The notes below the pieces were generated by a model. It had not been told where the DNA came from. It did no database searches and worked only from the letters and a program-made list of their open reading frames with translations. This document shows positions 1-64,000 of a DNA stretch of 64,000 bases, one piece after another; position 1 is the first letter of the stretch; each line of letters starts with the position of its first letter. Origin of the DNA: Maricaulis maris (GTDB taxonomy: Bacteria; Pseudomonadota; Alphaproteobacteria; Caulobacterales; Maricaulaceae); NCBI RefSeq assembly GCF_036322705.1, contig NZ_AP027270.1:1489501-1553500 (forward strand), in the 5' to 3' direction. The position numbers and the translations under genes were made by a program.

Positions 1-120
<120 letters not shown>

Positions 121-226
121 TTATTTTGCATACGAAATTTATGCGGGAAACCTGATTTCGGGATAGCAGCACGAGCGCATCGGATCAATGCGGCACACTC
201 CGGGCAAACCGTCTGCGTCCTGACGT

Positions 227-829
227 CTATTCCGCGGCCTCGCCGGCATCGGCATAGACCGAGCGCCGGGGACGGGCCAGGACCCGCCGGACCATGGGCT
301 CGAAGACCGAGAGCGGCTCGCTGTCATAGTCCGGGTCGAATGCGGTCTGGTCATACTTGGCGCAGAATTCCTCACAAGCCGCGAAATGGGGGTGATCCCG
401 ATATTGCTCCCGCATGTCGCGGTCACCGCCGATATGGTGGAAGAAATAATAGCCCTGGAAGATCCCGTGATGAGCGACGATCCAGTGGTTCTCCTCGCTG
501 ATGAAGGGTTTGAGGATCGCGGCTGCAATGTCGGGGTGATTATAGCTGCCGAGCGTGTCGCCGACATCGTGCAGCAGGGCCATCACGACATACTCCTCAT
601 CGCGCCCATCACGCATCGCCCGGGTCGCGGTCTGCAGGGAGTGCTGCATCCGGTCGATCGGGAACCCGCCGAAATCACCATCCAGAAGCCTCAGATGAGC
701 CAGCACGCGGTCCGGCAGGTCTTTGGCAAAAGCGCCGAACTGGGTCGCGATCACGCTCCAGTCCTCTGCCGTGCCCTCGTCCATGGCCCTGAATTTTGCG
801 CGCGGCGCGCTGGCGTCCTGATGCGACAT
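227..829 (-). CDS. HD-domain protein, PhnZ/inositol-oxygenase-like
   Basis: A 200-residue protein. The start at 829 (MSHQ) is chosen because GGGAGG lies six bases upstream; a longer reading from 850 would put that site inside the gene. The metal-binding HD signature is visible: H63, then H87-D88 (LLHDVGD), a His cluster at 115-132, and D160. The 24-residue spacing from the first His to the HD pair resembles the oxygenase-type HD proteins (PhnZ, myo-inositol oxygenase), which hold a mixed-valence di-iron centre, rather than classical HD phosphohydrolases; this is inferred from memory of the family. The substrate is unknown. It lies between a cupin gene and lpdA, all on the minus strand. Confidence 0.7.
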   Translation of the reverse strand: MSHQDASAPRAKFRAMDEGTAEDWSVIATQFGAFAKDLPDRVLAHLRLLDGDFGGFPIDRMQHSLQTATRAMRDGRDEEYVVMALLHDVGDTLGSYNHPDIAAAILKPFISEENHWIVAHHGIFQGYYFFHHIGGDRDMREQYRDHPHFAACEEFCAKYDQTAFDPDYDSEPLSVFEPMVRRVLARPRRSVYADAGEAAE

Positions 830-904
830 GATGACCTCCCGTTTGGGCATACCCTGACCTCGAAAGAAAGCCGAGACAAGGCCCGCCGCTGAGCGCGATC
901 GGGT

Positions 905-1276
905 CTAGAGATCGACCAGGGTCTGGGTCAGGTCGCTGTCCGGATTGTCGCCGGTATTGGTCACGCCAGCCTTCTCGATCAGCAGGATATGAACGGTTTC
1001 GCTCTGGGTGACGGGGCGATGGCGGACCCCCTTGGGAATCACGCACAGCTCGCCCGGGCCGAGAATGACCGGGTCCTGACCGTCGATCTCGATCCGCAGA
1101 ATGCCCTGGGTAACGAGAAAGAGCTCGTCCTCCTCGACATGGCAGTGCCAGTCAAACGCACCGGCCCCCTTGGCCAATTTGACCTCGTAATCATCCAGCT
1201 TGGCGATGCGTTTGGGGGACCAGGCCTCGTCGAACTGGCTGTGTTTTTCCACCAGCGAGATCGTTTTCACCGCCAT
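905..1276 (-). CDS. Small cupin-domain protein
   Basis: A 123-residue single-domain cupin. Start at 1276 (MAVKTISL), with GGGGAG about nine bases upstream; the open frame runs further upstream without a credible start. Cupin motif 1 is seen at about residues 42-58 (WHCHVEEDELFLV: two His and a Glu) and motif 2 at about 73-87 (GPGELCVIPKGVRH), so the metal site HxHxxxxE and a distal His are intact. Such proteins can be isomerases, dioxygenases or simple ligand-binding folds; nothing here fixes the reaction. The upstream neighbour (ACT domain) is divergent, leaving 78 bases for both promoters. Confidence 0.75.
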   Translation of the reverse strand: MAVKTISLVEKHSQFDEAWSPKRIAKLDDYEVKLAKGAGAFDWHCHVEEDELFLVTQGILRIEIDGQDPVILGPGELCVIPKGVRHRPVTQSETVHILLIEKAGVTNTGDNPDSDLTQTLVDL

Positions 1277-1354
1277 CCCAGTCTCCCCGTCTCGCGACTC
1301 GCGTTTCACTGCCGCCTCAGGCAATGAGACTAGCGGTTGGGGAGCAAAGTCAAA

Positions 1355-1771
1355 ATGGCGGGAATCAGCGATCTGAACGTGCTGCTTGCCGGATTGCGGC
1401 CAGAGCCGGATCCGGTGCGCTACGGCTTTGTCACTGGTCCGGCCGACCGGTTGGCTCCGTACGAGCACGCAGCCCTGATGCGCTTTGCCGAGGCCGAAGG
1501 GGTCACGCTCATCCTGCCGTTCGAACACGCCGAAGCCGCCGGGCTCTCGCCCGTCTTTCCCTGCCGGCGCATTACGCTGGCGATCCATTCCTCGCTGGAG
1601 GCCGTCGGTTTCATGGCTCATGTCGCCGCTGCCCTGGCGGCGGAGGGGATTGGTTGCAACCCGGTCGCCGGCTATTTCCATGATCATGTCTTCGTCCCGG
1701 AAGACCGGCTCGGTGATGCGCTGGCCGCCCTCAAGGCGCTGGCGCGCGCGAGCGGGCGCGAATTCGATTGA
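1355..1771 (+). CDS. ACT-domain protein (DUF2241/ACT_3 family)
   Basis: 138 residues. The ATG at 1355 is preferred over an in-frame TTG at 1337 because GGGGAG (1339-1344) sits at the right distance before it. The sequence fits the ACT_3/DUF2241 family, small proteins made of two ACT-like halves: an N-terminal segment with LRPEPDPVRYGFVTG, and a C-terminal half with the typical GFMAHVAAALAAEGIGCNPV and GYFHDHVFVP stretches. ACT folds usually bind amino acids and act as regulators, but no partner is known for this stand-alone family. It is followed by a 2OG oxygenase gene on the same strand, 55 bases away. Confidence 0.75.
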   Translation: MAGISDLNVLLAGLRPEPDPVRYGFVTGPADRLAPYEHAALMRFAEAEGVTLILPFEHAEAAGLSPVFPCRRITLAIHSSLEAVGFMAHVAAALAAEGIGCNPVAGYFHDHVFVPEDRLGDALAALKALARASGREFD

Positions 1772-1826
1772 CCCGGGGCGGTCGCCAGCCTAACAGCGCG
1801 CTTCCTGACCGGATGGATCGTCCCGC

Positions 1827-2501
1827 GTGAGCCTATTGCCCTCAGGCCTGACCGGCCTGCCTGCCTTCGATATCGACCCGCTGTGCGACGCCCTCGCCGG
1901 TCCCGGATTTGCGGCCATGCGTCTGGTCGACACGGAGATGCTGACGGCGCTCCGGCACGAGGCGACCGAACTATGGCAGGACGAGGCGTTGACACCGGCC
2001 GGGATCGGCCGCGCCGAGGATCATGAACTGATCGCTCGGATCCGGCGCGACAAGACGAAATGGCTCGATGGATCGACGCCGGCCCAGACAGCCTATCTGG
2101 CCTTCGCCGAGACCCTGCGCCGCGACATCAATGCGCGGCTCATGCTGGGCCTGTTCGCCTTCGAGGCGCACTACGCCGTCTATGAGGCCGGCGCCTTCTA
2201 CAAGCGCCATGTCGACAGCTTCCGCGGCGCCCGCAACCGGGTCCTGTCAACCGTGCTCTATCTCAATCCGGACTGGCGCGAGGGCGATGGCGGCCATTTG
2301 CGCATCTATGGCCCGGACGACAGCGTGCTGACCGAATTGCGCCCCGAATTCGGCACGCTGGCCGTCTTCCTGTCCGAGGAAATCCCGCACGAGGTCACCG
2401 TCTCGCATCGCGAGCGCTTCTCGATCGCCGGCTGGCACCGCTGCAATGATCGCGGCCTGGCACCGGCCCTGCAGACCCGCGCCCTGCCGATCGCGCCCTA
2501 G
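1827..2501 (+). CDS. 2OG-Fe(II) oxygenase (prolyl-4-hydroxylase/SM-20-like)
   Basis: 224 residues, with a GTG start at 1827; no in-frame ATG lies nearby. The double-stranded beta-helix core is at about residues 110-205, with the iron triad H128-x-D130 (YKRHVDSF) and H188 (IPHEV), and the 2-oxoglutarate-binding Arg at about 197 (RFSIAGWHR). The stretch STVLYLNPDW followed by GGHLRIY is typical of the 2OG-FeII_Oxy_3 group. The protein should hydroxylate a protein or small-molecule substrate in the cytosol; the substrate cannot be told. Its stop codon overlaps that of the convergent thioesterase gene in a shared CTAG. Confidence 0.8.
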   Translation: MSLLPSGLTGLPAFDIDPLCDALAGPGFAAMRLVDTEMLTALRHEATELWQDEALTPAGIGRAEDHELIARIRRDKTKWLDGSTPAQTAYLAFAETLRRDINARLMLGLFAFEAHYAVYEAGAFYKRHVDSFRGARNRVLSTVLYLNPDWREGDGGHLRIYGPDDSVLTELRPEFGTLAVFLSEEIPHEVTVSHRERFSIAGWHRCNDRGLAPALQTRALPIAP

Positions 2502-3280
2502 TCGAGCGGATTGGCGGGCGTTGGCTTCCCGGCGCTGTCCAGCGCCACCATGACATAATCCGCCTCACCGACCTTGCGTCGCTCGCCGCTCATCAGGTCC
2601 TCGGCCTCGGCGAGCACCTTGACGCTCATCGAGGTGCGCCCGACCGACTGCACGTCGGCGATTACGTCGAGCAATTCACCCTCACGGGTTGGCGCAATGA
2701 AGTCGATCTTGTCCGACGCGGCCATGCCGACATCGCAGCGCGTATGGCGCGAAGCGGCGATATAGGCGGCCTTGCCCATCAGTGACATGGCATTGCCGCC
2801 AAACAGCTGGCCGAGATGATTGGTGTCACCGGGGAAAACCAGCTGAAGCGTGCGGGCATAGCCCGGAGGGCTGGCGGCAAACTCCGGTTTGGCGTCGGGC
2901 GATGGCGGCAGCCGGTCGGGATTGGTCTTGCGATCGGCCGCAACCATGGTGAAGGCCCCGCGCGTGCAGACATGGCGGGTGCCGGTGATGAGATTTTCCG
3001 CCGCCAGTTCGACATCAACGATCATCGAGGTCCGGCCGACCATGCGCACCTGACCGGTCAGCTCGACCAGATCCCCAACATGGGCGGGTGCGACGAAATC
3101 GAGCTTGTCACAGGAGGCGGTCACGAAGGGCCGACGCGCATGGCGGGCCGCGATCAGGAAGGCCAGCTTGTCCATCTCGGCCATCGCCGCGCCGCCGAAA
3201 TAGCTGCCCTGGTGATTGGTCTGGTGCGGGAAGACGAGATCGGTGTGCCGGATCTCTGCGAGATGGCGGGGCTGGGTCAT
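2498..3280 (-). CDS. Acyl-CoA thioesterase with tandem hotdog domains
   Basis: 260 residues containing two hotdog repeats (about 8-125 and 140-250). Each carries the family signature NHxGxxFGG followed by a helix. The catalytic Asp of that helix is present in the first repeat (D37, AEMDKLA) but is Gly in the second (SLMGKAA), so one active site per pair is expected, as in other double-hotdog acyl-CoA hydrolases. It hydrolyses acyl-CoA to free acid and CoA in the cytosol. The gene is downstream of pdhC on the same strand but is separated from it by 256 bases carrying a MITE-like palindrome, so it may have its own promoter. Confidence 0.85.
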   Translation of the reverse strand: MTQPRHLAEIRHTDLVFPHQTNHQGSYFGGAAMAEMDKLAFLIAARHARRPFVTASCDKLDFVAPAHVGDLVELTGQVRMVGRTSMIVDVELAAENLITGTRHVCTRGAFTMVAADRKTNPDRLPPSPDAKPEFAASPPGYARTLQLVFPGDTNHLGQLFGGNAMSLMGKAAYIAASRHTRCDVGMAASDKIDFIAPTREGELLDVIADVQSVGRTSMSVKVLAEAEDLMSGERRKVGEADYVMVALDSAGKPTPANPLD

Positions 3281-3330
3281 GGGGATGGGCTCACTCTATC
3301 GGTGATCGCAAGGGGCCGGCGCTTGCGCAC

Positions 3331-3471
3331 GTCCACTCATTGATCGCTTGCCGAGACGGAGCCTCAGCGTGTTTTTTCAGTCAAGGGGCATGCCCGCAGA
3401 GCGGCGCCTTCGGCGCCCTTGACTGAAGAAACACGCTGAGGCCTGCTGGCTGACAAGAGATCAATGTCCAC
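3331..3471. mobile_element. MITE-like imperfect palindrome flanked by 6-bp direct repeats
   Basis: The core arms 3361-3387 and 3416-3442 are inverted repeats of 27 bases with one mismatch. The loop holds a further GCGCC-TTC-GGCGC hairpin. Outside the core, a second arm pair ATTGATC/GATCAAT (about 3339-3345 and 3459-3465) with CTTG/CAAG just inside continues the palindrome. The whole is bordered by GTCCAC at 3331-3336 and again at 3466-3471, which looks like a target-site duplication. There is no coding capacity and no transposase nearby. It lies between pdhC and the thioesterase, both reading leftward, and could also act as a terminator or RNA-processing hairpin, but no U-run follows the stem on either strand. 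Confidence 0.6.
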
Positions 3472-3536
3472 ACCCGCGCAGCGCGCCGTTCTCTTACCGA
3501 CGGCTCGCGATCGGCTGTATCCGGTCTGCTCCCAGC

Positions 3537-4877
3537 CTACATCAGCATCGTCATCGGATCTTCGACATAGGTCTTGAACGCCTGCAGCCATTTGGCGCCG
3601 GTGGCGCCGTCGACCACACGGTGGTCGCAGGTCAGCGTCACGGTCATCACTGTGGCGATGGCCAGTGCGCCGTCCTTGACGACCGTCCGCTGCTCGCCGG
3701 CGCCGATCGACATGATCATGCCCTGGGGCGGATTGATGATGGAGGCGAAGCTGTCGATGCCGAACATGCCCAGATTGGACAGGGAGAAGGTTCCGCCCTG
3801 GAACTCTTCCGGCTTGAGCTTGCGGTCCCGGGCCCGTGTCGCGAGGTCTTTCGACTCGCGGGAAATCTGCACCAGGCCCTTGCGGTCGGCATCGGTGATG
3901 ATCGGCGTGATCAGCCCGCCCTCGATGGCGACAGCCATGGAGACATCGGCATGCTTGTGGCGGGCAATCATGCCGCCCTCGATCCAGGACGAATTGGCCG
4001 CCGGGACCTTCTTCAGCGCCAGGCCACACGCCTTGATCAGGATGTCATTGACCGAGACCTTGTCGCCATCCTTCTCGGCGGCGGCATTCACGCGCTTGCG
4101 GAAGTCCATCAGCGCGTCGATGCGGCAATCCACGGTGAGCGGGAAATGCGGGATGTCGCGGAAGCTTTCGGACAGGCGCTTGGCGGAAATCTTGGTGATC
4201 CCGTCGGCCTTTTCCAGCTCATAGCGGTCGCGGGCGATGCCGTAGGCGGCGAGCGGATCGTCCATGTCGACCGGCTTGGCGGCCGGAGCGTCGCTGGTGG
4301 TCTGCGTGGCGGACGACGAGGCCTGGGAGGCCGGCTGGGCCTTCTCGACATCGCGCTTGACGATCCGGCCATAGGGCCCTGATCCGTCGATGGATTTCAG
4401 GTCCAGCCCCTTGTCAGCCGCGATCCGCCTGGCGAGCGGGCTGGCCTTGATGCGGTCGCCACTATCCGTTTCGCCCCCGCTCGCGGGTGCGGTGCCGGCC
4501 TTGCCGGCAGAGGGAGCCGGATCGGCAGACTTCGGTTTGGCGGCGTCACCCTCCTCACTTTTCTTGGAGTCTTCGCCTTTGGCGGAACCACTCCCCGCAC
4601 CGTCGGCGGCGGCAGAAAGCGCGCTCTCGTCCTCGCCCTCCTCCAGCAGGATGGCGATCACCGCATTGACTTTCACGGCTTCGGTGCCATCGGCGACCAG
4701 GATCTTGCCGATCACGCCTTCATCGACGGCTTCGACTTCCATCGTCGCCTTGTCGGTCTCGATCTCGGCCAGGACCATCCCGCTCTCGACGGTATCGCCT
4801 TCCTTGACATGCCATTTGGCCAGCGTGCCCTCTTCCATGGTGGGTGACAGGGCGGGCATCAGGATTTCGATGGACAT
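3537..4877 (-). CDS. pdhC: Pyruvate dehydrogenase E2, dihydrolipoyl acetyltransferase
   Basis: 446 residues. The start at 4877 ([10 protein letters not shown]) has GGAG seven bases upstream; a TTG 15 bases earlier would place that site inside the gene. Domains: a lipoyl domain at 1-80 with the lipoylated K43 in ETDKATME; an Ala/Glu/Ser-rich linker at 85-142; the peripheral subunit-binding domain at about 143-180 ([20 protein letters not shown]); then the catalytic domain, ending with DHRVVDG (H419, D423). It transfers the acetyl group from lipoamide to CoA and forms the core of the complex. The gene is last of the pdh cluster, 12 bases after a small membrane-protein gene. Confidence 0.97.
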
Positions 4878-4888
4878 TGGAAGCTCCG

Positions 4889-5314
4889 TCAAGCAGGCCC
4901 GTTCGCGCGCGACCTGAGGGTCGAACGGGCAAAGAAGGTCAGGAAAAACAGGGCGATATAGACGATTGCCAGCCCGCCCGAGAGCGATTGCTGGATCAAG
5001 GCGTCGAGCCCCGTCTCGGAATTGTTCAGCGCGGCCAGTCCTGTGGGAGAGAGCCCGGTCGTGCGATCGATCTCGGCCAGAGTGGCGATGAAGCCGTCAT
5101 GCACCTGGGCCGAACCCAGCGCGATCCGGCCAAGAAAGGCGAGCACAAGGCTCAGAAAGAAGAAGGAAAAGATCCGCAGCCCGGCGCCGGCATGGCGCAG
5201 GAAAACCCAGATGGCGACGACATAGGCCGAGATCACGGTAAAGAAGACCTGCACACCCAGCAGAAGGATGTTCTGGTATTCCACCATCTGCTCGATGACG
5301 TCGGCCTCATTCAT
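4889..5314 (-). CDS. Small membrane protein of the pdh cluster
   Basis: 141 residues with three hydrophobic segments, about 16-39, 46-66 and 125-139, and an acidic N terminus ([10 protein letters not shown]). A roughly 58-residue polar loop lies between segments 2 and 3. The start at 5314 is one base after the stop of the GFA-family gene (TGA-G-ATG), so translation is probably coupled. I do not recognise a family. It sits directly before pdhC, with which it must share a transcript; nothing indicates a direct role in pyruvate oxidation. Confidence 0.7.
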
Positions 5315-5315
5315 C

Positions 5316-5723
5316 TCAGGCCGCACCTTTCGGGTCCGAAATCTGGTCGATATTGTCTTCCCAGTTCGCACCATCGAATTCCTCGAAGCGCAGCTGGAGG
5401 CCCGCGTCGGCGTCGAGCGCGCGCAGATTGACCGACCAGCCGTCGGGATGGGAACGCGGCACATAGAAGCTCTTCACACCGCATTTCGAGCAGAACATGT
5501 GTTTGGCGATGTGCGAGCCAAACGTATAGGTCGTCAGGCTCTCCGCACCCCGTTCGATCCGAAAATCATTCTTCTCGACAATGAGATGGATGAAACCGGT
5601 CTTGGAACAGATCGAGCAATTGCACGACAGGGCGACAACCTGGTCTGGCAGGTTCACGGCAAAACCAACCTCGCCGCAATGGCACTCACCGTGACGCCAG
5701 GATTTTGTGGGGGAGTTGGTCAT
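5316..5723 (-). CDS. GFA-family (CENP-V/GFA) zinc-binding protein
   Basis: 135 residues. The start at 5723 (MTNSPTKSW) has GGAGGG seven bases upstream and follows the previous stop by one base. The zinc-ligand pattern of the GFA fold is complete: C14-x-C16, then C34-x-C36-x-x-C39 and C78-x-x-C81 (CHCGEVG, CNCSICS, FCSKCGV). The family was named for glutathione-dependent formaldehyde activation, but most members have no proven substrate. It is encoded inside the pdh cluster between a hypothetical protein and a small membrane protein. Confidence 0.85.
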   Translation of the reverse strand: MTNSPTKSWRHGECHCGEVGFAVNLPDQVVALSCNCSICSKTGFIHLIVEKNDFRIERGAESLTTYTFGSHIAKHMFCSKCGVKSFYVPRSHPDGWSVNLRALDADAGLQLRFEEFDGANWEDNIDQISDPKGAA

Positions 5724-5724
5724 T

Positions 5725-6066
5725 CTAGAGCCCTCCGTCCTTTGCCCAAGCGGGATCAAGTCTCGCCAAGCCTGCACGGAACTGGTCCTGCACGCCTGCC
5801 AGGGCGTTGCCCTCAATTTGGGTATCCACACGCGTTGGATAGAACGCGGCCAAAGCCCCCAAGACACCCCATACGAAACTGCGGGTTTCGTAGTCCGCAA
5901 GATCGACGTCCGGATAGCGCGTTGCGATGTCCTCGGCTTGCTTGGGCGCGACCCCCGTCAGAAGGCGAAAGGCCTTCTCGTCCAATGCTGCATACCCCAC
6001 GAGCTTGCGAAGAAGCCCGCTGAGCACCGCATTGAACTCGCCGGGAAAGAGGTCGCGGGCAAACAT
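5725..6066 (-). CDS. Hypothetical protein of the pdh cluster
   Basis: 113 residues, from the ATG at 6066 (a GTG one codon earlier at 6069 is also possible); GGAG overlaps the pdhB stop seven bases upstream. No family is recognised. The sequence looks helical and soluble, with the stretches LRKLVGYAALDEKAFRLL and SFVWGVLGALAAFYP. It starts immediately after the pdhB stop codon and ends one base before the GFA-family gene, so it is surely cotranscribed. The tight spacing and fitting ribosome binding site argue that it is a real gene rather than a chance frame. Confidence 0.6.
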   Translation of the reverse strand: MFARDLFPGEFNAVLSGLLRKLVGYAALDEKAFRLLTGVAPKQAEDIATRYPDVDLADYETRSFVWGVLGALAAFYPTRVDTQIEGNALAGVQDQFRAGLARLDPAWAKDGGL

Positions 6067-6070
6067 CACC

Positions 6071-7507
6071 CTACTCCGCGTAGCAGACAGCCTTCGCCGC
6101 CTTCACGATATCCTCAACGCCCGGCAGGGAGAGCTTTTCCAGATTGCCGGCATAGGGCAGCGGGACGTCTTCCTGGTGGACGCGGGCGGGCGGGGCGTCG
6201 AGATAGTCGAAGGCCTCGGCAGTGACAACGGCAGCGATCTCCGCGCCGACACCCATCCGGCCCCAGCCCTCTTCGGCGCAGACGATGCGGTTGGTCTTCT
6301 TCACCGACTCCACAATCGTGTCGGTGTCGAGCGGGCGCAGCGAGCGCAGGTCGATCACCTCGGCGGAGATACCGTCCTCGGCGAGGATTTCGGCAGCCTT
6401 GAGGGCATAGCCGACCATGCGGCTGTGCGCCGTGATGGTGACGTCGGTCCCGGTCCGGCGGACCTTGGCCTTGCCGATCGGCAGGACCCAGTCCTCCACG
6501 TCCGGCACGTCAAAGCTCTCGCCATAAATGAGCTCGTGCTCGAGGAACACGACCGGGTTCGGGTCACGGATGGCGGCTTTCAGGAGGCCTTTTGCGTCCG
6601 CCGCGTCATAGGGCGCCACGACCTTGAGGCCCGGCACATTGGCATACCAGGAGGAATAGTCGTGGCTGTGCTGGGCGCCGACGCGGCTGGCGGCGCCATT
6701 GGGGCCGCGGAAGACGATCGGGCAGCCCATCTGGCCGCCGGACATGTAGAGCGTCTTGGCGGCCGAGTTGATGATGTGGTCGATCGCCTGCATGGCGAAG
6801 TTGAAGGTCATGAATTCCACGACCGGACGCAGCCCGTTGAAGGCGGCACCGACACCCAGACCGGCAAAGCCGTGCTCGGTGATCGGGGTGTCGACCACGC
6901 GCTTGGGTCCGAACTCGTCCAGAAGGCCACGCGTCACCTTGTAGGCGCCCTGATATTCGGCGACTTCCTCACCCATCACGAAGACGGTGTCGTCGCGGCG
7001 CATCTCCTCGGCCATCGCGTCGCGAAGCGCATCACGGACCGTGGTGGAGACCATCTTGGTGCCGGAAGGGATGGCGGGGTCGGAGGCGTCCGGCGCGCTG
7101 TAGTCGATCACCACCGGCTCGCCATCGGAGGCCGCCGACTTCGTGTCGGCCTCATCCCTGGCCTGGTCACCTGTATCCTCGTCGGCGTCTTCGCCTGACG
7201 CGTCGGCGCCCTTGTCCTCGGGCTTAGAGTTGCCGCTCGAGGTCCCGATCGAATCGGCGTCCTCGCCCTCTTCGGCGAGAATGGCGATCGGTGCGTTGAC
7301 CTTCACATTCTCGGTACCGGCCGCCACCAGGATCTTCGCGACGACCCCCTCCTCGACCGCCTCGACTTCCATCGTCGCCTTGTCGGTCTCGATCTCGGCA
7401 ATCACGTCACCGCTCTCGACGGTGTCGCCTTCCTTGATATTCCATTTGGCGAGCGTGCCCTCTTCCATCGTGGGAGAAAGGGCCGGCATCAGGATTTCAA
7501 TCGACAT
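6071..7507 (-). CDS. pdhB: Pyruvate dehydrogenase E1 beta subunit with lipoyl domain
   Basis: 478 residues. The N-terminal 80 residues are a lipoyl domain with K43 (ETDKATME), an arrangement typical of alphaproteobacterial PdhB. A charged Asp/Glu/Ser-rich linker runs to about 130. The transketolase-type pyrimidine domain then follows ([20 protein letters not shown]), with [15 protein letters not shown] and the C-terminal domain (VCAEEGW). With PdhA it decarboxylates pyruvate and acetylates lipoamide. The lipoyl domain is almost identical to that of PdhC, suggesting intra-operon duplication. The gene lies 40 bases after an NTF2-like gene and one codon before the hypothetical protein. Confidence 0.97.
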
Positions 7508-7547
7508 GGCTCTACCTGTCCTGTGTCAAATCTTGCAGACGCCGAAA

Positions 7548-7958
7548 TCAGCCATTGGCCGCTTCGGGTTTGTAACGCAGCGCGTGCTCGCGCATCTTTC
7601 CGGCGAATTCCATCAGCGTGTTCATGGGACGGATCAGAACCTCGATACGCACCATCTGGCCGGCATCATTGAGTGAGATCTTGTCGATCCCGACGAGGCC
7701 CTTGCCCTCCACCGTGCCGGTGAATTCGAGCATGAGATCATTCCCGTCGACCCATTCCTGGCGATAATCGAAGCCTTCCACGACCGTGATCACGCCCATC
7801 AGGATGTGCAGCAGGTAATGCTTGTCCGCCGACGGTTTCCACACGACCGGCGAATGCAGCTCGCAGCCCTCGGCAATGATCGAGGACAGGCGCTCGGCGT
7901 CGCGCTCACGCACGGCCTGGTGCCAGTTGTCGAGGAAGTGGCGAACCTGCGGGGTCAT
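7548..7958 (-). CDS. NTF2/SnoaL-like protein
   Basis: 136 residues with the pattern of the small cone-shaped NTF2-like fold: an N-terminal helix (VRHFLDNWHQAVRERDAERL), then IIAEGCELHSPVVWKP and successive strands ending with IEVLIRPMNTLMEF. Members are isomerases, cyclases or binding proteins, so no reaction can be assigned. GGGAG lies seven bases upstream of the ATG, and the start overlaps the stop of the VOC-family gene by four bases (ATGA), showing coupling. It is one of two genes placed between pdhA and pdhB. Confidence 0.7.
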   Translation of the reverse strand: MTPQVRHFLDNWHQAVRERDAERLSSIIAEGCELHSPVVWKPSADKHYLLHILMGVITVVEGFDYRQEWVDGNDLMLEFTGTVEGKGLVGIDKISLNDAGQMVRIEVLIRPMNTLMEFAGKMREHALRYKPEAANG

Positions 7959-8344
7959 GAGCCGGCTCCCGGGTCCGCCTGGAAGAGGCCGAACACATTG
8001 TGATCCGGGTCGAGAAAATAGGCCTGCCAGCCCTCACCCGGGATAGGAAATTTTTCCATCGCCGGCACGCCACCAGCTTCGGAGGTGTTGGCGCAGGCCG
8101 CATCGATATCATCGACCAGCGCCGTGATCACCGCACCCATCACGGCAGCGCCCGCTTGCGGGCCATCACCATGACGTTTGATCAGGCGACCGGATGGCAT
8201 CCCGTCGGAGGTCACGATTTGCCAGTAACGCACCTCACCGAAGGTCATCGGCTTGAACGTCCAACCCAGGGCCGCTGTATAGAAGGCAACCGAAACGTCG
8301 GGGTCGGACGCATGGATTTCGAAATTGGCGAGCCGCGCGGTCAT
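7955..8344 (-). CDS. VOC-family (glyoxalase-like) protein
   Basis: 129 residues built as two beta-alpha-beta-beta-beta modules of the vicinal oxygen chelate fold. The first contains FEIHASDPDVSVAFYTAALGW and the second ALVDDIDAACANTSEAGG to AYFLDPDHNVFGLFQ. Possible metal ligands are H12 and a late Glu/Asp or His; the usual C-terminal Glu of the active metalloenzymes is not obvious. No substrate can be proposed. It begins two bases after the pdhA stop codon and overlaps the next gene by four bases, so it belongs to the pdh transcript. Confidence 0.75.
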   Translation of the reverse strand: MTARLANFEIHASDPDVSVAFYTAALGWTFKPMTFGEVRYWQIVTSDGMPSGRLIKRHGDGPQAGAAVMGAVITALVDDIDAACANTSEAGGVPAMEKFPIPGEGWQAYFLDPDHNVFGLFQADPGAGS

Positions 8345-8346
8345 GA

Positions 8347-9387
8347 TCAGACCTCCACCAGCACGTCGGTATAGAGCTCCGACGGATCCGGTTCGGGGCT
8401 GTCCTTGGCGAACTGGGCGGCCTCGTTGACGATAGCCTTGACGTCCTTGTCGATCGCCTTGAGCTCGTCCTCTGTGACCTGCTTGCCCTCGATGAGGCGC
8501 TTCTTGATGAGGTCGATCGGGTCGTGGTGCGAGCGGATGTCGTCGACTTCCTCGCGGGTGCGGTATTTCGCCGGGTCGGACATGGAATGGCCGCGATAGC
8601 GATAGGTGTTCATCTCGAGGATGAAGGGGCCATTGCCGTCGCGGGCATGCTTGACGGCCTTCTCGGCGGCGCGCTTGACGGCCTCGACGTCCATGCCGTC
8701 GACGGCCTCACCGGGGATACCGAAAGAAGCGCCGCGCTTGTGCAGATGGGTCTCCGACGACGCGCGCTTGACCGAGGTGCCCATGGCGTACTGATTGTTC
8801 TCGATCACATAGACGACCGGAAGGTTCCAGAGCTTGGCCATGTTGAAGCTCTCATAGACCTGGCCCTGATTGGCCGCGCCATCGCCGAAATAGGCGACCG
8901 AGATCTTGCCATTTCCCTTGTACCAGTCGGCGAAGCCGAGACCGGTGCCGAGCGCGACCTGGGCGCCGACAATGCCGTGACCGCCATAGAAATTCTTCTC
9001 GCGGCTGAACATGTGCATCGAGCCGCCCTTGCCGCGCGAATAGCCGCCCTCGCGGCCGGTCAGCTCGGCCATGACGCCCTTGGGGTCCATGCCGCAGGCC
9101 AGCATGTGCGCGTGGTCGCGATAGCCGGTGATCACCTGGTCGCCTTCCTCGAGTGCCGCCTGGATCCCGGTGACCACAGCCTCCTGGCCGATATAGAGGT
9201 GACAGAAGCCGGCGATCAGGCCCATGCCGTAAAGCTGGCCCGCCTTCTCCTCGAAACGGCGCATCATCAGCATCTCGCGATAATACTGAAGCAGCTCGTC
9301 TTTCCCGGCCGTGCCGGGGGCCACCGTCGTCGTCGACTTGGCGGCGGATTTCGAGGCGGTCGTCTTGCTTGTGCGCTTGCTAGCCAT
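8347..9387 (-). CDS. pdhA: Pyruvate dehydrogenase E1 alpha subunit
   Basis: 346 residues from the ATG at 9387 (MASKRTSKTT). The first 28 residues are a Lys/Ser/Thr/Ala-rich tail. The catalytic body starts with LLQYYREMLMMRRFEEK. The thiamine diphosphate motif GDG (168-170) to NN (197-198) is intact, and the region YRGHSMSDPAKYR near residue 265 corresponds to the regulatory-loop segment of E1 alpha. With PdhB it forms the E1 heterotetramer that decarboxylates pyruvate. The ribosome binding site is weak. This is the first gene of the pdh cluster; a possible promoter lies at 9438-9467. Confidence 0.97.
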   Translation of the reverse strand: MASKRTSKTTASKSAAKSTTTVAPGTAGKDELLQYYREMLMMRRFEEKAGQLYGMGLIAGFCHLYIGQEAVVTGIQAALEEGDQVITGYRDHAHMLACGMDPKGVMAELTGREGGYSRGKGGSMHMFSREKNFYGGHGIVGAQVALGTGLGFADWYKGNGKISVAYFGDGAANQGQVYESFNMAKLWNLPVVYVIENNQYAMGTSVKRASSETHLHKRGASFGIPGEAVDGMDVEAVKRAAEKAVKHARDGNGPFILEMNTYRYRGHSMSDPAKYRTREEVDDIRSHHDPIDLIKKRLIEGKQVTEDELKAIDKDVKAIVNEAAQFAKDSPEPDPSELYTDVLVEV

Positions 9388-9437
9388 TAATTCGCACGCG
9401 AAATAAACTGTTCGCGCTCCCATCTGACACTCATTGC

Positions 9438-9467
9438 CGCATAGCAGATGGTGCACCGCACGGGCAA
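9438..9467 (-). promoter_or_regulatory. Possible pdhA promoter
   Basis: On the minus strand TTGCCC is followed after 18 bases by TATGCG, about 50 bases upstream of the pdhA start. It is a plausible but weak sigma-70-type match; transcription of the pdh cluster must begin somewhere between ftsB and pdhA, or read through from ftsB. Confidence 0.3.
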
Positions 9468-9521
9468 GCGCGAAGCGGAAATACACTCAGATGGGGAAAG
9501 TCTGAAACCCGGCCGAATGGG

Positions 9522-9833
9522 CTAACGGCGGTCTTCCGGCTCGATCTCGACGATGAATTCGCGCGGGTGGGCGACGTTGAGGATGTCGCGGGCACGCTCC
9601 TCGACATAATCGAGGTCGAGGCTGTCGGAGCGCAGGCGGGACGCGGTGACCTCAAGCGCCCGGCGCTCGGCCTGGGCCATGGCCAGCTCGGCCTCGGCTT
9701 CGCTGATCTCGGTCTTCACCACAATCCAGTTGAGCACACCCTGCTCGCCCGTCAGCGCGTGATAGCCGAAATAGGCAATCGCGCCTGCGAGAAAAAGACT
9801 GGGAAGAATACGCTTGATCGCGTCCAATGCCAC
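9522..9833 (-). CDS. ftsB: Septum-formation initiator protein FtsB/DivIC family
   Basis: 103 residues from a GTG at 9833. One membrane segment at about 8-26 (ILPSLFLAGAIAYFGYHAL) is followed by a heptad-patterned coiled coil at about 40-70 (EISEAEAELAMAQAERRALE) and the LDxDxxEERARxxLN motif (LDLDYVEERARDILN) diagnostic for the family. FtsB links FtsL and FtsQ in the divisome at mid-cell. The order eno, ftsB, pdhA on one strand is common in alphaproteobacteria. Here a methyltransferase gene is inserted after eno. Confidence 0.9.
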   Translation of the reverse strand: MALDAIKRILPSLFLAGAIAYFGYHALTGEQGVLNWIVVKTEISEAEAELAMAQAERRALEVTASRLRSDSLDLDYVEERARDILNVAHPREFIVEIEPEDRR

Positions 9834-10011
9834 ACACCCTGCATCACCGGCTTTTGCAGCCTGTTCGATAGCGGTGATTCAACACGGTCAGGCTTTAAGA
9901 AGCATGAATCAGGGATTCAGGGACCGGTAATACAAGGGCCGGAATTGCGGCGCGATCGGCAGCGGGAAACGCCGTGCTTCGGACACCGCCACCATCCTGC
10001 AGACAAGCTCG

Positions 10012-10797
10012 CTACCGGGCGGGCTTCAGCGCGAGGGTCGCGAAACTCGTCGGCATGTAGCGATTGAGCGGTGTCGCTTCGTCCGACCAGTCATCCTCGT
10101 AGAATCCGGCGATCATCAGACCCGCCTCGATCTGGCCGCCGATCTGGGTCTCGAGACTATGGCTGAATTCCAGGGCTTCAAGCCGCTCGATACGGGCCTC
10201 GACGACAGGCTTTGGCAGATCCCGCGCGGCATCGAATGGCAAGCGGTGGCGGACCTGCAAGGCTCCACCACGTTCGATCTCATCATGATCAAACAGCCAG
10301 AAGTCCGGATTGACGAAGCCGGAGAGCAGGCGTCCGCCCGGCTTGAGACTGTCGGCGCACTGCCGCCAGACCGGGCCAAGCTCGGCGATAAAGAGGTTGG
10401 ATGCCGGATGGAAGATGAGGTCGAACTCACCGCTGACATGCTCCGACAATCGTGTCATGTCGGCCTCGATGACGGTCAATTCAAGTCCGTCACGATCAGC
10501 GACGAAGCTGTCCTTGGCCAATTGCGCTGAGGAGATATCCAGCACGGTCACATCGGCCCCGGCAGCGGCAAGCACCGGCGCCTGCTGGCCGCCGGAACCG
10601 GCCAGGCAGAGCACGCGTGCGCCCTCAATTGCGCCAAACCACGCGGGCGGAACCGCCTTGTTGGGTGTCAGGATGACGGACCATTCGCCGCGCCGGGCGG
10701 CCGCGATGACGTCCGGTCCGACCGGCTGGCACCAAGGGCTGTCCCCGCTGTCAGATTCGGCATTCCAGGAGGCCGCGTTGTGGTGGTGGATATCCAT
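10012..10797 (-). CDS. Class I SAM-dependent methyltransferase
   Basis: 261 residues from the ATG at 10797 (MDIHHHNAASWN). The Rossmann core begins with motif I VLCLAGSGGQQAPVLAAAG, followed by the acidic end of strand 2 (VTVLDIS) and a later FDLIFHPASNLFI strand 4, so S-adenosylmethionine binding is well supported. The acceptor is unknown. The N terminus (HNAASWNAES) is seen in a set of small-molecule methyltransferases. It follows the eno stop by 22 bases and has only a weak ribosome binding site, so it is probably cotranscribed with eno. Confidence 0.8.
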   Translation of the reverse strand: MDIHHHNAASWNAESDSGDSPWCQPVGPDVIAAARRGEWSVILTPNKAVPPAWFGAIEGARVLCLAGSGGQQAPVLAAAGADVTVLDISSAQLAKDSFVADRDGLELTVIEADMTRLSEHVSGEFDLIFHPASNLFIAELGPVWRQCADSLKPGGRLLSGFVNPDFWLFDHDEIERGGALQVRHRLPFDAARDLPKPVVEARIERLEALEFSHSLETQIGGQIEAGLMIAGFYEDDWSDEATPLNRYMPTSFATLALKPAR

Positions 10798-10819
10798 TCC
10801 GGCGCCGCTGACTGCGTCT

Positions 10820-12127
<1,308 letters not shown>

Positions 12128-12303
12128 TCATAACCAAGGCTGGCCGGGACGCAAGCCCGCGGGTGCGGGCAAACCGGCTTGTTAACGCGAACACCCGAAA
12201 TAAGTGCGGTTAATGGGGTACGGACCCAGTTGCTCCGCGCTTGACCCCTGCCCCACTCGCCTGAAGACTGCCGGACTTCGACCCGACAACCCAGAGCGTT
12301 TGC

Positions 12304-12726
12304 GTGAAGCCTGTCTTTTCTGTCTCACCCCTTCGTTTGGGGTTGTTTCTCCTGAGCACCGCCAGCAGCGCCACAATTACCGTGTGGTTCGCGACCAGCG
12401 ATGGACAGAGGTTAAAGCTCGTCTTGGGCTATCTCGTTTTCTGCGGTCTCTATCTGGGCTTCTCACGCGTCTCGAGCTACGAGCGCGAACACTGGGACCA
12501 TGTCCAGCGCAAAGCCCGGCGCGAACTGAGATTCCTGGTCGGCTTCCAGCACTTGATCACGCTCTGGATCGCTTTCGTCGCGTGGATTGCCACAGCCTTT
12601 CTGCAACCCGTCGAGATTGCGTCGCTGGTAACAGCGTTCAACCTGGTCGCCGCGCACTTTTTCGTCGATGCCCTGATCCGCAGCAATCGCGCGATCGGAC
12701 ACCATGCCGGCCCGGTCGACTCCTAG
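12304..12726 (+). CDS. Small integral membrane protein, unknown function
   Basis: 140 residues from a GTG at 12304. There are four likely membrane segments, about 10-30, 38-55, 80-99 and 104-122, with a basic cytosolic loop of about 15 residues ([15 protein letters not shown]). No family is recognised. Its stop codon TAG shares CTAG with the convergent fhs stop. The ribosome binding site is weak, but the clean hydrophobic pattern and the exact end-to-end fit with fhs favour a real gene. Confidence 0.5.
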
Positions 12727-14393
12727 AACAACCCCTCCACTTCACCGGCCTTGTTGAGATGGATATCCAGCGCCGCCGGATGTCGTGGCAGACCGGGCAT
12801 GGTCATGATCGAACCGCAGACCGCGACCACGAAGCCGGCCCCGGCTGACAGACGCACTTCGCGGACCGGCAGGTCGAATGCGTCCGGTGCCCCGATCAGG
12901 GCCGGGTCGGCGGAGAAGGAATACTGGGTCTTGGCCATGCAGACCGGCAGATGCCCGAAACCGGTGGCCTGCCACTGGTCGAGTTGGCGGCGGGCGGCGG
13001 GTTCGAAGCTGACAGAGCCGGCGCCATAGATCGAGCGGGCCACGGTTTCGATCTTCTCGACCAGCGGCACATCATCGCCATAGAGCGGCGCAAACCGGCT
13101 CGCGCCGTCGTCCACAAGCGCGCTGACGGCCTCGGCGAGCTTTTCCGCGCCCTTGCCACCCTCACCCCAATGCGTCGCCAGCACAGCCTTGACGCCGCGC
13201 GCTTCGCAGAAGGCTTCGACGGCAGACCGTTCGGCTTCGGTATCGGCGGTGAAATGATTGATCGCCACGACGACCGGCACACCGAACCGGCCCATATTGT
13301 CGATATGCCGGCCCAGATTGGCGCAGCCCGCCTCGACGGCGGCGACATTCTCGCTGCCCAGCTGATCCTTCGGGACCCCGCCATTCATCTTGAGCGCCCG
13401 GATCGTGGCGACCAGGACCGCCGCTGAGGGTTCCAGCCCGCCCTTGCGGCACTTGATGTCGAAGAATTTCTCGGCGCCCAGATCGGCCCCGAAGCCAGCC
13501 TCCGTGACCACATAATCGGCCAGGCGCAGGGCCGTGTCGGTGGCGACCAGCGTATTGCAGCCATGGGCGATATTGGCGAAGGGGCCGCCATGAACGAAGG
13601 TCGGCGTGTGTTCCAGCGTCTGCACGAGATTGGGCTGGAAGGCGTCCTTGAGGAGGACCGTCATCGCGCCCTGGGCGCCAAGATCACGCGCCGTGACCAG
13701 GGATCGGTCCGCGCGCTCACCGACCACGATAGCGCCGAGGCGCTGCTCCAGATCGTCGAGATCGCGGGCGAGGCAGAGAATCGCCATCACCTCGGAGGCG
13801 ACCGTGATATCAAAACCGGCTTCGCGCGGTGTCCCGTGAGCGGCTCCGCCCAGACCGGTGACGATATTGCGCAGCGAGCGGTCATTCATGTCGAGCACAC
13901 GGCGCAGGGCGATGCGGCGGCTGTCGAGCCCCTGCTCATTGCCCCATTGGACATGATTGTCGACCAGCGCGGCGAGCAGGTTGTGAGCCGAGGTGATGGC
14001 GTGGAAATCACCCGTGAAATGGAGGTTGATATCCTCCATCGGTACAACCTGCGCCAGACCGCCGCCGGCCGCCCCGCCCTTCATGCCGAAGCACGGACCC
14101 AGCGAGGGCTCGCGCAGGCAGATCGCGACCTTCTTGCCGATCCGTGCCAGACCGTCGCCCAACCCGACCGTGGTGGTGGTCTTGCCTTCACCCGCCGGTG
14201 TCGGGCTGATCGCGGTGACCAGGATCAGCTTGCCGCGCGGCCGGTCGGCCAGGGATGCGATGAATTCACCCGACAGCTTGGCCTTGGTGCGGCCATAGGG
14301 AATCAGCGCCTCATCCGGGATATCGAGCCTAGCGGCAATCTCGGTCATCGACTTGAGCGTCGCGGCGCGGGCAATCTCGATATCGCTGGTCAT
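12723..14393 (-). CDS. fhs: Formate--tetrahydrofolate ligase
   Basis: 556 residues, full length. It makes 10-formyl-THF from formate, THF and ATP in the cytosol, feeding one-carbon units to purine and initiator-tRNA formylation. The P-loop [13 protein letters not shown] lies at about residues 65-77. Other conserved blocks are [51 protein letters not shown] and a C-terminal [11 protein letters not shown]. The gene is monocistronic, convergent with the small membrane-protein gene and divergent from nothing obvious; about 120 bases upstream lies the rpmF terminator. Confidence 0.98.
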
Positions 14394-14510
14394 GGCAATT
14401 CCTGTGGTTTGGCCGTTAAGGCCGACGATCCTGTTTGGCCGTGGAAACTGGCGCGCCGGGTCGGACTGTCGAGGCTTGTCCCGGGGCCAGACGCAGCCCG
14501 GCTATCCGGC

Positions 14511-14550
14511 AAAGAAAAACGCGCCGGGCAATGACCTGGCGCGTTTTCTT
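14511..14550 (-). terminator. Rho-independent terminator after rpmF
   Basis: An eight-base stem AACGCGCC/GGCGCGTT (14518-14525 and 14538-14545) with a 12-base loop. Read on the minus strand it is followed by TTTTTCTTT, the expected U-run for termination of rpmF transcription; the plus strand also ends in TTTTCTT, so it may work both ways. Confidence 0.75.
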
Positions 14551-14590
14551 GTCAGCGGGTCGACCGGCGGACCGGTCAGCCGGGAACGAC

Positions 14591-14773
14591 TCAGTCGTCC
14601 TTCGGCTCGAGGATCTGGCGACCGCGATACATGCCCGACTTCAGGTCGACATGGTGCGGACGGCGCAGCTCACCGCTGTCCTTGTCTTCGATGTAGACGG
14701 GAGCCGACAGTTTGTCGTGAGAACGGCGCATGCCGCGTTTGCTCGGCGTCGTTTTTCTTTTAGGGACGGCCAT
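14591..14773 (-). CDS. rpmF: 50S ribosomal protein L32
   Basis: 60 residues beginning [20 protein letters not shown], the classical bL32 N terminus, followed by the short basic body. This version lacks the CxxC/CxxxC zinc ligands, as in many proteobacteria. It has a good upstream promoter (14836-14864) and a strong terminator immediately downstream, so it appears to be a single-gene transcript rather than part of the rpmF-plsX-fabH operon seen in other groups. Confidence 0.97.
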
Positions 14774-14835
14774 GAGCCTCTCCAGCGCTATGAATCAGTG
14801 GTCGGGACAGCGTTCGCTATCCTTTCGAGCCGCGC

Positions 14836-14864
14836 CGTATACAGGCTTAATCGGAGCGGTGCAA
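14836..14864 (-). promoter_or_regulatory. rpmF promoter
   Basis: On the minus strand TTGCAC and TATACG are separated by exactly 17 bases, with the start codon of rpmF about 60 bases downstream. It is a good sigma-70-type match in the only place where an rpmF promoter could be. Confidence 0.6.
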
Positions 14865-14874
14865 GCATGACGCA

Positions 14875-14891
14875 CGGCCTGATGCAGGCCG
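14875..14891 (-). terminator. Hairpin downstream of the GIN-domain gene
   Basis: CGGCCTG and CAGGCCG form a seven-base perfect stem with a three-base loop, 15 bases after the stop codon at 14906. There is no U-run, so it may be a weak terminator or RNA 3'-end stabiliser rather than a canonical intrinsic terminator. Confidence 0.35.
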
Positions 14892-14905
14892 CAAGGCCAA
14901 ATGGA

Positions 14906-15559
14906 TCAGCCGCCGCTCGAATGGCTGACCGATCCGCCCATGGCGCTTCTGGAATGGCGCACCGGCGGATTGCCAAGGATCCGGATCGACGCGCCCATGC
15001 TGGCAGAGGAATCCGCCGCGTCGGTGGCATGGGCAGCAACCGAGGCTCCGGTCGAGGCATCAACCTCGATTCGCGCACAGACCAGTTCGCCGGCCCGCAG
15101 CGACGTACCCGTCGAGGCTTCGATCTCGAGCGATCCGCAAACGCCGCTCAGCCGTACCGACGCGCCGGTCGCCGAGTCGATTTCCAGATCATCACTGTCA
15201 ATGTTCCGAGCTTCGGCGCTGATGCCGCGACCGAAGGCCAGCTTGCTGATCTCCGGCAGGGTGACATGGACCACGACATCGAGATCATGACGACGCGAGA
15301 ACAGACCGCTGTGCTGGTCGATCTCCAGGCGGCGTCCATCCACTTCGGTCTCGATCTTGTCGAAATCATCGGCGTCACCGACCAGCTCGACGGAGAAGGT
15401 GTCGCCCTGCACGATCACGAGTTCGAAGCCGCCATTGGCATCGATCCGGTCGAATCCGGTGAGGTTGCGGCTCTCACTGTCCTGGGCGAAGCCCGGTGCG
15501 GTTAACGCAAGTGCGGCAAGTGCGGCGCCGGCCAGTTGGGTGATGCGGTGATCGCGCAT
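14906..15559 (-). CDS. Exported GIN-domain (DUF2807) protein
   Basis: 217 residues from the ATG at 15559, with AGGAGA six bases upstream. Residues 1-25 form a signal peptide (ITQLAGAALAALALTAPGFAQ, cleavage after AFAQ-like GFAQ). The mature part is the auto-transporter-adhesin-like GIN fold: FDRIDANGGFELVIVQGD, then repeated short beta rungs such as LEIDSATGASVRLSG, LEIEASTGTSLRAG and IEVDASTGASVAAH, each about 20 residues. Such proteins are periplasmic or outer-membrane associated and lack an established function. The gene is divergent from the PLP decarboxylase. Confidence 0.8.
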   Translation of the reverse strand: MRDHRITQLAGAALAALALTAPGFAQDSESRNLTGFDRIDANGGFELVIVQGDTFSVELVGDADDFDKIETEVDGRRLEIDQHSGLFSRRHDLDVVVHVTLPEISKLAFGRGISAEARNIDSDDLEIDSATGASVRLSGVCGSLEIEASTGTSLRAGELVCARIEVDASTGASVAAHATDAADSSASMGASIRILGNPPVRHSRSAMGGSVSHSSGG

Positions 15560-15676
15560 GTCAAATCTCCTGTGTCCCTGCCGATAGGATAACGGCCTTT
15601 CCTCCCAGATGCGTGTGACAAGTGGTTTAGATGCGTCGGCGCTGTAAAACGGGGACAAGTTAGGCAGGAGCCGGTC

Positions 15677-17065
15677 ATGACACTCGAGGATTTCCGTAAC
15701 TGGTCACGCCGGATTGCCGACTGGTCGGCGACTTATCTGGACGGTTTGCGCGACCGGCCGGTTCGGGCGCAGACAGCGCCGGGCGAGGTGTTCGATGCCC
15801 TGCCCGCCACGCCGCCCGAGGATGCCACCTCGATGGAGACGATCTTCGCCGATTTCGAGCGTCTGGTGCCCGACGCCATGACCCATTGGCAGCACCCGCG
15901 CTTTTTCGCCTATTTCCCCGCCAACGCAGCGCCGGCCTCGATGCTCGCCGAACAGCTTGTCACCACCATGGCGGCGCAATGCATGCTCTGGCAGACCTCG
16001 CCGGCAGCGACCGAGATGGAAACCCGCATGATCGACTGGCTGCGCCAGGCGGTCGGCCTGCCCGAGGGCTGGCGCGGGGTGATCCAGGACAGCGCCTCCT
16101 CGGCCACGCTCTCCGCCGTCATGACGATGCGCGAGCGAGCCCTGGACTGGCGCGGCATCCGCTCCGGTCTGGCCGGTGAGGCCGCGCCGCGAATCTATGC
16201 CTCGGCGCAGACCCATTCCTCGGTCGACAAGGCGTGCTGGGTCGCCGGTATTGGTCAGGACAATCTGGTCAAGATCGCCACCGACAGCGATTACGGCATG
16301 GACCCGGCTGCCCTGCGCGCCGCCATTGCCGCCGACCGCGCCGCCGGACACCTGCCCGCCGGTGTCGTGCTGTGTGTCGGCGGCACCGCCATCGGCGCCA
16401 GCGACCCTGTAGCGGCCATTCTCGCCATCGCGCAGGAGGAAGGCCTCTACACCCATATCGACGCGGCCTGGGCCGGCTCGGCGATGATCTGCCCGGAGCT
16501 GCGCCACATCTGGGCCGGGGCCGAGCGGGCCGACAGTATCGTCTTCAATCCGCATAAATGGCTCGGCGCCCAGTTCGACTGTTCGGTGCAATTCCTGAAG
16601 GACCCAACCGACCAGCTCAAATCCCTCACCCTGCGGCCGGATTATCTGGAAACGCCGGGCATGGAGGATGCGGTCAATTACTCCGAATGGACCATCCCGC
16701 TCGGCCGCCGCTTCCGGGCGCTGAAACTCTGGTTCCTGATCCGTGCCTACGGGCTGGAGGGCCTGCGCACCCGCATCCGCAACCATATCGCCTGGTCAAA
16801 CGAGGCCTGCGAGGCGATTCGCGCCCGGCCCGGCCTTCAGATTGTCACCGAGCCCCGTTTCAGCCTGTTCAGCTTTGCCTGCACGGCTGGCGACGAGGCT
16901 ACCGCGGACCTGCTCGAACGCATCAACACGGACGGCCGCACCTACCTCACCCAGACCCGCCATGACGGCCGCTATGTGATCCGCTTCCAGGTCGGGCAGT
17001 TTGACTGCACGCGGGGCGATGTGATGGAGGCTGTGGGCGTAATCGGCGAGCTGGCAGGCGGCTGA
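15677..17065 (+). CDS. PLP-dependent group II decarboxylase (aromatic-L-amino-acid decarboxylase family)
   Basis: 462 residues, with GGCAGGAG eight bases before the ATG. The fold-type I landmarks are present: the PLP-ring-stacking region QTHSSVDKACWVAGIG, the aspartate in YTHIDAAWAGSAM, and the Schiff-base K294 in NPHKWLG. The N terminus (MTHWQHPRFFAYFPAN) matches the Aro/DOPA/tryptophan decarboxylase family, not glutamate decarboxylase. The substrate is likely an aromatic amino acid, but specificity cannot be read from sequence alone. The gene is convergent with pyrG; a short GC hairpin (17089-17104) lies between them. Confidence 0.85.
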   Translation: MTLEDFRNWSRRIADWSATYLDGLRDRPVRAQTAPGEVFDALPATPPEDATSMETIFADFERLVPDAMTHWQHPRFFAYFPANAAPASMLAEQLVTTMAAQCMLWQTSPAATEMETRMIDWLRQAVGLPEGWRGVIQDSASSATLSAVMTMRERALDWRGIRSGLAGEAAPRIYASAQTHSSVDKACWVAGIGQDNLVKIATDSDYGMDPAALRAAIAADRAAGHLPAGVVLCVGGTAIGASDPVAAILAIAQEEGLYTHIDAAWAGSAMICPELRHIWAGAERADSIVFNPHKWLGAQFDCSVQFLKDPTDQLKSLTLRPDYLETPGMEDAVNYSEWTIPLGRRFRALKLWFLIRAYGLEGLRTRIRNHIAWSNEACEAIRARPGLQIVTEPRFSLFSFACTAGDEATADLLERINTDGRTYLTQTRHDGRYVIRFQVGQFDCTRGDVMEAVGVIGELAGG

Positions 17066-17108
17066 GACGGTTTTCCACAGCTGGCAGGGAGGGGAAGGCC
17101 CCTCGCCC

Positions 17109-18812
<1,704 letters not shown>

Positions 18813-19136
18813 CTAGCCGTCCGTCGGCACCGGAGCGCCCGTATCCTCTTGTTCGATAACGCCGGTCGCCGGGTTGTCGATTTCAGTGTCGAACACGCTG
18901 CTTCCGTCCGCCGAGATACCGGTCAGGATGGCGAGCAGGATCGAATTGCCGATGAAGACCGCGGCCAGAATCATGGTTGTGCGGGTCAGGATATTGGCCG
19001 CGCCGCGACCGGACATCATGCCGCCGCCACCGCCGCCGCCGATACCCAGAGCCCCGCCTTCCGATCGCTGCAGCAGGATAACGCCAATGAGACCAAGGGC
19101 GACCAGAAGCTGGATGATCAAAAGGACTGTGGTCAT
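18813..19136 (-). CDS. secG: Protein translocase subunit SecG
   Basis: 107 residues from the ATG at 19136 (MTTVLLIIQLL); an ATG four codons upstream at 19148 is an equally possible start. Two membrane helices (about 3-21 and 52-72) flank the characteristic loop LLQRSEGGALGIGGGGGGG. The C-terminal tail is acidic. SecG assists SecYEG-mediated export in the inner membrane. The gene lies 89 bases downstream of the receiver-like gene and upstream of pyrG; a run of T residues after its stop (minus strand, about 18801) with only a four-base stem is a poor terminator. Confidence 0.93.
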   Translation of the reverse strand: MTTVLLIIQLLVALGLIGVILLQRSEGGALGIGGGGGGGMMSGRGAANILTRTTMILAAVFIGNSILLAILTGISADGSSVFDTEIDNPATGVIEQEDTGAPVPTDG

Positions 19137-19225
19137 GAATACCGCCATAAGCCGGGCCGGACCGCCGGATTGGCGGCTCGACCAGTGATATAAGGAGTTT
19201 CCGGTGCGATGCCAGCACCGCCCGG

Positions 19226-20272
19226 TCACATCGCGGCGCGTTTTATCTCAGGTGACCCGGCTTGGCCAGCATCGTCTGCGGTTTCCCCTGCGCCCGCCTC
19301 GGCGGCAAGCTGGGCCGTGCGCTTGTTGGCTTCGGCCCGCGCCTGCAGGCGCTTGCGCAGATTGGAAACGGTGCGGCCGATCTCGTCCTTCGAGCGTTCG
19401 ATCGTGTCGCCATTGGCAAAGGCCGCATAGGTGCCCATGGCCAGCTCCTTGACCAGTTTCAGCGTCCCGGGCTCGGCATTGCGGCCATCACCGAGCTGTT
19501 CGATCTGATCGATCAGCGCGGCGGCGACCTCGGCGGCTTCGCGGCGGCGGGCGCGTAGCACATGCGCGCGCAATTCCCGGGCCGAGCGCTGCAGGTCCTT
19601 GACGTCAAGGGCGACGGGGACCTTGCCCTCTTTCGTCTGCGAGGCTTCGAGCTCGACCGTGATCACGATCCGCATGGCCACGCGGCGCACACGCTCGGTG
19701 GTGACAGCCTCGCGCGCCTCATTGACCCATTGCTGGCCGTTGCTGAGCGCTTCCTCGTCATTTTCGACCATGGCCTTGAGAAAATTCGGCACGGTGATCG
19801 GCTGCGCATCGGTCGAGCGCCCGGGATCCTTGCGCCGGTCGGGGCCGATATAATCGGAGGTGACGATGAAGTCCTTGCGTCCCTTGATCAGCGTCTTCAC
19901 GCGCTCCTCGGCGAACATGGTCGAGAACGGACGCACGATGACATCGTCCGCGCCGCATTCGATCGCCTTGCGGATATGACCGGTATCGCGGCTCCAGGTA
20001 GTCAGCAGCATCACGACAAAGGGATTGCCGCCGACCTCCCCGCGCCGCACCGCACGGACCAGGTTGAAGATCTCGGCATCGGTTGCGCTGGATTCGGCAA
20101 CGATCAGGGTCGGCGCACTGTCGGCGATTCCGCTCTTGAAATCTTCCAGCGAGGAAACGCACTCGATCTTGCGAAAGCCGATTTCGAACAAGGCATAGCG
20201 CGTCGTGCGCTGATTCACGTGTATCGGATCGAACAACAGGACGGAGGCCCGGGCGTAGTCGGTATCGGCCAT
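19226..20272 (-). CDS. Degenerate receiver-domain (CheY-like) protein with helical C-terminal region
   Basis: 348 residues from the ATG at 20272 (MADTDYARASVLLFD). Residues 8-125 have the receiver fold: acidic D15, T91 and the RPF motif are recognisable, but the phosphoacceptor position is Glu (E60 in LIVAESSATD) and the conserved Lys is Arg (R114). Canonical phosphorylation is therefore unlikely, and the Glu may mimic the active state. Residues about 160-340 are strongly helical and charged (LRAHVLRARRREAAEVAAAL, RTVSNLRKRLQARAEANKR), with no DNA-binding domain seen. It is located between tpiA and secG. The function is unknown; it may be a scaffold or adaptor in a signalling pathway. Confidence 0.75.
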   Translation of the reverse strand: MADTDYARASVLLFDPIHVNQRTTRYALFEIGFRKIECVSSLEDFKSGIADSAPTLIVAESSATDAEIFNLVRAVRRGEVGGNPFVVMLLTTWSRDTGHIRKAIECGADDVIVRPFSTMFAEERVKTLIKGRKDFIVTSDYIGPDRRKDPGRSTDAQPITVPNFLKAMVENDEEALSNGQQWVNEAREAVTTERVRRVAMRIVITVELEASQTKEGKVPVALDVKDLQRSARELRAHVLRARRREAAEVAAALIDQIEQLGDGRNAEPGTLKLVKELAMGTYAAFANGDTIERSKDEIGRTVSNLRKRLQARAEANKRTAQLAAEAGAGETADDAGQAGSPEIKRAAM

Positions 20273-20343
20273 ACTCGGATCGGCTCCAAAGCAGCTAGAC
20301 AAAACTTAGCCTTGGACCCTGACGCAAATAAGTTTCGATCCGC

Positions 20344-21093
20344 TTACCGGAGTGGTTCGCTTTTGCGACTGACCGCCTTGATTATCGCCATGAAATCAAG
20401 CGGATTGAGACTGGCGCCGCCGACCAGCGCACCATCGACATCGGCGAGCGCGAGGAGCTCGGCCGCATTGTCCGGCTTGACCGAACCTCCATAAAGAATA
20501 CAGGTGGTTAGCGGTTCAGGCAGCTGGTCGCGGATGGCGTCATGCATGGCCGCAACATCCTCCACCGACGCGGTCAATCCGGTGCCGATCGCCCAGACCG
20601 GCTCATAAGCTATGACCAACTCCATACCCGGCGATACAACCGGAAGTGAACCGGCGAGCTGACGCGCGACCACGGCCGCCGCCTGCCCGGCCTCGCGCTC
20701 CTCCCGGGTCTCGCCGACGCAGATTATCGGGGTCACCCCGGCTGCCAGGGCGGCCTCGGCCTTGGCCAGGACATCGCCATCGCTTTCGCCATGATCAGCA
20801 CGGCGCTCGGAATGACCGACGATGACATGACTGGCACCGGCATCGCGCAGCATCGCGGCCGAGATGTCGCCGGTATGGGCGCCGCTGGTCGCCGCATGGC
20901 AGTCCTGCCCCCCGACCCGGACCCCGTGAGGCGCCGCAAGGCGCGCCGCGTCACGCAGCAAGGTCGCCGGCGGGCAGACCAGAACGTCGGCATCGGCTTT
21001 CGCCACCGCCGGAGCGATCTCGGCAAAGAAGCCCAGCCCGTCAGCCAGGCCGTTCATTTTCCAGTTTCCCGCGATGAGTGTGCGACGCGTCAT
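20344..21093 (-). CDS. tpiA: Triosephosphate isomerase
   Basis: 249 residues from the ATG at 21093 ([15 protein letters not shown]), with GGGG-rich sequence before it; an upstream in-frame extension to 21147 is not TIM-like. The active-site residues are visible: N10/K12 (GNWKMN), the electrophile His in VIVGHSERR, and the catalytic Glu in [11 protein letters not shown], followed by the phosphate-binding [10 protein letters not shown]. It interconverts dihydroxyacetone phosphate and glyceraldehyde-3-phosphate. It is divergent from the ppiD-like gene across 174 bases. Confidence 0.97.
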
Positions 21094-21267
21094 CCTGCCC
21101 CCGATTGACCCAGCTTCGTCCCCGTTCGAGGCGGCAGGATTACTCATCTAACCCGGCCTGGGCAACGGGGCCTGCCCACAATCGCAGGTCAACCGCCCCC
21201 GGCGCTTGCGACCGCAATACCGCGCCGTTACCTTCCGCGCGACGTTTCCCAAGGGTTTTTCGGTCTC

Positions 21268-23205
21268 ATGCTGTCAAATTTCCGGTCTTTCGCGCAGTCG
21301 CCGCTGGCGCTGGTCATCATTGTCCTGCTGGTTCTGGCCTTTGCCATCAGCCTTCCCGGAGCCGGGGGCATCTTTACCGGAAGCGGTGATGCCGTGGTTG
21401 TGGTCGGCCCGGAACGGGTCAGCCAGCGCGAGCTGGCGACGGCGTTCGACCGTGAAGTGGCCCGCCTGCAGGAGCAGGATCCCAGTATCACGCGGGCCCT
21501 GGCGCGCCAGGAAGGGCTCGCCAGCCAGGTCCTGCAGCAGCAGATCACCCTCGCCGCCTTCGCTGCCCGGGCCCAGGACCTCGGACTGGAGGCGTCCAAT
21601 GCCACGATCGTCCGCGATGTCGCTGACATTCCCGCCTTCCGCAATCCGGTCACCGACCGCTTCGACCGCGACACCATGGTGGCTGCACTGCGCCGCTCCG
21701 GCATGACCGAGGACCAGTTCGCCCGCGATATCGAGAGTGACATCCTGCGGTCCCAGCTACTGGGCACGCTCGCCAGCTTTTCCGGCATTCCTGACCAGAT
21801 CGCCGCGACTCGCTACCTGGTCGCCGAGGAACAGCGCCGGGTAACCGGCCTCGTCATCGACGCCTCGACCGCTGACGAGATCGCCGATCCGACCGATGAG
21901 GAGCTCCAGACCTTCATCGAGGAGACCCCCGGCGCCAACGGGCAGCCGCTCTTCACCCGACCGGAATTCCGCGCCATCACCCTGGTCCGCTTCCGCATCG
22001 AGGATTTCATCCGCGATGTCGCCATCGACGAGGCAACCCTGCGCGAGACCTATGATTACGAGGTCGAGACCAACCGCCTTGGCACTCCGGCCCTGCGCAG
22101 TTTTGCCCAGCTGACGACCAGCGACCAGGCGACCGCCGAGGAGGCCGCTGCCCGCCTCGCCAATGGCGAGACGCCGGCCGCTGTCGCCAGTGCCCTGGGT
22201 CTCGATGCCCCGCTGGTCCAGGACAGCGTCCAGCTGTTTGAGGTTCCCGACAGCCAGCTTGGCGAAACTGTCTTCGCCATGAGCGAAGGCGAGGCGCAGG
22301 CCGTCGAAGGCCGCTTCAGCTGGAGCGCGGTGCTGGTGACCCTCGCTGAGGACGCCACCGTGCCGAGCTTCGAGGAGGAACGTGAGCGCCTGCAGGCCGA
22401 TGCGGCCACTGCCCAGGCCACGGACAACATGTATGAGGCCATCGCCGCCTTCGAGTCCGCGCGTGCTGACGGCGCCTCGCTTGAAGCCGCTGCCGAGCAG
22501 ACCGGTACGCCGCTCGAAATATACGCGCCGCTGGCCCTCAATTCCATTGATGAGGACCTGCAGTTTGACGGTGAACGCTATCAGGGACTGGCCCCGGAAA
22601 TCCTGCCCGCCGCCTTCGACCAGATCGAGGGTTTCGCGACCAATCTGGAAACCTATAACGAGACCGATTTCTACACGCTGCGCGTCGACTCCATCATCCC
22701 GAGCCGCCCGTTCGAGCTCGAGGAAGTCCGCGAGCAGGCCGAAGCACGCTGGCGCTCGATCCAGGTCGACACCCAGCTGCAGGCCCGCGCCGAGGACGCG
22801 CTGGCCCAGCTGGAAGCCGGCGACGACATGGAGATTGTCAGCCTCACCACCGGTGGCCGCACCGAGACCTCGACCCTGAAACGCGGCCAGACCGCTGGTG
22901 CCTTCACGCGCAACGCGGTCTCGGCAGCCTTCAGCATCGAACCGGGCAGCTACGACATGCTGCAGGTCGGCGAGGGTCGCTACCTGGTCCTCACGGTCAA
23001 TGAGATCATCCCGGCTGAGATCGCCTCGGCGCCGGCCGCAGACCTGGACGGGATCGCGACCGATATCGCTGGTGAACTGGGCAATGACGTGATCTTCGCG
23101 ACCCGGGAATTCCTGCTGCGCGACTATGGCATCACCGACGAGTCGATTGATCAGCGCCTGTACTCGCTGGCCATCGGCGAGACCGATTCCAGCACACCGC
23201 GATGA
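21268..23205 (+). CDS. ppiD: PpiD-like membrane-anchored peptidyl-prolyl isomerase/chaperone
   Basis: 645 residues. One N-terminal membrane segment (about 12-32, LALVIIVLLVLAFAISLPGAG) anchors a large periplasmic part. The SurA-like N-terminal chaperone helices follow (VSQRELATAFDREVARLQ, then ALARQEGLASQVLQQQI), as in PpiD. A parvulin-type region is expected in the centre (about 240-370), but the usual motifs are degraded, so activity is doubtful. It assists folding of exported proteins near SecYEG. Its stop codon overlaps the trpE start by four bases (ATGA); this ppiD-trpE arrangement is common in alphaproteobacteria and implies coupling. Confidence 0.85.
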   Translation: MLSNFRSFAQSPLALVIIVLLVLAFAISLPGAGGIFTGSGDAVVVVGPERVSQRELATAFDREVARLQEQDPSITRALARQEGLASQVLQQQITLAAFAARAQDLGLEASNATIVRDVADIPAFRNPVTDRFDRDTMVAALRRSGMTEDQFARDIESDILRSQLLGTLASFSGIPDQIAATRYLVAEEQRRVTGLVIDASTADEIADPTDEELQTFIEETPGANGQPLFTRPEFRAITLVRFRIEDFIRDVAIDEATLRETYDYEVETNRLGTPALRSFAQLTTSDQATAEEAAARLANGETPAAVASALGLDAPLVQDSVQLFEVPDSQLGETVFAMSEGEAQAVEGRFSWSAVLVTLAEDATVPSFEEERERLQADAATAQATDNMYEAIAAFESARADGASLEAAAEQTGTPLEIYAPLALNSIDEDLQFDGERYQGLAPEILPAAFDQIEGFATNLETYNETDFYTLRVDSIIPSRPFELEEVREQAEARWRSIQVDTQLQARAEDALAQLEAGDDMEIVSLTTGGRTETSTLKRGQTAGAFTRNAVSAAFSIEPGSYDMLQVGEGRYLVLTVNEIIPAEIASAPAADLDGIATDIAGELGNDVIFATREFLLRDYGITDESIDQRLYSLAIGETDSSTPR

Positions 23206-24698
23206 CCCCGCACGCGCCGATCTCGCCCGATTTCCGGACCGTTGCGGAGCGGCTGGAGCGGGGGGAAAGCTGCGTCCTCCAGGCGCGGCGGGTCGATGAC
23301 CTGCTGACCCCGGTTGCGGCCTATCTCCGTCTGGCCGCCAACCAGCCCAACGCCTTCCTGCTCGAATCGGTCGAGGGCGGTGCTTGGCGCGGCCGCTATT
23401 CGGCGATCGGGCTCGACCCGGACCTGATCTGGCAATGCCGCGACGGGGCCGTCAGCGAAGCGCGCGGGATCGACGTGGCCAATCGGACCTTTACCGCGAT
23501 TGACGCCGAACCGATGACCGCCCTGCGCGACGTCATCGAGGCGGCTCACTGCGCCCTGCCCGCCGATGCACCGCCACTGGCGTCCGGCCTGTTCGGCTAT
23601 GTCGGCTATGACATGGTGCGCTATCTCGAGCGCCTGCCCGAAGGCGCCGCACCCGATCCGCTCGGCCTGCCCGAATCAATTCTCCTGCGCCCCCAGACCA
23701 TGGTCGTTTTTGACGCGCTGAAGCAGGAGATCCAGGTCTATTGCCCGGTCCGGCCGGGCGAATATTCGGCCCGCGAAGCGTATGACGCCGCGGTCGAGCG
23801 CCTCCAGACCACGCTGCAAAAACTGTCCGGCGCGACACCGGAGATCGCACCGCCAACCGGTGCGCTCGGCGCGCGCCAGTCCAATCGCAGTGAGGACGAC
23901 TACCGCGCGGCGGTCGACAAGGCGCGCGACTATATCCGCGCCGGCGATGCCTTCCAGGTCGTGCCGAGCCAGCGTTTTTCGGCGGATTATCCGGCCGACC
24001 CGTTCTGGCTTTATCGTTCGCTGCGTCGCCTCAATCCCTCACCCTTCCTCTTCTTCTTCCGCTTTGACGGGTTTGAAGTGGTCGGTTCGAGCCCGGAAAT
24101 CCTGGTCCGGCTGCGCGGCGATGTCGTCACCATCCGCCCGATCGCCGGGACCCGACCGCGCGGCCGGACACCGGCCGAGGACGATGCCCTGGAAGCCAAT
24201 CTCCTGGCCGATCCCAAGGAGCGCTCGGAGCATCTGATGCTGCTTGATCTCGGCCGCAATGATGTCGGCCGCATCGCCAAGCCCGGCTCGGTCCGGATCA
24301 CGGCGCGCGAGATCGTGGAACGCTACAGCCACGTCATGCATATCGTGTCGAATGTGGAAGGCGACCTCGCCGAGGGCGAGGATGTCGTCTCGGCCCTGTT
24401 TGCCGGCTTCCCGGCCGGCACTGTCTCGGGCGCACCGAAAGTCCGGGCCATGCAGATCATTGACGAGCTGGAACCCCATCGTCGCGGCGTCTACGCCGGA
24501 GCTGTCGGCTATTTCAGTGCCGATGGCGGCATGGATACCGCGATCGCGCTGCGCACGGCGGTGTTCAAGGATGGCCGCATGTATGTCCAGGCTGGTGCCG
24601 GTGTCGTGCTCGACAGTGATCCCGAGTCGGAACGCGTCGAGACGGTCAACAAGGCGGAAGCGCTATTCCGCGCCGCGATTGACAGCCTCGATCACTGA
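23202..24698 (+). CDS. trpE: Anthranilate synthase component I
   Basis: 498 residues. It converts chorismate to anthranilate with TrpG as the glutamine amidotransferase partner. Landmarks are LLESVEGGAWRGRYSAIGLDP (N-terminal lid region and Trp-binding element), FQVVPSQRFSADYPADPF, VGSSPEILVRL, IRPIAGTRPRGRTP, LLADPKERSEHLMLLDLGRND, FPAGTVSGAPKVRAMQ and YAGAVGYF in the C-terminal catalytic domain. It begins within the stop of the ppiD-like gene. Its last 36 bases overlap the 3' end of the minus-strand deacetylase gene. No leader peptide or attenuator is visible. Confidence 0.97.
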   Translation: MTPHAPISPDFRTVAERLERGESCVLQARRVDDLLTPVAAYLRLAANQPNAFLLESVEGGAWRGRYSAIGLDPDLIWQCRDGAVSEARGIDVANRTFTAIDAEPMTALRDVIEAAHCALPADAPPLASGLFGYVGYDMVRYLERLPEGAAPDPLGLPESILLRPQTMVVFDALKQEIQVYCPVRPGEYSAREAYDAAVERLQTTLQKLSGATPEIAPPTGALGARQSNRSEDDYRAAVDKARDYIRAGDAFQVVPSQRFSADYPADPFWLYRSLRRLNPSPFLFFFRFDGFEVVGSSPEILVRLRGDVVTIRPIAGTRPRGRTPAEDDALEANLLADPKERSEHLMLLDLGRNDVGRIAKPGSVRITAREIVERYSHVMHIVSNVEGDLAEGEDVVSALFAGFPAGTVSGAPKVRAMQIIDELEPHRRGVYAGAVGYFSADGGMDTAIALRTAVFKDGRMYVQAGAGVVLDSDPESERVETVNKAEALFRAAIDSLDH

Positions 24699-25760
24699 GG
24701 CCTGAATCCCTGAAGCTTGGCCCCCTGAAGCCTGGATCGCTGATGCCTGAAGCCCCGGCTCGCTGGCGAGGACGGCGTCCGACAGCGTGGTGGTGGTGAC
24801 GAAATCGATACCCTGTGCCGCCGGGCTGGCCAGCCAGGTCTCGAGCGTTTCCAGCGTCAGCGCATGTGGGTGACCGATCACGACCGCGTACCCGTCCTGC
24901 CCGGCGAGATCTACCGCTTCGGCCAGCCGCGCCTCGATCGAGCCCGCGTCGAGATCATGATCGAGAAAGATGTCCCGCTCCAGCGCGCGCAGGCCCAGGC
25001 CCGCCGCCACGGCCCGACCGCGGCTCTCCGCCGTGGTCAGACTATCAAGGAAAAGCGGATTGTCATGACTGATCGCCGACAGCGCCACCCGCAGGGCGCG
25101 TGGATCGGTCGTGAACCGGCTGCCCATGTGATTGTTCAGACCGATCGCCCCCGGCACACGGGCCATGGCCCAGCGCATCCGGGCCTGGAGGTCGGCATCG
25201 CTGAGACCGATCCGCAGGGCATTCGGTCCCGGATCAGCCAGACCGACCGGTTCCATCGGCATGTGAAGCATCACGTCGTGCCCGCTCATCCGCGCCAGGG
25301 CGGCCAGCTCGGCCGAGGCGTCGGCATAGGGCAGAATGGCCACGGTCAGCGCAACAGGCAGGGCAAGGACACGCTCGGCGGCAGCGATGTCGAGCCCGAC
25401 ATCATCGATCACGATTGCGATCCGGGGCCGCCGGGGCGCCGGGGCCGGACGGTCCGCCGGAGCGATGACAACCGGGCTCATATTTGATGCGGCGACATCA
25501 ATCGGCGCTGCAAGGGCATCGGCGACGGCGCTCACCGGGACCGGATCCAGCGAATCAAGATTGCGGGCGCGGGTGACTCGAACGCCCTGATGCTGCCCGG
25601 AACTGTCTGCCGATGCCATCGCCGGCGCTGGAAAACCGCCCTTGCTTGCCACTGAAAACACAATCGCACCAAGGAGATAGGCCGCAGCCGCCAACGCACC
25701 GGCAAAGGCCGGGATCGCGGAATGTCGCGCCTTCAGGGGAGCTGCGCTGCGTCGGGTCAT
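24663..25760 (-). CDS. Divergent polysaccharide deacetylase family protein (YibQ-like)
   Basis: 365 residues. An N-terminal membrane segment or signal anchor lies at about 17-38 (IPAFAGALAAAAYLLGAIVF). The catalytic-type domain is at about 110-335: RPRIAIVIDDVGLD, then LPVALTVAILPYA, HDVMLHMPMEP, LNNHMGSRFT, LFLDSLTT and GHPHALTLETL. These match the DUF610/YibQ branch of the NodB superfamily, presumed periplasmic and acting on glycans. The C terminus carries four pentapeptide repeats (xxQAS) and runs into trpE by 36 bases. A full TTAA-N7-TTAA site lies 24 bases upstream of the start. Confidence 0.8.
   Translation of the reverse strand: MTRRSAAPLKARHSAIPAFAGALAAAAYLLGAIVFSVASKGGFPAPAMASADSSGQHQGVRVTRARNLDSLDPVPVSAVADALAAPIDVAASNMSPVVIAPADRPAPAPRRPRIAIVIDDVGLDIAAAERVLALPVALTVAILPYADASAELAALARMSGHDVMLHMPMEPVGLADPGPNALRIGLSDADLQARMRWAMARVPGAIGLNNHMGSRFTTDPRALRVALSAISHDNPLFLDSLTTAESRGRAVAAGLGLRALERDIFLDHDLDAGSIEARLAEAVDLAGQDGYAVVIGHPHALTLETLETWLASPAAQGIDFVTTTTLSDAVLASEPGLQASAIQASGGQASGIQASVIEAVNRGAE
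24697..24756. repeat. Four tandem 15-bp repeats in the 3' end of the deacetylase gene
   Basis: Four adjacent 15-base units (24697-24711, 24712-24726, 24727-24741, 24742-24756), each close to GAAGCCTGAATCCCT, encode on the minus strand the pentapeptides GLQAS, AIQAS, GGQAS and GIQAS. The array begins exactly at the trpE stop codon. Confidence 0.8.
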
Positions 25761-25783
25761 GGCACCAGTGCGCGCGAAGGCGG

Positions 25784-25798
25784 TTAATCAGGCGTTAA
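25784..25798. promoter_or_regulatory. Putative CtrA binding site (TTAA-N7-TTAA)
   Basis: TTAA at 25784-25787 and TTAA at 25795-25798 are separated by exactly seven bases, the core consensus of the cell-cycle regulator CtrA in Caulobacterales and relatives. It lies 24 bases upstream of the deacetylase gene start (minus strand) and 61 bases upstream of trpG (plus strand), so it could control either. It is the only full site I found by eye in the window. Confidence 0.5.
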
Positions 25799-25858
25799 TG
25801 CGCTGGCGGGATTGGCGAAACCGCCCCCACTGACTAGGTTTGAGCAAGGGAGAGCGCC

Positions 25859-26449
25859 ATGCTGCTGATCATCGACAACTACGACAGTTTCACCTTCAAC
25901 CTGGTCCACTACTTCCAGGAATTGGGGGCCACGACCCGGGTGATCCGCAATGATGCGATGAGCGCCGCCGACGCCCTCGCCCTGAAGCCGAGTGGCATCG
26001 TGCTGTCGCCGGGCCCGTGCGATCCGGACCGGGCCGGTATCTGCCTCGACCTGATCGCCACCGCACCGGATGACATGCCGATCCTCGGGGTTTGCCTCGG
26101 TCACCAGTCGATCGGCCAGGTGTTCGGGGGAGAGGTGATCTCGGCCAAGGCCATCATGCATGGCAAGACCAGCCCGGTAGAGCATGACGGGACCGGTCTC
26201 TTCGCCGGCCTGCCCAGCCCCTTCACGGCGACCCGCTATCACTCGCTCGCGGTCCGTCCCGAAAGCGTGCCGGATGTGCTGCGGGTGACAGCGCACACCG
26301 CCGATGGCGAGATCATGGGCCTGTGCCATCGCCAGCGCCCGGTTCACGGGGTGCAGTTTCACCCCGAGTCGATTGCCTCGGAACACGGCCACGACCTGCT
26401 CCGCAATTTCCTCGATCTGACCGGCCTGCCCCGCGCCGCCGCAGCCTGA
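25859..26449 (+). CDS. trpG: Anthranilate synthase component II (glutamine amidotransferase)
   Basis: 196 residues, with AGGGAG eight bases before the ATG. It is a class I amidotransferase: [18 protein letters not shown] at the N terminus, LSPGPCDPD (oxyanion region), the nucleophile C79 in [10 protein letters not shown], and H168/E170 in VQFHPESI. It supplies ammonia to TrpE, and in some bacteria also to PabB (amphibolic PabA/TrpG). It is separated from trpE by the opposite-strand deacetylase gene, so it has its own promoter. Confidence 0.95.
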
Positions 26450-26757
26450 TCCGGCCCAGGCAGCGGCGCCTGACCGCAAACACCGCGAGCGAGCGTTGAA
26501 CCGGCGGCAGGCACGCGCTAAATCGTGCGGGTTCGCTTTGTTCAACCCGGTGACAGGTATGCCGTCTTGCTCCGCCACAGACCCGCTTTGCCCGGCCCAA
26601 GGTGCCGGCGCGAGGGCTGTGCCGGATCCGGCGCGCGTTCGATACCCTTGGCCGCCAACCTTCGGCGGGTCGGTCCATCGATGGCGCAAAACATCCTGCC
26701 CCTGACCGGCGCATGACCTGGTGTCGTGCTTGATCTTACTCAGCGAAACGACTGACA
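26450..26757. other. Intergenic region trpG-trpD, no convincing gene
   Basis: 308 bases without a supported gene. It contains an 11-codon open frame at 26681-26716 (MAQNILPLTGA) whose DNA and peptide resemble the first codons of trpD (MQNISLCLTAFA) 77 bases further on. It has no ribosome binding site and no Trp codons, so it is not a classical trp leader. A weak seven-base inverted repeat (GTTGAAC/GTTCAAC) is present near 26495-26545. No terminator was seen. Confidence 0.5.
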
Positions 26758-27777
26758 ATGCAAAACATTTCCCTCTGCCTGACCGCCTTTGCGCGCGGCG
26801 AATTTCCGGCTGATACGGCCATCGCCGGCGCTTTTGACGAGCTGATGTCCGGCGATGTCGCGGACGCCGCCATCGGCGGATTCCTGATCGGTCTCGCGGC
26901 GCTTGGCGAGCGCCCGAGCGATATCGCATCCGGCGCCCGGGCCCTGCGCAGCCGCATGACCCGGATCAACGCGCCCGAGGGTGCGATCGATACGTGCGGC
27001 ACCGGCGGCGACGGCAAGGGCGCGTGGAATATCTCAACCACCGCCGCCATCATTGCCGCCGGCGCCGGCGCCATTGTCGCCAAGCACGGCAATCGGGCGG
27101 CATCGTCCGAATCCGGCTCGTCGGACGTGCTGGGCCAGCTCGGGGTCAAGCTCGACTGTGCACCGGCCCTGGTCGAGCGCTCGCTGAACGAGGCCCGGGT
27201 CGGCTTTCTCTACGCCCCCGCCCATCACGCAGCCGTTCGCCATGTCGGTTCGGCGCGCCAGGCGCTCAAGGTCCGCACCGTGTTCAACCTGCTCGGGCCG
27301 CTGTCCAATCCGGCTGGGGTGAAACGGCAATTGCTCGGCGTCTATGACAGGCGCTGGCTGGTCCCGATGGCGACTGCGCTGCGCGATCTCGGCTGCGAGC
27401 GCGCGCTGGTGATATGCGGTCAGGACGGCATGGACGAGCTGACCACCACAACCGGGTCCGACATCGCCGAGCTGCGCGATGGCGAGATCCGCGAATACAG
27501 TTTCCATCCCGAAGAGGCCGGCCTGCCTGTCGTTTCCGATGAGGCCCTGCAGGGCGGTACGCCGCAGGAAAATGCGGCGGCGATCCGGGCCCTGCTCGAT
27601 GGCGAGACCGGCGCCTTCCGTGACATCGCGGTGCTCAATGCCGGCGGCGCCCTGATGCTCGCCGGTCTGGCCGAGACCATTGCGGCGGGGGCTGTCCTGG
27701 CGGCTGCCGCCATTGATGATGGCCGCGCCAGTGCCGCACTCGACCGCATGGTCGCCATTTCCAACGGGGAGGCCTGA
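26758..27777 (+). CDS. trpD: Anthranilate phosphoribosyltransferase
   Basis: 339 residues. It transfers phosphoribose from PRPP to anthranilate. The PRPP-binding loop is clear (DTCGTGGDGKGAWNIST, about residues 77-93), as are AKHGNRAASSESGSSDVL, the anthranilate-site stretch FLYAPAHHAAVRHV, and VFNLLGPLSNPAGV. The start at 26758 has a weak ribosome binding site. It is followed by trpC after three bases; the pair forms an operon that runs toward lexA. Confidence 0.97.
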   Translation: MQNISLCLTAFARGEFPADTAIAGAFDELMSGDVADAAIGGFLIGLAALGERPSDIASGARALRSRMTRINAPEGAIDTCGTGGDGKGAWNISTTAAIIAAGAGAIVAKHGNRAASSESGSSDVLGQLGVKLDCAPALVERSLNEARVGFLYAPAHHAAVRHVGSARQALKVRTVFNLLGPLSNPAGVKRQLLGVYDRRWLVPMATALRDLGCERALVICGQDGMDELTTTTGSDIAELRDGEIREYSFHPEEAGLPVVSDEALQGGTPQENAAAIRALLDGETGAFRDIAVLNAGGALMLAGLAETIAAGAVLAAAAIDDGRASAALDRMVAISNGEA

Positions 27778-27780
27778 GCC

Positions 27781-28587
27781 ATGGCCGCAACACCGGATAC
27801 GCTGGCCCGCATCGGCGCCTACAAGCGCGATCATATCGACGCCTGCAAGACCGCCCGCCCCTATGACGAGATCGCAGCGGCGGCGCGCGATGCGGCGCCG
27901 GTTCGCGGCTTCCAGGCCGCCCTCGCCAGTGCACCCGAGGGCCTCGGCCTGATCGCCGAGATCAAGAAGGCGAGCCCGTCAAAGGGCCTCATCCGCGCCG
28001 ATTTCGACCCGCCTGCCCTGGCCCGCGCCTATGAGGCCGGCGGCGCGACCTGCCTGTCCGTGCTCACCGACGGGCCGAGCTTCCAGGGCGCTGACGCCTT
28101 CCTGACGGCGGCACGGGCCGCGGTCTCCCTGCCCGCCCTGCGCAAGGACTTCATGTATGACCGCTACCAGGTCGCGGAGGCCCGGATGCTGGGCGCCGAC
28201 GCCATCCTGGTGATCATGGCGGCGATCGATGACGACACCGCCCGCGCCCTGATCGACGAAGCCGCCAAATGGTCACTCGATGTTCTGGTCGAGGTCCATG
28301 ACGCACCGGAAATGGAGCGCGCGCTGGCCCTCGACGCCCCGCTTCTCGGCGTCAACAACCGCAATCTGCGGACCTTCCAGACCTCGCTGGACACATTCGA
28401 TACCCTGGCCCCGATGGTGGCTTCCGACCGGCTGCTGGTCGCCGAGAGCGGGATTGCCAGCCATGCCGACGCCGTGCGTCTCAAGGCGGCGGGCGCACGG
28501 GCCCTGCTGGTCGGCGAAAGCCTGATGCGGCAGAGCGACGTGACAGCGGCCACGCGGGCGCTCCTCGGTCGCGCCGGAAGCGCTTGA
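27781..28587 (+). CDS. trpC: Indole-3-glycerol-phosphate synthase
   Basis: 268 residues, with GGGGAGG nine bases upstream, inside the end of trpD. It is a TIM barrel with the catalytic Lys and Glu blocks visible: [17 protein letters not shown] (K and E of strand 1), [13 protein letters not shown] (Lys of strand 3), [13 protein letters not shown] (Glu of strand 5), [12 protein letters not shown] and [10 protein letters not shown]. It closes the ring of carboxyphenylaminodeoxyribulose phosphate to indole-glycerol phosphate. It is monofunctional, not fused to TrpF. The lexA promoter starts within its last codons. Confidence 0.97.
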
Positions 28588-28612
28588 CGCCTCTTCGGAA
28601 CACTTATAGAAC
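28584..28612 (+). promoter_or_regulatory. lexA promoter overlapped by an SOS box
   Basis: The -35 TTGACG (28584-28589) and -10 TAGAAC (28607-28612) are 17 bases apart. An alphaproteobacterial SOS box, read as GAAC-N7-GAAC (28598-28612; GTTC-N7-GTTC on the other strand), covers the spacer end and the whole -10, so bound LexA would block RNA polymerase. A weaker GTTC-N7-TGTC follows at 28634-28648. This is the expected autoregulation of lexA. Confidence 0.85.
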
Positions 28613-28683
28613 ATGACCTCCTATTCCTGATTTGTTCCCGCGGGTGTCAGCCTGAATCCGGGAATGCGAACAAGGGGGTCACC

Positions 28684-29382
28684 TTGCTGACGCGCAAACA
28701 GAACGAGCTTTTGCTCTTCATCCATGGTCGCATCAAGGAAACCGGGGTTTCGCCCTCGTTTGACGAGATGAAGGCCGCCCTGCAGCTGGCCTCCAAGTCG
28801 GGCGTTCACCGTCTCATCACCGCCCTGGAGGAGCGCGGCTTCATCCGCCGCCTCGCCCACCGGGCCCGCGCGCTGGAAGTTCTCAAACTGCCGGAGTCAG
28901 CGGCGGTCGCCGAAGCGCCATCCGTCCCCAAGGGCAATCTCGGCCCGAATGTCGTGCGCGGCAATTTCGCCAAGCCGGAACCGACCGACAGCGATGGCAC
29001 CATTGATGTGCCGATGCTCGGCCGGATCGCTGCCGGCGTCCCCATCGCCGCCATCCAGCACGAGACCGACCGCTTCGCCTTCCCGGCCGGCATGGTCGGT
29101 GCGGGCGAGCATTTCGCGCTTGAGGTCAAGGGTGATTCGATGATCGAAGCCGGCATCATGGATGGCGACACGGTCCTCATCCAGCGCTGCCAGTCGGCCG
29201 AAAACGGCACCATTGTCGTCGCCCTCGTCGATGACGAGGAAGCCACGCTGAAGCGGCTGCGCAAGAAGGGCGGCTCGATTGCCCTCGAAGCCGCCAATCC
29301 GGACTACGAAACCCGCATCTTCGGACCGGATCGCGTCAAGGTTCAGGGCCGTCTGGTCGGACTGATCCGCAAGTATCACTAG
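28684..29382 (+). CDS. lexA: LexA repressor (SOS response)
   Basis: 232 residues from a TTG start, with AGGGGG six bases upstream. An N-terminal winged helix domain (1-65, [18 protein letters not shown], then [15 protein letters not shown]) is joined by a long alphaproteobacterial linker (about 72-108) to the S24 peptidase domain. The cleavage site is A117-G118 ([10 protein letters not shown]), and the catalytic pair is S152 ([10 protein letters not shown]) and K190 (ATLKRLRK). It represses DNA-damage genes until RecA-stimulated self-cleavage. It is autoregulated by the SOS box in its promoter. It is convergent with comEC across a repeat-rich spacer. Confidence 0.97.
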
Positions 29383-29911
29383 CCGATCGACGGGCGATTG
29401 ATTTGCCTCTGGCGCCGGCCGGGTGTGAGCCAATCGAGCTGACCGAGCGTGACGTGGCGTGTGGCAGTTCTGTCTGGCACGCGGGTCCGCCGAGCCATTC
29501 AATTCGCTGCAAGGGTGTCGCTGTCACCGCGCCCCGGCGTCGCGATGTCGTGCCAGGTTTTGATCCAGGTTTTGATCCAGGTTTTTGATACCGTGCGTCG
29601 GCCTTTCGATGCGGCGCTGGATCCTGTGATCCAGCGCGAGGGTCTGCAGCTCGTGTGATCGTCCCGGGCATTCGTCCCATGTCCTGCGGGTCGTCTCATG
29701 GCCCTGTCGTTCGTCTGATGGCCTGCAGGTCGTGTGATGCTCTGCGGTCGGTATGATGGTTTGCAGGTCGTCTGATGCGTGTTGTCCTCGATTGAGCCGG
29801 ACCTTGGACGCCATGGCCTGTGCACCGCAGGTCTGGCTGCCGAGGACGGAGCCTGGCCCAGGTCGCACATCGGCGCGGCGGCTGGCGGCACCTGAATTGC
29901 CCTCACGCCTG
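29383..29911. repeat. Non-coding lexA-comEC spacer with two tandem-repeat arrays
   Basis: 529 bases with no supported gene. The first array is three tandem copies of CCAGGTTTTGAT (29553-29564, 29565-29576, 29577-29589, the last with one extra T). The second, at 29650-29784, holds about seven degenerate copies of an 18-21-base unit close to GTCGTCTGATGGCCTGCAG. Open frames on the minus strand simply translate these repeats (Arg/His/Thr-rich). Both flanking genes converge here. No classical terminator with a U-run was found. Confidence 0.7.
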
Positions 29912-32077
29912 TCAGAGCGGGCGCCAGGGTCGCTCCTGCCCTTCGGGGCGTGCACTGCGGATCGAGCGGATGTGTCCCTTCGATATCCGGATCAGCTGGC
30001 TTCCGGTCCGATCGAGACGATCCGGATCGAAGACCACGGCCTCGCAGCGCGCCTCGATCCAGCCGGGGATGTCGACATCGCTGACGATCAGGTCGGACCG
30101 CTGGCAGTCCGTTTGCCAGTCATCGAGCCTGGTCAGCCGGGTCAACCTCAGCCCGACCAGCGGCGTGCTGCAGCCCATGGCGTCGCAATTCGCAGACCAG
30201 CGTGTCGGCGCAGGTCCGCCCTCACCGCGCGCCTCCAGAAAGACCCGTGCCGCAAAGCGCGAGCGGCGGCGATCGCTGACAACCCAGCCCGAACCCGCTT
30301 CCATGGCCCCGCCGGTCTCGGAGTCCTGAATGGCGGATGTCTCGCGAGCCAGGATCAATCCGGTCTCGGAGATGAAAAGATTGGGTTGCGGCGCCAGGCT
30401 CCAGATGACCAGCGCCAGCCCCATGACAAGCGCCCCCGTCATCCGCGACGGTCCGCGCAGCAGCAAGAGCAGGACAAAGCCGGTCGAGAAGAGCGCCAGC
30501 ACCGGTCCTGAGGCGGCGGCGACCAGGCGTTGCGCGCCCGGCCAGTCGGCCACCATGGCCGCCAGCTGCAGCATCCCGCTCAGCCCCGCCTCCATGATTG
30601 CGAAGGGCAGTCCGTCCAGACCGAGCGGAATGAGCACAAAGCCCAGCACACCGGCGGGCATCACGATCAGCGAGAAAATCGGCATGACCAGCAGATTGCC
30701 CGCCAGTCCGAAGCTGGCAATGCGGTGGAAGTGAAAGGCGGCAAAGCCCGCCGTCGCGGTTCCGGCGACCAGGCTGGTCGTCCCCAGCCCGCCGAGGAAC
30801 AGTCGGACTTGTCCGACCAGGCCGCGCGCGCCCGATGTGTCGCGCCGGTCCTGCCAGACCCGGGCCGCGGCGATCAGCGCGGCGGCAGCCGAGAAGGACA
30901 TCTGGAAGCCCGGCATGATGACCGCCTGGGGCTGCAAGGCGAGAACGGCGACAACGCCCAGAGCCAGCGTGTGCAGCGACAGCGCCCGCCGTCTCAGGAT
31001 GACCGCTCCCAGCACGGTCACGGTCATGATGAAGGCGCGTTGGGTCGGGATCGCGCCACCGGAGATCACCAGATAGCCGAGTGCAAAGACCAGCGCGATC
31101 CAGGCCGCCGGCACGGCTGGATCCTGACGTCGGGCCCATACGGTCGCCGCTGACAGCGCCAGCCGGACAGCAAAGAACACACCGCCGGCCAGCAGCGCCA
31201 TGTGCATGCCCGAAATCGCCAGGACATGACCCAGACCCGAGCGGCGCAGGATCTCGACATCGCCCGGATCGACATGGGCGCGGTCGCCGGTCAGCAGGGC
31301 AGCCGCAAGACCGCCCGGTCGAGGCGCCATGCGGTCGCGGATGTGCGCCGACAGGCCGGCCCGCAGGCGCGCGATGCGGCGCTCCACGCGGTCCTGGGCC
31401 AAGGCGGGCCCCGGTTCCGCCGGTGCGACCGCAAACCCGGTCGCGATAATGTCCTCGAAACCGGCATGAAAGGCGAAGTCATAGCCGCCCGGGACAGCCG
31501 CTGACCGCGGCGGCGCCAGCACCGCGCGGACCATGACCGCGTCACCGGGACCGATCGCGCCCGGATCACCCAGCACACGGACACGCTGACGGCCAGACGG
31601 GGCGATGGCGGACGGGGCCAGGGTGTCCGGATCATTCCTCAGCCGGATCAAGAGGCGCTGCCGCCCGGACCCGCTTCGATCGATCGCTTCCAGCCAGCCC
31701 TCGACCGCGACTGCCCGTCCGCTCTCAATGGCCGGCGACCGGCCATGATGGGCATGGGTGTGGGCCCCGGCCCGGAGCATGAAAACGGACGCGACCAACA
31801 GGATGATGGCGATCATGCCCGCGGTACGCTCCAGTCGTTTTCGGCCAGGAGGGGAAAAACGATTGGTTGCGGCGGCGGCTGTCCCAAGCGCAAAAAGCGC
31901 GAAAATCAGCCCGCCGGACGGCTCGAAGGGGAGTGAGAAATAGAGGCCGGTCCCGATAATTGCGCCCAGGGCCGCAACCACCGCCGGTCCGAAATCGGCA
32001 AGCGCATCAACCGATTTGGCTGATTTCGTCCCTCGATTTGCCACGCCATGCGGCAGGATTGCGTCAGGTTGAAGCAT
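29912..32077 (-). CDS. comEC: ComEC/Rec2-family DNA-uptake membrane protein
   Basis: 721 residues from the ATG at 32077. Two N-terminal membrane helices (about 28-65) and an OB-like periplasmic part (about 120-220; VAVEGWLEAIDRSGSGRQRL, VRVLGDPGAIGPGDAVMVRAV) precede the Competence domain. That domain has SGLGHVLAISGMHMALLAG and many membrane helices (about 265-560), including PGFQMSFSAAAALIAAARV. The C-terminal metallo-beta-lactamase-like part lacks the HxHxDH motif, as in many alphaproteobacterial ComEC proteins. The protein should form the inner-membrane channel for single-stranded DNA in natural transformation. It is divergent from gltX. Confidence 0.9.
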   Translation of the reverse strand: MLQPDAILPHGVANRGTKSAKSVDALADFGPAVVAALGAIIGTGLYFSLPFEPSGGLIFALFALGTAAAATNRFSPPGRKRLERTAGMIAIILLVASVFMLRAGAHTHAHHGRSPAIESGRAVAVEGWLEAIDRSGSGRQRLLIRLRNDPDTLAPSAIAPSGRQRVRVLGDPGAIGPGDAVMVRAVLAPPRSAAVPGGYDFAFHAGFEDIIATGFAVAPAEPGPALAQDRVERRIARLRAGLSAHIRDRMAPRPGGLAAALLTGDRAHVDPGDVEILRRSGLGHVLAISGMHMALLAGGVFFAVRLALSAATVWARRQDPAVPAAWIALVFALGYLVISGGAIPTQRAFIMTVTVLGAVILRRRALSLHTLALGVVAVLALQPQAVIMPGFQMSFSAAAALIAAARVWQDRRDTSGARGLVGQVRLFLGGLGTTSLVAGTATAGFAAFHFHRIASFGLAGNLLVMPIFSLIVMPAGVLGFVLIPLGLDGLPFAIMEAGLSGMLQLAAMVADWPGAQRLVAAASGPVLALFSTGFVLLLLLRGPSRMTGALVMGLALVIWSLAPQPNLFISETGLILARETSAIQDSETGGAMEAGSGWVVSDRRRSRFAARVFLEARGEGGPAPTRWSANCDAMGCSTPLVGLRLTRLTRLDDWQTDCQRSDLIVSDVDIPGWIEARCEAVVFDPDRLDRTGSQLIRISKGHIRSIRSARPEGQERPWRPL

Positions 32078-32147
32078 CAAGCAGCCTACGGTCTATCGCA
32101 AAAGCTGATATTCATGCTAACACGACTTCCCCGTCTCGCAGTGCAGC

Positions 32148-33587
32148 ATGAATTCGCAATTGCAAAACAACGACAAGATGATTCGAACCCGCTTCGCCCC
32201 CTCGCCCACTGGCTTCCTGCATATTGGCGGGGCGCGCACGGCGTTGTTCAACTGGCTGTTTGCCCGCCATCATGGTGGCCAGTTCCTCCTGCGTATCGAG
32301 GACACCGACCGCGCCCGCTCGACCCAGGCGGCGATCGACGCCATCCTCGACGGCCTCGGCTGGCTCGGCCTCGACTGGGACGGCGAGGCGATTTCCCAAT
32401 TTGCCCGCGCTGAACGGCATGCCGAAGTGGCCTATGCGCTGCTGGAACGTGGCCACGCCTTCAAATGCTATTGCACGACCGACGAGGTCCAGGCGCTGCG
32501 TGATGAGGCCTTCGCCGCCGGACGCGCCCTGCGCTCGCCCTGGCGCGACCGCGATCCCGCCGATGCGCCGGCCGACACACCCTTCACGGTCCGCTTCAAG
32601 GCGCCCGATAGCGATGTCGTGCTCGACGACGCCGTTCAGGGCCAGGTCCGCTGGGCCGCCAAGGAGTTCGACGACCTGATCCTGCTTCGCTCGGATGGTA
32701 CACCGACCTATAATCTCGCCGTCGTGGTGGATGATCACGACATGGAGATCACCCATATCGTGCGCGGCGACGATCATCTGGTGAACGGCGCCCGGCAAAG
32801 CCAGATCTATGACGCCATGGGCTGGGACAAGCCGGTCTTCGCGCATGTCCCGCTGATCCACGGCCAGGACGGCAAGAAACTGTCCAAGCGTCACGGCGCA
32901 CTCGGCGCCGAAGCCTATCGCGAGATGGGCTATTTGCCCGAGGGCCTGCGCAACTATTTGCTGCGGCTCGGCTGGTCGCATGGCGACCAGGAATTATTCT
33001 CCGACGCCGAGGCCATCGCGGCCTTCGATCTGGGCGGTCTGAACAAGGCGCCGGCCCGGATGGATATCGACAAGCTGAACCACATCAATGCACACCATAT
33101 CGGTCAGGCCGATGATGCGCGTTTGACGGAACTGGTTTTGCCCTTCCTCGATACCCTTGAAGACCGCATCGATGCGGACGATATCACCCGCAAGCGCCTG
33201 ATGGCGGCCATGCCGGTCCTCAAGACCCGCGCCTCGACACTGGCAGAGCTCGCCGGCCAGAACTATTTCCTGCTCCGCCCGCGCCCGTTCGTGCTGGAGG
33301 GCAAGGCGGCCAAACCGCTCAAGGACGATGAGTCGCGGGAGCGGCTTTACCGCCTGTTCACGCATCTCGGCGATGTGGATACGTGGACAGAAGCCGCGTT
33401 GTCGGACGCGCTCAAGGAATTCGCCGAGACCGAAGAGGTCGGGTTCGGCAAAGTGGGTCAGCCGCTGCGCGCAGCGCTGACCGGAGGAGCACCCGCTCCC
33501 GACCTGGCCCTGGTCATGACCTTTATCGGTCGCGACGAGACCTTGGGCCGGATACAGGATCAGATGACGCCGATCGCGACTGCGTGA
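32148..33587 (+). CDS. gltX: Glutamyl-tRNA synthetase
   Basis: 479 residues. Class I aminoacyl-tRNA synthetase: the HIGH motif is HIGG (about residues 25-28, SPTGFLHIGGARTAL) and the KMSKS motif is KLSKR (GKKLSKRHGALG). Other blocks are FLLRIEDTDRARST and TYNLAVVVDDHDM, and a C-terminal anticodon-binding helical domain is present. Many alphaproteobacterial GltX enzymes also charge tRNA-Gln; this cannot be decided here. The ATG at 32148 is the reading start, but an internal ATG (MIRTRFAPSP, 32178) is a conceivable alternative. It is followed by gltA after 24 bases. Confidence 0.97.
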   Translation: MNSQLQNNDKMIRTRFAPSPTGFLHIGGARTALFNWLFARHHGGQFLLRIEDTDRARSTQAAIDAILDGLGWLGLDWDGEAISQFARAERHAEVAYALLERGHAFKCYCTTDEVQALRDEAFAAGRALRSPWRDRDPADAPADTPFTVRFKAPDSDVVLDDAVQGQVRWAAKEFDDLILLRSDGTPTYNLAVVVDDHDMEITHIVRGDDHLVNGARQSQIYDAMGWDKPVFAHVPLIHGQDGKKLSKRHGALGAEAYREMGYLPEGLRNYLLRLGWSHGDQELFSDAEAIAAFDLGGLNKAPARMDIDKLNHINAHHIGQADDARLTELVLPFLDTLEDRIDADDITRKRLMAAMPVLKTRASTLAELAGQNYFLLRPRPFVLEGKAAKPLKDDESRERLYRLFTHLGDVDTWTEAALSDALKEFAETEEVGFGKVGQPLRAALTGGAPAPDLALVMTFIGRDETLGRIQDQMTPIATA

Positions 33588-33611
33588 CCGGTGAACCATG
33601 GGGATGACGTG

Positions 33612-34916
33612 ATGGAAAACAAAGCCAAGCCGAACGGAACGGCCACGCTCAACTACAATGGCAAATCGCTGGAACTGCCGGTGCTGAGTGGCGAGATCGG
33701 TCCGGATGTCATCGACATCCGCAAGCTGTACGCCGAGACCGGCATGTTCACCTATGATCCCGGTTTCACCTCGACCGCGAGCTGTGAGAGCCAGATCACC
33801 TATATTGATGGCGACAAGGGCACCCTGCTCTATCGCGGTTACCCGATCGACCAGCTGGCCGACAACTCGAACTTCATCGAGGTCTGCTACCTGCTGATGA
33901 ACGGCAATCTGCCGTCCAAGAACGAGCTCGAGACCTTCGACTGGACGATCCGTCGTCACTCGATGCTGCACGACCAGTTCGACCAGTTCTTCCGCGGCTT
34001 CCGCCGCGATGCCCACCCGATGGCCATCATGGTCGGTACGGTTGGCGCCCTGTCGGCCTTCTATCACGACTCGACCGACGTCAATGATCCGGAAGCCCGC
34101 ACCATCGCTTCGCACCGCATGATTGCGAAAATGCCGACGATCGCCGCGCGTGCCTTCAAGTACGCCGTGGGCCAGCCCTTCATCAGCCCGCGCAATGATC
34201 TCGACTATGCCGCGAACTTCCTGCGCATGTGCTTTGCCGTGCCGGCCGAGGATTATGAGAGCAACGCCGTTCTCGCCAAGGCGATGGACAAGATCTTCAT
34301 CCTGCACGCCGACCACGAACAGAATGCCTCGACCTCGACCGTCCGCCTGGCCGGTTCCTCGGGTGCCAATCCGTTCGCCTGCATCGCGGCCGGCATCGCG
34401 TCGCTCTGGGGCCCCGCTCACGGCGGTGCCAACGAAGCCGCGCTGAACATGCTCAACGAGATCGGCTCGGTCGACAAGATCCCGGAATATGTCCGCAAGG
34501 CCAAGGACAAGTCGGACCCGTTCCGCCTGATGGGCTTCGGTCACCGCGTCTACAAGAATTACGATCCGCGGGCGAAAGTCATGCGCGATACCTGCCACCA
34601 GGTGCTCGACGTGCTGGGCGTGCGCAATGACCCGACGCTGCAGGTCGCCATGGAACTCGAGCGCATCGCGCTGGAAGACCCGTATTTCGTCGAGAAGAAG
34701 CTCTACCCGAACATCGATTTCTATTCGGGCATCACGCTGAAGGCGATGGGCTTCCCAACCGAGATGTTCACGGTCCTCTTCGCCCTCGCCCGCACCGTCG
34801 GCTGGATCGCCCAGTGGTCGGAAATGATCGAGGATCCGAGCCAGAAGATCGGCCGTCCGCGTCAGCTCTTCACCGGCGCCGTGCCGCGTGACTACACGGA
34901 CCTGTCGAAGCGCTAG
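33612..34916 (+). CDS. gltA: Citrate synthase
   Basis: 434 residues from the ATG at 33612 (MENKAKPNG); GGGGATG lies upstream. A longer reading from a GTG at 33591 is less typical. It is a hexameric-type (type II) citrate synthase that condenses oxaloacetate with acetyl-CoA. The active-site residues are recognisable: His in [12 protein letters not shown], His in [15 protein letters not shown] and Asp in [10 protein letters not shown]. It is downstream of gltX in the same transcript and ends at a strong bidirectional terminator. Confidence 0.97.
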
Positions 34917-34935
34917 GCCGTTTCGACCCACGACA

Positions 34936-34967
34936 ACAAAAAGGCCACCTGAAAGGGTGGCCTTTTT
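34936..34967. terminator. Bidirectional rho-independent terminator between gltA and lpxB
   Basis: AAAAAGGCCACC (34938-34949) and GGTGGCCTTTTT (34956-34967) form a perfect 12-base stem with a six-base loop. The stem ends in U-runs when read either way. It serves gltA (plus strand, stop at 34916) and the long lpx/bam operon (minus strand, last stop at 35003). Confidence 0.92.
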
Positions 34968-35002
34968 CGTTCCTGATCCTGTTGGGCAGGGACCGCCCGG
35001 CG

Positions 35003-36163
35003 CTAGCGGGAGAGCCCGGCGAGCACCGCCTCGGCGGCGCGGCGACTGGCCTGACCCGTGCCGCGCAGTGTCTCGGTGACCGCCCGCAAGCGTTCCGAAA
35101 TCGCGTCCCGCCGGGGCTTGTCGGTGACCAGCGCGTCGACCTCGCGGGCAAGATTGGCACCGGTGCAGCTCAGCTGGATGACTTCCGGGATGATACGCGC
35201 GTCGGCGGCAATATTGACCAGCGAGATGTGCGGCGTTTTCAGCAGGTTGAACGCGCGGACAAGGCTCCAGGTGATCCAGCCGAGCTTGTAGCTGGTCACC
35301 GTTGGGACACCGGCCGTCGCCAGTTCTGTGACGACGGTCCCCGAACAGGCCAGCGCCAGGTCTGCCGCCGCAAAGGCGTCGGCCTTCTCGTCCTCGGCGA
35401 CCCGAACCGCCTCGGCCAGAACCGGATGGCGCGCGATCTGCGCATCGACCTGGTCGGCAACCGGATCGGCGACCGGCATCACCAGTCGCAGGTCGGGGTG
35501 CGCCGCCTTGAGGCGCGTGAGTCCGGCAACAAACGGCCCGGTCATGCGGCGGATCTCGGAGGGGCGGCTGCCCAGAAGTACGACCAGCACGGTCTCCTCT
35601 GCCTCGATCCCGTGTCGGCTCCGGAAGGCCGGCCCGTCACCGGTCGGCAGACGCTCCAGGGTGGGATTGCCGACAAAGGTCACCGGCAGTCCGTGCGGCG
35701 CATAGAAGGGCGCATCAAAGCTGAGAATCGTCAGGAGCTCATCCACCGTGGCCGCCAGCGTGGCCGCACGTCCCGGTCGCGTCGCAAAGACCTGGGGGCC
35801 GACATATTTGACCAGACGGATAGAGGGGTCCGCCTCGCGCACGCCGCGCGCCACCCTTAGCGTGAAGCCCCAGGAATCGATCAGGACAACGCTGTCCGGT
35901 TTGGCCGCGACGATCGCCGCGACCGCTTCGGCGACCGCCTGCTTGACCCGCTTGTAGGCTTTCAACCCGTCAATCCAGCCGAGGATGTTGAGGCCATCGA
36001 TACTGGTTTGCGAGACGATACCCTCATCGGCCATCGCCGAGCCACCGATCCCGGACAGGCGAATCTCGCCCCCGGTCAGCTCGCGCAGTTCGCGCGCCAA
36101 ACCGGCCCCGAGCAGATCGCCCGAGCGCTCCGCCGCGACAAGGAAGACATGTGGCCGGGTCAC
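35003..36163 (-). CDS. lpxB: Lipid-A-disaccharide synthase
   Basis: 386 residues. It is a GT19-family glycosyltransferase joining UDP-2,3-diacylglucosamine and 2,3-diacylglucosamine-1-phosphate to form the lipid A disaccharide at the inner membrane. Landmarks are VFLVAAERSGDLLGAGLARE at the N terminus, IDSWGFTLRVARGVR, YVGPQVFATRPGRA, VLLGSRPSEIRRM, and ALACSGTVVTELATAGVPTV in the nucleotide-sugar domain. The start overlaps the lpxI stop by four bases. It is the last gene of the supercluster before the terminator. Confidence 0.97.
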   Translation of the reverse strand: MTRPHVFLVAAERSGDLLGAGLARELRELTGGEIRLSGIGGSAMADEGIVSQTSIDGLNILGWIDGLKAYKRVKQAVAEAVAAIVAAKPDSVVLIDSWGFTLRVARGVREADPSIRLVKYVGPQVFATRPGRAATLAATVDELLTILSFDAPFYAPHGLPVTFVGNPTLERLPTGDGPAFRSRHGIEAEETVLVVLLGSRPSEIRRMTGPFVAGLTRLKAAHPDLRLVMPVADPVADQVDAQIARHPVLAEAVRVAEDEKADAFAAADLALACSGTVVTELATAGVPTVTSYKLGWITWSLVRAFNLLKTPHISLVNIAADARIIPEVIQLSCTGANLAREVDALVTDKPRRDAISERLRAVTETLRGTGQASRRAAEAVLAGLSR

Positions 36164-37002
36164 GACGCTGCCTCGACCAGGACGAAAAGGCCATGGCGCT
36201 CAAGCGCCGCCTCGACGCCGTCACGGTCAACGATCAGCGCGCCGTCGGCTTCCAGCGCGATCCCGGCCAGCCCGGCGGCCGCACACCGCTCGACGGTGTC
36301 GACCCCGATCGTCGGCAAGTCGACCCGGCGTTCCTGGATCGGCTTGGGACGCTTGGCCAGGATGCCGAAGGGATGCTCGGGCGAGCCACGCAGGGGCGCC
36401 GGCAGACCTGCGACGCGCTCCAGCATCGCATTGGTGCCCTCCTGGGCCTCGACGGCCAGCACGATCCCGTTGGCAACGACAGCGCCCTGACCGATATCCA
36501 GACGACCGATATCGGCGGCCACAGCCATCGCCTTGGCCGCATCCTCGCGATGGGCGTCGATATTGTCAGCCACGCCGATCACGCCAGCCGGCAGGCCGCC
36601 CTGCCCGATCAGGCTGTCCGCCCCGACCACGGCAAAGCCGGCGCGTTCGAATTCATCGACCACGACGCGGATCACCGCATCATCGCCCTTTCGACCGGCG
36701 GCCAGGGCCCGCGGCACCATGATCAGGCCACGCGCATCCATTTTGAGGGATTTCAGGTCCGGCCGCGTCACATAGCCGGCGAAACAGATGGCGTCGCAGC
36801 CGGCCGCTTTCAGCGCCTTGATGATCCCGCCGATCTCGCCGACCGAGATCGAGACATGGTCGGTGCTGCTGTAGTCGCGATCGACAAAGCCGCGCAGGGC
36901 CACCACGAAGATCGGGCGACCGGCCTGGGCCTTGAGAATTTCCAGCGGCAGGTCACCCCCGCCGGCAATCAGGCCGAGCTTTGTCCAGCCTGGCTCAGTC
37001 AT
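36160..37002 (-). CDS. lpxI: UDP-2,3-diacylglucosamine pyrophosphatase LpxI (DUF1009)
   Basis: 280 residues from the ATG at 37002 ([19 protein letters not shown]), overlapping the lpxA stop by eight bases. It carries the DUF1009 signature: [16 protein letters not shown] at the N terminus, [41 protein letters not shown] and [19 protein letters not shown]. LpxI replaces LpxH in alphaproteobacteria and hydrolyses UDP-2,3-diacylglucosamine to the monophosphate lipid X. Its place between lpxA and lpxB fits the pathway order exactly. Confidence 0.95.
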
Positions 37003-37792
37003 CCGGCATGCAGATGGAGCGTTTCGCGTCGGCGCGGATGAAATCGATGATCTCCGCGATCGGCGCATTGCCGGAATAGAGCTGGGCGACGTCGTCGACG
37101 CGCTCGTCGAACGTGCCTTCGCGGGCAAACAGAAGCCGGTAGGCCGCGCGCAGTTCACGCAGGGTCTCGCGCGGCATGCCACGGCGCTTCAGTCCGACCA
37201 CATTCAGTCCTGCCAGATGCGCATGATTGCCGATCACAGAGCCGTAGGGAATGACATCGGCGGTGACCATCGCCATGGCGCCAATAAAGGCATGACGGCC
37301 GATCCGGCTCTTCTGGTGGATACCGGCATAACCGCCCAGGATGGCGTGATCGTCGACGACAGTCTCACCGCCGATGGCGGCACAGTTGGCGAACACCACC
37401 CGGTCGCCGACGATGCAGTCATGGGCGACATGGGAGCCAACCATGAAATAGCCGTCGCTGCCAACCACCGTGCGGCCCCGGGCGAAGGTCGTGCCGGGAT
37501 GCATGGTGACGTTCTCGCGCAGGATGTTGCGCGCACCGATAATGAGCTGGGTATCCTCGCCCTGGTATTTGAAATCCTGTGGCGGATGACCAATCTGGGC
37601 GCCGGGATAGAGGACACAGTCCTCGCCCAGCGTGGTATTGCCCGCAATGGTGACATGCGAGATCACCCGGACACGGTCCTTCAGCACCACTTTCGGGCCG
37701 ATGATGGAGAAGGGCCCGATTTCGACCCCCTCACCGAGCTGGGCGGCCGGGTCGACAATCGCGGTCGGATGGATCTGGCTGGACTGGGTCAT
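36995..37792 (-). CDS. lpxA: UDP-N-acetylglucosamine acyltransferase
   Basis: 265 residues. It is a left-handed beta-helix of hexapeptide repeats (for example [31 protein letters not shown]) followed by a C-terminal helical part from about 190. The catalytic His is H124 in [12 protein letters not shown]. It transfers a 3-hydroxyacyl group from acyl-ACP to UDP-GlcNAc, the first step of lipid A synthesis. The start overlaps the fabZ stop by four bases and the end overlaps lpxI by eight. Confidence 0.97.
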
Positions 37793-38235
37793 GGATTCTC
37801 GATGGCCTTGGCAGAAAACTCGGCCTGGGCGGCACGCTTGCCGTCGGCCCAGACTTCGCCCTTGAACTTGAAGACGCCGTGGCGGGCCGCGGTCACCGTG
37901 ACCGGCATGCGCAGCAACATGCCCGGACGGACCGGGGCGCGGAAGCGAACCTTGTCCGCCCCCATGAAGAAGACGGTCGCCGACGCCGGTGAGGCTTCGA
38001 GGGTCTTGTACATGAGCACAGCGCCGGTCTGCCCCATCGCTTCGATCATGAGCACGCCGGGCATCACCGGATTGCCCGGAAAATGGCCCGGAAAATAGGG
38101 TTCGTTGGCCGTCACGCCCTTGATCCCGACGATGGACTGCCCGGCGACATAGTCTTCTGCGGCATCAATCAGCAGGAAGGGGTAACGATGCGGAAGCAGG
38201 GTCTGGATTTCCGCGTTTTCAATGCGTTCGGACAC
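37789..38235 (-). CDS. fabZ: 3-hydroxyacyl-ACP dehydratase FabZ
   Basis: 148 residues from a GTG at 38235. It is a single hotdog domain with catalytic H51 ([15 protein letters not shown]) and E65 ([10 protein letters not shown]); [12 protein letters not shown] is the typical N-terminal block. It dehydrates 3-hydroxyacyl-ACP in fatty-acid elongation and so competes with LpxA and LpxD for the same substrates. It lies between lpxD (five-base gap) and lpxA (four-base overlap). Confidence 0.97.
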
Positions 38236-38240
38236 GCCGT

Positions 38241-39275
38241 TCAGCCTTTCCTGGAAGTCTTGCCATCGGGCCGCGCGAGACGCCGCACCGTGGCCAGTTC
38301 ACGCATGTGCTGCCGCAGGGGCTGGGCCGGATTGCCAGCCCAGGTCTCCCCGTCCGGGACGTCCCGCGCGGCGGCCGAATTGGCCCCGACCTGGGCGCCC
38401 TTGCCGATACGGACATGGTCATAGATCCCGACCCGCCCGGCCAGCACGGCATTGTCCTCGAGCACAGCACTCCCGGCCAAGCCCGAATAGCCCGCCATGA
38501 TGACGTTCGAGCCAAGCCGGCAATTATGGGCGATGTGGCACAGGTTATCGATCTTCGTGCCGTTCCCGATCCGGGTTTCGCCGAACAGGCCACGGTCTAT
38601 CGCCGTATTGGCGCCGATGGTGACGTTGTGACCGATCACGACACTTCCCAGATGCAGGATGTCACTATTGCGACCGGCAGACATTGCGACGCCGAAACCG
38701 TCCTCGCCAATCACGGCTCCCGCAAGAATGTTGCAGTTTTCGCCGATATCCGTGCACAGCAGGCTGACCCTGGCCGCCAGACGCGTCCCGGCTCCGATCC
38801 GGCAACCGGGACCAATCACCGAGTGGGGACCAATATCACAGCCGGCACCCAGCTCGGCACCGGCCCCGACCACGACACCGGCCGCAAGCCGGGCCGATGG
38901 GTCAATCCGCGCATCCGGATGAATGAAACAGCCCGGGTCAAAGCCCCGCACGGCAAAGAGCGAGGGCAGGATCCGGGAAAAGGCGTATCGTGGCGCGGCA
39001 TGGGTCAGCACCGTGCCGCCGAGTGCCCGGGCCTGCTCGGCCACCTCTGCGGGACACAGGATGGCAACGCCATCGAGCGCACCGTCCGGGGCGTCTTTGA
39101 ACAGCTTGCCTGAGTCAGCATAGCACAACGCGCCAGGCTGGAGGTCACCCAGTGAGGCGACCCGATCAATGGTCCTGGCTGCCGTTGCAGAATCAGAAAT
39201 CGCCGCACCCGAAAGCGCGGCGATCTCCTGCAAGGTCAGCGGGCCAAGCCGGTTGTAGAAACGCGGGTCCGCCAC
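38241..39275 (-). CDS. lpxD: UDP-3-O-(3-hydroxyacyl)glucosamine N-acyltransferase
   Basis: 344 residues from a GTG at 39275, with GGGGGAG close upstream. An N-terminal uridine-binding domain (about 1-110) is followed by a hexapeptide-repeat beta-helix (about 115-315, e.g. CDIGPHSVIGPGCRIGAGTRL) with the catalytic His in IDNLCHIAHNCRLGSN. It adds the second acyl chain in lipid A synthesis. It is downstream of skp and bamA, the arrangement conserved in most Gram-negative bacteria. Confidence 0.96.
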   Translation of the reverse strand: MADPRFYNRLGPLTLQEIAALSGAAISDSATAARTIDRVASLGDLQPGALCYADSGKLFKDAPDGALDGVAILCPAEVAEQARALGGTVLTHAAPRYAFSRILPSLFAVRGFDPGCFIHPDARIDPSARLAAGVVVGAGAELGAGCDIGPHSVIGPGCRIGAGTRLAARVSLLCTDIGENCNILAGAVIGEDGFGVAMSAGRNSDILHLGSVVIGHNVTIGANTAIDRGLFGETRIGNGTKIDNLCHIAHNCRLGSNVIMAGYSGLAGSAVLEDNAVLAGRVGIYDHVRIGKGAQVGANSAAARDVPDGETWAGNPAQPLRQHMRELATVRRLARPDGKTSRKG

Positions 39276-39298
39276 ACTCTCCCCCTGATATCAGCTTG

Positions 39299-39886
39299 TT
39301 ACTGGGCCGGTTGGCCGGCGCCTTCCTGCGGCAGACGCACGCGCGTCACCGGAACGGTCGGCAGGCGCTCGTTGAGCAGGGCAATAACGGATTCCGAGAT
39401 GTCGGTCTCCGGCGCTGCAAAGACGAGGTTGGAGCGATCGATGAGAATGTCGATGCCCTGAGCCGCGACGACCTCTTCCAGGATGGGGCCGAGGGCCTCA
39501 TAGACCGGACGCATGGCCTGACGCTCCGTCTGCACGATTTCCTGCTGACGGGCACGACGCACGACTTCAAACTGCTGGGCCTGCTGGTTGAGCGTGGTGA
39601 TGCGGCTCATCAGGTCCGGGCGGGCCTGGATCGCAGTCGGCGTCATCGATGCCGTTTCGGCATTGAGACGCTCGGTCTCCTGCTGCATCGGCTGGCTCAT
39701 CGCCTGCAGTTCCGAGTCAATTTCCTGTGCGATCTCTTGCATGCGGGCCGCGATGTGCTGGCCGGCAGCGCTTTCGCGCAGGACACGCTCCTCATTGAGC
39801 ACAGCAATATTCTGCTGGGCCATCGCCGGGGCGGCGATTCCGACCACGAGGATCGGAAGAAGGAGAAGAGTTTTAAGGAATTTCAT
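39299..39886 (-). CDS. skp: Periplasmic chaperone Skp/OmpH
   Basis: 195 residues. The signal peptide covers residues 1-23 (MKFLKTLLLLPILVVGIAAP, cleavage after AMA). The mature protein starts with QQNIAVLNEERVLRES and continues as long helices rich in Gln/Glu/Arg (MQEIAQEIDSELQAMSQPMQ), the tentacle part of the Skp trimer. It then returns to the body (IDILIDRSNLVF). It carries outer-membrane proteins across the periplasm to BamA, whose gene lies just upstream at a four-base gap. Confidence 0.9.
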   Translation of the reverse strand: MKFLKTLLLLPILVVGIAAPAMAQQNIAVLNEERVLRESAAGQHIAARMQEIAQEIDSELQAMSQPMQQETERLNAETASMTPTAIQARPDLMSRITTLNQQAQQFEVVRRARQQEIVQTERQAMRPVYEALGPILEEVVAAQGIDILIDRSNLVFAAPETDISESVIALLNERLPTVPVTRVRLPQEGAGQPAQ

Positions 39887-39890
39887 AGTG

Positions 39891-42278
39891 TTAGAACCCT
39901 GTTCGCGTACTGAACCGGAAGAACTCGGCTCTGTCGTAGTCTTCCCTCATGAAAGCCTGCGCAAAGTCGAACCGCACCGGTCCGAATGGTGAATCCCAGA
40001 AGATGCTCAAGCCGGCGGAGGCCCGCAGGGCCAGATCGTCGACCGTGAACACCGCTTGTGTTCCCTCGTCTACCTGATCAGCCGAATCCAGCAGGCCAAG
40101 CGTGCCGAACTCGGTGAACAGGCTGCCTCTCACCCCATACTGCTCGGGAAGACCGAGCGGGAATGAGACTTCCAGTGCGCCCACTGCATAAAGCCTGCCA
40201 CCCAGGGCATCGCCCCGGATCAATTCGCCGGTATTCGGGTCACGCGACACGGCGCGCGGCCCCAGACCGGCCACTTCAAAGCCGCGGAAAGAGTTCCCGC
40301 CCTTGAAGAAACGATCGTTGATGCGAACCGAGTCGCCGCCCCAGGGCAGGACAAAGCCGCCATTCATGGTGAAACTGGCGACCACGTCGTCACCCAGAAG
40401 CCCCGGGAAGAACGGACGGTAGACCGCACCATTGATCTCCGAGCGGACATAGCGGACATCGCCGCCAATACCCGCGAAGCCCTGCGTGAATTGCAGGCGG
40501 TAACCATTGCTCGGCTCGATCGGATCATTCAGGCGTGACCAGTTGAGTGTGTAGGTCAGCACCGAAGTCGCCCGACTCCCGGCCTGGTTCAGCAAGGCCG
40601 AAGAGGCCGAGGAAAAGACCAGGACATTGTCCGTCCGGTAGGTGTAGCCGAGCTGGAGATTGGTTGACGCCGTAACCGGGAAGCCCAGTCGCAGGCTGGC
40701 ACCGGTCGACTCGGTCTGGAAGGACGCTTCCGACAGGAAGTCGGAATTGACCCGGAACAGGTCAAAGCCGGCGGCCAGGTTGCGATCAAGGAAGCGCGGC
40801 TCGGTAAAGCGGATGTCCAGCGACTCCCGGTTCGAGGAAGCCGAAATCCGGAAACGCAGGAACTGGCCACGACCGCGCAGGTTTCGCTCGGAAATCGACA
40901 GGTCCACCAGGAAAGCATCGGTGGAGGAGAAACCCGCACCGAAGGCCAGCTCACCGGTCGGCTGCTCGGTCACCGCCACATTGACGCGGGCCCGGTCCGG
41001 CGCCGATCCGGGTGTTTCCTCGACCTCGACATCCTCGAAAAAGCCGAGACGACGGATATTGTTGCGCGAGCGGTCCATCAGGACCTGGTTGAAGGCGTCG
41101 CCCTCAACGATGTCGAGTTCGCGCCGGATCACCTGGTCGACGGTCCGGGTATTCCCGGAAATGTCGATGCGCTCGATATAGACGCGCGGGCCTTCATCGA
41201 TGACGAATTCGACGTCGACCGTGCGATCGTCCCGGTTGCGACTGGACAGCGGGCGGACATTGACGAAGGCATAGCCCGCGGCACCGGCCGAGAAGGTCAG
41301 CGCATCGATACTGTCTTCAATCAGCTGGCCCTGGAACAGGTCGCCTTCCTGTACCGGCAGGATGGCCTGAAGGAATTCCGGATTGAGATCGGGGATCTCG
41401 GTGCGGACCGTCACTTCGCCGAAATTGTAGACTTCGCCCTCATCGATCGTGATCGTGATGTAGAAATCGCGTTGATCCGGCGTCAGTTCGGCAACGGCCG
41501 AGAGCACACGGAAGTTGGCATAGCCCTGATTCGAATAGAATTGACGCAGCAGCTCGCGGTCATATTCGAGACGATCCGGGTCATAATTGTCGTTCGACGA
41601 GAAGAAGCGCCACCAACGCGATTCGCGGGTCACCAGCTCGCGGCGCAGGCGACGGTCGGAATAGCTTTCATTGCCGATGAAGTTGATACGGCGAACGCCG
41701 GTGACCGGTCCTTCGGAAATCTCGAAGATCAGATCGACCCGGTTCTGCGGCTGCTCGACGATCTTGGGCGTCACGGTCGCGGCAAAGCGACCGGAGCGAC
41801 GATAGACTTCGATGATACGCTGGACGTCGGACTGGACCCGCGAGCGCGTGAAGATCGCGCGCGGTTGGGCCTGGATCTCGTCGGTGATCTTCTCGTCATC
41901 GATCGCGCTGTTCCCCTCGAGGATGACGCGGTTGATGATCGGGTTTTCCTGCACCCGGACGATCACGATCTCGCCGCGATCCTCCATCTGCACGTCGGAA
42001 AACAGGCCGGTCGCAAACAGGGTCTGGATCGACAGGTTGACCAAGCGGCTGTCAAACGGCTGGCCCGGCTGGAGCAGCAGGTAGGACAGGACCGTGTCGG
42101 CCTCGACCCGCTGATTGCCCTCAACCAGGATTTGCCGGATCACCGGAGCCGCAACAGGCTGTTGCACCTCTGCCTGGGTGGTTGCGGGAACTTCCGCACC
42201 CGATTGTTGTGCCGTGGCTATCGCCGACACGCTCACAGTCATCAGGGCTGCGAAAAGCACGCGCAGTACACTCACCAT
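39891..42278 (-). CDS. bamA: Outer-membrane protein assembly factor BamA
   Basis: 795 residues. The signal peptide covers about 1-23 (MVSVLRVLFAALMTVSVSAI, cut after ATA). Five POTRA domains span about 45-440 (first VIRQILVEGNQRVEADTVL), followed by a 16-stranded barrel. The lid-lock motif is present as GGNSFRGFEVAGLGP, and the protein ends in a C-terminal Phe (FRFSTRTGF) as expected of an outer-membrane barrel. It folds and inserts barrel proteins. It is encoded between rseP and skp. Confidence 0.97.
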   Translation of the reverse strand: MVSVLRVLFAALMTVSVSAIATAQQSGAEVPATTQAEVQQPVAAPVIRQILVEGNQRVEADTVLSYLLLQPGQPFDSRLVNLSIQTLFATGLFSDVQMEDRGEIVIVRVQENPIINRVILEGNSAIDDEKITDEIQAQPRAIFTRSRVQSDVQRIIEVYRRSGRFAATVTPKIVEQPQNRVDLIFEISEGPVTGVRRINFIGNESYSDRRLRRELVTRESRWWRFFSSNDNYDPDRLEYDRELLRQFYSNQGYANFRVLSAVAELTPDQRDFYITITIDEGEVYNFGEVTVRTEIPDLNPEFLQAILPVQEGDLFQGQLIEDSIDALTFSAGAAGYAFVNVRPLSSRNRDDRTVDVEFVIDEGPRVYIERIDISGNTRTVDQVIRRELDIVEGDAFNQVLMDRSRNNIRRLGFFEDVEVEETPGSAPDRARVNVAVTEQPTGELAFGAGFSSTDAFLVDLSISERNLRGRGQFLRFRISASSNRESLDIRFTEPRFLDRNLAAGFDLFRVNSDFLSEASFQTESTGASLRLGFPVTASTNLQLGYTYRTDNVLVFSSASSALLNQAGSRATSVLTYTLNWSRLNDPIEPSNGYRLQFTQGFAGIGGDVRYVRSEINGAVYRPFFPGLLGDDVVASFTMNGGFVLPWGGDSVRINDRFFKGGNSFRGFEVAGLGPRAVSRDPNTGELIRGDALGGRLYAVGALEVSFPLGLPEQYGVRGSLFTEFGTLGLLDSADQVDEGTQAVFTVDDLALRASAGLSIFWDSPFGPVRFDFAQAFMREDYDRAEFFRFSTRTGF

Positions 42279-42304
42279 GGAAGATCGCCGCTTGCTGGGC
42301 CCGG

Positions 42305-43483
42305 TCAGAAAATCTGGCCGAGCAGATAATTCAGGTCATTCCAGGTCGCTACAAGCATCAAACCGAGCACGAAAACAAGCCCCACACGGAAACCGAGTGC
42401 TTGGGCCTGCATGCTCAGCGGACGCCGCGCCACCGCTTCATAGGCGTAATACACCAAATGCCCGCCGTCGAGGATGGGTATCGGTAGAAGATTGACCAAT
42501 CCCAGTCCGACAGAGAGGAACGCAGCAAGATTGATGAGGTTCACGAGCAGCAAAAACACGCTCTCACCGGCGCTATCGCCAGCCTCGATGCTGGTGCTCG
42601 CGGTCTGCCCGGCCGCCGTTACAATTCCGACAGGTCCGTTCAGCAGTTCTGCCGACGCCCGCCCGGTCACCACGCGCGACACGTAGCGCGCCGTCATCGA
42701 TACCACGGACCATGTCCGGTCAATGCCCTGGCCCACGGCTTCGATCGGGTTGTAGCGATCCTGCAGGGCCGATCCCTCGACCGAACCGAGGCCAATCCGT
42801 CCCAGCGTACGGGTTCCGCCGAAACGGTCCTCCTCGCGCTGCCCGCGCGGCGCAGCCATGATCACCATGGCGGTGTCATCGCGCACGATCTCGAAGCGCA
42901 ACTCCTCGCCGGGACGCCAGACCACTTCGGTGATGATGTCCTGGAAAGTATCGATCCGGTTGCCATTGATCGCCGTGATCCGGTCACCGACCTCGAAACC
43001 GGCCTCTTCGCCGGCGCCGCCCTCGACCACGCTGCCGACAATCGGCAGCTGGTAGGGCTGGCTGCCAAAGGTCATGGCGATCCCCGAGAAAATCACGATC
43101 GCCAGGATGAAATTGGCAATCGGTCCGGCCGCCGTGATGAAGGCACGCTGCCAGATCGGCTTGAAATGATAGCAGCGATCCGCCGCCTCACCCATCTGCT
43201 GGCGGAGCTGTGCCAGCTTGTCCGCGTCGGGTTCGCTGGCGGCGCCGGCATCGCCGAGAAACTTCACATAGCCACCAACCGGGAAGGCCGCGACGCGCCA
43301 CACCGTGCCGCGCTTGTCCCGCCATGACACGAGGGTCGGGCCGAACCCCATCGAGAAGGCTTCGGCATGAACGCCGCAGAATCGCCCGGCCCAGTAATGC
43401 CCAAGCTCATGAATCACGACGACGATCGAGATCAGGAAGACAAAGGAGAAAATGGTCAGGAAACCGCTGCCGATCAGGCTCAT
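42305..43483 (-). CDS. rseP: Site-2 intramembrane zinc protease RseP
   Basis: 392 residues. The active-site motif HELGH is at 25-29 in the first membrane helix, and the third metal-ligand region is NLLPIPILDGGHL near the C terminus. A PDZ domain lies at about 130-215 (PIVGSVVEGGAGEEAGFEVGDRI, NGNRIDTFQDI). There are four membrane helices in total. It cleaves anti-sigma factors and signal-peptide remnants in the inner membrane. It is placed between dxr and bamA. Confidence 0.95.
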   Translation of the reverse strand: MSLIGSGFLTIFSFVFLISIVVVIHELGHYWAGRFCGVHAEAFSMGFGPTLVSWRDKRGTVWRVAAFPVGGYVKFLGDAGAASEPDADKLAQLRQQMGEAADRCYHFKPIWQRAFITAAGPIANFILAIVIFSGIAMTFGSQPYQLPIVGSVVEGGAGEEAGFEVGDRITAINGNRIDTFQDIITEVVWRPGEELRFEIVRDDTAMVIMAAPRGQREEDRFGGTRTLGRIGLGSVEGSALQDRYNPIEAVGQGIDRTWSVVSMTARYVSRVVTGRASAELLNGPVGIVTAAGQTASTSIEAGDSAGESVFLLLVNLINLAAFLSVGLGLVNLLPIPILDGGHLVYYAYEAVARRPLSMQAQALGFRVGLVFVLGLMLVATWNDLNYLLGQIF

Positions 43484-43500
43484 GGAAACACTATCCGTCG

Positions 43501-44691
43501 TTATGGGTTTGCAAGGCGCTCGACCATCAAGTCCCGTGCCATCCGGCGCGCGCGGCTATCAATGGCGAAGACATCTTCAAAAGCCGTTAGCGTGCGCGGC
43601 ATGTCGGCATCCGACAGGCTGCGCTCGAGAACCTCTTCAACGCCTGCGGCGATGTCAAGGAAACCGATACGGTCCGCGAGAAAAGCCTCGACCGCGATTT
43701 CATTGGCGGCATTGAGCACGGCCGGCGCGATCCCGCCCGCCTCGATCGCCGCCCGGGCCAGCCGGATCGCCGGGAAGCGGGTCAGGTCGGGCGGCGCGAA
43801 GTCCAGTCGGGCAATATCCGTCAGCCGCAGCCGTTCGACCGGTGCCGCCATGCGCTGCGGCCAGGCCAGGGCACTGGCGATCGGCGTGCGCATGTCGGGT
43901 GAACCCAGCTGCGCCAGCAGGGAGCCGTCCGCATACTCCACCATCCCATGGATGATCGATTGCGGATGGACGACGACCTCGACCTGGGCCGGCGGCAGGT
44001 CGAACAGCCAGCAGGCCTCAATGACTTCGAGGCCCTTGTTCATCATCGTCGCACTGTCGATGCTGATCTTGGCACCCATCGTCCAGGTCGGATGGGCCAG
44101 GGCATCGGCCCGGGTCGCTCGGGCCATGGTCTCCCGGGAGGCCTCCCGGAACGGACCGCCCGAGGCGGTCAGGGTGATCGAGCGAATGGCTGCCCGCTGG
44201 CCCGGATCGAAAACCTGGAAGACCGCATTGTGCTCACTGTCGACGGGCAGCAGGGTGGTGCCACAGCGAGCCGCCTCGTCCATGAACAGCGCGCCGGCAC
44301 AAACGAGGCACTCCTTGTTGGCGAAGGCCAGCGCCCGACCCTGCCGCAGCGCGGCCAGGGTCGGCTTCAGACCCGCGGCCCCAACGATGGCGGCCATGGT
44401 CCAGTCGGCCTCGCGCGCCGCGGCCTCACAGACCGCGGCGTCACCGACGCCGATCTCGACATGGGGATAGTCCTTCAGCGCGGCCTGCAGCGCCGGGGCC
44501 GCAGCCGGATCGGCGATCGCCACGCATTTCGCCTGAAAGCGGATGGCCTGGCGGGCCAGCTCGGCGGCATTGCTTCTGGCGGTCAGGGCTATGACGGCAT
44601 AGGCGCCCGGCTCCGCCCGGCCGATCAGGTCGAGGGTGGCCAGGCCGACCGAGCCCGTGGCGCCCAGAATGGAAACGCGGCGCGCGGTCAT
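43501..44691 (-). CDS. dxr: 1-deoxy-D-xylulose-5-phosphate reductoisomerase
   Basis: 396 residues from the ATG at 44691 (MTARRVSILGATGSVG). The NADPH-binding GATGSVG is at residues 10-16. Catalytic blocks are FANKECLVCAG, LLPVDSEHNAVFQ, TASGGPFRE, HPTWTMGAKISIDSATMMNKG and HPQSIIHGMVEYADGS. It makes methylerythritol phosphate, the committed step of non-mevalonate isoprenoid synthesis that also feeds uppS. The start overlaps the cdsA stop by four bases. Confidence 0.97.
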   Translation of the reverse strand: MTARRVSILGATGSVGLATLDLIGRAEPGAYAVIALTARSNAAELARQAIRFQAKCVAIADPAAAPALQAALKDYPHVEIGVGDAAVCEAAAREADWTMAAIVGAAGLKPTLAALRQGRALAFANKECLVCAGALFMDEAARCGTTLLPVDSEHNAVFQVFDPGQRAAIRSITLTASGGPFREASRETMARATRADALAHPTWTMGAKISIDSATMMNKGLEVIEACWLFDLPPAQVEVVVHPQSIIHGMVEYADGSLLAQLGSPDMRTPIASALAWPQRMAAPVERLRLTDIARLDFAPPDLTRFPAIRLARAAIEAGGIAPAVLNAANEIAVEAFLADRIGFLDIAAGVEEVLERSLSDADMPRTLTAFEDVFAIDSRARRMARDLMVERLANP

Positions 44692-45474
44692 GACGCCTCC
44701 CAGCCCAGCGGCCAGACGCGCATGGTCAGGACGGCCACGATCACGGCCAGCATCAGGGCGTCGACACGGTCGAGCACACCGCCATGTCCGGGGATCAGCG
44801 TGCCGCTGTCCTTGACCCCGAAGCTGCGCTTGAACACCGACATGGCCAGATCGCCGCCAACCGAAGCCAGGGCAACGGCGAGCGCAAAGGGGATGATCCG
44901 GGCGGGATCGAGCCCGAACAGGAGACCGGCCGCCCAGCCCGCCGCACCGCCGGCCAAAACACCGGCCAGGAAACCCGACCAGGTCTTCTTCGGGCTGGTC
45001 CTGGGCAGGAGTTTGGGACCCCCGATCCACGTCCCGACGATGTAGGCGAGACTGTCCGCGGCCCAGACAATGGCAAAGAGCAGGACAACCGCCTTCAGGC
45101 CGTGATCCGGCTCGGCCCGCATCGCCGCCAGCAGGCCGGCCGACAGCGCGACATAGAGCACGCCCAGCACTTCGCTCGACCAGCCCCGGCGCCAGCGTTC
45201 AATGCCGCTGGCCAGGGTTCCCGCAGCGCCCCAGGCGAGCGCGTCGAGCACACCGCTCTGGCCCGCCAGCAATACCGTCCCCGACGCCGTCGCACAGGCG
45301 ATGGCGTAGGCCACCGGCGGGGCGTCCTTGTCGGACATGTGTATCCATTCCCAGGCCATGGCTGCCGCGAAGGCTGCCACCCAGGCGGTGAAGGCAATAT
45401 CGCCGACATAGAGCAGCACGACCGCGAGCGGACCGAGGAGCAGAGCCGAAATCAGGCGACGCCGGAAAACCGGA

Positions 45475-45491
<17 letters not shown>
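44688..45491 (-). CDS. cdsA: Phosphatidate cytidylyltransferase
   Basis: 267 residues from the ATG at 45491 (MSAPRDPVFRRR), with GGAGG five bases upstream inside the end of uppS, giving a 17-base overlap. There are about seven membrane helices. The family signature KDSGTLIPGHGGVLDRVD is near residues 222-239. It converts phosphatidic acid and CTP to CDP-diacylglycerol in the inner membrane. It is part of the tightly overlapping uppS-cdsA-dxr-rseP unit. Confidence 0.96.
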
Positions 45492-46212
<721 letters not shown>

Positions 46213-46237
46213 TCTTTCGCTCCGCCAAACGGGGTGA

Positions 46238-46798
46238 TCAGACCTGCATGATTTCTTCTTGCTTGGTCTTCAGGGTCTCATCAATCCGCTTGATCGCTTC
46301 ATTGGTGAGTTTCTGGACGTCCTCCGAGAACATTTTCTGTTCGTCCTCGGACAGGTCGCCATCCTTCTCCATCTTCTTCAGCGCGTCCATGCCGTCGCGC
46401 CGCACATTGCGCACAGCGACCCGGGCATGCTCGGCATAGCCACCGGCCAGCTTGGCAATTTCGGCGCGGCGCTCCTCATTGAGCGGCGGGATCGGAATAC
46501 GCAGGAGCTGCCCTTCCATCACCGGGTTCAGCCCGATGCCGGAATTGCGGATCGCCTTGTCGACCGCGCCGACCATGCTCTTGTCCCAGACCTGCAGCGT
46601 GATCATGCGCGGTTCCGGAACGGAGACATTGCCGAGCTGGTTGATCGGTGTCAGCGCGCCATAGGCCTCGACCTTGATCGGGTCGAGCAGGCCGGCACTG
46701 GCACGACCGGTCCGCAGACCGGCAAATTCCTTGCGCAGGGACTCGATGGCACCGTCCATGCGCCGTTTCAGATCATCTTCGTCGTACTGGTCGCTCAT
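46238..46798 (-). CDS. frr: Ribosome recycling factor
   Basis: 186 residues, exact family length. The tRNA-mimic three-helix bundle begins with [27 protein letters not shown] and has the conserved [42 protein letters not shown] and RNVRRDG blocks. It splits post-termination ribosomes with EF-G. Upstream is pyrH at a 64-base gap; the tsf-pyrH-frr-uppS order is widely conserved. Confidence 0.98.
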
Positions 46799-46862
46799 GG
46801 CGTTCTGGCTCTTTCTTGGTCTACCGGACCGGGTCTGGCTGGCCGGGTTGAACCGGTCAGGT

Positions 46863-47654
46863 CTAACCGGCCGGAGTCTCGGTCTTCATCTTGCCGATCA
46901 TGGTGCACTTGCCCTCCCCGGCCAGCACACGCGCGAGACCATTGGTCTTGTGGATATCGAACACGACGATCGGGATCGCATTCTCGCGCATCAGCGTCAC
47001 GGCCGATGCGTCCATCACCCGAAGGTCGCGGGTCAGCACATCGAGATAGTCGAGCTGATCATAGCGCTCCGCGTCCGGATGGGTCCGCGGATCGGCGGCA
47101 TAAACACCATCGACCTGGGTGCCCTTGAGCAGGGCATCGCAGCCCATTTCCGCAGCCCGCAGGGCCGCCGCCGTATCGGTCGTGAAGAAGGGGTTGCCGG
47201 TGCCGGCCGCGAAGATCACGACCCGGCCCTTTTCCATGTGTCGGATGGCGCGGCGGCGGATATAGGGCTCGCACACCGTGGTCATGGGAATGGCGGACTG
47301 GACGCGGGTCTGAAGGCCGATGCGTTCCAGCGCCGTCTGCATCGCCAGGGCGTTCATGACCGTGGCCAGCATGCCCATATAGTCGGCGGCCGCCCGGTCC
47401 ATGCCCTTGGCCGCGCCGGACAGGCCGCGGAAGATATTGCCGCCACCGATGACCAGGCACATTTCCGTGCCGGCCTTCACGGCCGCGGCGACTTCGCGCG
47501 CGATCCGGTCAGCGGTATCAATATCGATGCCATAACTCTGGGAGCCCATCAGGGCCTCACCAGAAACTTTCAGCAGTACACGCCGGAATTTCGGCGCGCC
47601 CGCCTGGCCATCAGCCGGCCCGGATGCAGAGGAATCAGTCACGGCGTGCAGCAT
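46863..47654 (-). CDS. pyrH: UMP kinase
   Basis: 263 residues from the ATG at 47654. A GTG at 47642 (giving [11 protein letters not shown]) is an alternative, since neither has a clear ribosome binding site. It is an amino-acid-kinase fold: [60 protein letters not shown] and [10 protein letters not shown]. It phosphorylates UMP to UDP. The N-terminal 20 residues are extra relative to most PyrH. A strong GC hairpin (47660-47689) lies immediately before the start codon. Confidence 0.96.
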
Positions 47655-47659
47655 ATAGA

Positions 47660-47689
47660 AAGCGGCGGCGCTGGAAAGCGCCGCCGCTT
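47660..47689 (-). terminator. Strong hairpin between tsf and pyrH
   Basis: AGCGGCGGCGCT (47661-47672) and AGCGCCGCCGCT (47677-47688) form a perfect stem, 13 pairs including the closing A-T, with a GGAA loop. On the minus strand it is followed by TTCTATAT, a poor U-run, and within six bases by the pyrH ATG. It may be a partial terminator, an attenuator or a processing site that lowers pyrH expression relative to rpsB-tsf. Confidence 0.6.
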
Positions 47690-47702
47690 GTTGTCAGGGA
47701 GA

Positions 47703-48641
47703 TCAGGACTTGCCGCTTGCAGCAGCGACTTCAGCCGCGAAATCTTCTTCCGGGCCCTTCTCGACGCCTTCACCCAGCGCCATGCGGACGAAGCCGGAAA
47801 TCGTGACCGGGGTCCCGAGTTCCTTGGACGCCGCTTCAAGAACCTGCTCGATCGTCGAATCCGGGTCCATGACGAAGGCCTGCTTCAGCAGCACGACTTC
47901 CTCGTAGAACTTGCGCATGCGACCTTCGACCATCTTCTCGACGATGCTCTCCGGCTTGCCCGACTGACGCGCCTGGTCGGCAAAGACTTCGCGTTCCTTG
48001 TCGGCGATCGCGCTGTCGACACCGTCGACATCGACCGAGACGGCCACGGCCGGGGAACCGGCGGCGACGTGCATCGCGATCTTGCGGCCCAGCTCGGCCA
48101 GCTTGTCGGCGTCACCCTCGGACTTCAGACCCACGAGAACGCCGATGGCGCCCATGTCGGTGCCGGCCGGATTGTGCACGTAGGACGCAACCACGCCCGG
48201 CTCGGCCACAACAACGGCCGCGCGACGCAGGGCCATGTTCTCACCGATCGTCGCGATCAGGTTGGTCAGGTGATCCTCGACCGAACCGCCATTGGCCATC
48301 TTGGCAGCCTTGATTTCGGCCACATCACCGCTTCCGCCAATGGCGAGACCGGCGACTTCCTTGACGGCGGCCTGGAACTTTTCGTTCCGGGCGACAAAGT
48401 CGGTTTCGGAGTTCAGCTCGACCACGGCACCCTTGCCACCATCGGTGGCAACAGCGACGAGACCTTCAGCGGCAACGCGATCAGCCTTCTTGGCAGCCTT
48501 GGACAGGCCCTTCTTGCGCAGCCAGTCAACGGCGGCTTCGAAGTCGCCGTCATTCTCGCTCAGCGCCTTCTTGCAGTCCATCATGCCTACGCCGGTTTTT
48601 TCGCGCAGTTCCTTCACGAGAGCAGCGGTAATGGCAGCCAT
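47703..48641 (-). CDS. tsf: Translation elongation factor Ts
   Basis: 312 residues. The N-terminal UBA-like domain ([22 protein letters not shown]) and the TDFVARN motif at about 80-86, which displaces magnesium from EF-Tu, are intact. The core domains follow, with [20 protein letters not shown] and a C-terminal module. The ribosome binding site GGAG is eight bases from the ATG. It is cotranscribed with rpsB, 34 bases upstream. Confidence 0.98.
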
Positions 48642-48675
48642 CGGTTTCTCCTGGATTTCGCTTTGGATCGAAACG

Positions 48676-49551
48676 TTACGCTTCGGTCTTGTCAGATTCG
48701 GATGACGCGTCAGCGACGGGGGCTTCAGCTTCGGCAGCCGGAGCGTCCTCGGCCTTGGCTTCCTCGGCCGGAGCTTCGGCAGCCGGTGCCGCTTCAGCTT
48801 CGATCAGGGTCTCGACCGGTGCTTCGGCTTCACCCAGATCCATGCCCATCGCCATCTGGCTGTCGCTCATGCCGTCGAGGACGGCGTCGGCGATCAGGTC
48901 GCAGTAGAGCGAAATGGCGCGGCTGGCGTCGTCATTGCCCGGGATCGGGAAATCGATCAGGTCCGGATCGCAATTGGTGTCGACCACGGCGATGACCGGG
49001 ATGCCGAGCTTCTTGGCTTCCTGGATGGCAATGCCTTCCTTGTTCGTGTCGATCACGAACATCAGGTCCGGCGTGCCGCCCATGTCCTTGATACCACCGA
49101 GCGAGCGATCGAGCTTCTCGCGCTCACGGGTCAGCATCAGCTGTTCTTTCTTGGTGAGGCCGGCCATGCCGCCCTCGCTCTCGAACATGCCTTCCAGCTC
49201 GCGCAGACGGGCGATCGAGTTGGAGATGGTGCGCCAGTTGGTCAGCGTACCGCCGAGCCAGCGCTGGTTCATGTAGTATTGCGCGCAGCGACCAGCAGCC
49301 AGGGCGAGCGGCTCGGAAGCCTGACGCTTGGTGCCGACGAACAGGACCCGACCGCCCTTGGCAGCCGTTTCGCGCACTTTCACCAGGGCCTGGTGCAGCA
49401 GCGGGACGGTCTGGGACAGGTCGATAATGTGAATGTTGGACCGCTCACCAAAGATGAAATCCTTCATCTTCGGGTTCCAGCGGTGGGTCTGGTGTCCAAA
49501 GTGACAACCAGCTTCAAGCAGCTGACGCATGCTGAATTCAGGGAGAGCCAT
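48676..49551 (-). CDS. rpsB: 30S ribosomal protein S2 with long acidic C-terminal tail
   Basis: 291 residues from the ATG at 49551, with AAGGA upstream. Residues 1-230 are standard uS2 ([48 protein letters not shown]-like [31 protein letters not shown]). The last 60 residues form a low-complexity Ala/Glu/Asp-rich tail ([20 protein letters not shown]) common in alphaproteobacteria. A promoter (49663-49691) and an approximately 105-base leader precede it; S2 commonly represses its own operon through such a leader. Confidence 0.98.
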
Positions 49552-49576
49552 CGATTTTCCTTTTCCGGTTGGCCTC

Positions 49577-49647
49577 CACGGGGCGGAGCCGCCTGCACCT
49601 GCAAGCGACACCGGAGCGTCTGGCCAAAGACCGGACGTAGCCCCGTG
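49577..49647 (-). other. Possible structured leader of rpsB-tsf
   Basis: CACGGGGC (49577-49584) and GCCCCGTG (49640-49647) are perfectly complementary and would enclose about 55 bases of the rpsB 5' untranslated RNA. Its position between promoter and ribosome binding site suits an S2-responsive leader, but I cannot match it to a known RNA family by eye. Confidence 0.35.
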
Positions 49648-49662
49648 TGCGTGATGGCGCGG

Positions 49663-49691
49663 CTTATAGGCGCGTCATGCCCGCTTGGCAA
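49663..49691 (-). promoter_or_regulatory. rpsB promoter
   Basis: On the minus strand TTGCCA and TATAAG are separated by 17 bases, about 112 bases before the rpsB start codon. It is a good housekeeping-sigma match at the head of the rpsB-tsf-pyrH-frr group. Confidence 0.65.
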
Positions 49692-49742
49692 GCACGCGAA
49701 CCCGCCGGAAAGACAGTGCTGGCATGCGTTGACGGGCGGCCG

Positions 49743-53186
<3,444 letters not shown>

Positions 53187-53320
53187 ACGCCGCTCCCGCA
53201 TCCGGTCGCGAGGTCCAGCCGGTTCCCCGGCCGGTTTCGCGCCCTGCAAACCGATCCCACCCTGCCCGGCCGCGTGCGCGAACACACGCATCCCGAGTCA
53301 GGCGGATCAGTCTAGCGGGT

Positions 53321-53416
53321 TCAGGCAGCGCCGAGAACCGATCCCCACATGGCGATCATCCAAGCGAAACCCAAAACAGCTGTGGCAGCGGATACATCGT
53401 GAACCAGACGGCGCAT
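53321..53416 (-). CDS. 31-residue SOS-controlled membrane peptide, SidA-like
   Basis: A 31-codon gene: MRRLVHDVSAATAVLGFAWM followed by an 11-residue hydrophobic end (IAMWGSVLGAA). The basic N terminus (RR) and one hydrophobic helix of about 20 residues (S9-L28) predict a single-pass inner-membrane peptide. GGGGAG (53423-53428) lies six bases before the ATG, an ideal site. The promoter TTGACG-N17-TAGAAC carries a perfect SOS box over its -10. In Caulobacter crescentus, SidA is a 29-residue SOS-induced inner-membrane inhibitor of division acting on the FtsW/FtsN stage. Size, topology and control match, but homology is inferred and not tested. dnaE follows 134 bases downstream on the same strand. 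Confidence 0.72.
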   Translation of the reverse strand: MRRLVHDVSAATAVLGFAWMIAMWGSVLGAA

Positions 53417-53437
53417 GTCATTCTCCCCGAAATGCGT

Positions 53438-53452
53438 GTTCTGCATTTGTTC
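53438..53452 (-). promoter_or_regulatory. SOS box (GTTC-N7-GTTC) upstream of the 31-residue gene
   Basis: GTTC at 53438-53441 and GTTC at 53449-53452 with exactly seven bases between: the direct-repeat LexA operator of alphaproteobacteria. It overlaps the -10 (53449-53454) and the predicted transcription start, so LexA should repress the small gene and any dnaE transcription arising here. Confidence 0.82.
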
Positions 53453-53477
53453 TAAATCGGGGCGTGACAGGCGTCAA
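53449..53477 (-). promoter_or_regulatory. Promoter of the 31-residue SOS gene
   Basis: On the minus strand TTGACG (53477-53472) and TAGAAC (53454-53449) are 17 bases apart. Both hexamers and the spacing are identical to those of the lexA promoter in this window. Transcription would start near 53442, giving a leader of about 25 bases with the GGGGAG site. Confidence 0.78.
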
Positions 53478-53484
53478 GCGAAAT

Positions 53485-53499
53485 GTTCCACTTTTGTTT
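53485..53499 (-). promoter_or_regulatory. Second, imperfect SOS box
   Basis: GTTC (53485-53488), seven bases, then GTTT (53496-53499): one mismatch from the LexA operator consensus, just upstream of the -35. Its centre is 47 bases from that of the perfect box, so it could support cooperative repression; alone it would be weak evidence. Confidence 0.4.
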
Positions 53500-53529
53500 C
53501 ATGGGCGATTCGCGCGCGAGATCGCGAGG

Positions 53530-54219
53530 CTAGACAGGCTCATAGGGCGTGAGCCGGCCATCGGCGAAGGTCAGGATCCGGTCCATCCGGCTGGCCAGCT
53601 CGTGATTATGGGTCGCCACCAGGGCCGCCGCGCCCTCGGCCCGCACGGTCTCGCGAAAGGCCTCGAACACGGTTTCCGAGGTCACCGGATCAAGATTGCC
53701 GGTCGGCTCGTCAGCCAGCAGCACGTGCGGCGCGTTGGCCAAGGCGCGGGCGATGGCCACCCGCTGCTGCTCCCCGCCGGACAATTGCGAGGGCTGATGC
53801 AGGAGCCGGTCACCCAGACCCAGCTGGGTCAACAGGAGTTCGGCCCGCTCGCGCGCGGCCTTGGCCGGCACACCGGCGATCAGCTGCGGCAGGGTGATAT
53901 TTTCCAGCGCGTCGAATTCCGGCAGCAAATGGTGGAACTGGTAGACAAAGCCGATCTCGCGCCGGCGGATCGAGGTGCGGTCGCGGTCACTGAGATCCCG
54001 CGTGGCGCGCCCCCTCACCCGGACCTCACCGCCATCTGGGCGCTCGAGCAGGCCCGCCGCATGCAGGAGCGAGGACTTGCCGGAGCCGGACGGCCCGACG
54101 AGGCCGACAATCTCGCCCGGCGACAGGGTCAGGCTGGCTCCCTGCAGGACCGGCAGCTGACCCGCTTCGGTGACATAGGTGCGATCGATCGCGTCGAGCT
54201 CGAGAACAAATTCACTCAT
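53530..54219 (-). CDS. lolD: Lipoprotein-releasing ABC transporter ATP-binding protein LolD
   Basis: 226 residues from the ATG at 54219. ABC ATPase: Walker [17 protein letters not shown] (about 40-50), Q-loop [11 protein letters not shown], signature [15 protein letters not shown], Walker [13 protein letters not shown] and the switch His in [17 protein letters not shown] after the Q-loop is typical of the LolD/MacB group. It powers extraction of lipoproteins from the inner membrane to LolA. The start overlaps the lolC stop by eight bases. Confidence 0.95.
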
Positions 54220-55543
54220 AGCGCAGCGCCTCCACCGGATCGAGACGGGCCGCACGCCAGGCTGGCGGGATGGTCACCAGCAGCGAGATCGCAAAGCCGA
54301 AGACGGTGATGAAGACCACCTCACCCCAGTCGAGCTGGGCCGGAATGCGGTAGAGGTAATAGACGCTGGGATCCCAGACCTGGGCACCGGTCGTCCAGGT
54401 GATGAAGTCCTGGATCGGGCCGATGAAGGTGACGAAGAGAATACCGAGCATCAGGCCGGCAAAAGTGCCCGCCATGCCGATACTGGCGCCGACGATCAGG
54501 AAGACCCGCATGATCGAGGCGCGGGTCGCACCCATGGTGCGCAGGATGGCGATGTCGCGCGACTTGTTCTTCACCAGCATGACCAGGCCGGAAATGATGT
54601 TCATGGCGGCGATTGCGACGACAATGGACAGGATCAGGCGCATCGCCGTGCGCTCGAACTGGAGCGCGTTGAAGAAGGCCGGATCGAGCCGGGTGTAGTC
54701 GTAGACGGTGGCATTGAAGCCGGCGATGGCCCGGATCGTCTCGACGAAGAGCGGCGCCTGGTCGGGATCATCGAGCCGGACCTGGATCAGGTCGACCGTG
54801 TCACCGCGCAGGAAGAAGAGCTGGCCCTGCTCCAGCGGCATGAAGGCCAGGCTGTTGTCGATGGTCGAGACACCGGCAGCCAGGATGGCGCCGACATAAT
54901 AGGCCTTCTGCTGTGGCCGTGCGCCAAAGGCGGACGGCGCGGCCCGCGCCGACAGGAAGGTCACGCGGTCGCCGACACTGACACCGAGACGCTGGGCGAC
55001 TCCGGTGCCAAGGACGATCACATCGCCACCATTGCGGCCTTCACCGAACTCGCTGAGGTCGCCGAACTGCAGGCCGGTAAGGCTGCGCGGGTCATCCCCG
55101 GACTGGACCACATCCATCCGGGCAAGGTCCTCGGGACGCACGGCGAGCACCTGGAGAAAGGTTTCATACCGGTCCGAGGTCGCCATGACCTGGCCGGACA
55201 CCACCGGATCGGCGCTCTTCACGCCGGTCATCGCCTCGATTTCGGTCAGCAGGCGATCAATCTCGCCGGGATCAATTTCCCGAGTATCGACATAGACATG
55301 CGGCTGAAAGCCGAGAAGCTGGTTAAAGAGCTCGGCGCGGAAGCCGTTCATGATCGACATGACGGCGATCAGGCCGGTGACCGCGAGTGCGATGCCGCCG
55401 AAGGAGATCCAGGCGATCAGGGCGACGCCGCCATGCTTGCGACGGGCCCGCAGATAGCGAAAGGCGAGCAGGAATTCATACGGGCTGAAGGGACGTGCCC
55501 CGCCTGCCGATGCCGAGCCTGCTTCGCCACCCGCCTCAGTCAT
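54212..55543 (-). CDS. lolC: Lipoprotein-releasing ABC transporter permease (LolC/E family)
   Basis: 443 residues from the ATG at 55543, overlapping the proS stop by eight bases. Topology is typical: one N-terminal helix (about 45-67, [20 protein letters not shown]), a large periplasmic MacB-like domain (about 70-285), then three helices (about 293-320, 340-375 and 405-430). [19 protein letters not shown] is the characteristic N-terminal block. Alphaproteobacteria usually have a single LolC/E-type (LolF) permease acting as a homodimer, consistent with one gene here. It forms the LolCDE-like complex with LolD. Confidence 0.93.
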
Positions 55544-56870
55544 CGCTGAACGCCCGCGCGGAGAGACGCGCGACGGCGTCTTCCGGTGACAATTCATGGG
55601 TCTCGCCCGAGCGACGGACCTTGAGCTCGACCTTGCCCTCTTTCAGGCCGCGCGGCCCGATCACCAGCTGATAGGGCAGACCGATCAGATCGGCGGTGGC
55701 GAACTTGGCGCCGGCGCGATTGTCGGTATCGTCATAGAGCGGATCGAGCCCGGCCTTGACCAGCGCCGCATAGGCGCTCTCGCAGGCCGCATCGCACTCG
55801 GCATCGCCGACACGCATATTGATGATGCCGACACCGAAGGGCGCGACGCTTTCCGGCCAGACACAGCCCTTCTCGTCGTGATGCGCCTCGATGATCGCCC
55901 CGAGCAGGCGCGACACGCCGACCCCGTACGAGCCCATGTGCACGGGACGGATCTGGCCGTCCTGATGCTGGACAACTGCTTTCATCGGCTCGGAATACTT
56001 GGTGCCGAAATAGAAGATATGACCGACTTCGATGCCGCGGGCGGAGAGCTGGCGGTCGGCCGGGACCGCCGCGAAGGCGTCCGGCTCGTGCATTTCCTCG
56101 GTCGCGGCATAGAGCGCCGTGCGCTGGTCGACATAGGGCTGGAGGTCGCCGTCGAAATCGACATCAGGACCGGGCACCGGCATCTCGACCAGATCGGCAT
56201 GACAGAAGACCTCACTCTCGCCGGTGTCGGCCAGGACGATGAATTCATGGCTCAGATCACCGCCGATCGGACCGGTATCGGCCTTCATCGGGACAGCCTT
56301 GAGGCCCATGCGCGCGAAGGTGTTGAGATAGGCCACGAACATGCGGTTATAGGATTTGCGCGCCGTCTCCTCGTCCAGGTCGAAGGAATAGGTGTCCTTC
56401 ATCAGGAATTCGCGGCCCCGCATGACGCCGAAGCGCGGGCGGATCTCGTCGCGGAATTTCCACTGGATGTGGTAAAGCAGCTTGGGCAGGTCCTTGTAGG
56501 AACGGCAATAGGACCGGAAGAGCTCGGTGATCATCTCCTCATTGGTCGGCCCGTACAGCATCTCGCGATCATGACGGTCGGTGATGCGCAGCATCTCCTG
56601 GCCGTAATCATCATAGCGCCCGCTCTCGCGCCACAGATCGGCCGACTGGATGGTCGGCATCAGCAACTCGACAGCGCCGGCCCTGTTCTGCTCCTCGCGG
56701 ACGATCTGCTCGACCTTGTTGAGGACTTTCAGACCGAGCGGCAGCCACGAGTAGATACCCGCCGATTGCTGCTTGATCATGCCGGCACGCAGCATCAGCT
56801 GGTGCGACACGATCTGCGCGTCGGAGGGGGTTTCTTTCAGGACAGGCAGGAAAAAGCGGGACAGGCGCAT
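55536..56870 (-). CDS. proS: Prolyl-tRNA synthetase (short, type 2)
   Basis: 444 residues from the ATG at 56870 ([19 protein letters not shown]). Class II synthetase: motif 1 around [18 protein letters not shown], motif 2 in [21 protein letters not shown], motif 3 in [16 protein letters not shown]. The C-terminal anticodon-binding domain starts at about 345 ([10 protein letters not shown]). The length is that of the alphaproteobacterial form without a full editing insertion. The proS-lolC-lolD order with overlapping ends points to one transcript leading toward the SOS gene and dnaE. Confidence 0.97.
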
Positions 56871-56993
56871 GAGGCGATTCCGGTGGGTTCGTGTGTAACG
56901 CCCATTAGACCGGGTGAGCCGCGTAATACAAGGCGGCAGGCGGGCCGGTCTGCAGAGACCGGCCCGAACTCGGCCCGTCAACCGTGATCCGCC

Positions 56994-58589
56994 CTACCCC
57001 TCAGCCGGATAATAGGTCGGCGAGCCCGGCCCGACCGGAAGGTCCAGTCCGAACGTCCACAGGAAGAAGAAGCTCGACCAGAAGATCAGGAAAAAGATCG
57101 TGTAGGGCAGCATCATCGCGATCAGCGTGCCGACGCCCAGCTTGCGGTCATAGCGCGTCGCCCAGGCCAGGATGAGACCGAAATAGCTCATCATCGGGGT
57201 GATGATATTGGTCGTGCTGTCGCCAATCCGGTAGGCCGCCTGGATCACCTCCGGGGCATAGCCGATCAGCATCAGCATCGGCACAAAGATCGGCGCCGTC
57301 ACCGCCCACTGGGCCGAGGCCGAGCCGAGCGACAGGTTGATCACCGCGCACATCAGGATGAAGAGGAAGAAGACCAGTGGCCCGGTCAGGCCGCTATCCT
57401 GCAGGAATTGCGCCCCGGTCACCGCCGTGATGGCGCCGAGATTGGTCCAGCCGAAAAAGGCGACGAATTGGGCCGCGAAGAAAACCAGCACGATGTAGAG
57501 ACCCAGCGCACTCAGCGCGCCGGCCATGGCGTCGATGACATCGCGGTCGGACTTCATGGTCCCGACGGCGCGGCCATAGGCATAGCCGGCGACCACGAAG
57601 AAGATCAGGATCCAGACCACGAAGCCCCGGAAGAAGGGCGAGTTGATCCGGTCGCCGGTGTCGGGATTGCGCAACACACCCCATTCCGGCAGCAGGGTCA
57701 GCGCCATCAGGCCGAAGACGGCGAGGATGCCCAGCCCGGCCCAGACCAGACCCTTGCGTTCGCCGTCGGACAACGGCTGCATCATGTTCTTGTCGAGCAC
57801 GGTCTCGTCGGCGGCCGACGGATTATACCGGCCCAGCTTGGGCTCGACGATGAAGATGGTGACCAGCGAGCCGATCGCGGTGATCAGGAAGGTCGAGGCG
57901 ACCATGAAGTACCAGTTCGCCGTCGCCACCACGACATAGTCCGGATCGATCAGGCGCGCGGCTTCCTGGGTGATCCCCGCCAGCAGCGGATCGATCGTGC
58001 CGATCAGGAGATTGGCGCTATAGCCGCCTGACACACCGGCAAAGGCGGCGGCCATGCCGGCCAGCGGGTGCCGTCCGAGCGCGTAGAAAATCGCACCGGC
58101 CAGCGGGATCAGGACGACATAGCCGACTTCGGAGGCGGTATTGGAGACAATGCCGGCGAAGACGATGGCGACAGTCACGACATGGCGCGGTGCCGACAGC
58201 ACCATGCCGCGTACAGCAGCGGAGAGAAGCCCGGACTTCTCGGCCACACCGACGCCGAGCATGGCAACGAGGACCACGCCAAGCGGTGCGAAATTGGTGA
58301 AATTGGTGACCAGGCCGGTGAAGATGCGCCGGATGCCATCGCCATCGAGCAGGCTGACCGCCCGGATCATGCCGTCCTCGGCAACTCCGCGCGCGCCCGC
58401 GGGACGCGGGTCTTCGACCGCAATTCCCATCCAGCCGAGCAGACCCGAGAGCAGGACGATTCCGACGGCCAGGAGCGCAAACAGGGTGACCGGATGCGGC
58501 AGCAGGTTTCCGAGCCACTCCACCCCGTCCAGAAACCGCGTGAAGACGCCCCGCTTTGCCGGTTCGGCCTGGCCCTGATTGTTGCGCAT
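56994..58589 (-). CDS. AbgT-family transporter
   Basis: 531 residues from the ATG at 58589 (MRNNQGQAEPAK), with AGGGG upstream. There are about 11-13 membrane helices. The AbgT signature elements are visible: an N-terminal FLDGVEWLGNLLPHPVTLF, FAPLGVVLVAMLGVGVAEKSG, a first hairpin loop NTASEVGYVVLIPLAGAIF, and the C-terminal GDSTTNIITPMMSYFGLI. Family members import p-aminobenzoyl-glutamate, or in some species export sulfonamide-type antimetabolites. Which applies here is unknown, and no abgA/abgB hydrolase genes are adjacent. It is 123 bases downstream of nothing coding on its strand except DUF1467, so likely independently transcribed. Confidence 0.9.
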   Translation of the reverse strand: MRNNQGQAEPAKRGVFTRFLDGVEWLGNLLPHPVTLFALLAVGIVLLSGLLGWMGIAVEDPRPAGARGVAEDGMIRAVSLLDGDGIRRIFTGLVTNFTNFAPLGVVLVAMLGVGVAEKSGLLSAAVRGMVLSAPRHVVTVAIVFAGIVSNTASEVGYVVLIPLAGAIFYALGRHPLAGMAAAFAGVSGGYSANLLIGTIDPLLAGITQEAARLIDPDYVVVATANWYFMVASTFLITAIGSLVTIFIVEPKLGRYNPSAADETVLDKNMMQPLSDGERKGLVWAGLGILAVFGLMALTLLPEWGVLRNPDTGDRINSPFFRGFVVWILIFFVVAGYAYGRAVGTMKSDRDVIDAMAGALSALGLYIVLVFFAAQFVAFFGWTNLGAITAVTGAQFLQDSGLTGPLVFFLFILMCAVINLSLGSASAQWAVTAPIFVPMLMLIGYAPEVIQAAYRIGDSTTNIITPMMSYFGLILAWATRYDRKLGVGTLIAMMLPYTIFFLIFWSSFFFLWTFGLDLPVGPGSPTYYPAEG

Positions 58590-58705
58590 GATCACCCCTG
58601 TGCTGCCGTGCAGGCCGCACAAGACACGAGCTGAGAATTGTTTTCAACCCGATGAAATCTAGGGACTTATTGGTTGCCGGAGACTCAGTTGCCAGCCAAG
58701 GTCGA

Positions 58706-59047
58706 TCAATACCAGCGGTGCGGCATCAACTGGCTCAGCACACCGCTCTCGGTGATGATGAAATAGAATATCCAGGCAATCGAGGTGGCGATCGTCGTCC
58801 ACCACATCTTGCGCGCCATGTTGGGCGCTTGCGGTGCCCCGGGCTCGGACCCGTCCACGACGTCGCCAGCCTCTTCCTGCGAGCGTACGCCGATCGGCAG
58901 CATGGTGAAGAAGAAGAGCCACCAGACAATCAGGAAGACGACCACACCGTTGACAATGCCAACGCCGCCGTCACGCACGAAGAAACCCTTCAGCCAGAGA
59001 AGCGCCGCGATCGCGACGGGGACATGACCGATCCAGCGTTTCATCAT
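58706..59047 (-). CDS. DUF1467 membrane protein
   Basis: 113 residues with three membrane segments (about 8-22, 28-50 and 83-103). The central stretch VVVFLIVWWLFFFTMLPIGV followed by RSQEEAGDVVDGSEPGAP is diagnostic of DUF1467, an alphaproteobacterial family. The gene starts within the mce stop codon (ATG and TGA overlap), so it is coupled to methylmalonyl-CoA epimerase, a conserved neighbourhood in this class. The function is unknown. Confidence 0.88.
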   Translation of the reverse strand: MMKRWIGHVPVAIAALLWLKGFFVRDGGVGIVNGVVVFLIVWWLFFFTMLPIGVRSQEEAGDVVDGSEPGAPQAPNMARKMWWTTIATSIAWIFYFIITESGVLSQLMPHRWY

Positions 59048-59460
59048 TGCGGCTCCTGCATCAGCTCGATGAGCTGGCCGTGACTGTCCTTGGGATGGAT
59101 GAAGATGACCGGCACACCGTGGGCACCGACATAGGGCTCTCCCGTACCGAGCACGGTCGCGCCCTTCGCCACCATCGCGTCCCGGGCGGCGACAATGTCA
59201 GGCACCTCAAAGCAGAGATGGTGCTGGCCGCCCTTGGGATTGCGTTCAAGGAATTTGTGGACCGGACTGTCCGCGCCGAGCGGTTCGAGGAGCTCGATCT
59301 CGCTATTGGCGAGATGGACGAAGGCCACCCTCACCCCGAGATGCGGAAAATCCTTCGTCTCGGTCGCATCGGCGGCGCCATAGAGTTCGGCATAGGTTTT
59401 CTTGGCCGCCTCGATATCGGGTACGGCCACGCCGACATGGTTCAAACGTCCGATCTTCAT
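59044..59460 (-). CDS. mce: Methylmalonyl-CoA epimerase
   Basis: 138 residues. Vicinal-oxygen-chelate fold with GRLNHVGVAVPDIEAAKKTY at the N terminus (His metal ligand H8), a central ELLEPLG, GQHHLCFEVPDI (second His) and the C-terminal Glu in LIELMQEP. It interconverts the R and S forms of methylmalonyl-CoA in propionate and odd-chain fatty-acid oxidation. The mutase genes are not in this window. The ribosome binding site is GGAG, ten bases upstream. Confidence 0.93.
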   Translation of the reverse strand: MKIGRLNHVGVAVPDIEAAKKTYAELYGAADATETKDFPHLGVRVAFVHLANSEIELLEPLGADSPVHKFLERNPKGGQHHLCFEVPDIVAARDAMVAKGATVLGTGEPYVGAHGVPVIFIHPKDSHGQLIELMQEPQ

Positions 59461-59474
59461 CCCGCGTCTCCGTG

Positions 59475-61145
59475 TCAGACTTCCAGCATCATGATCTCGA
59501 CCCAGGGCTTCTTGCCCCAGATCCGCCCGGCCTCGCGGCGGACCGCCCGCCGGATTTCTTCCTCGGCCAGTTCTACATCGCGGCGGTCGCGCTTGGACAT
59601 GCGACCAAAGGCCCGCTCGGCCTCGTCAGCCAGGGCATCGGCGAAATCATCCAGCGAGGTCTCGGCATCTTCCGGCACGCCCTGGAAGCGCACTTCCGGT
59701 CCCGACACGATCTCGCCCTTCTCGCTCACGGCCAGCGACAGGGTGACCTGTCCGGCATGCGCCAGCTTGCGCCGCTCGCGGATCGAGTTGGCATTGGAGT
59801 CGACCATGAAATTGCCGTCGACATGCAGCCGGCCGGACGGCACTTCATCGACAATCGAGGCGCTGCCATCGGAGCGGATCTGGACCATGTCGCCATTGCG
59901 GACCGACACCGTGTGCGGCACTTGCAGCTCGCGGGCATAGGCGGCGTGCTCGAGCAGGTGACGGCGTTCGCCATGCACCGGGATCGCCACTTTCGGCTTG
60001 GCCCAGGCATACATCTGCGCCAGCTCGTCGCGGCATGGATGGCCGGAGACGTGGATCGGCCGGTTCTTCTCGGTGAGAATATGGACCCCGCGCTCGGCGA
60101 GCTGGTTCTGCAGCTCGAAAATGCCCAGCTCATTGCCCGGAATGACGCGGCTCGAGAAGATCACCGTGTCCTCATTGCCGAGGGTCACATTGCGGTGATT
60201 GCCGGCAGCAATCCGCGACAGCGCTGCGCGTGGCTCGCCTTGAGAGCCGGTGCACAGGTAGAGGATTTTCTCGGCCGGGAAGAAGGCAGCCTCCTCCTCG
60301 CCGACAAAGTCCTGGACGTCCTGGAGCAGGCCAACGGCCTTGGCCGCCGCGGTCATGCGGTGCATCGACCGGCCGACCAGGCAGACCCGGCGGCCATTGG
60401 CCTCGGCCGCCTGGATGGCGGATTGCAGGCGCGCGACATTTGACGCGAAGGCGGCGATGGCGACCTTGCCGGTCTTGCACTCGCTGACCACCTTGATCAG
60501 CTCGTCGCGGACATCCCCCTCGGAGCCACTCTCGCCCGGCGTGAACACGTTTGTGCTGTCGCAGATCATCGCCAGCACACCCTCGTCGCCGATTGCGGTG
60601 ATGGCATCGATATCGGTCGCCTCACCGATCATCGGGGCGGGATCGATCTTCCAGTCGCCCGTATGCAGCACCATGCCGGCCGGCGTCCGGATGGCGATGC
60701 CATTGGGTTCCGGGATGGAGTGCGTCAGGGTGACCATCTGCAGGTCGAACGGACCGAGCTGGAAGCGGCTGTCGAGCGCAATTTCGTGCAGCTCCACCTC
60801 ATCCAGCAGACCGTATTCGCGCAACCGGTCACGGACCAGCCAGGCGGTGAAGGGTGTCGCCCAGATCGGACATTTCAGCCGCCGCCAGAGATGCGCCACG
60901 GCGCCCATGTGATCTTCGTGGGCATGGGTCAGCACCATGCCGATCAAATCGTCCCGGCGCTCCTCGATAAAGCGCGGGTCGGGCATGATGAGATCAACGC
61001 CCGGCGTGGTCAGATTGCCGAAAGTCACACCGCAATCGACGATGATCCACTTCTGCCTTCCCTCCGGCCCATAGCCGTAGAGATTGAGATTCATGCCGAT
61101 TTCATCGGATCCGCCAAGCGGCAGGAAATAGAGGCTATCGGTCAC
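59475..61145 (-). CDS. rnj: Ribonuclease J
   Basis: 556 residues from a GTG at 61145. Metallo-beta-lactamase/beta-CASP nuclease: [19 protein letters not shown] at the N terminus, the zinc motif THAHEDHMG (H74, H76, D78, H79), [10 protein letters not shown], a beta-CASP region with [15 protein letters not shown], and [11 protein letters not shown] with [16 protein letters not shown]-terminal domain of about 100 residues follows. It processes and degrades RNA with both 5'-exonuclease and endonuclease activity. The start overlaps the coaX stop (GTGA), and it lies 14 bases before mce. Confidence 0.96.
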
Positions 61146-61921
61146 GTATTGCTACCGCCATTGAGTTTCCAGACTTCGAGAAGGCCGCGAATGGTCAGAT
61201 CCGCGTCATAGTGGTCGATCGCCTTGGAGGCGCCGTCAAACAGCGAGACGACACCGCCCGTCGCGACCACGGTCATGGGTTGGGCGTACTCGGTCTTGAG
61301 CCGATGGACCAGCCCGTCAATCAGATCGATATAACCCCAGAACACGCCCGACTGCATCGCCGAGACGGTATCCTTGCCCATCACCCGCGCCGGCTTGGCG
61401 ATGGCAACCCGCGGCAGCTTGGCCGCCGCGCTGTGCAGGGCCTGCATGGAGAGGTTGATACCCGGTGCGATGATCCCGCCCTCAAAGGCGCCATCGGCCG
61501 CGATCACGTCAAAGGTCGTCGCGGTGCCGCTATCAATGATGATCAGCGCGCCATCATAGACCGCGCGCGCGCCAAGGGCATTGACCAGGCGGTCGGCACC
61601 GGCGTCCTGGGGACGATCGAGACGGACCTCGATATCCATGCGCACACCCGGTTCGCCGACGATCACCGGCTCGGTCTTGAAATAGCGGCGCGACAGGTTG
61701 CGCAGATTGAACAGCGCCTGCGGCACCACGGTCGAGATCACGCAATCGGTGATATCGCTGAAGGAGCGGCCCTGCAGGGCCATCAGCTGGGACAGCCAGA
61801 CCGCATGCTCGTCGGCGGTCCGCGTCGAGTCGGTCCCCGAGCGCCACTGGGCGACCCAGTCGGTCCCGTCATGAATGGCAAACAGCGTATTGGTGTTGCC
61901 GCAGTCGATCGCGAGCAGCAT
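61142..61921 (-). CDS. coaX: Type III pantothenate kinase
   Basis: 259 residues from the ATG at 61921 ([19 protein letters not shown]), with AAAGGA upstream. It has the ASKHA fold with the phosphate motif DCGNTN at 6-11, [11 protein letters not shown] (catalytic Asp), [15 protein letters not shown] and [15 protein letters not shown]. It phosphorylates pantothenate, the first step of CoA synthesis, needs potassium or ammonium, and is not feedback-inhibited by CoA. It is placed between birA (10-base gap) and rnj (four-base overlap). Confidence 0.96.
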
Positions 61922-61931
61922 GGCGTTCCTT

Positions 61932-62675
61932 TCAGCCCCTGTCGGGGAAAAACACGTCTCCTGCGGAGATATACCGTCGTCCGCCGCCGACCAAGTCCAG
62001 ACGCAGTGCGCCATCGGGTCCAAGGTCGGCGAAGGTGCCGGACACGGTCTCGTTTTCCAGCCGTGCCTCGCAGCGCTGCCCGAGGCCATGGGCACGGGTC
62101 AGCCAGCGATCACGGATCGGGCCAAAGCCACCGAGATGCCAGTCCTCCCGCTCGCGCTCGAAGGCGGTAATCAGGGTCACCAGCGCGTCTTCAGGAGCCA
62201 GGGACCGGCCATGCCGGGCGAGTGCCGTCGCCGGCCGCTCGGCGTCGTCGGGCGCTTCCGCGAGATTGATGCCGATACCGATCGCCAGCCAAAGTCCACC
62301 GCCCGGCGCGGCACCACTCTCGAGCAGGATGCCAGCCACCTTGCGGCCGCCGACAAGCGCATCATTCGGCCATTTCAGGCGGGTCAGCGCCGGATCGCGT
62401 GTCGCACTGTCACAGACCGCAGCGACCGCCAGCGCCGCCGCGAAGGACAGCTCGGCGGCTCGCGCCGGTTCGCACTGAAAGGTGTAGAGGCCGGTGGCAA
62501 AGAGATTGCCGCCATGACCGCTCCAGACCCGCCCGCGACGGCCGCGACCGGCGGTCTGGCGACGGGCCGCGAGCCAGAGCGGGCCGCGCTCGCCGGCAGC
62601 GGCCCGGTCACGGATATCGGCATTGGTCGAGCCTGTTTCCTCGACCCACTCAATTCGGGGCTGGATATCCGGCAA
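61932..62675 (-). CDS. birA: Biotin--[acetyl-CoA carboxylase] ligase, monofunctional
   Basis: 247 residues from a TTG at 62675, five bases after the nuoN stop. The biotinyl-AMP-binding motif is [11 protein letters not shown] (about 43-53), preceded by [14 protein letters not shown] and followed by [20 protein letters not shown] with the catalytic Lys, and a C-terminal SH3-like module. There is no N-terminal helix-turn-helix, so it cannot repress transcription as E. coli BirA does. It attaches biotin to carboxylase carriers. The nuoN-birA-coaX-rnj order is conserved in alphaproteobacteria. Confidence 0.95.
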
Positions 62676-62679
62676 GACG

Positions 62680-64000
62680 CTAGGTCAGCGACAGCCCGAC
62701 CGAATAGGCCCGGAAGACCAGCCAGCCGAGCACGGGCAGCAGCAGCACCGTGGCCAGACCGGCAATGCGGGCAACCCAGTAAGTGCTGGCCGCAGCCGGC
62801 ACGAACTCGACTTCCGAGGTGTCGAACCAGATCACCTTCACAATGCGCAGATAATAGGCCGCGCCCACCACCGAGAAGAGCACCGCGAGGACAGCGAGGA
62901 TCATCAGATCGGCCTGGACCGCGGCAAAGACGACGAAGAACTTGCCGAAGAAACCGACCATGAAGGGCAGCCCCCCGATCGAGAACATCAGCGCCGTCAT
63001 CGACCAGCCGAGACCCGGGTTCTTCTGGGCCAGGCCGGCCAGATCGGAAATCTGCTCGACCATGCCTTCACGGGTGCGCATCGACAGGATGCCGGCGAAA
63101 GAGCCGATCACGCCGACCATGTAGAGCGACATGAAGACCAGCAGCGCCCACAGCCCCGTCTGGCTGGCCGCCGCAACGGCCACCAGCGCATAGCCCATAT
63201 TGCCGATCGAGGAGTAAGCCATCAGACGCTTGATGTTCTGCTGGGTCAGGGCGCCGAAAGCCCCGATGCCCATCGACAGGACAGCGATCATCCAGATCAC
63301 GTCACGCCACTGGTCGACCACGGCGCCGAAGGGCTCCATCAGGACCCGCGCCAGCAGCACGATCGCGGCGAATTTGGGGGCGGTCGCAAAGAAGGCGGTG
63401 ACCGGGGTCGGAGCGCCCTCATAAACGTCCGGCGTCCACATGTGGAAGGGAGCGGCCGAGACCTTGAAGGCCAGGCCGCAGATCACAAAGACCAGACCCA
63501 CCGTCAGGCCGACATTGCTGCCGCTCTCGACGGCCAGGGCGATATCGGAGAACCCGGTCGAACCAGCAAAGCCATAGACCAGCGACGCGCCGTAAAGCAG
63601 CAGACCCGAGGACAGCGCACCGAGCACGAAATACTTCAGGCCGGCTTCCGAGGCCCGCAGGCTGTCGCGGTTGAAGGCGGCCAGCACATAGAGGGCCAGC
63701 GACATCAACTCGATGCCCATATACATGGCAATGAGGTCGTTGGCGGAGACCATCATCAGCATGCCGGTGACGGCCAGTCCGACCAGGACCGGGTATTCGA
63801 TCTTGCCGAGCTTTTCCGCTTCCAGATACGGCATGGCAAGCAGCATCGCGATGGCCGCGACCAGGGCGATCGCGGTCTTCGAGAAGCGGGCCAGGCTGTC
63901 ATAGACAAAGCTGTCATTGAAGGCCGTGCCTTCGCCGGGAACCAGAAGCAGGGCCGCGAGACCGGCAGCCACCAGCAGAGCGATGGTCAGCCACTGGACC
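62680..64000 (-). CDS. nuoN: NADH-quinone oxidoreductase subunit N, N terminus beyond the window
   Basis: The C-terminal 439 residues are present; the frame is open to the window edge (reading VQWLTIALLVAAG at the right-hand end), so a few dozen N-terminal residues are missing. It is an antiporter-like subunit with about 12-14 membrane helices. It retains NDLIAMYMGIELMSLALYVL with the conserved membrane Glu, LSSGLLLYGASLVYG, CGLAFKVSAAPFHMWTPDVYEGAPTPVTAF with the conserved Lys and the GAPTP signature, and QQNIKRLMAYSSIGNMGYAL. It forms part of the proton-pumping arm of complex I in the inner membrane. Confidence 0.96.
   Translation of the reverse strand, partial: VQWLTIALLVAAGLAALLLVPGEGTAFNDSFVYDSLARFSKTAIALVAAIAMLLAMPYLEAEKLGKIEYPVLVGLAVTGMLMMVSANDLIAMYMGIELMSLALYVLAAFNRDSLRASEAGLKYFVLGALSSGLLLYGASLVYGFAGSTGFSDIALAVESGSNVGLTVGLVFVICGLAFKVSAAPFHMWTPDVYEGAPTPVTAFFATAPKFAAIVLLARVLMEPFGAVVDQWRDVIWMIAVLSMGIGAFGALTQQNIKRLMAYSSIGNMGYALVAVAAASQTGLWALLVFMSLYMVGVIGSFAGILSMRTREGMVEQISDLAGLAQKNPGLGWSMTALMFSIGGLPFMVGFFGKFFVVFAAVQADLMILAVLAVLFSVVGAAYYLRIVKVIWFDTSEVEFVPAAASTYWVARIAGLATVLLLPVLGWLVFRAYSVGLSLT

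Follow-up and report, generated by a model that had tools for sequence, protein, structure and literature searches.

SidA of Caulobacter crescentus is a 29-residue inner-membrane protein of the SOS response that binds FtsW (PMC4211646), and its gene carries the locus tag CCNA_02004 (PMC11034885). Division is halted by SidA through FtsW, FtsI and FtsN, and not by a block on FtsZ of the SulA type (PMC4211646). DidA, from the same organism, is also a small single-helix inhibitor of FtsW/I/N, however its induction is independent of the SOS response and depends on DriD (PMC4211646). LexA-controlled membrane division inhibitors are described from other lineages as YneA of Bacillus subtilis and SosA of Staphylococcus aureus, and YneA also acts on FtsW (PMC13396833). 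The E. coli peptides TisB and DinQ are very small, single-helix and SOS-induced as well.

The locus described here lies in a window of 64 kb of DNA (the whole stretch that was analysed) and contains a 31-codon frame directly upstream of dnaE. Like sidA, it has a LexA box, codes for a peptide of similar length (31 against 29 residues) with one hydrophobic helix and a basic N terminus, and is positioned before the gene of the replicative polymerase. The frame is very probably a real, LexA-repressed gene, an ortholog of Caulobacter sidA that would trigger a block of division during the SOS response. The presence of a LexA operator, read from the DNA, would argue against a DidA-type induction via DriD. 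The resemblance to YneA and SosA, which were compared by description and belong to another lineage, is one of functional analogy only. TisB and DinQ, also set apart by description, are membrane-acting toxins with control at the RNA level and have no slot in common with the window gene.

Organization of the peptide gene

On the minus strand the gene order is lolD, the 31-codon frame and dnaE. The features of the locus are as follows.

53530..54255, minus strand: lolD, lipoprotein-releasing ABC ATPase, the upstream neighbour
53499..53485, minus strand: second LexA box, AAACAAAAGTGGAAC, with one mismatch, 47 bp upstream of the perfect box
53477..53472, minus strand: -35 hexamer TTGACG, separated from the -10 by a 17-bp spacer; TTGACG is present in most genus members
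53454..53449, minus strand: -10 hexamer TAGAAC, seen in most genus members
53452..53438, minus strand: perfect LexA box GAACAAATGCAGAAC (GAAC-N7-GAAC), overlapping the -10 and kept in relatives
53428..53423, minus strand: Shine-Dalgarno sequence GGGGAG, with the ATG six bases on; relatives also have a purine-rich Shine-Dalgarno sequence here
53416..53321, minus strand: probable sidA ortholog, 31 codons plus TGA, MRRLVHDVSAATAVLGFAWMIAMWGSVLGAA, from the open reading frame, with a basic N terminus and a single hydrophobic helix
49743..53186, minus strand: dnaE, replicative DNA polymerase III alpha subunit, the downstream neighbour; the MGAHYPF start is inferred and the frame is open to 53291

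The frame, the GGGGAG, the TTGACG-N17-TAGAAC promoter, the perfect box and the near-box had all been proposed in an earlier sequence-only reading of this DNA, and each was found exact to the base. Read on the plus strand the perfect box GAACAAATGCAGAAC is GTTCTGCATTTGTTC (GTTC-N7-GTTC). The 5' leader of the peptide gene has a predicted length of about 26 nt. The peptide begins with MRR and reaches a Kyte-Doolittle maximum of 1.7 over 19 residues. An in-frame ATG further upstream, at 53446, would give a peptide of 41 residues; this start was rejected in favour of the 31-residue one because the residues it adds are not conserved and because it falls within the operator, close to where transcription is expected to begin. 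Searches of Pfam and NCBIfam with the 31-residue peptide gave no match, and a gene of this size is expected to be overlooked by standard gene calling.

The LexA box in the window and in the genome

Three GTTC-N7-GTTC sites were found in the window against 1.6 expected, and within the window the pattern by itself is weak evidence. Over the whole genome the count was 78 sites, compared to 43 for the reversed pattern. Twenty stretches around box sites, picked mostly by their AT-rich spacers, were examined, and among these several boxes precede lexA, recA, the divergent uvrA/ssb pair and ruvC, with further boxes before a UvrD/PcrA-type helicase gene, the PA0069 radical-SAM gene and mmcB. Because the classic SOS genes here carry the same box, we infer that it is a working SOS signal in this genome. 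LexA control of the peptide gene is predicted from the perfect box on its -10, which is conserved in relatives. The repressor expected to bind the box is encoded within the window.

28598..28612, minus strand: LexA box from the pattern scan, 86 nt before lexA (autoregulation)
28684..29382, plus strand: lexA, the SOS repressor gene (TIGR00498 above cut-off; Pfam PF01726 and PF00717)

The lexA gene has a TTG start and comes after trpC. It is about 20 kb from dnaE, and by gene number (CC1902 and CC1926) the two are also near each other in Caulobacter. The interval between the divergent uvrA and ssb genes contains a pair of perfect LexA boxes at a distance of 218 bp (G000:C1:801000-803500, L230). 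The division and cell-wall cluster begins with mraZ, and a perfect LexA box was seen some 135 nt upstream of this gene (G000:C1:2202000-2205000, L236), which is possibly a second link between the SOS response and division.

Selection and conservation in the genus and family

Related loci were collected using the N terminus of dnaE as the anchor. A search with the peptide itself recovered it from 17 of the 18 other genus members, and the one genome that gave no match is 65% complete. Across the 17 members the variable columns at codon positions 1, 2 and 3 numbered 16, 6 and 25 of 31, and the mean pN/pS was 0.23 in the proposed frame whereas both shifted frames (+1 and +2) gave values above 1. 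The 31-codon frame is under purifying selection and, given this codon-position bias and pN/pS, is not a product of chance. The bias towards synonymous substitution, which the sequence-only reading had suggested looking for, is present across the genus members compared.

A profile built from 22 peptides of the family gave matches in all sampled genomes of the family apart from two and a third with a doubtful match. The loci of relatives keep lolD, LexA box, peptide and dnaE in this order; the distance from the box to the ATG is usually within 34–57 nt, and in most relatives it is 34–36 nt. In many congeners the second, upstream box is perfect and lies 46–47 or 58–59 bp from the first, spacings that are close to half-integral numbers of helical turns. 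One congener, on a draft contig (L008), has about 1.1 kb between the sidA ortholog and dnaE with box and peptide intact, therefore the sidA ortholog can stand apart from dnaE.

Comparison with the Caulobacteraceae and with SidA

A peptide of 29–31 residues occupies the same slot before dnaE in all 20 sampled genomes of the Caulobacteraceae. Box and frame are kept together between lolD and dnaE from the family of the window into the Caulobacteraceae. This is the opposite of the outcome that the sequence-only reading had named as refuting, a persistent box with a frame that relatives do not keep. The comparison of dnaE neighbourhoods that had been suggested from the sequence showed the slot of box, peptide and dnaE in nearly all of the first family and in 20/20 of the second. 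The box is perfect in 15 of the 20 and has one mismatch in five (G106 and four genomes from a single Caulobacter clade; L255–L258 and L260, for example GAACAAAAGTGGAAT and GAACAAACAAGCAAC). Scans for perfect boxes therefore miss sidA in these genomes, and the peptides behind the one-mismatch boxes were recovered by profile search.

In Caulobacter vibrioides DSM 9893 the slot peptide has 29 residues. The Caulobacter dnaE gene is CC1926 and recN is CC1983 (PMC1839093), while recN in NA1000 is CCNA_02062 (PMC12700426); this offset of 79 places dnaE at about CCNA_02003–02005, beside sidA. From its length, regulation and locus-tag arithmetic we infer that the dnaE-adjacent 29-mer of Caulobacter is SidA.

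When the window peptide was aligned with the C. vibrioides 29-mer the alignment was free of gaps from Met1, with G16-F17-x-W19-M20 (GFxWM, residues 16–20) common to both. BLASTP of the window peptide against the Caulobacter slot peptide gave an E value of 1e-4, and the same pair gave P of about 1e-4 against within-block shuffles. Comparison of the family profile with that of the Caulobacteraceae using hhalign gave a probability of 95% and an E value of 2e-8. The homology is modest, with 8 of 29 residues identical between the two peptides. One clear difference is the C-terminal third, where the family of the window has W24 and the Caulobacteraceae have A25; the C-terminal half of the 31-residue window peptide is centred on W24, while the Caulobacter peptide ends in AxLVA. 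The operators differ also, as the window gene has two boxes 47 bp apart, one of them over the -10, and the Caulobacter gene has three clustered boxes or near-boxes. The proposal that the window gene is the counterpart of SidA was supported by the slot, the 29-residue length, the locus-tag position and the gap-free alignment with the dnaE-adjacent Caulobacter 29-mer.

Distribution in the Alphaproteobacteria

In a sample of the order, 25 of 27 box-bearing regions upstream of dnaE carried a suitably spaced one-helix ORF, compared to 6% at random positions. One of the two misses (L085) has a clear SidA-like peptide that falls slightly below the hydropathy cut. A sample of the class consisted of 60 dnaE loci, drawn from roughly 60 other families of the Alphaproteobacteria; a perfect LexA box lay within 600 nt upstream of dnaE in 10 of the 60, and in 9 of these 10 a one-helix micro-ORF then followed, while one-helix ORFs occurred at 1.3% of random positions in the same regions.

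Five named contigs of the Hyphomicrobiales (L157, L161, L162, L165 and L166) have a LexA box and 31-residue peptides before dnaE, for example MSLLARNLFSAISMSLFLFMIFTWVTILSAV. These peptides have a pN/pS of 0.30 and match the window peptide in register at F17, M20, W24 and L28; profile comparison gave 70%. A narrow profile of the Hyphomicrobiales peptides (A3) found no match at E 0.001 in 385 genomes of the class, a sample with few close relatives. In another family (f5) the five peptides gave a pN/pS ratio of 0.80 and are too diverged for this test, and one of them (L100) did not align with the window peptide (shuffle P 0.49). Slot and operator agree in this family and in the majority of the class-level cases, with sequence similarity weak or absent. 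Homology in f5 is argued from slot and operator only, and common descent, there and in most class-level cases, is plausible. In one further family (f2, L109–L112) the SidA-like peptide was not found and lolD and dnaE nearly abut (about 99–152 nt), an apparent loss or relocation of the sidA-type gene in the whole family.

SidA-type genes may therefore be older and wider than published. A tentative reading, which we hold to be slightly less than an even prospect, is that a LexA-controlled one-helix micropeptide before dnaE was the ancestral SOS division inhibitor of the Alphaproteobacteria and that Caulobacter SidA is one branch of it. Under this reading the micropeptide would persist, mostly unrecognised, in the Caulobacterales, in part of the Hyphomicrobiales and in several further families, and many others would have lost it or moved it elsewhere.

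Proposed function and alternative explanations

In the proposed mechanism DNA damage would cause RecA to trigger the self-cleavage of LexA, and the promoter of the peptide gene would then open. The peptide would enter the inner membrane in the N-in orientation, with the basic MRR end inside, and keep the FtsW/FtsI/FtsN complex inactive, so blocking septal synthesis and holding septation until repair is complete. The organism has an FtsW, in which the alignment showed that the equivalents of Caulobacter F145 and A246 are both conserved. Mutation of either residue in Caulobacter FtsW suppresses SidA and DidA. As a consistency check, an FtsW with this conserved pair is consistent with a SidA-type target, and by analogy the peptide of this lineage would bind FtsW and inhibit division.

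It is improbable that the peptide belongs to the TisB/DinQ type, which would depolarise the inner membrane and slow metabolism with the divisome not targeted. Such peptides have the same gross anatomy, with about 30 residues, one helix and LexA control, and DinQ is a toxic single-transmembrane SOS peptide of E. coli (PMC3567139). This assignment is opposed by the orthology with SidA seen in slot, register and GFxWM motif, and by the conserved position before dnaE; neither an antisense RNA nor an upstream inhibitory leader was seen at the locus in a search of limited depth. Rather less probable still is a translated leader, an upstream ORF whose translation tunes the expression of dnaE while the peptide itself is inert. 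The ORF is just 5' of dnaE in nearly all relatives and the short gap permits co-transcription, however selection acts on the amino acids (pN/pS 0.23), the L008 congener retains box and peptide with more than 1.1 kb between peptide and dnaE, and the Caulobacter counterpart is active as a protein when expressed from a plasmid (PMC4211646). A chance frame within the LexA-regulated dnaE promoter, for which it could be said that short frames are common and that the box pattern is not rare in the window, has a negligible probability and is already refuted by conservation, as seen in the codon-position bias, the pN/pS of 0.23 and the joint occurrence of frame and box in the order and class samples.

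Significance

A search of the open literature for SidA homologs in organisms other than Caulobacter did not return any paper. SidA itself is known as an SOS division inhibitor; what is added to it here is the slot rule, the double operator and a hint of a spread well beyond Caulobacter. The slot rule, by which a LexA box, a micropeptide and dnaE follow one another, locates the gene where sequence searches and gene callers fail, and makes the SidA question directly testable in many species. It also provides more than 100 natural variants for mapping which residues of the peptide touch FtsW.
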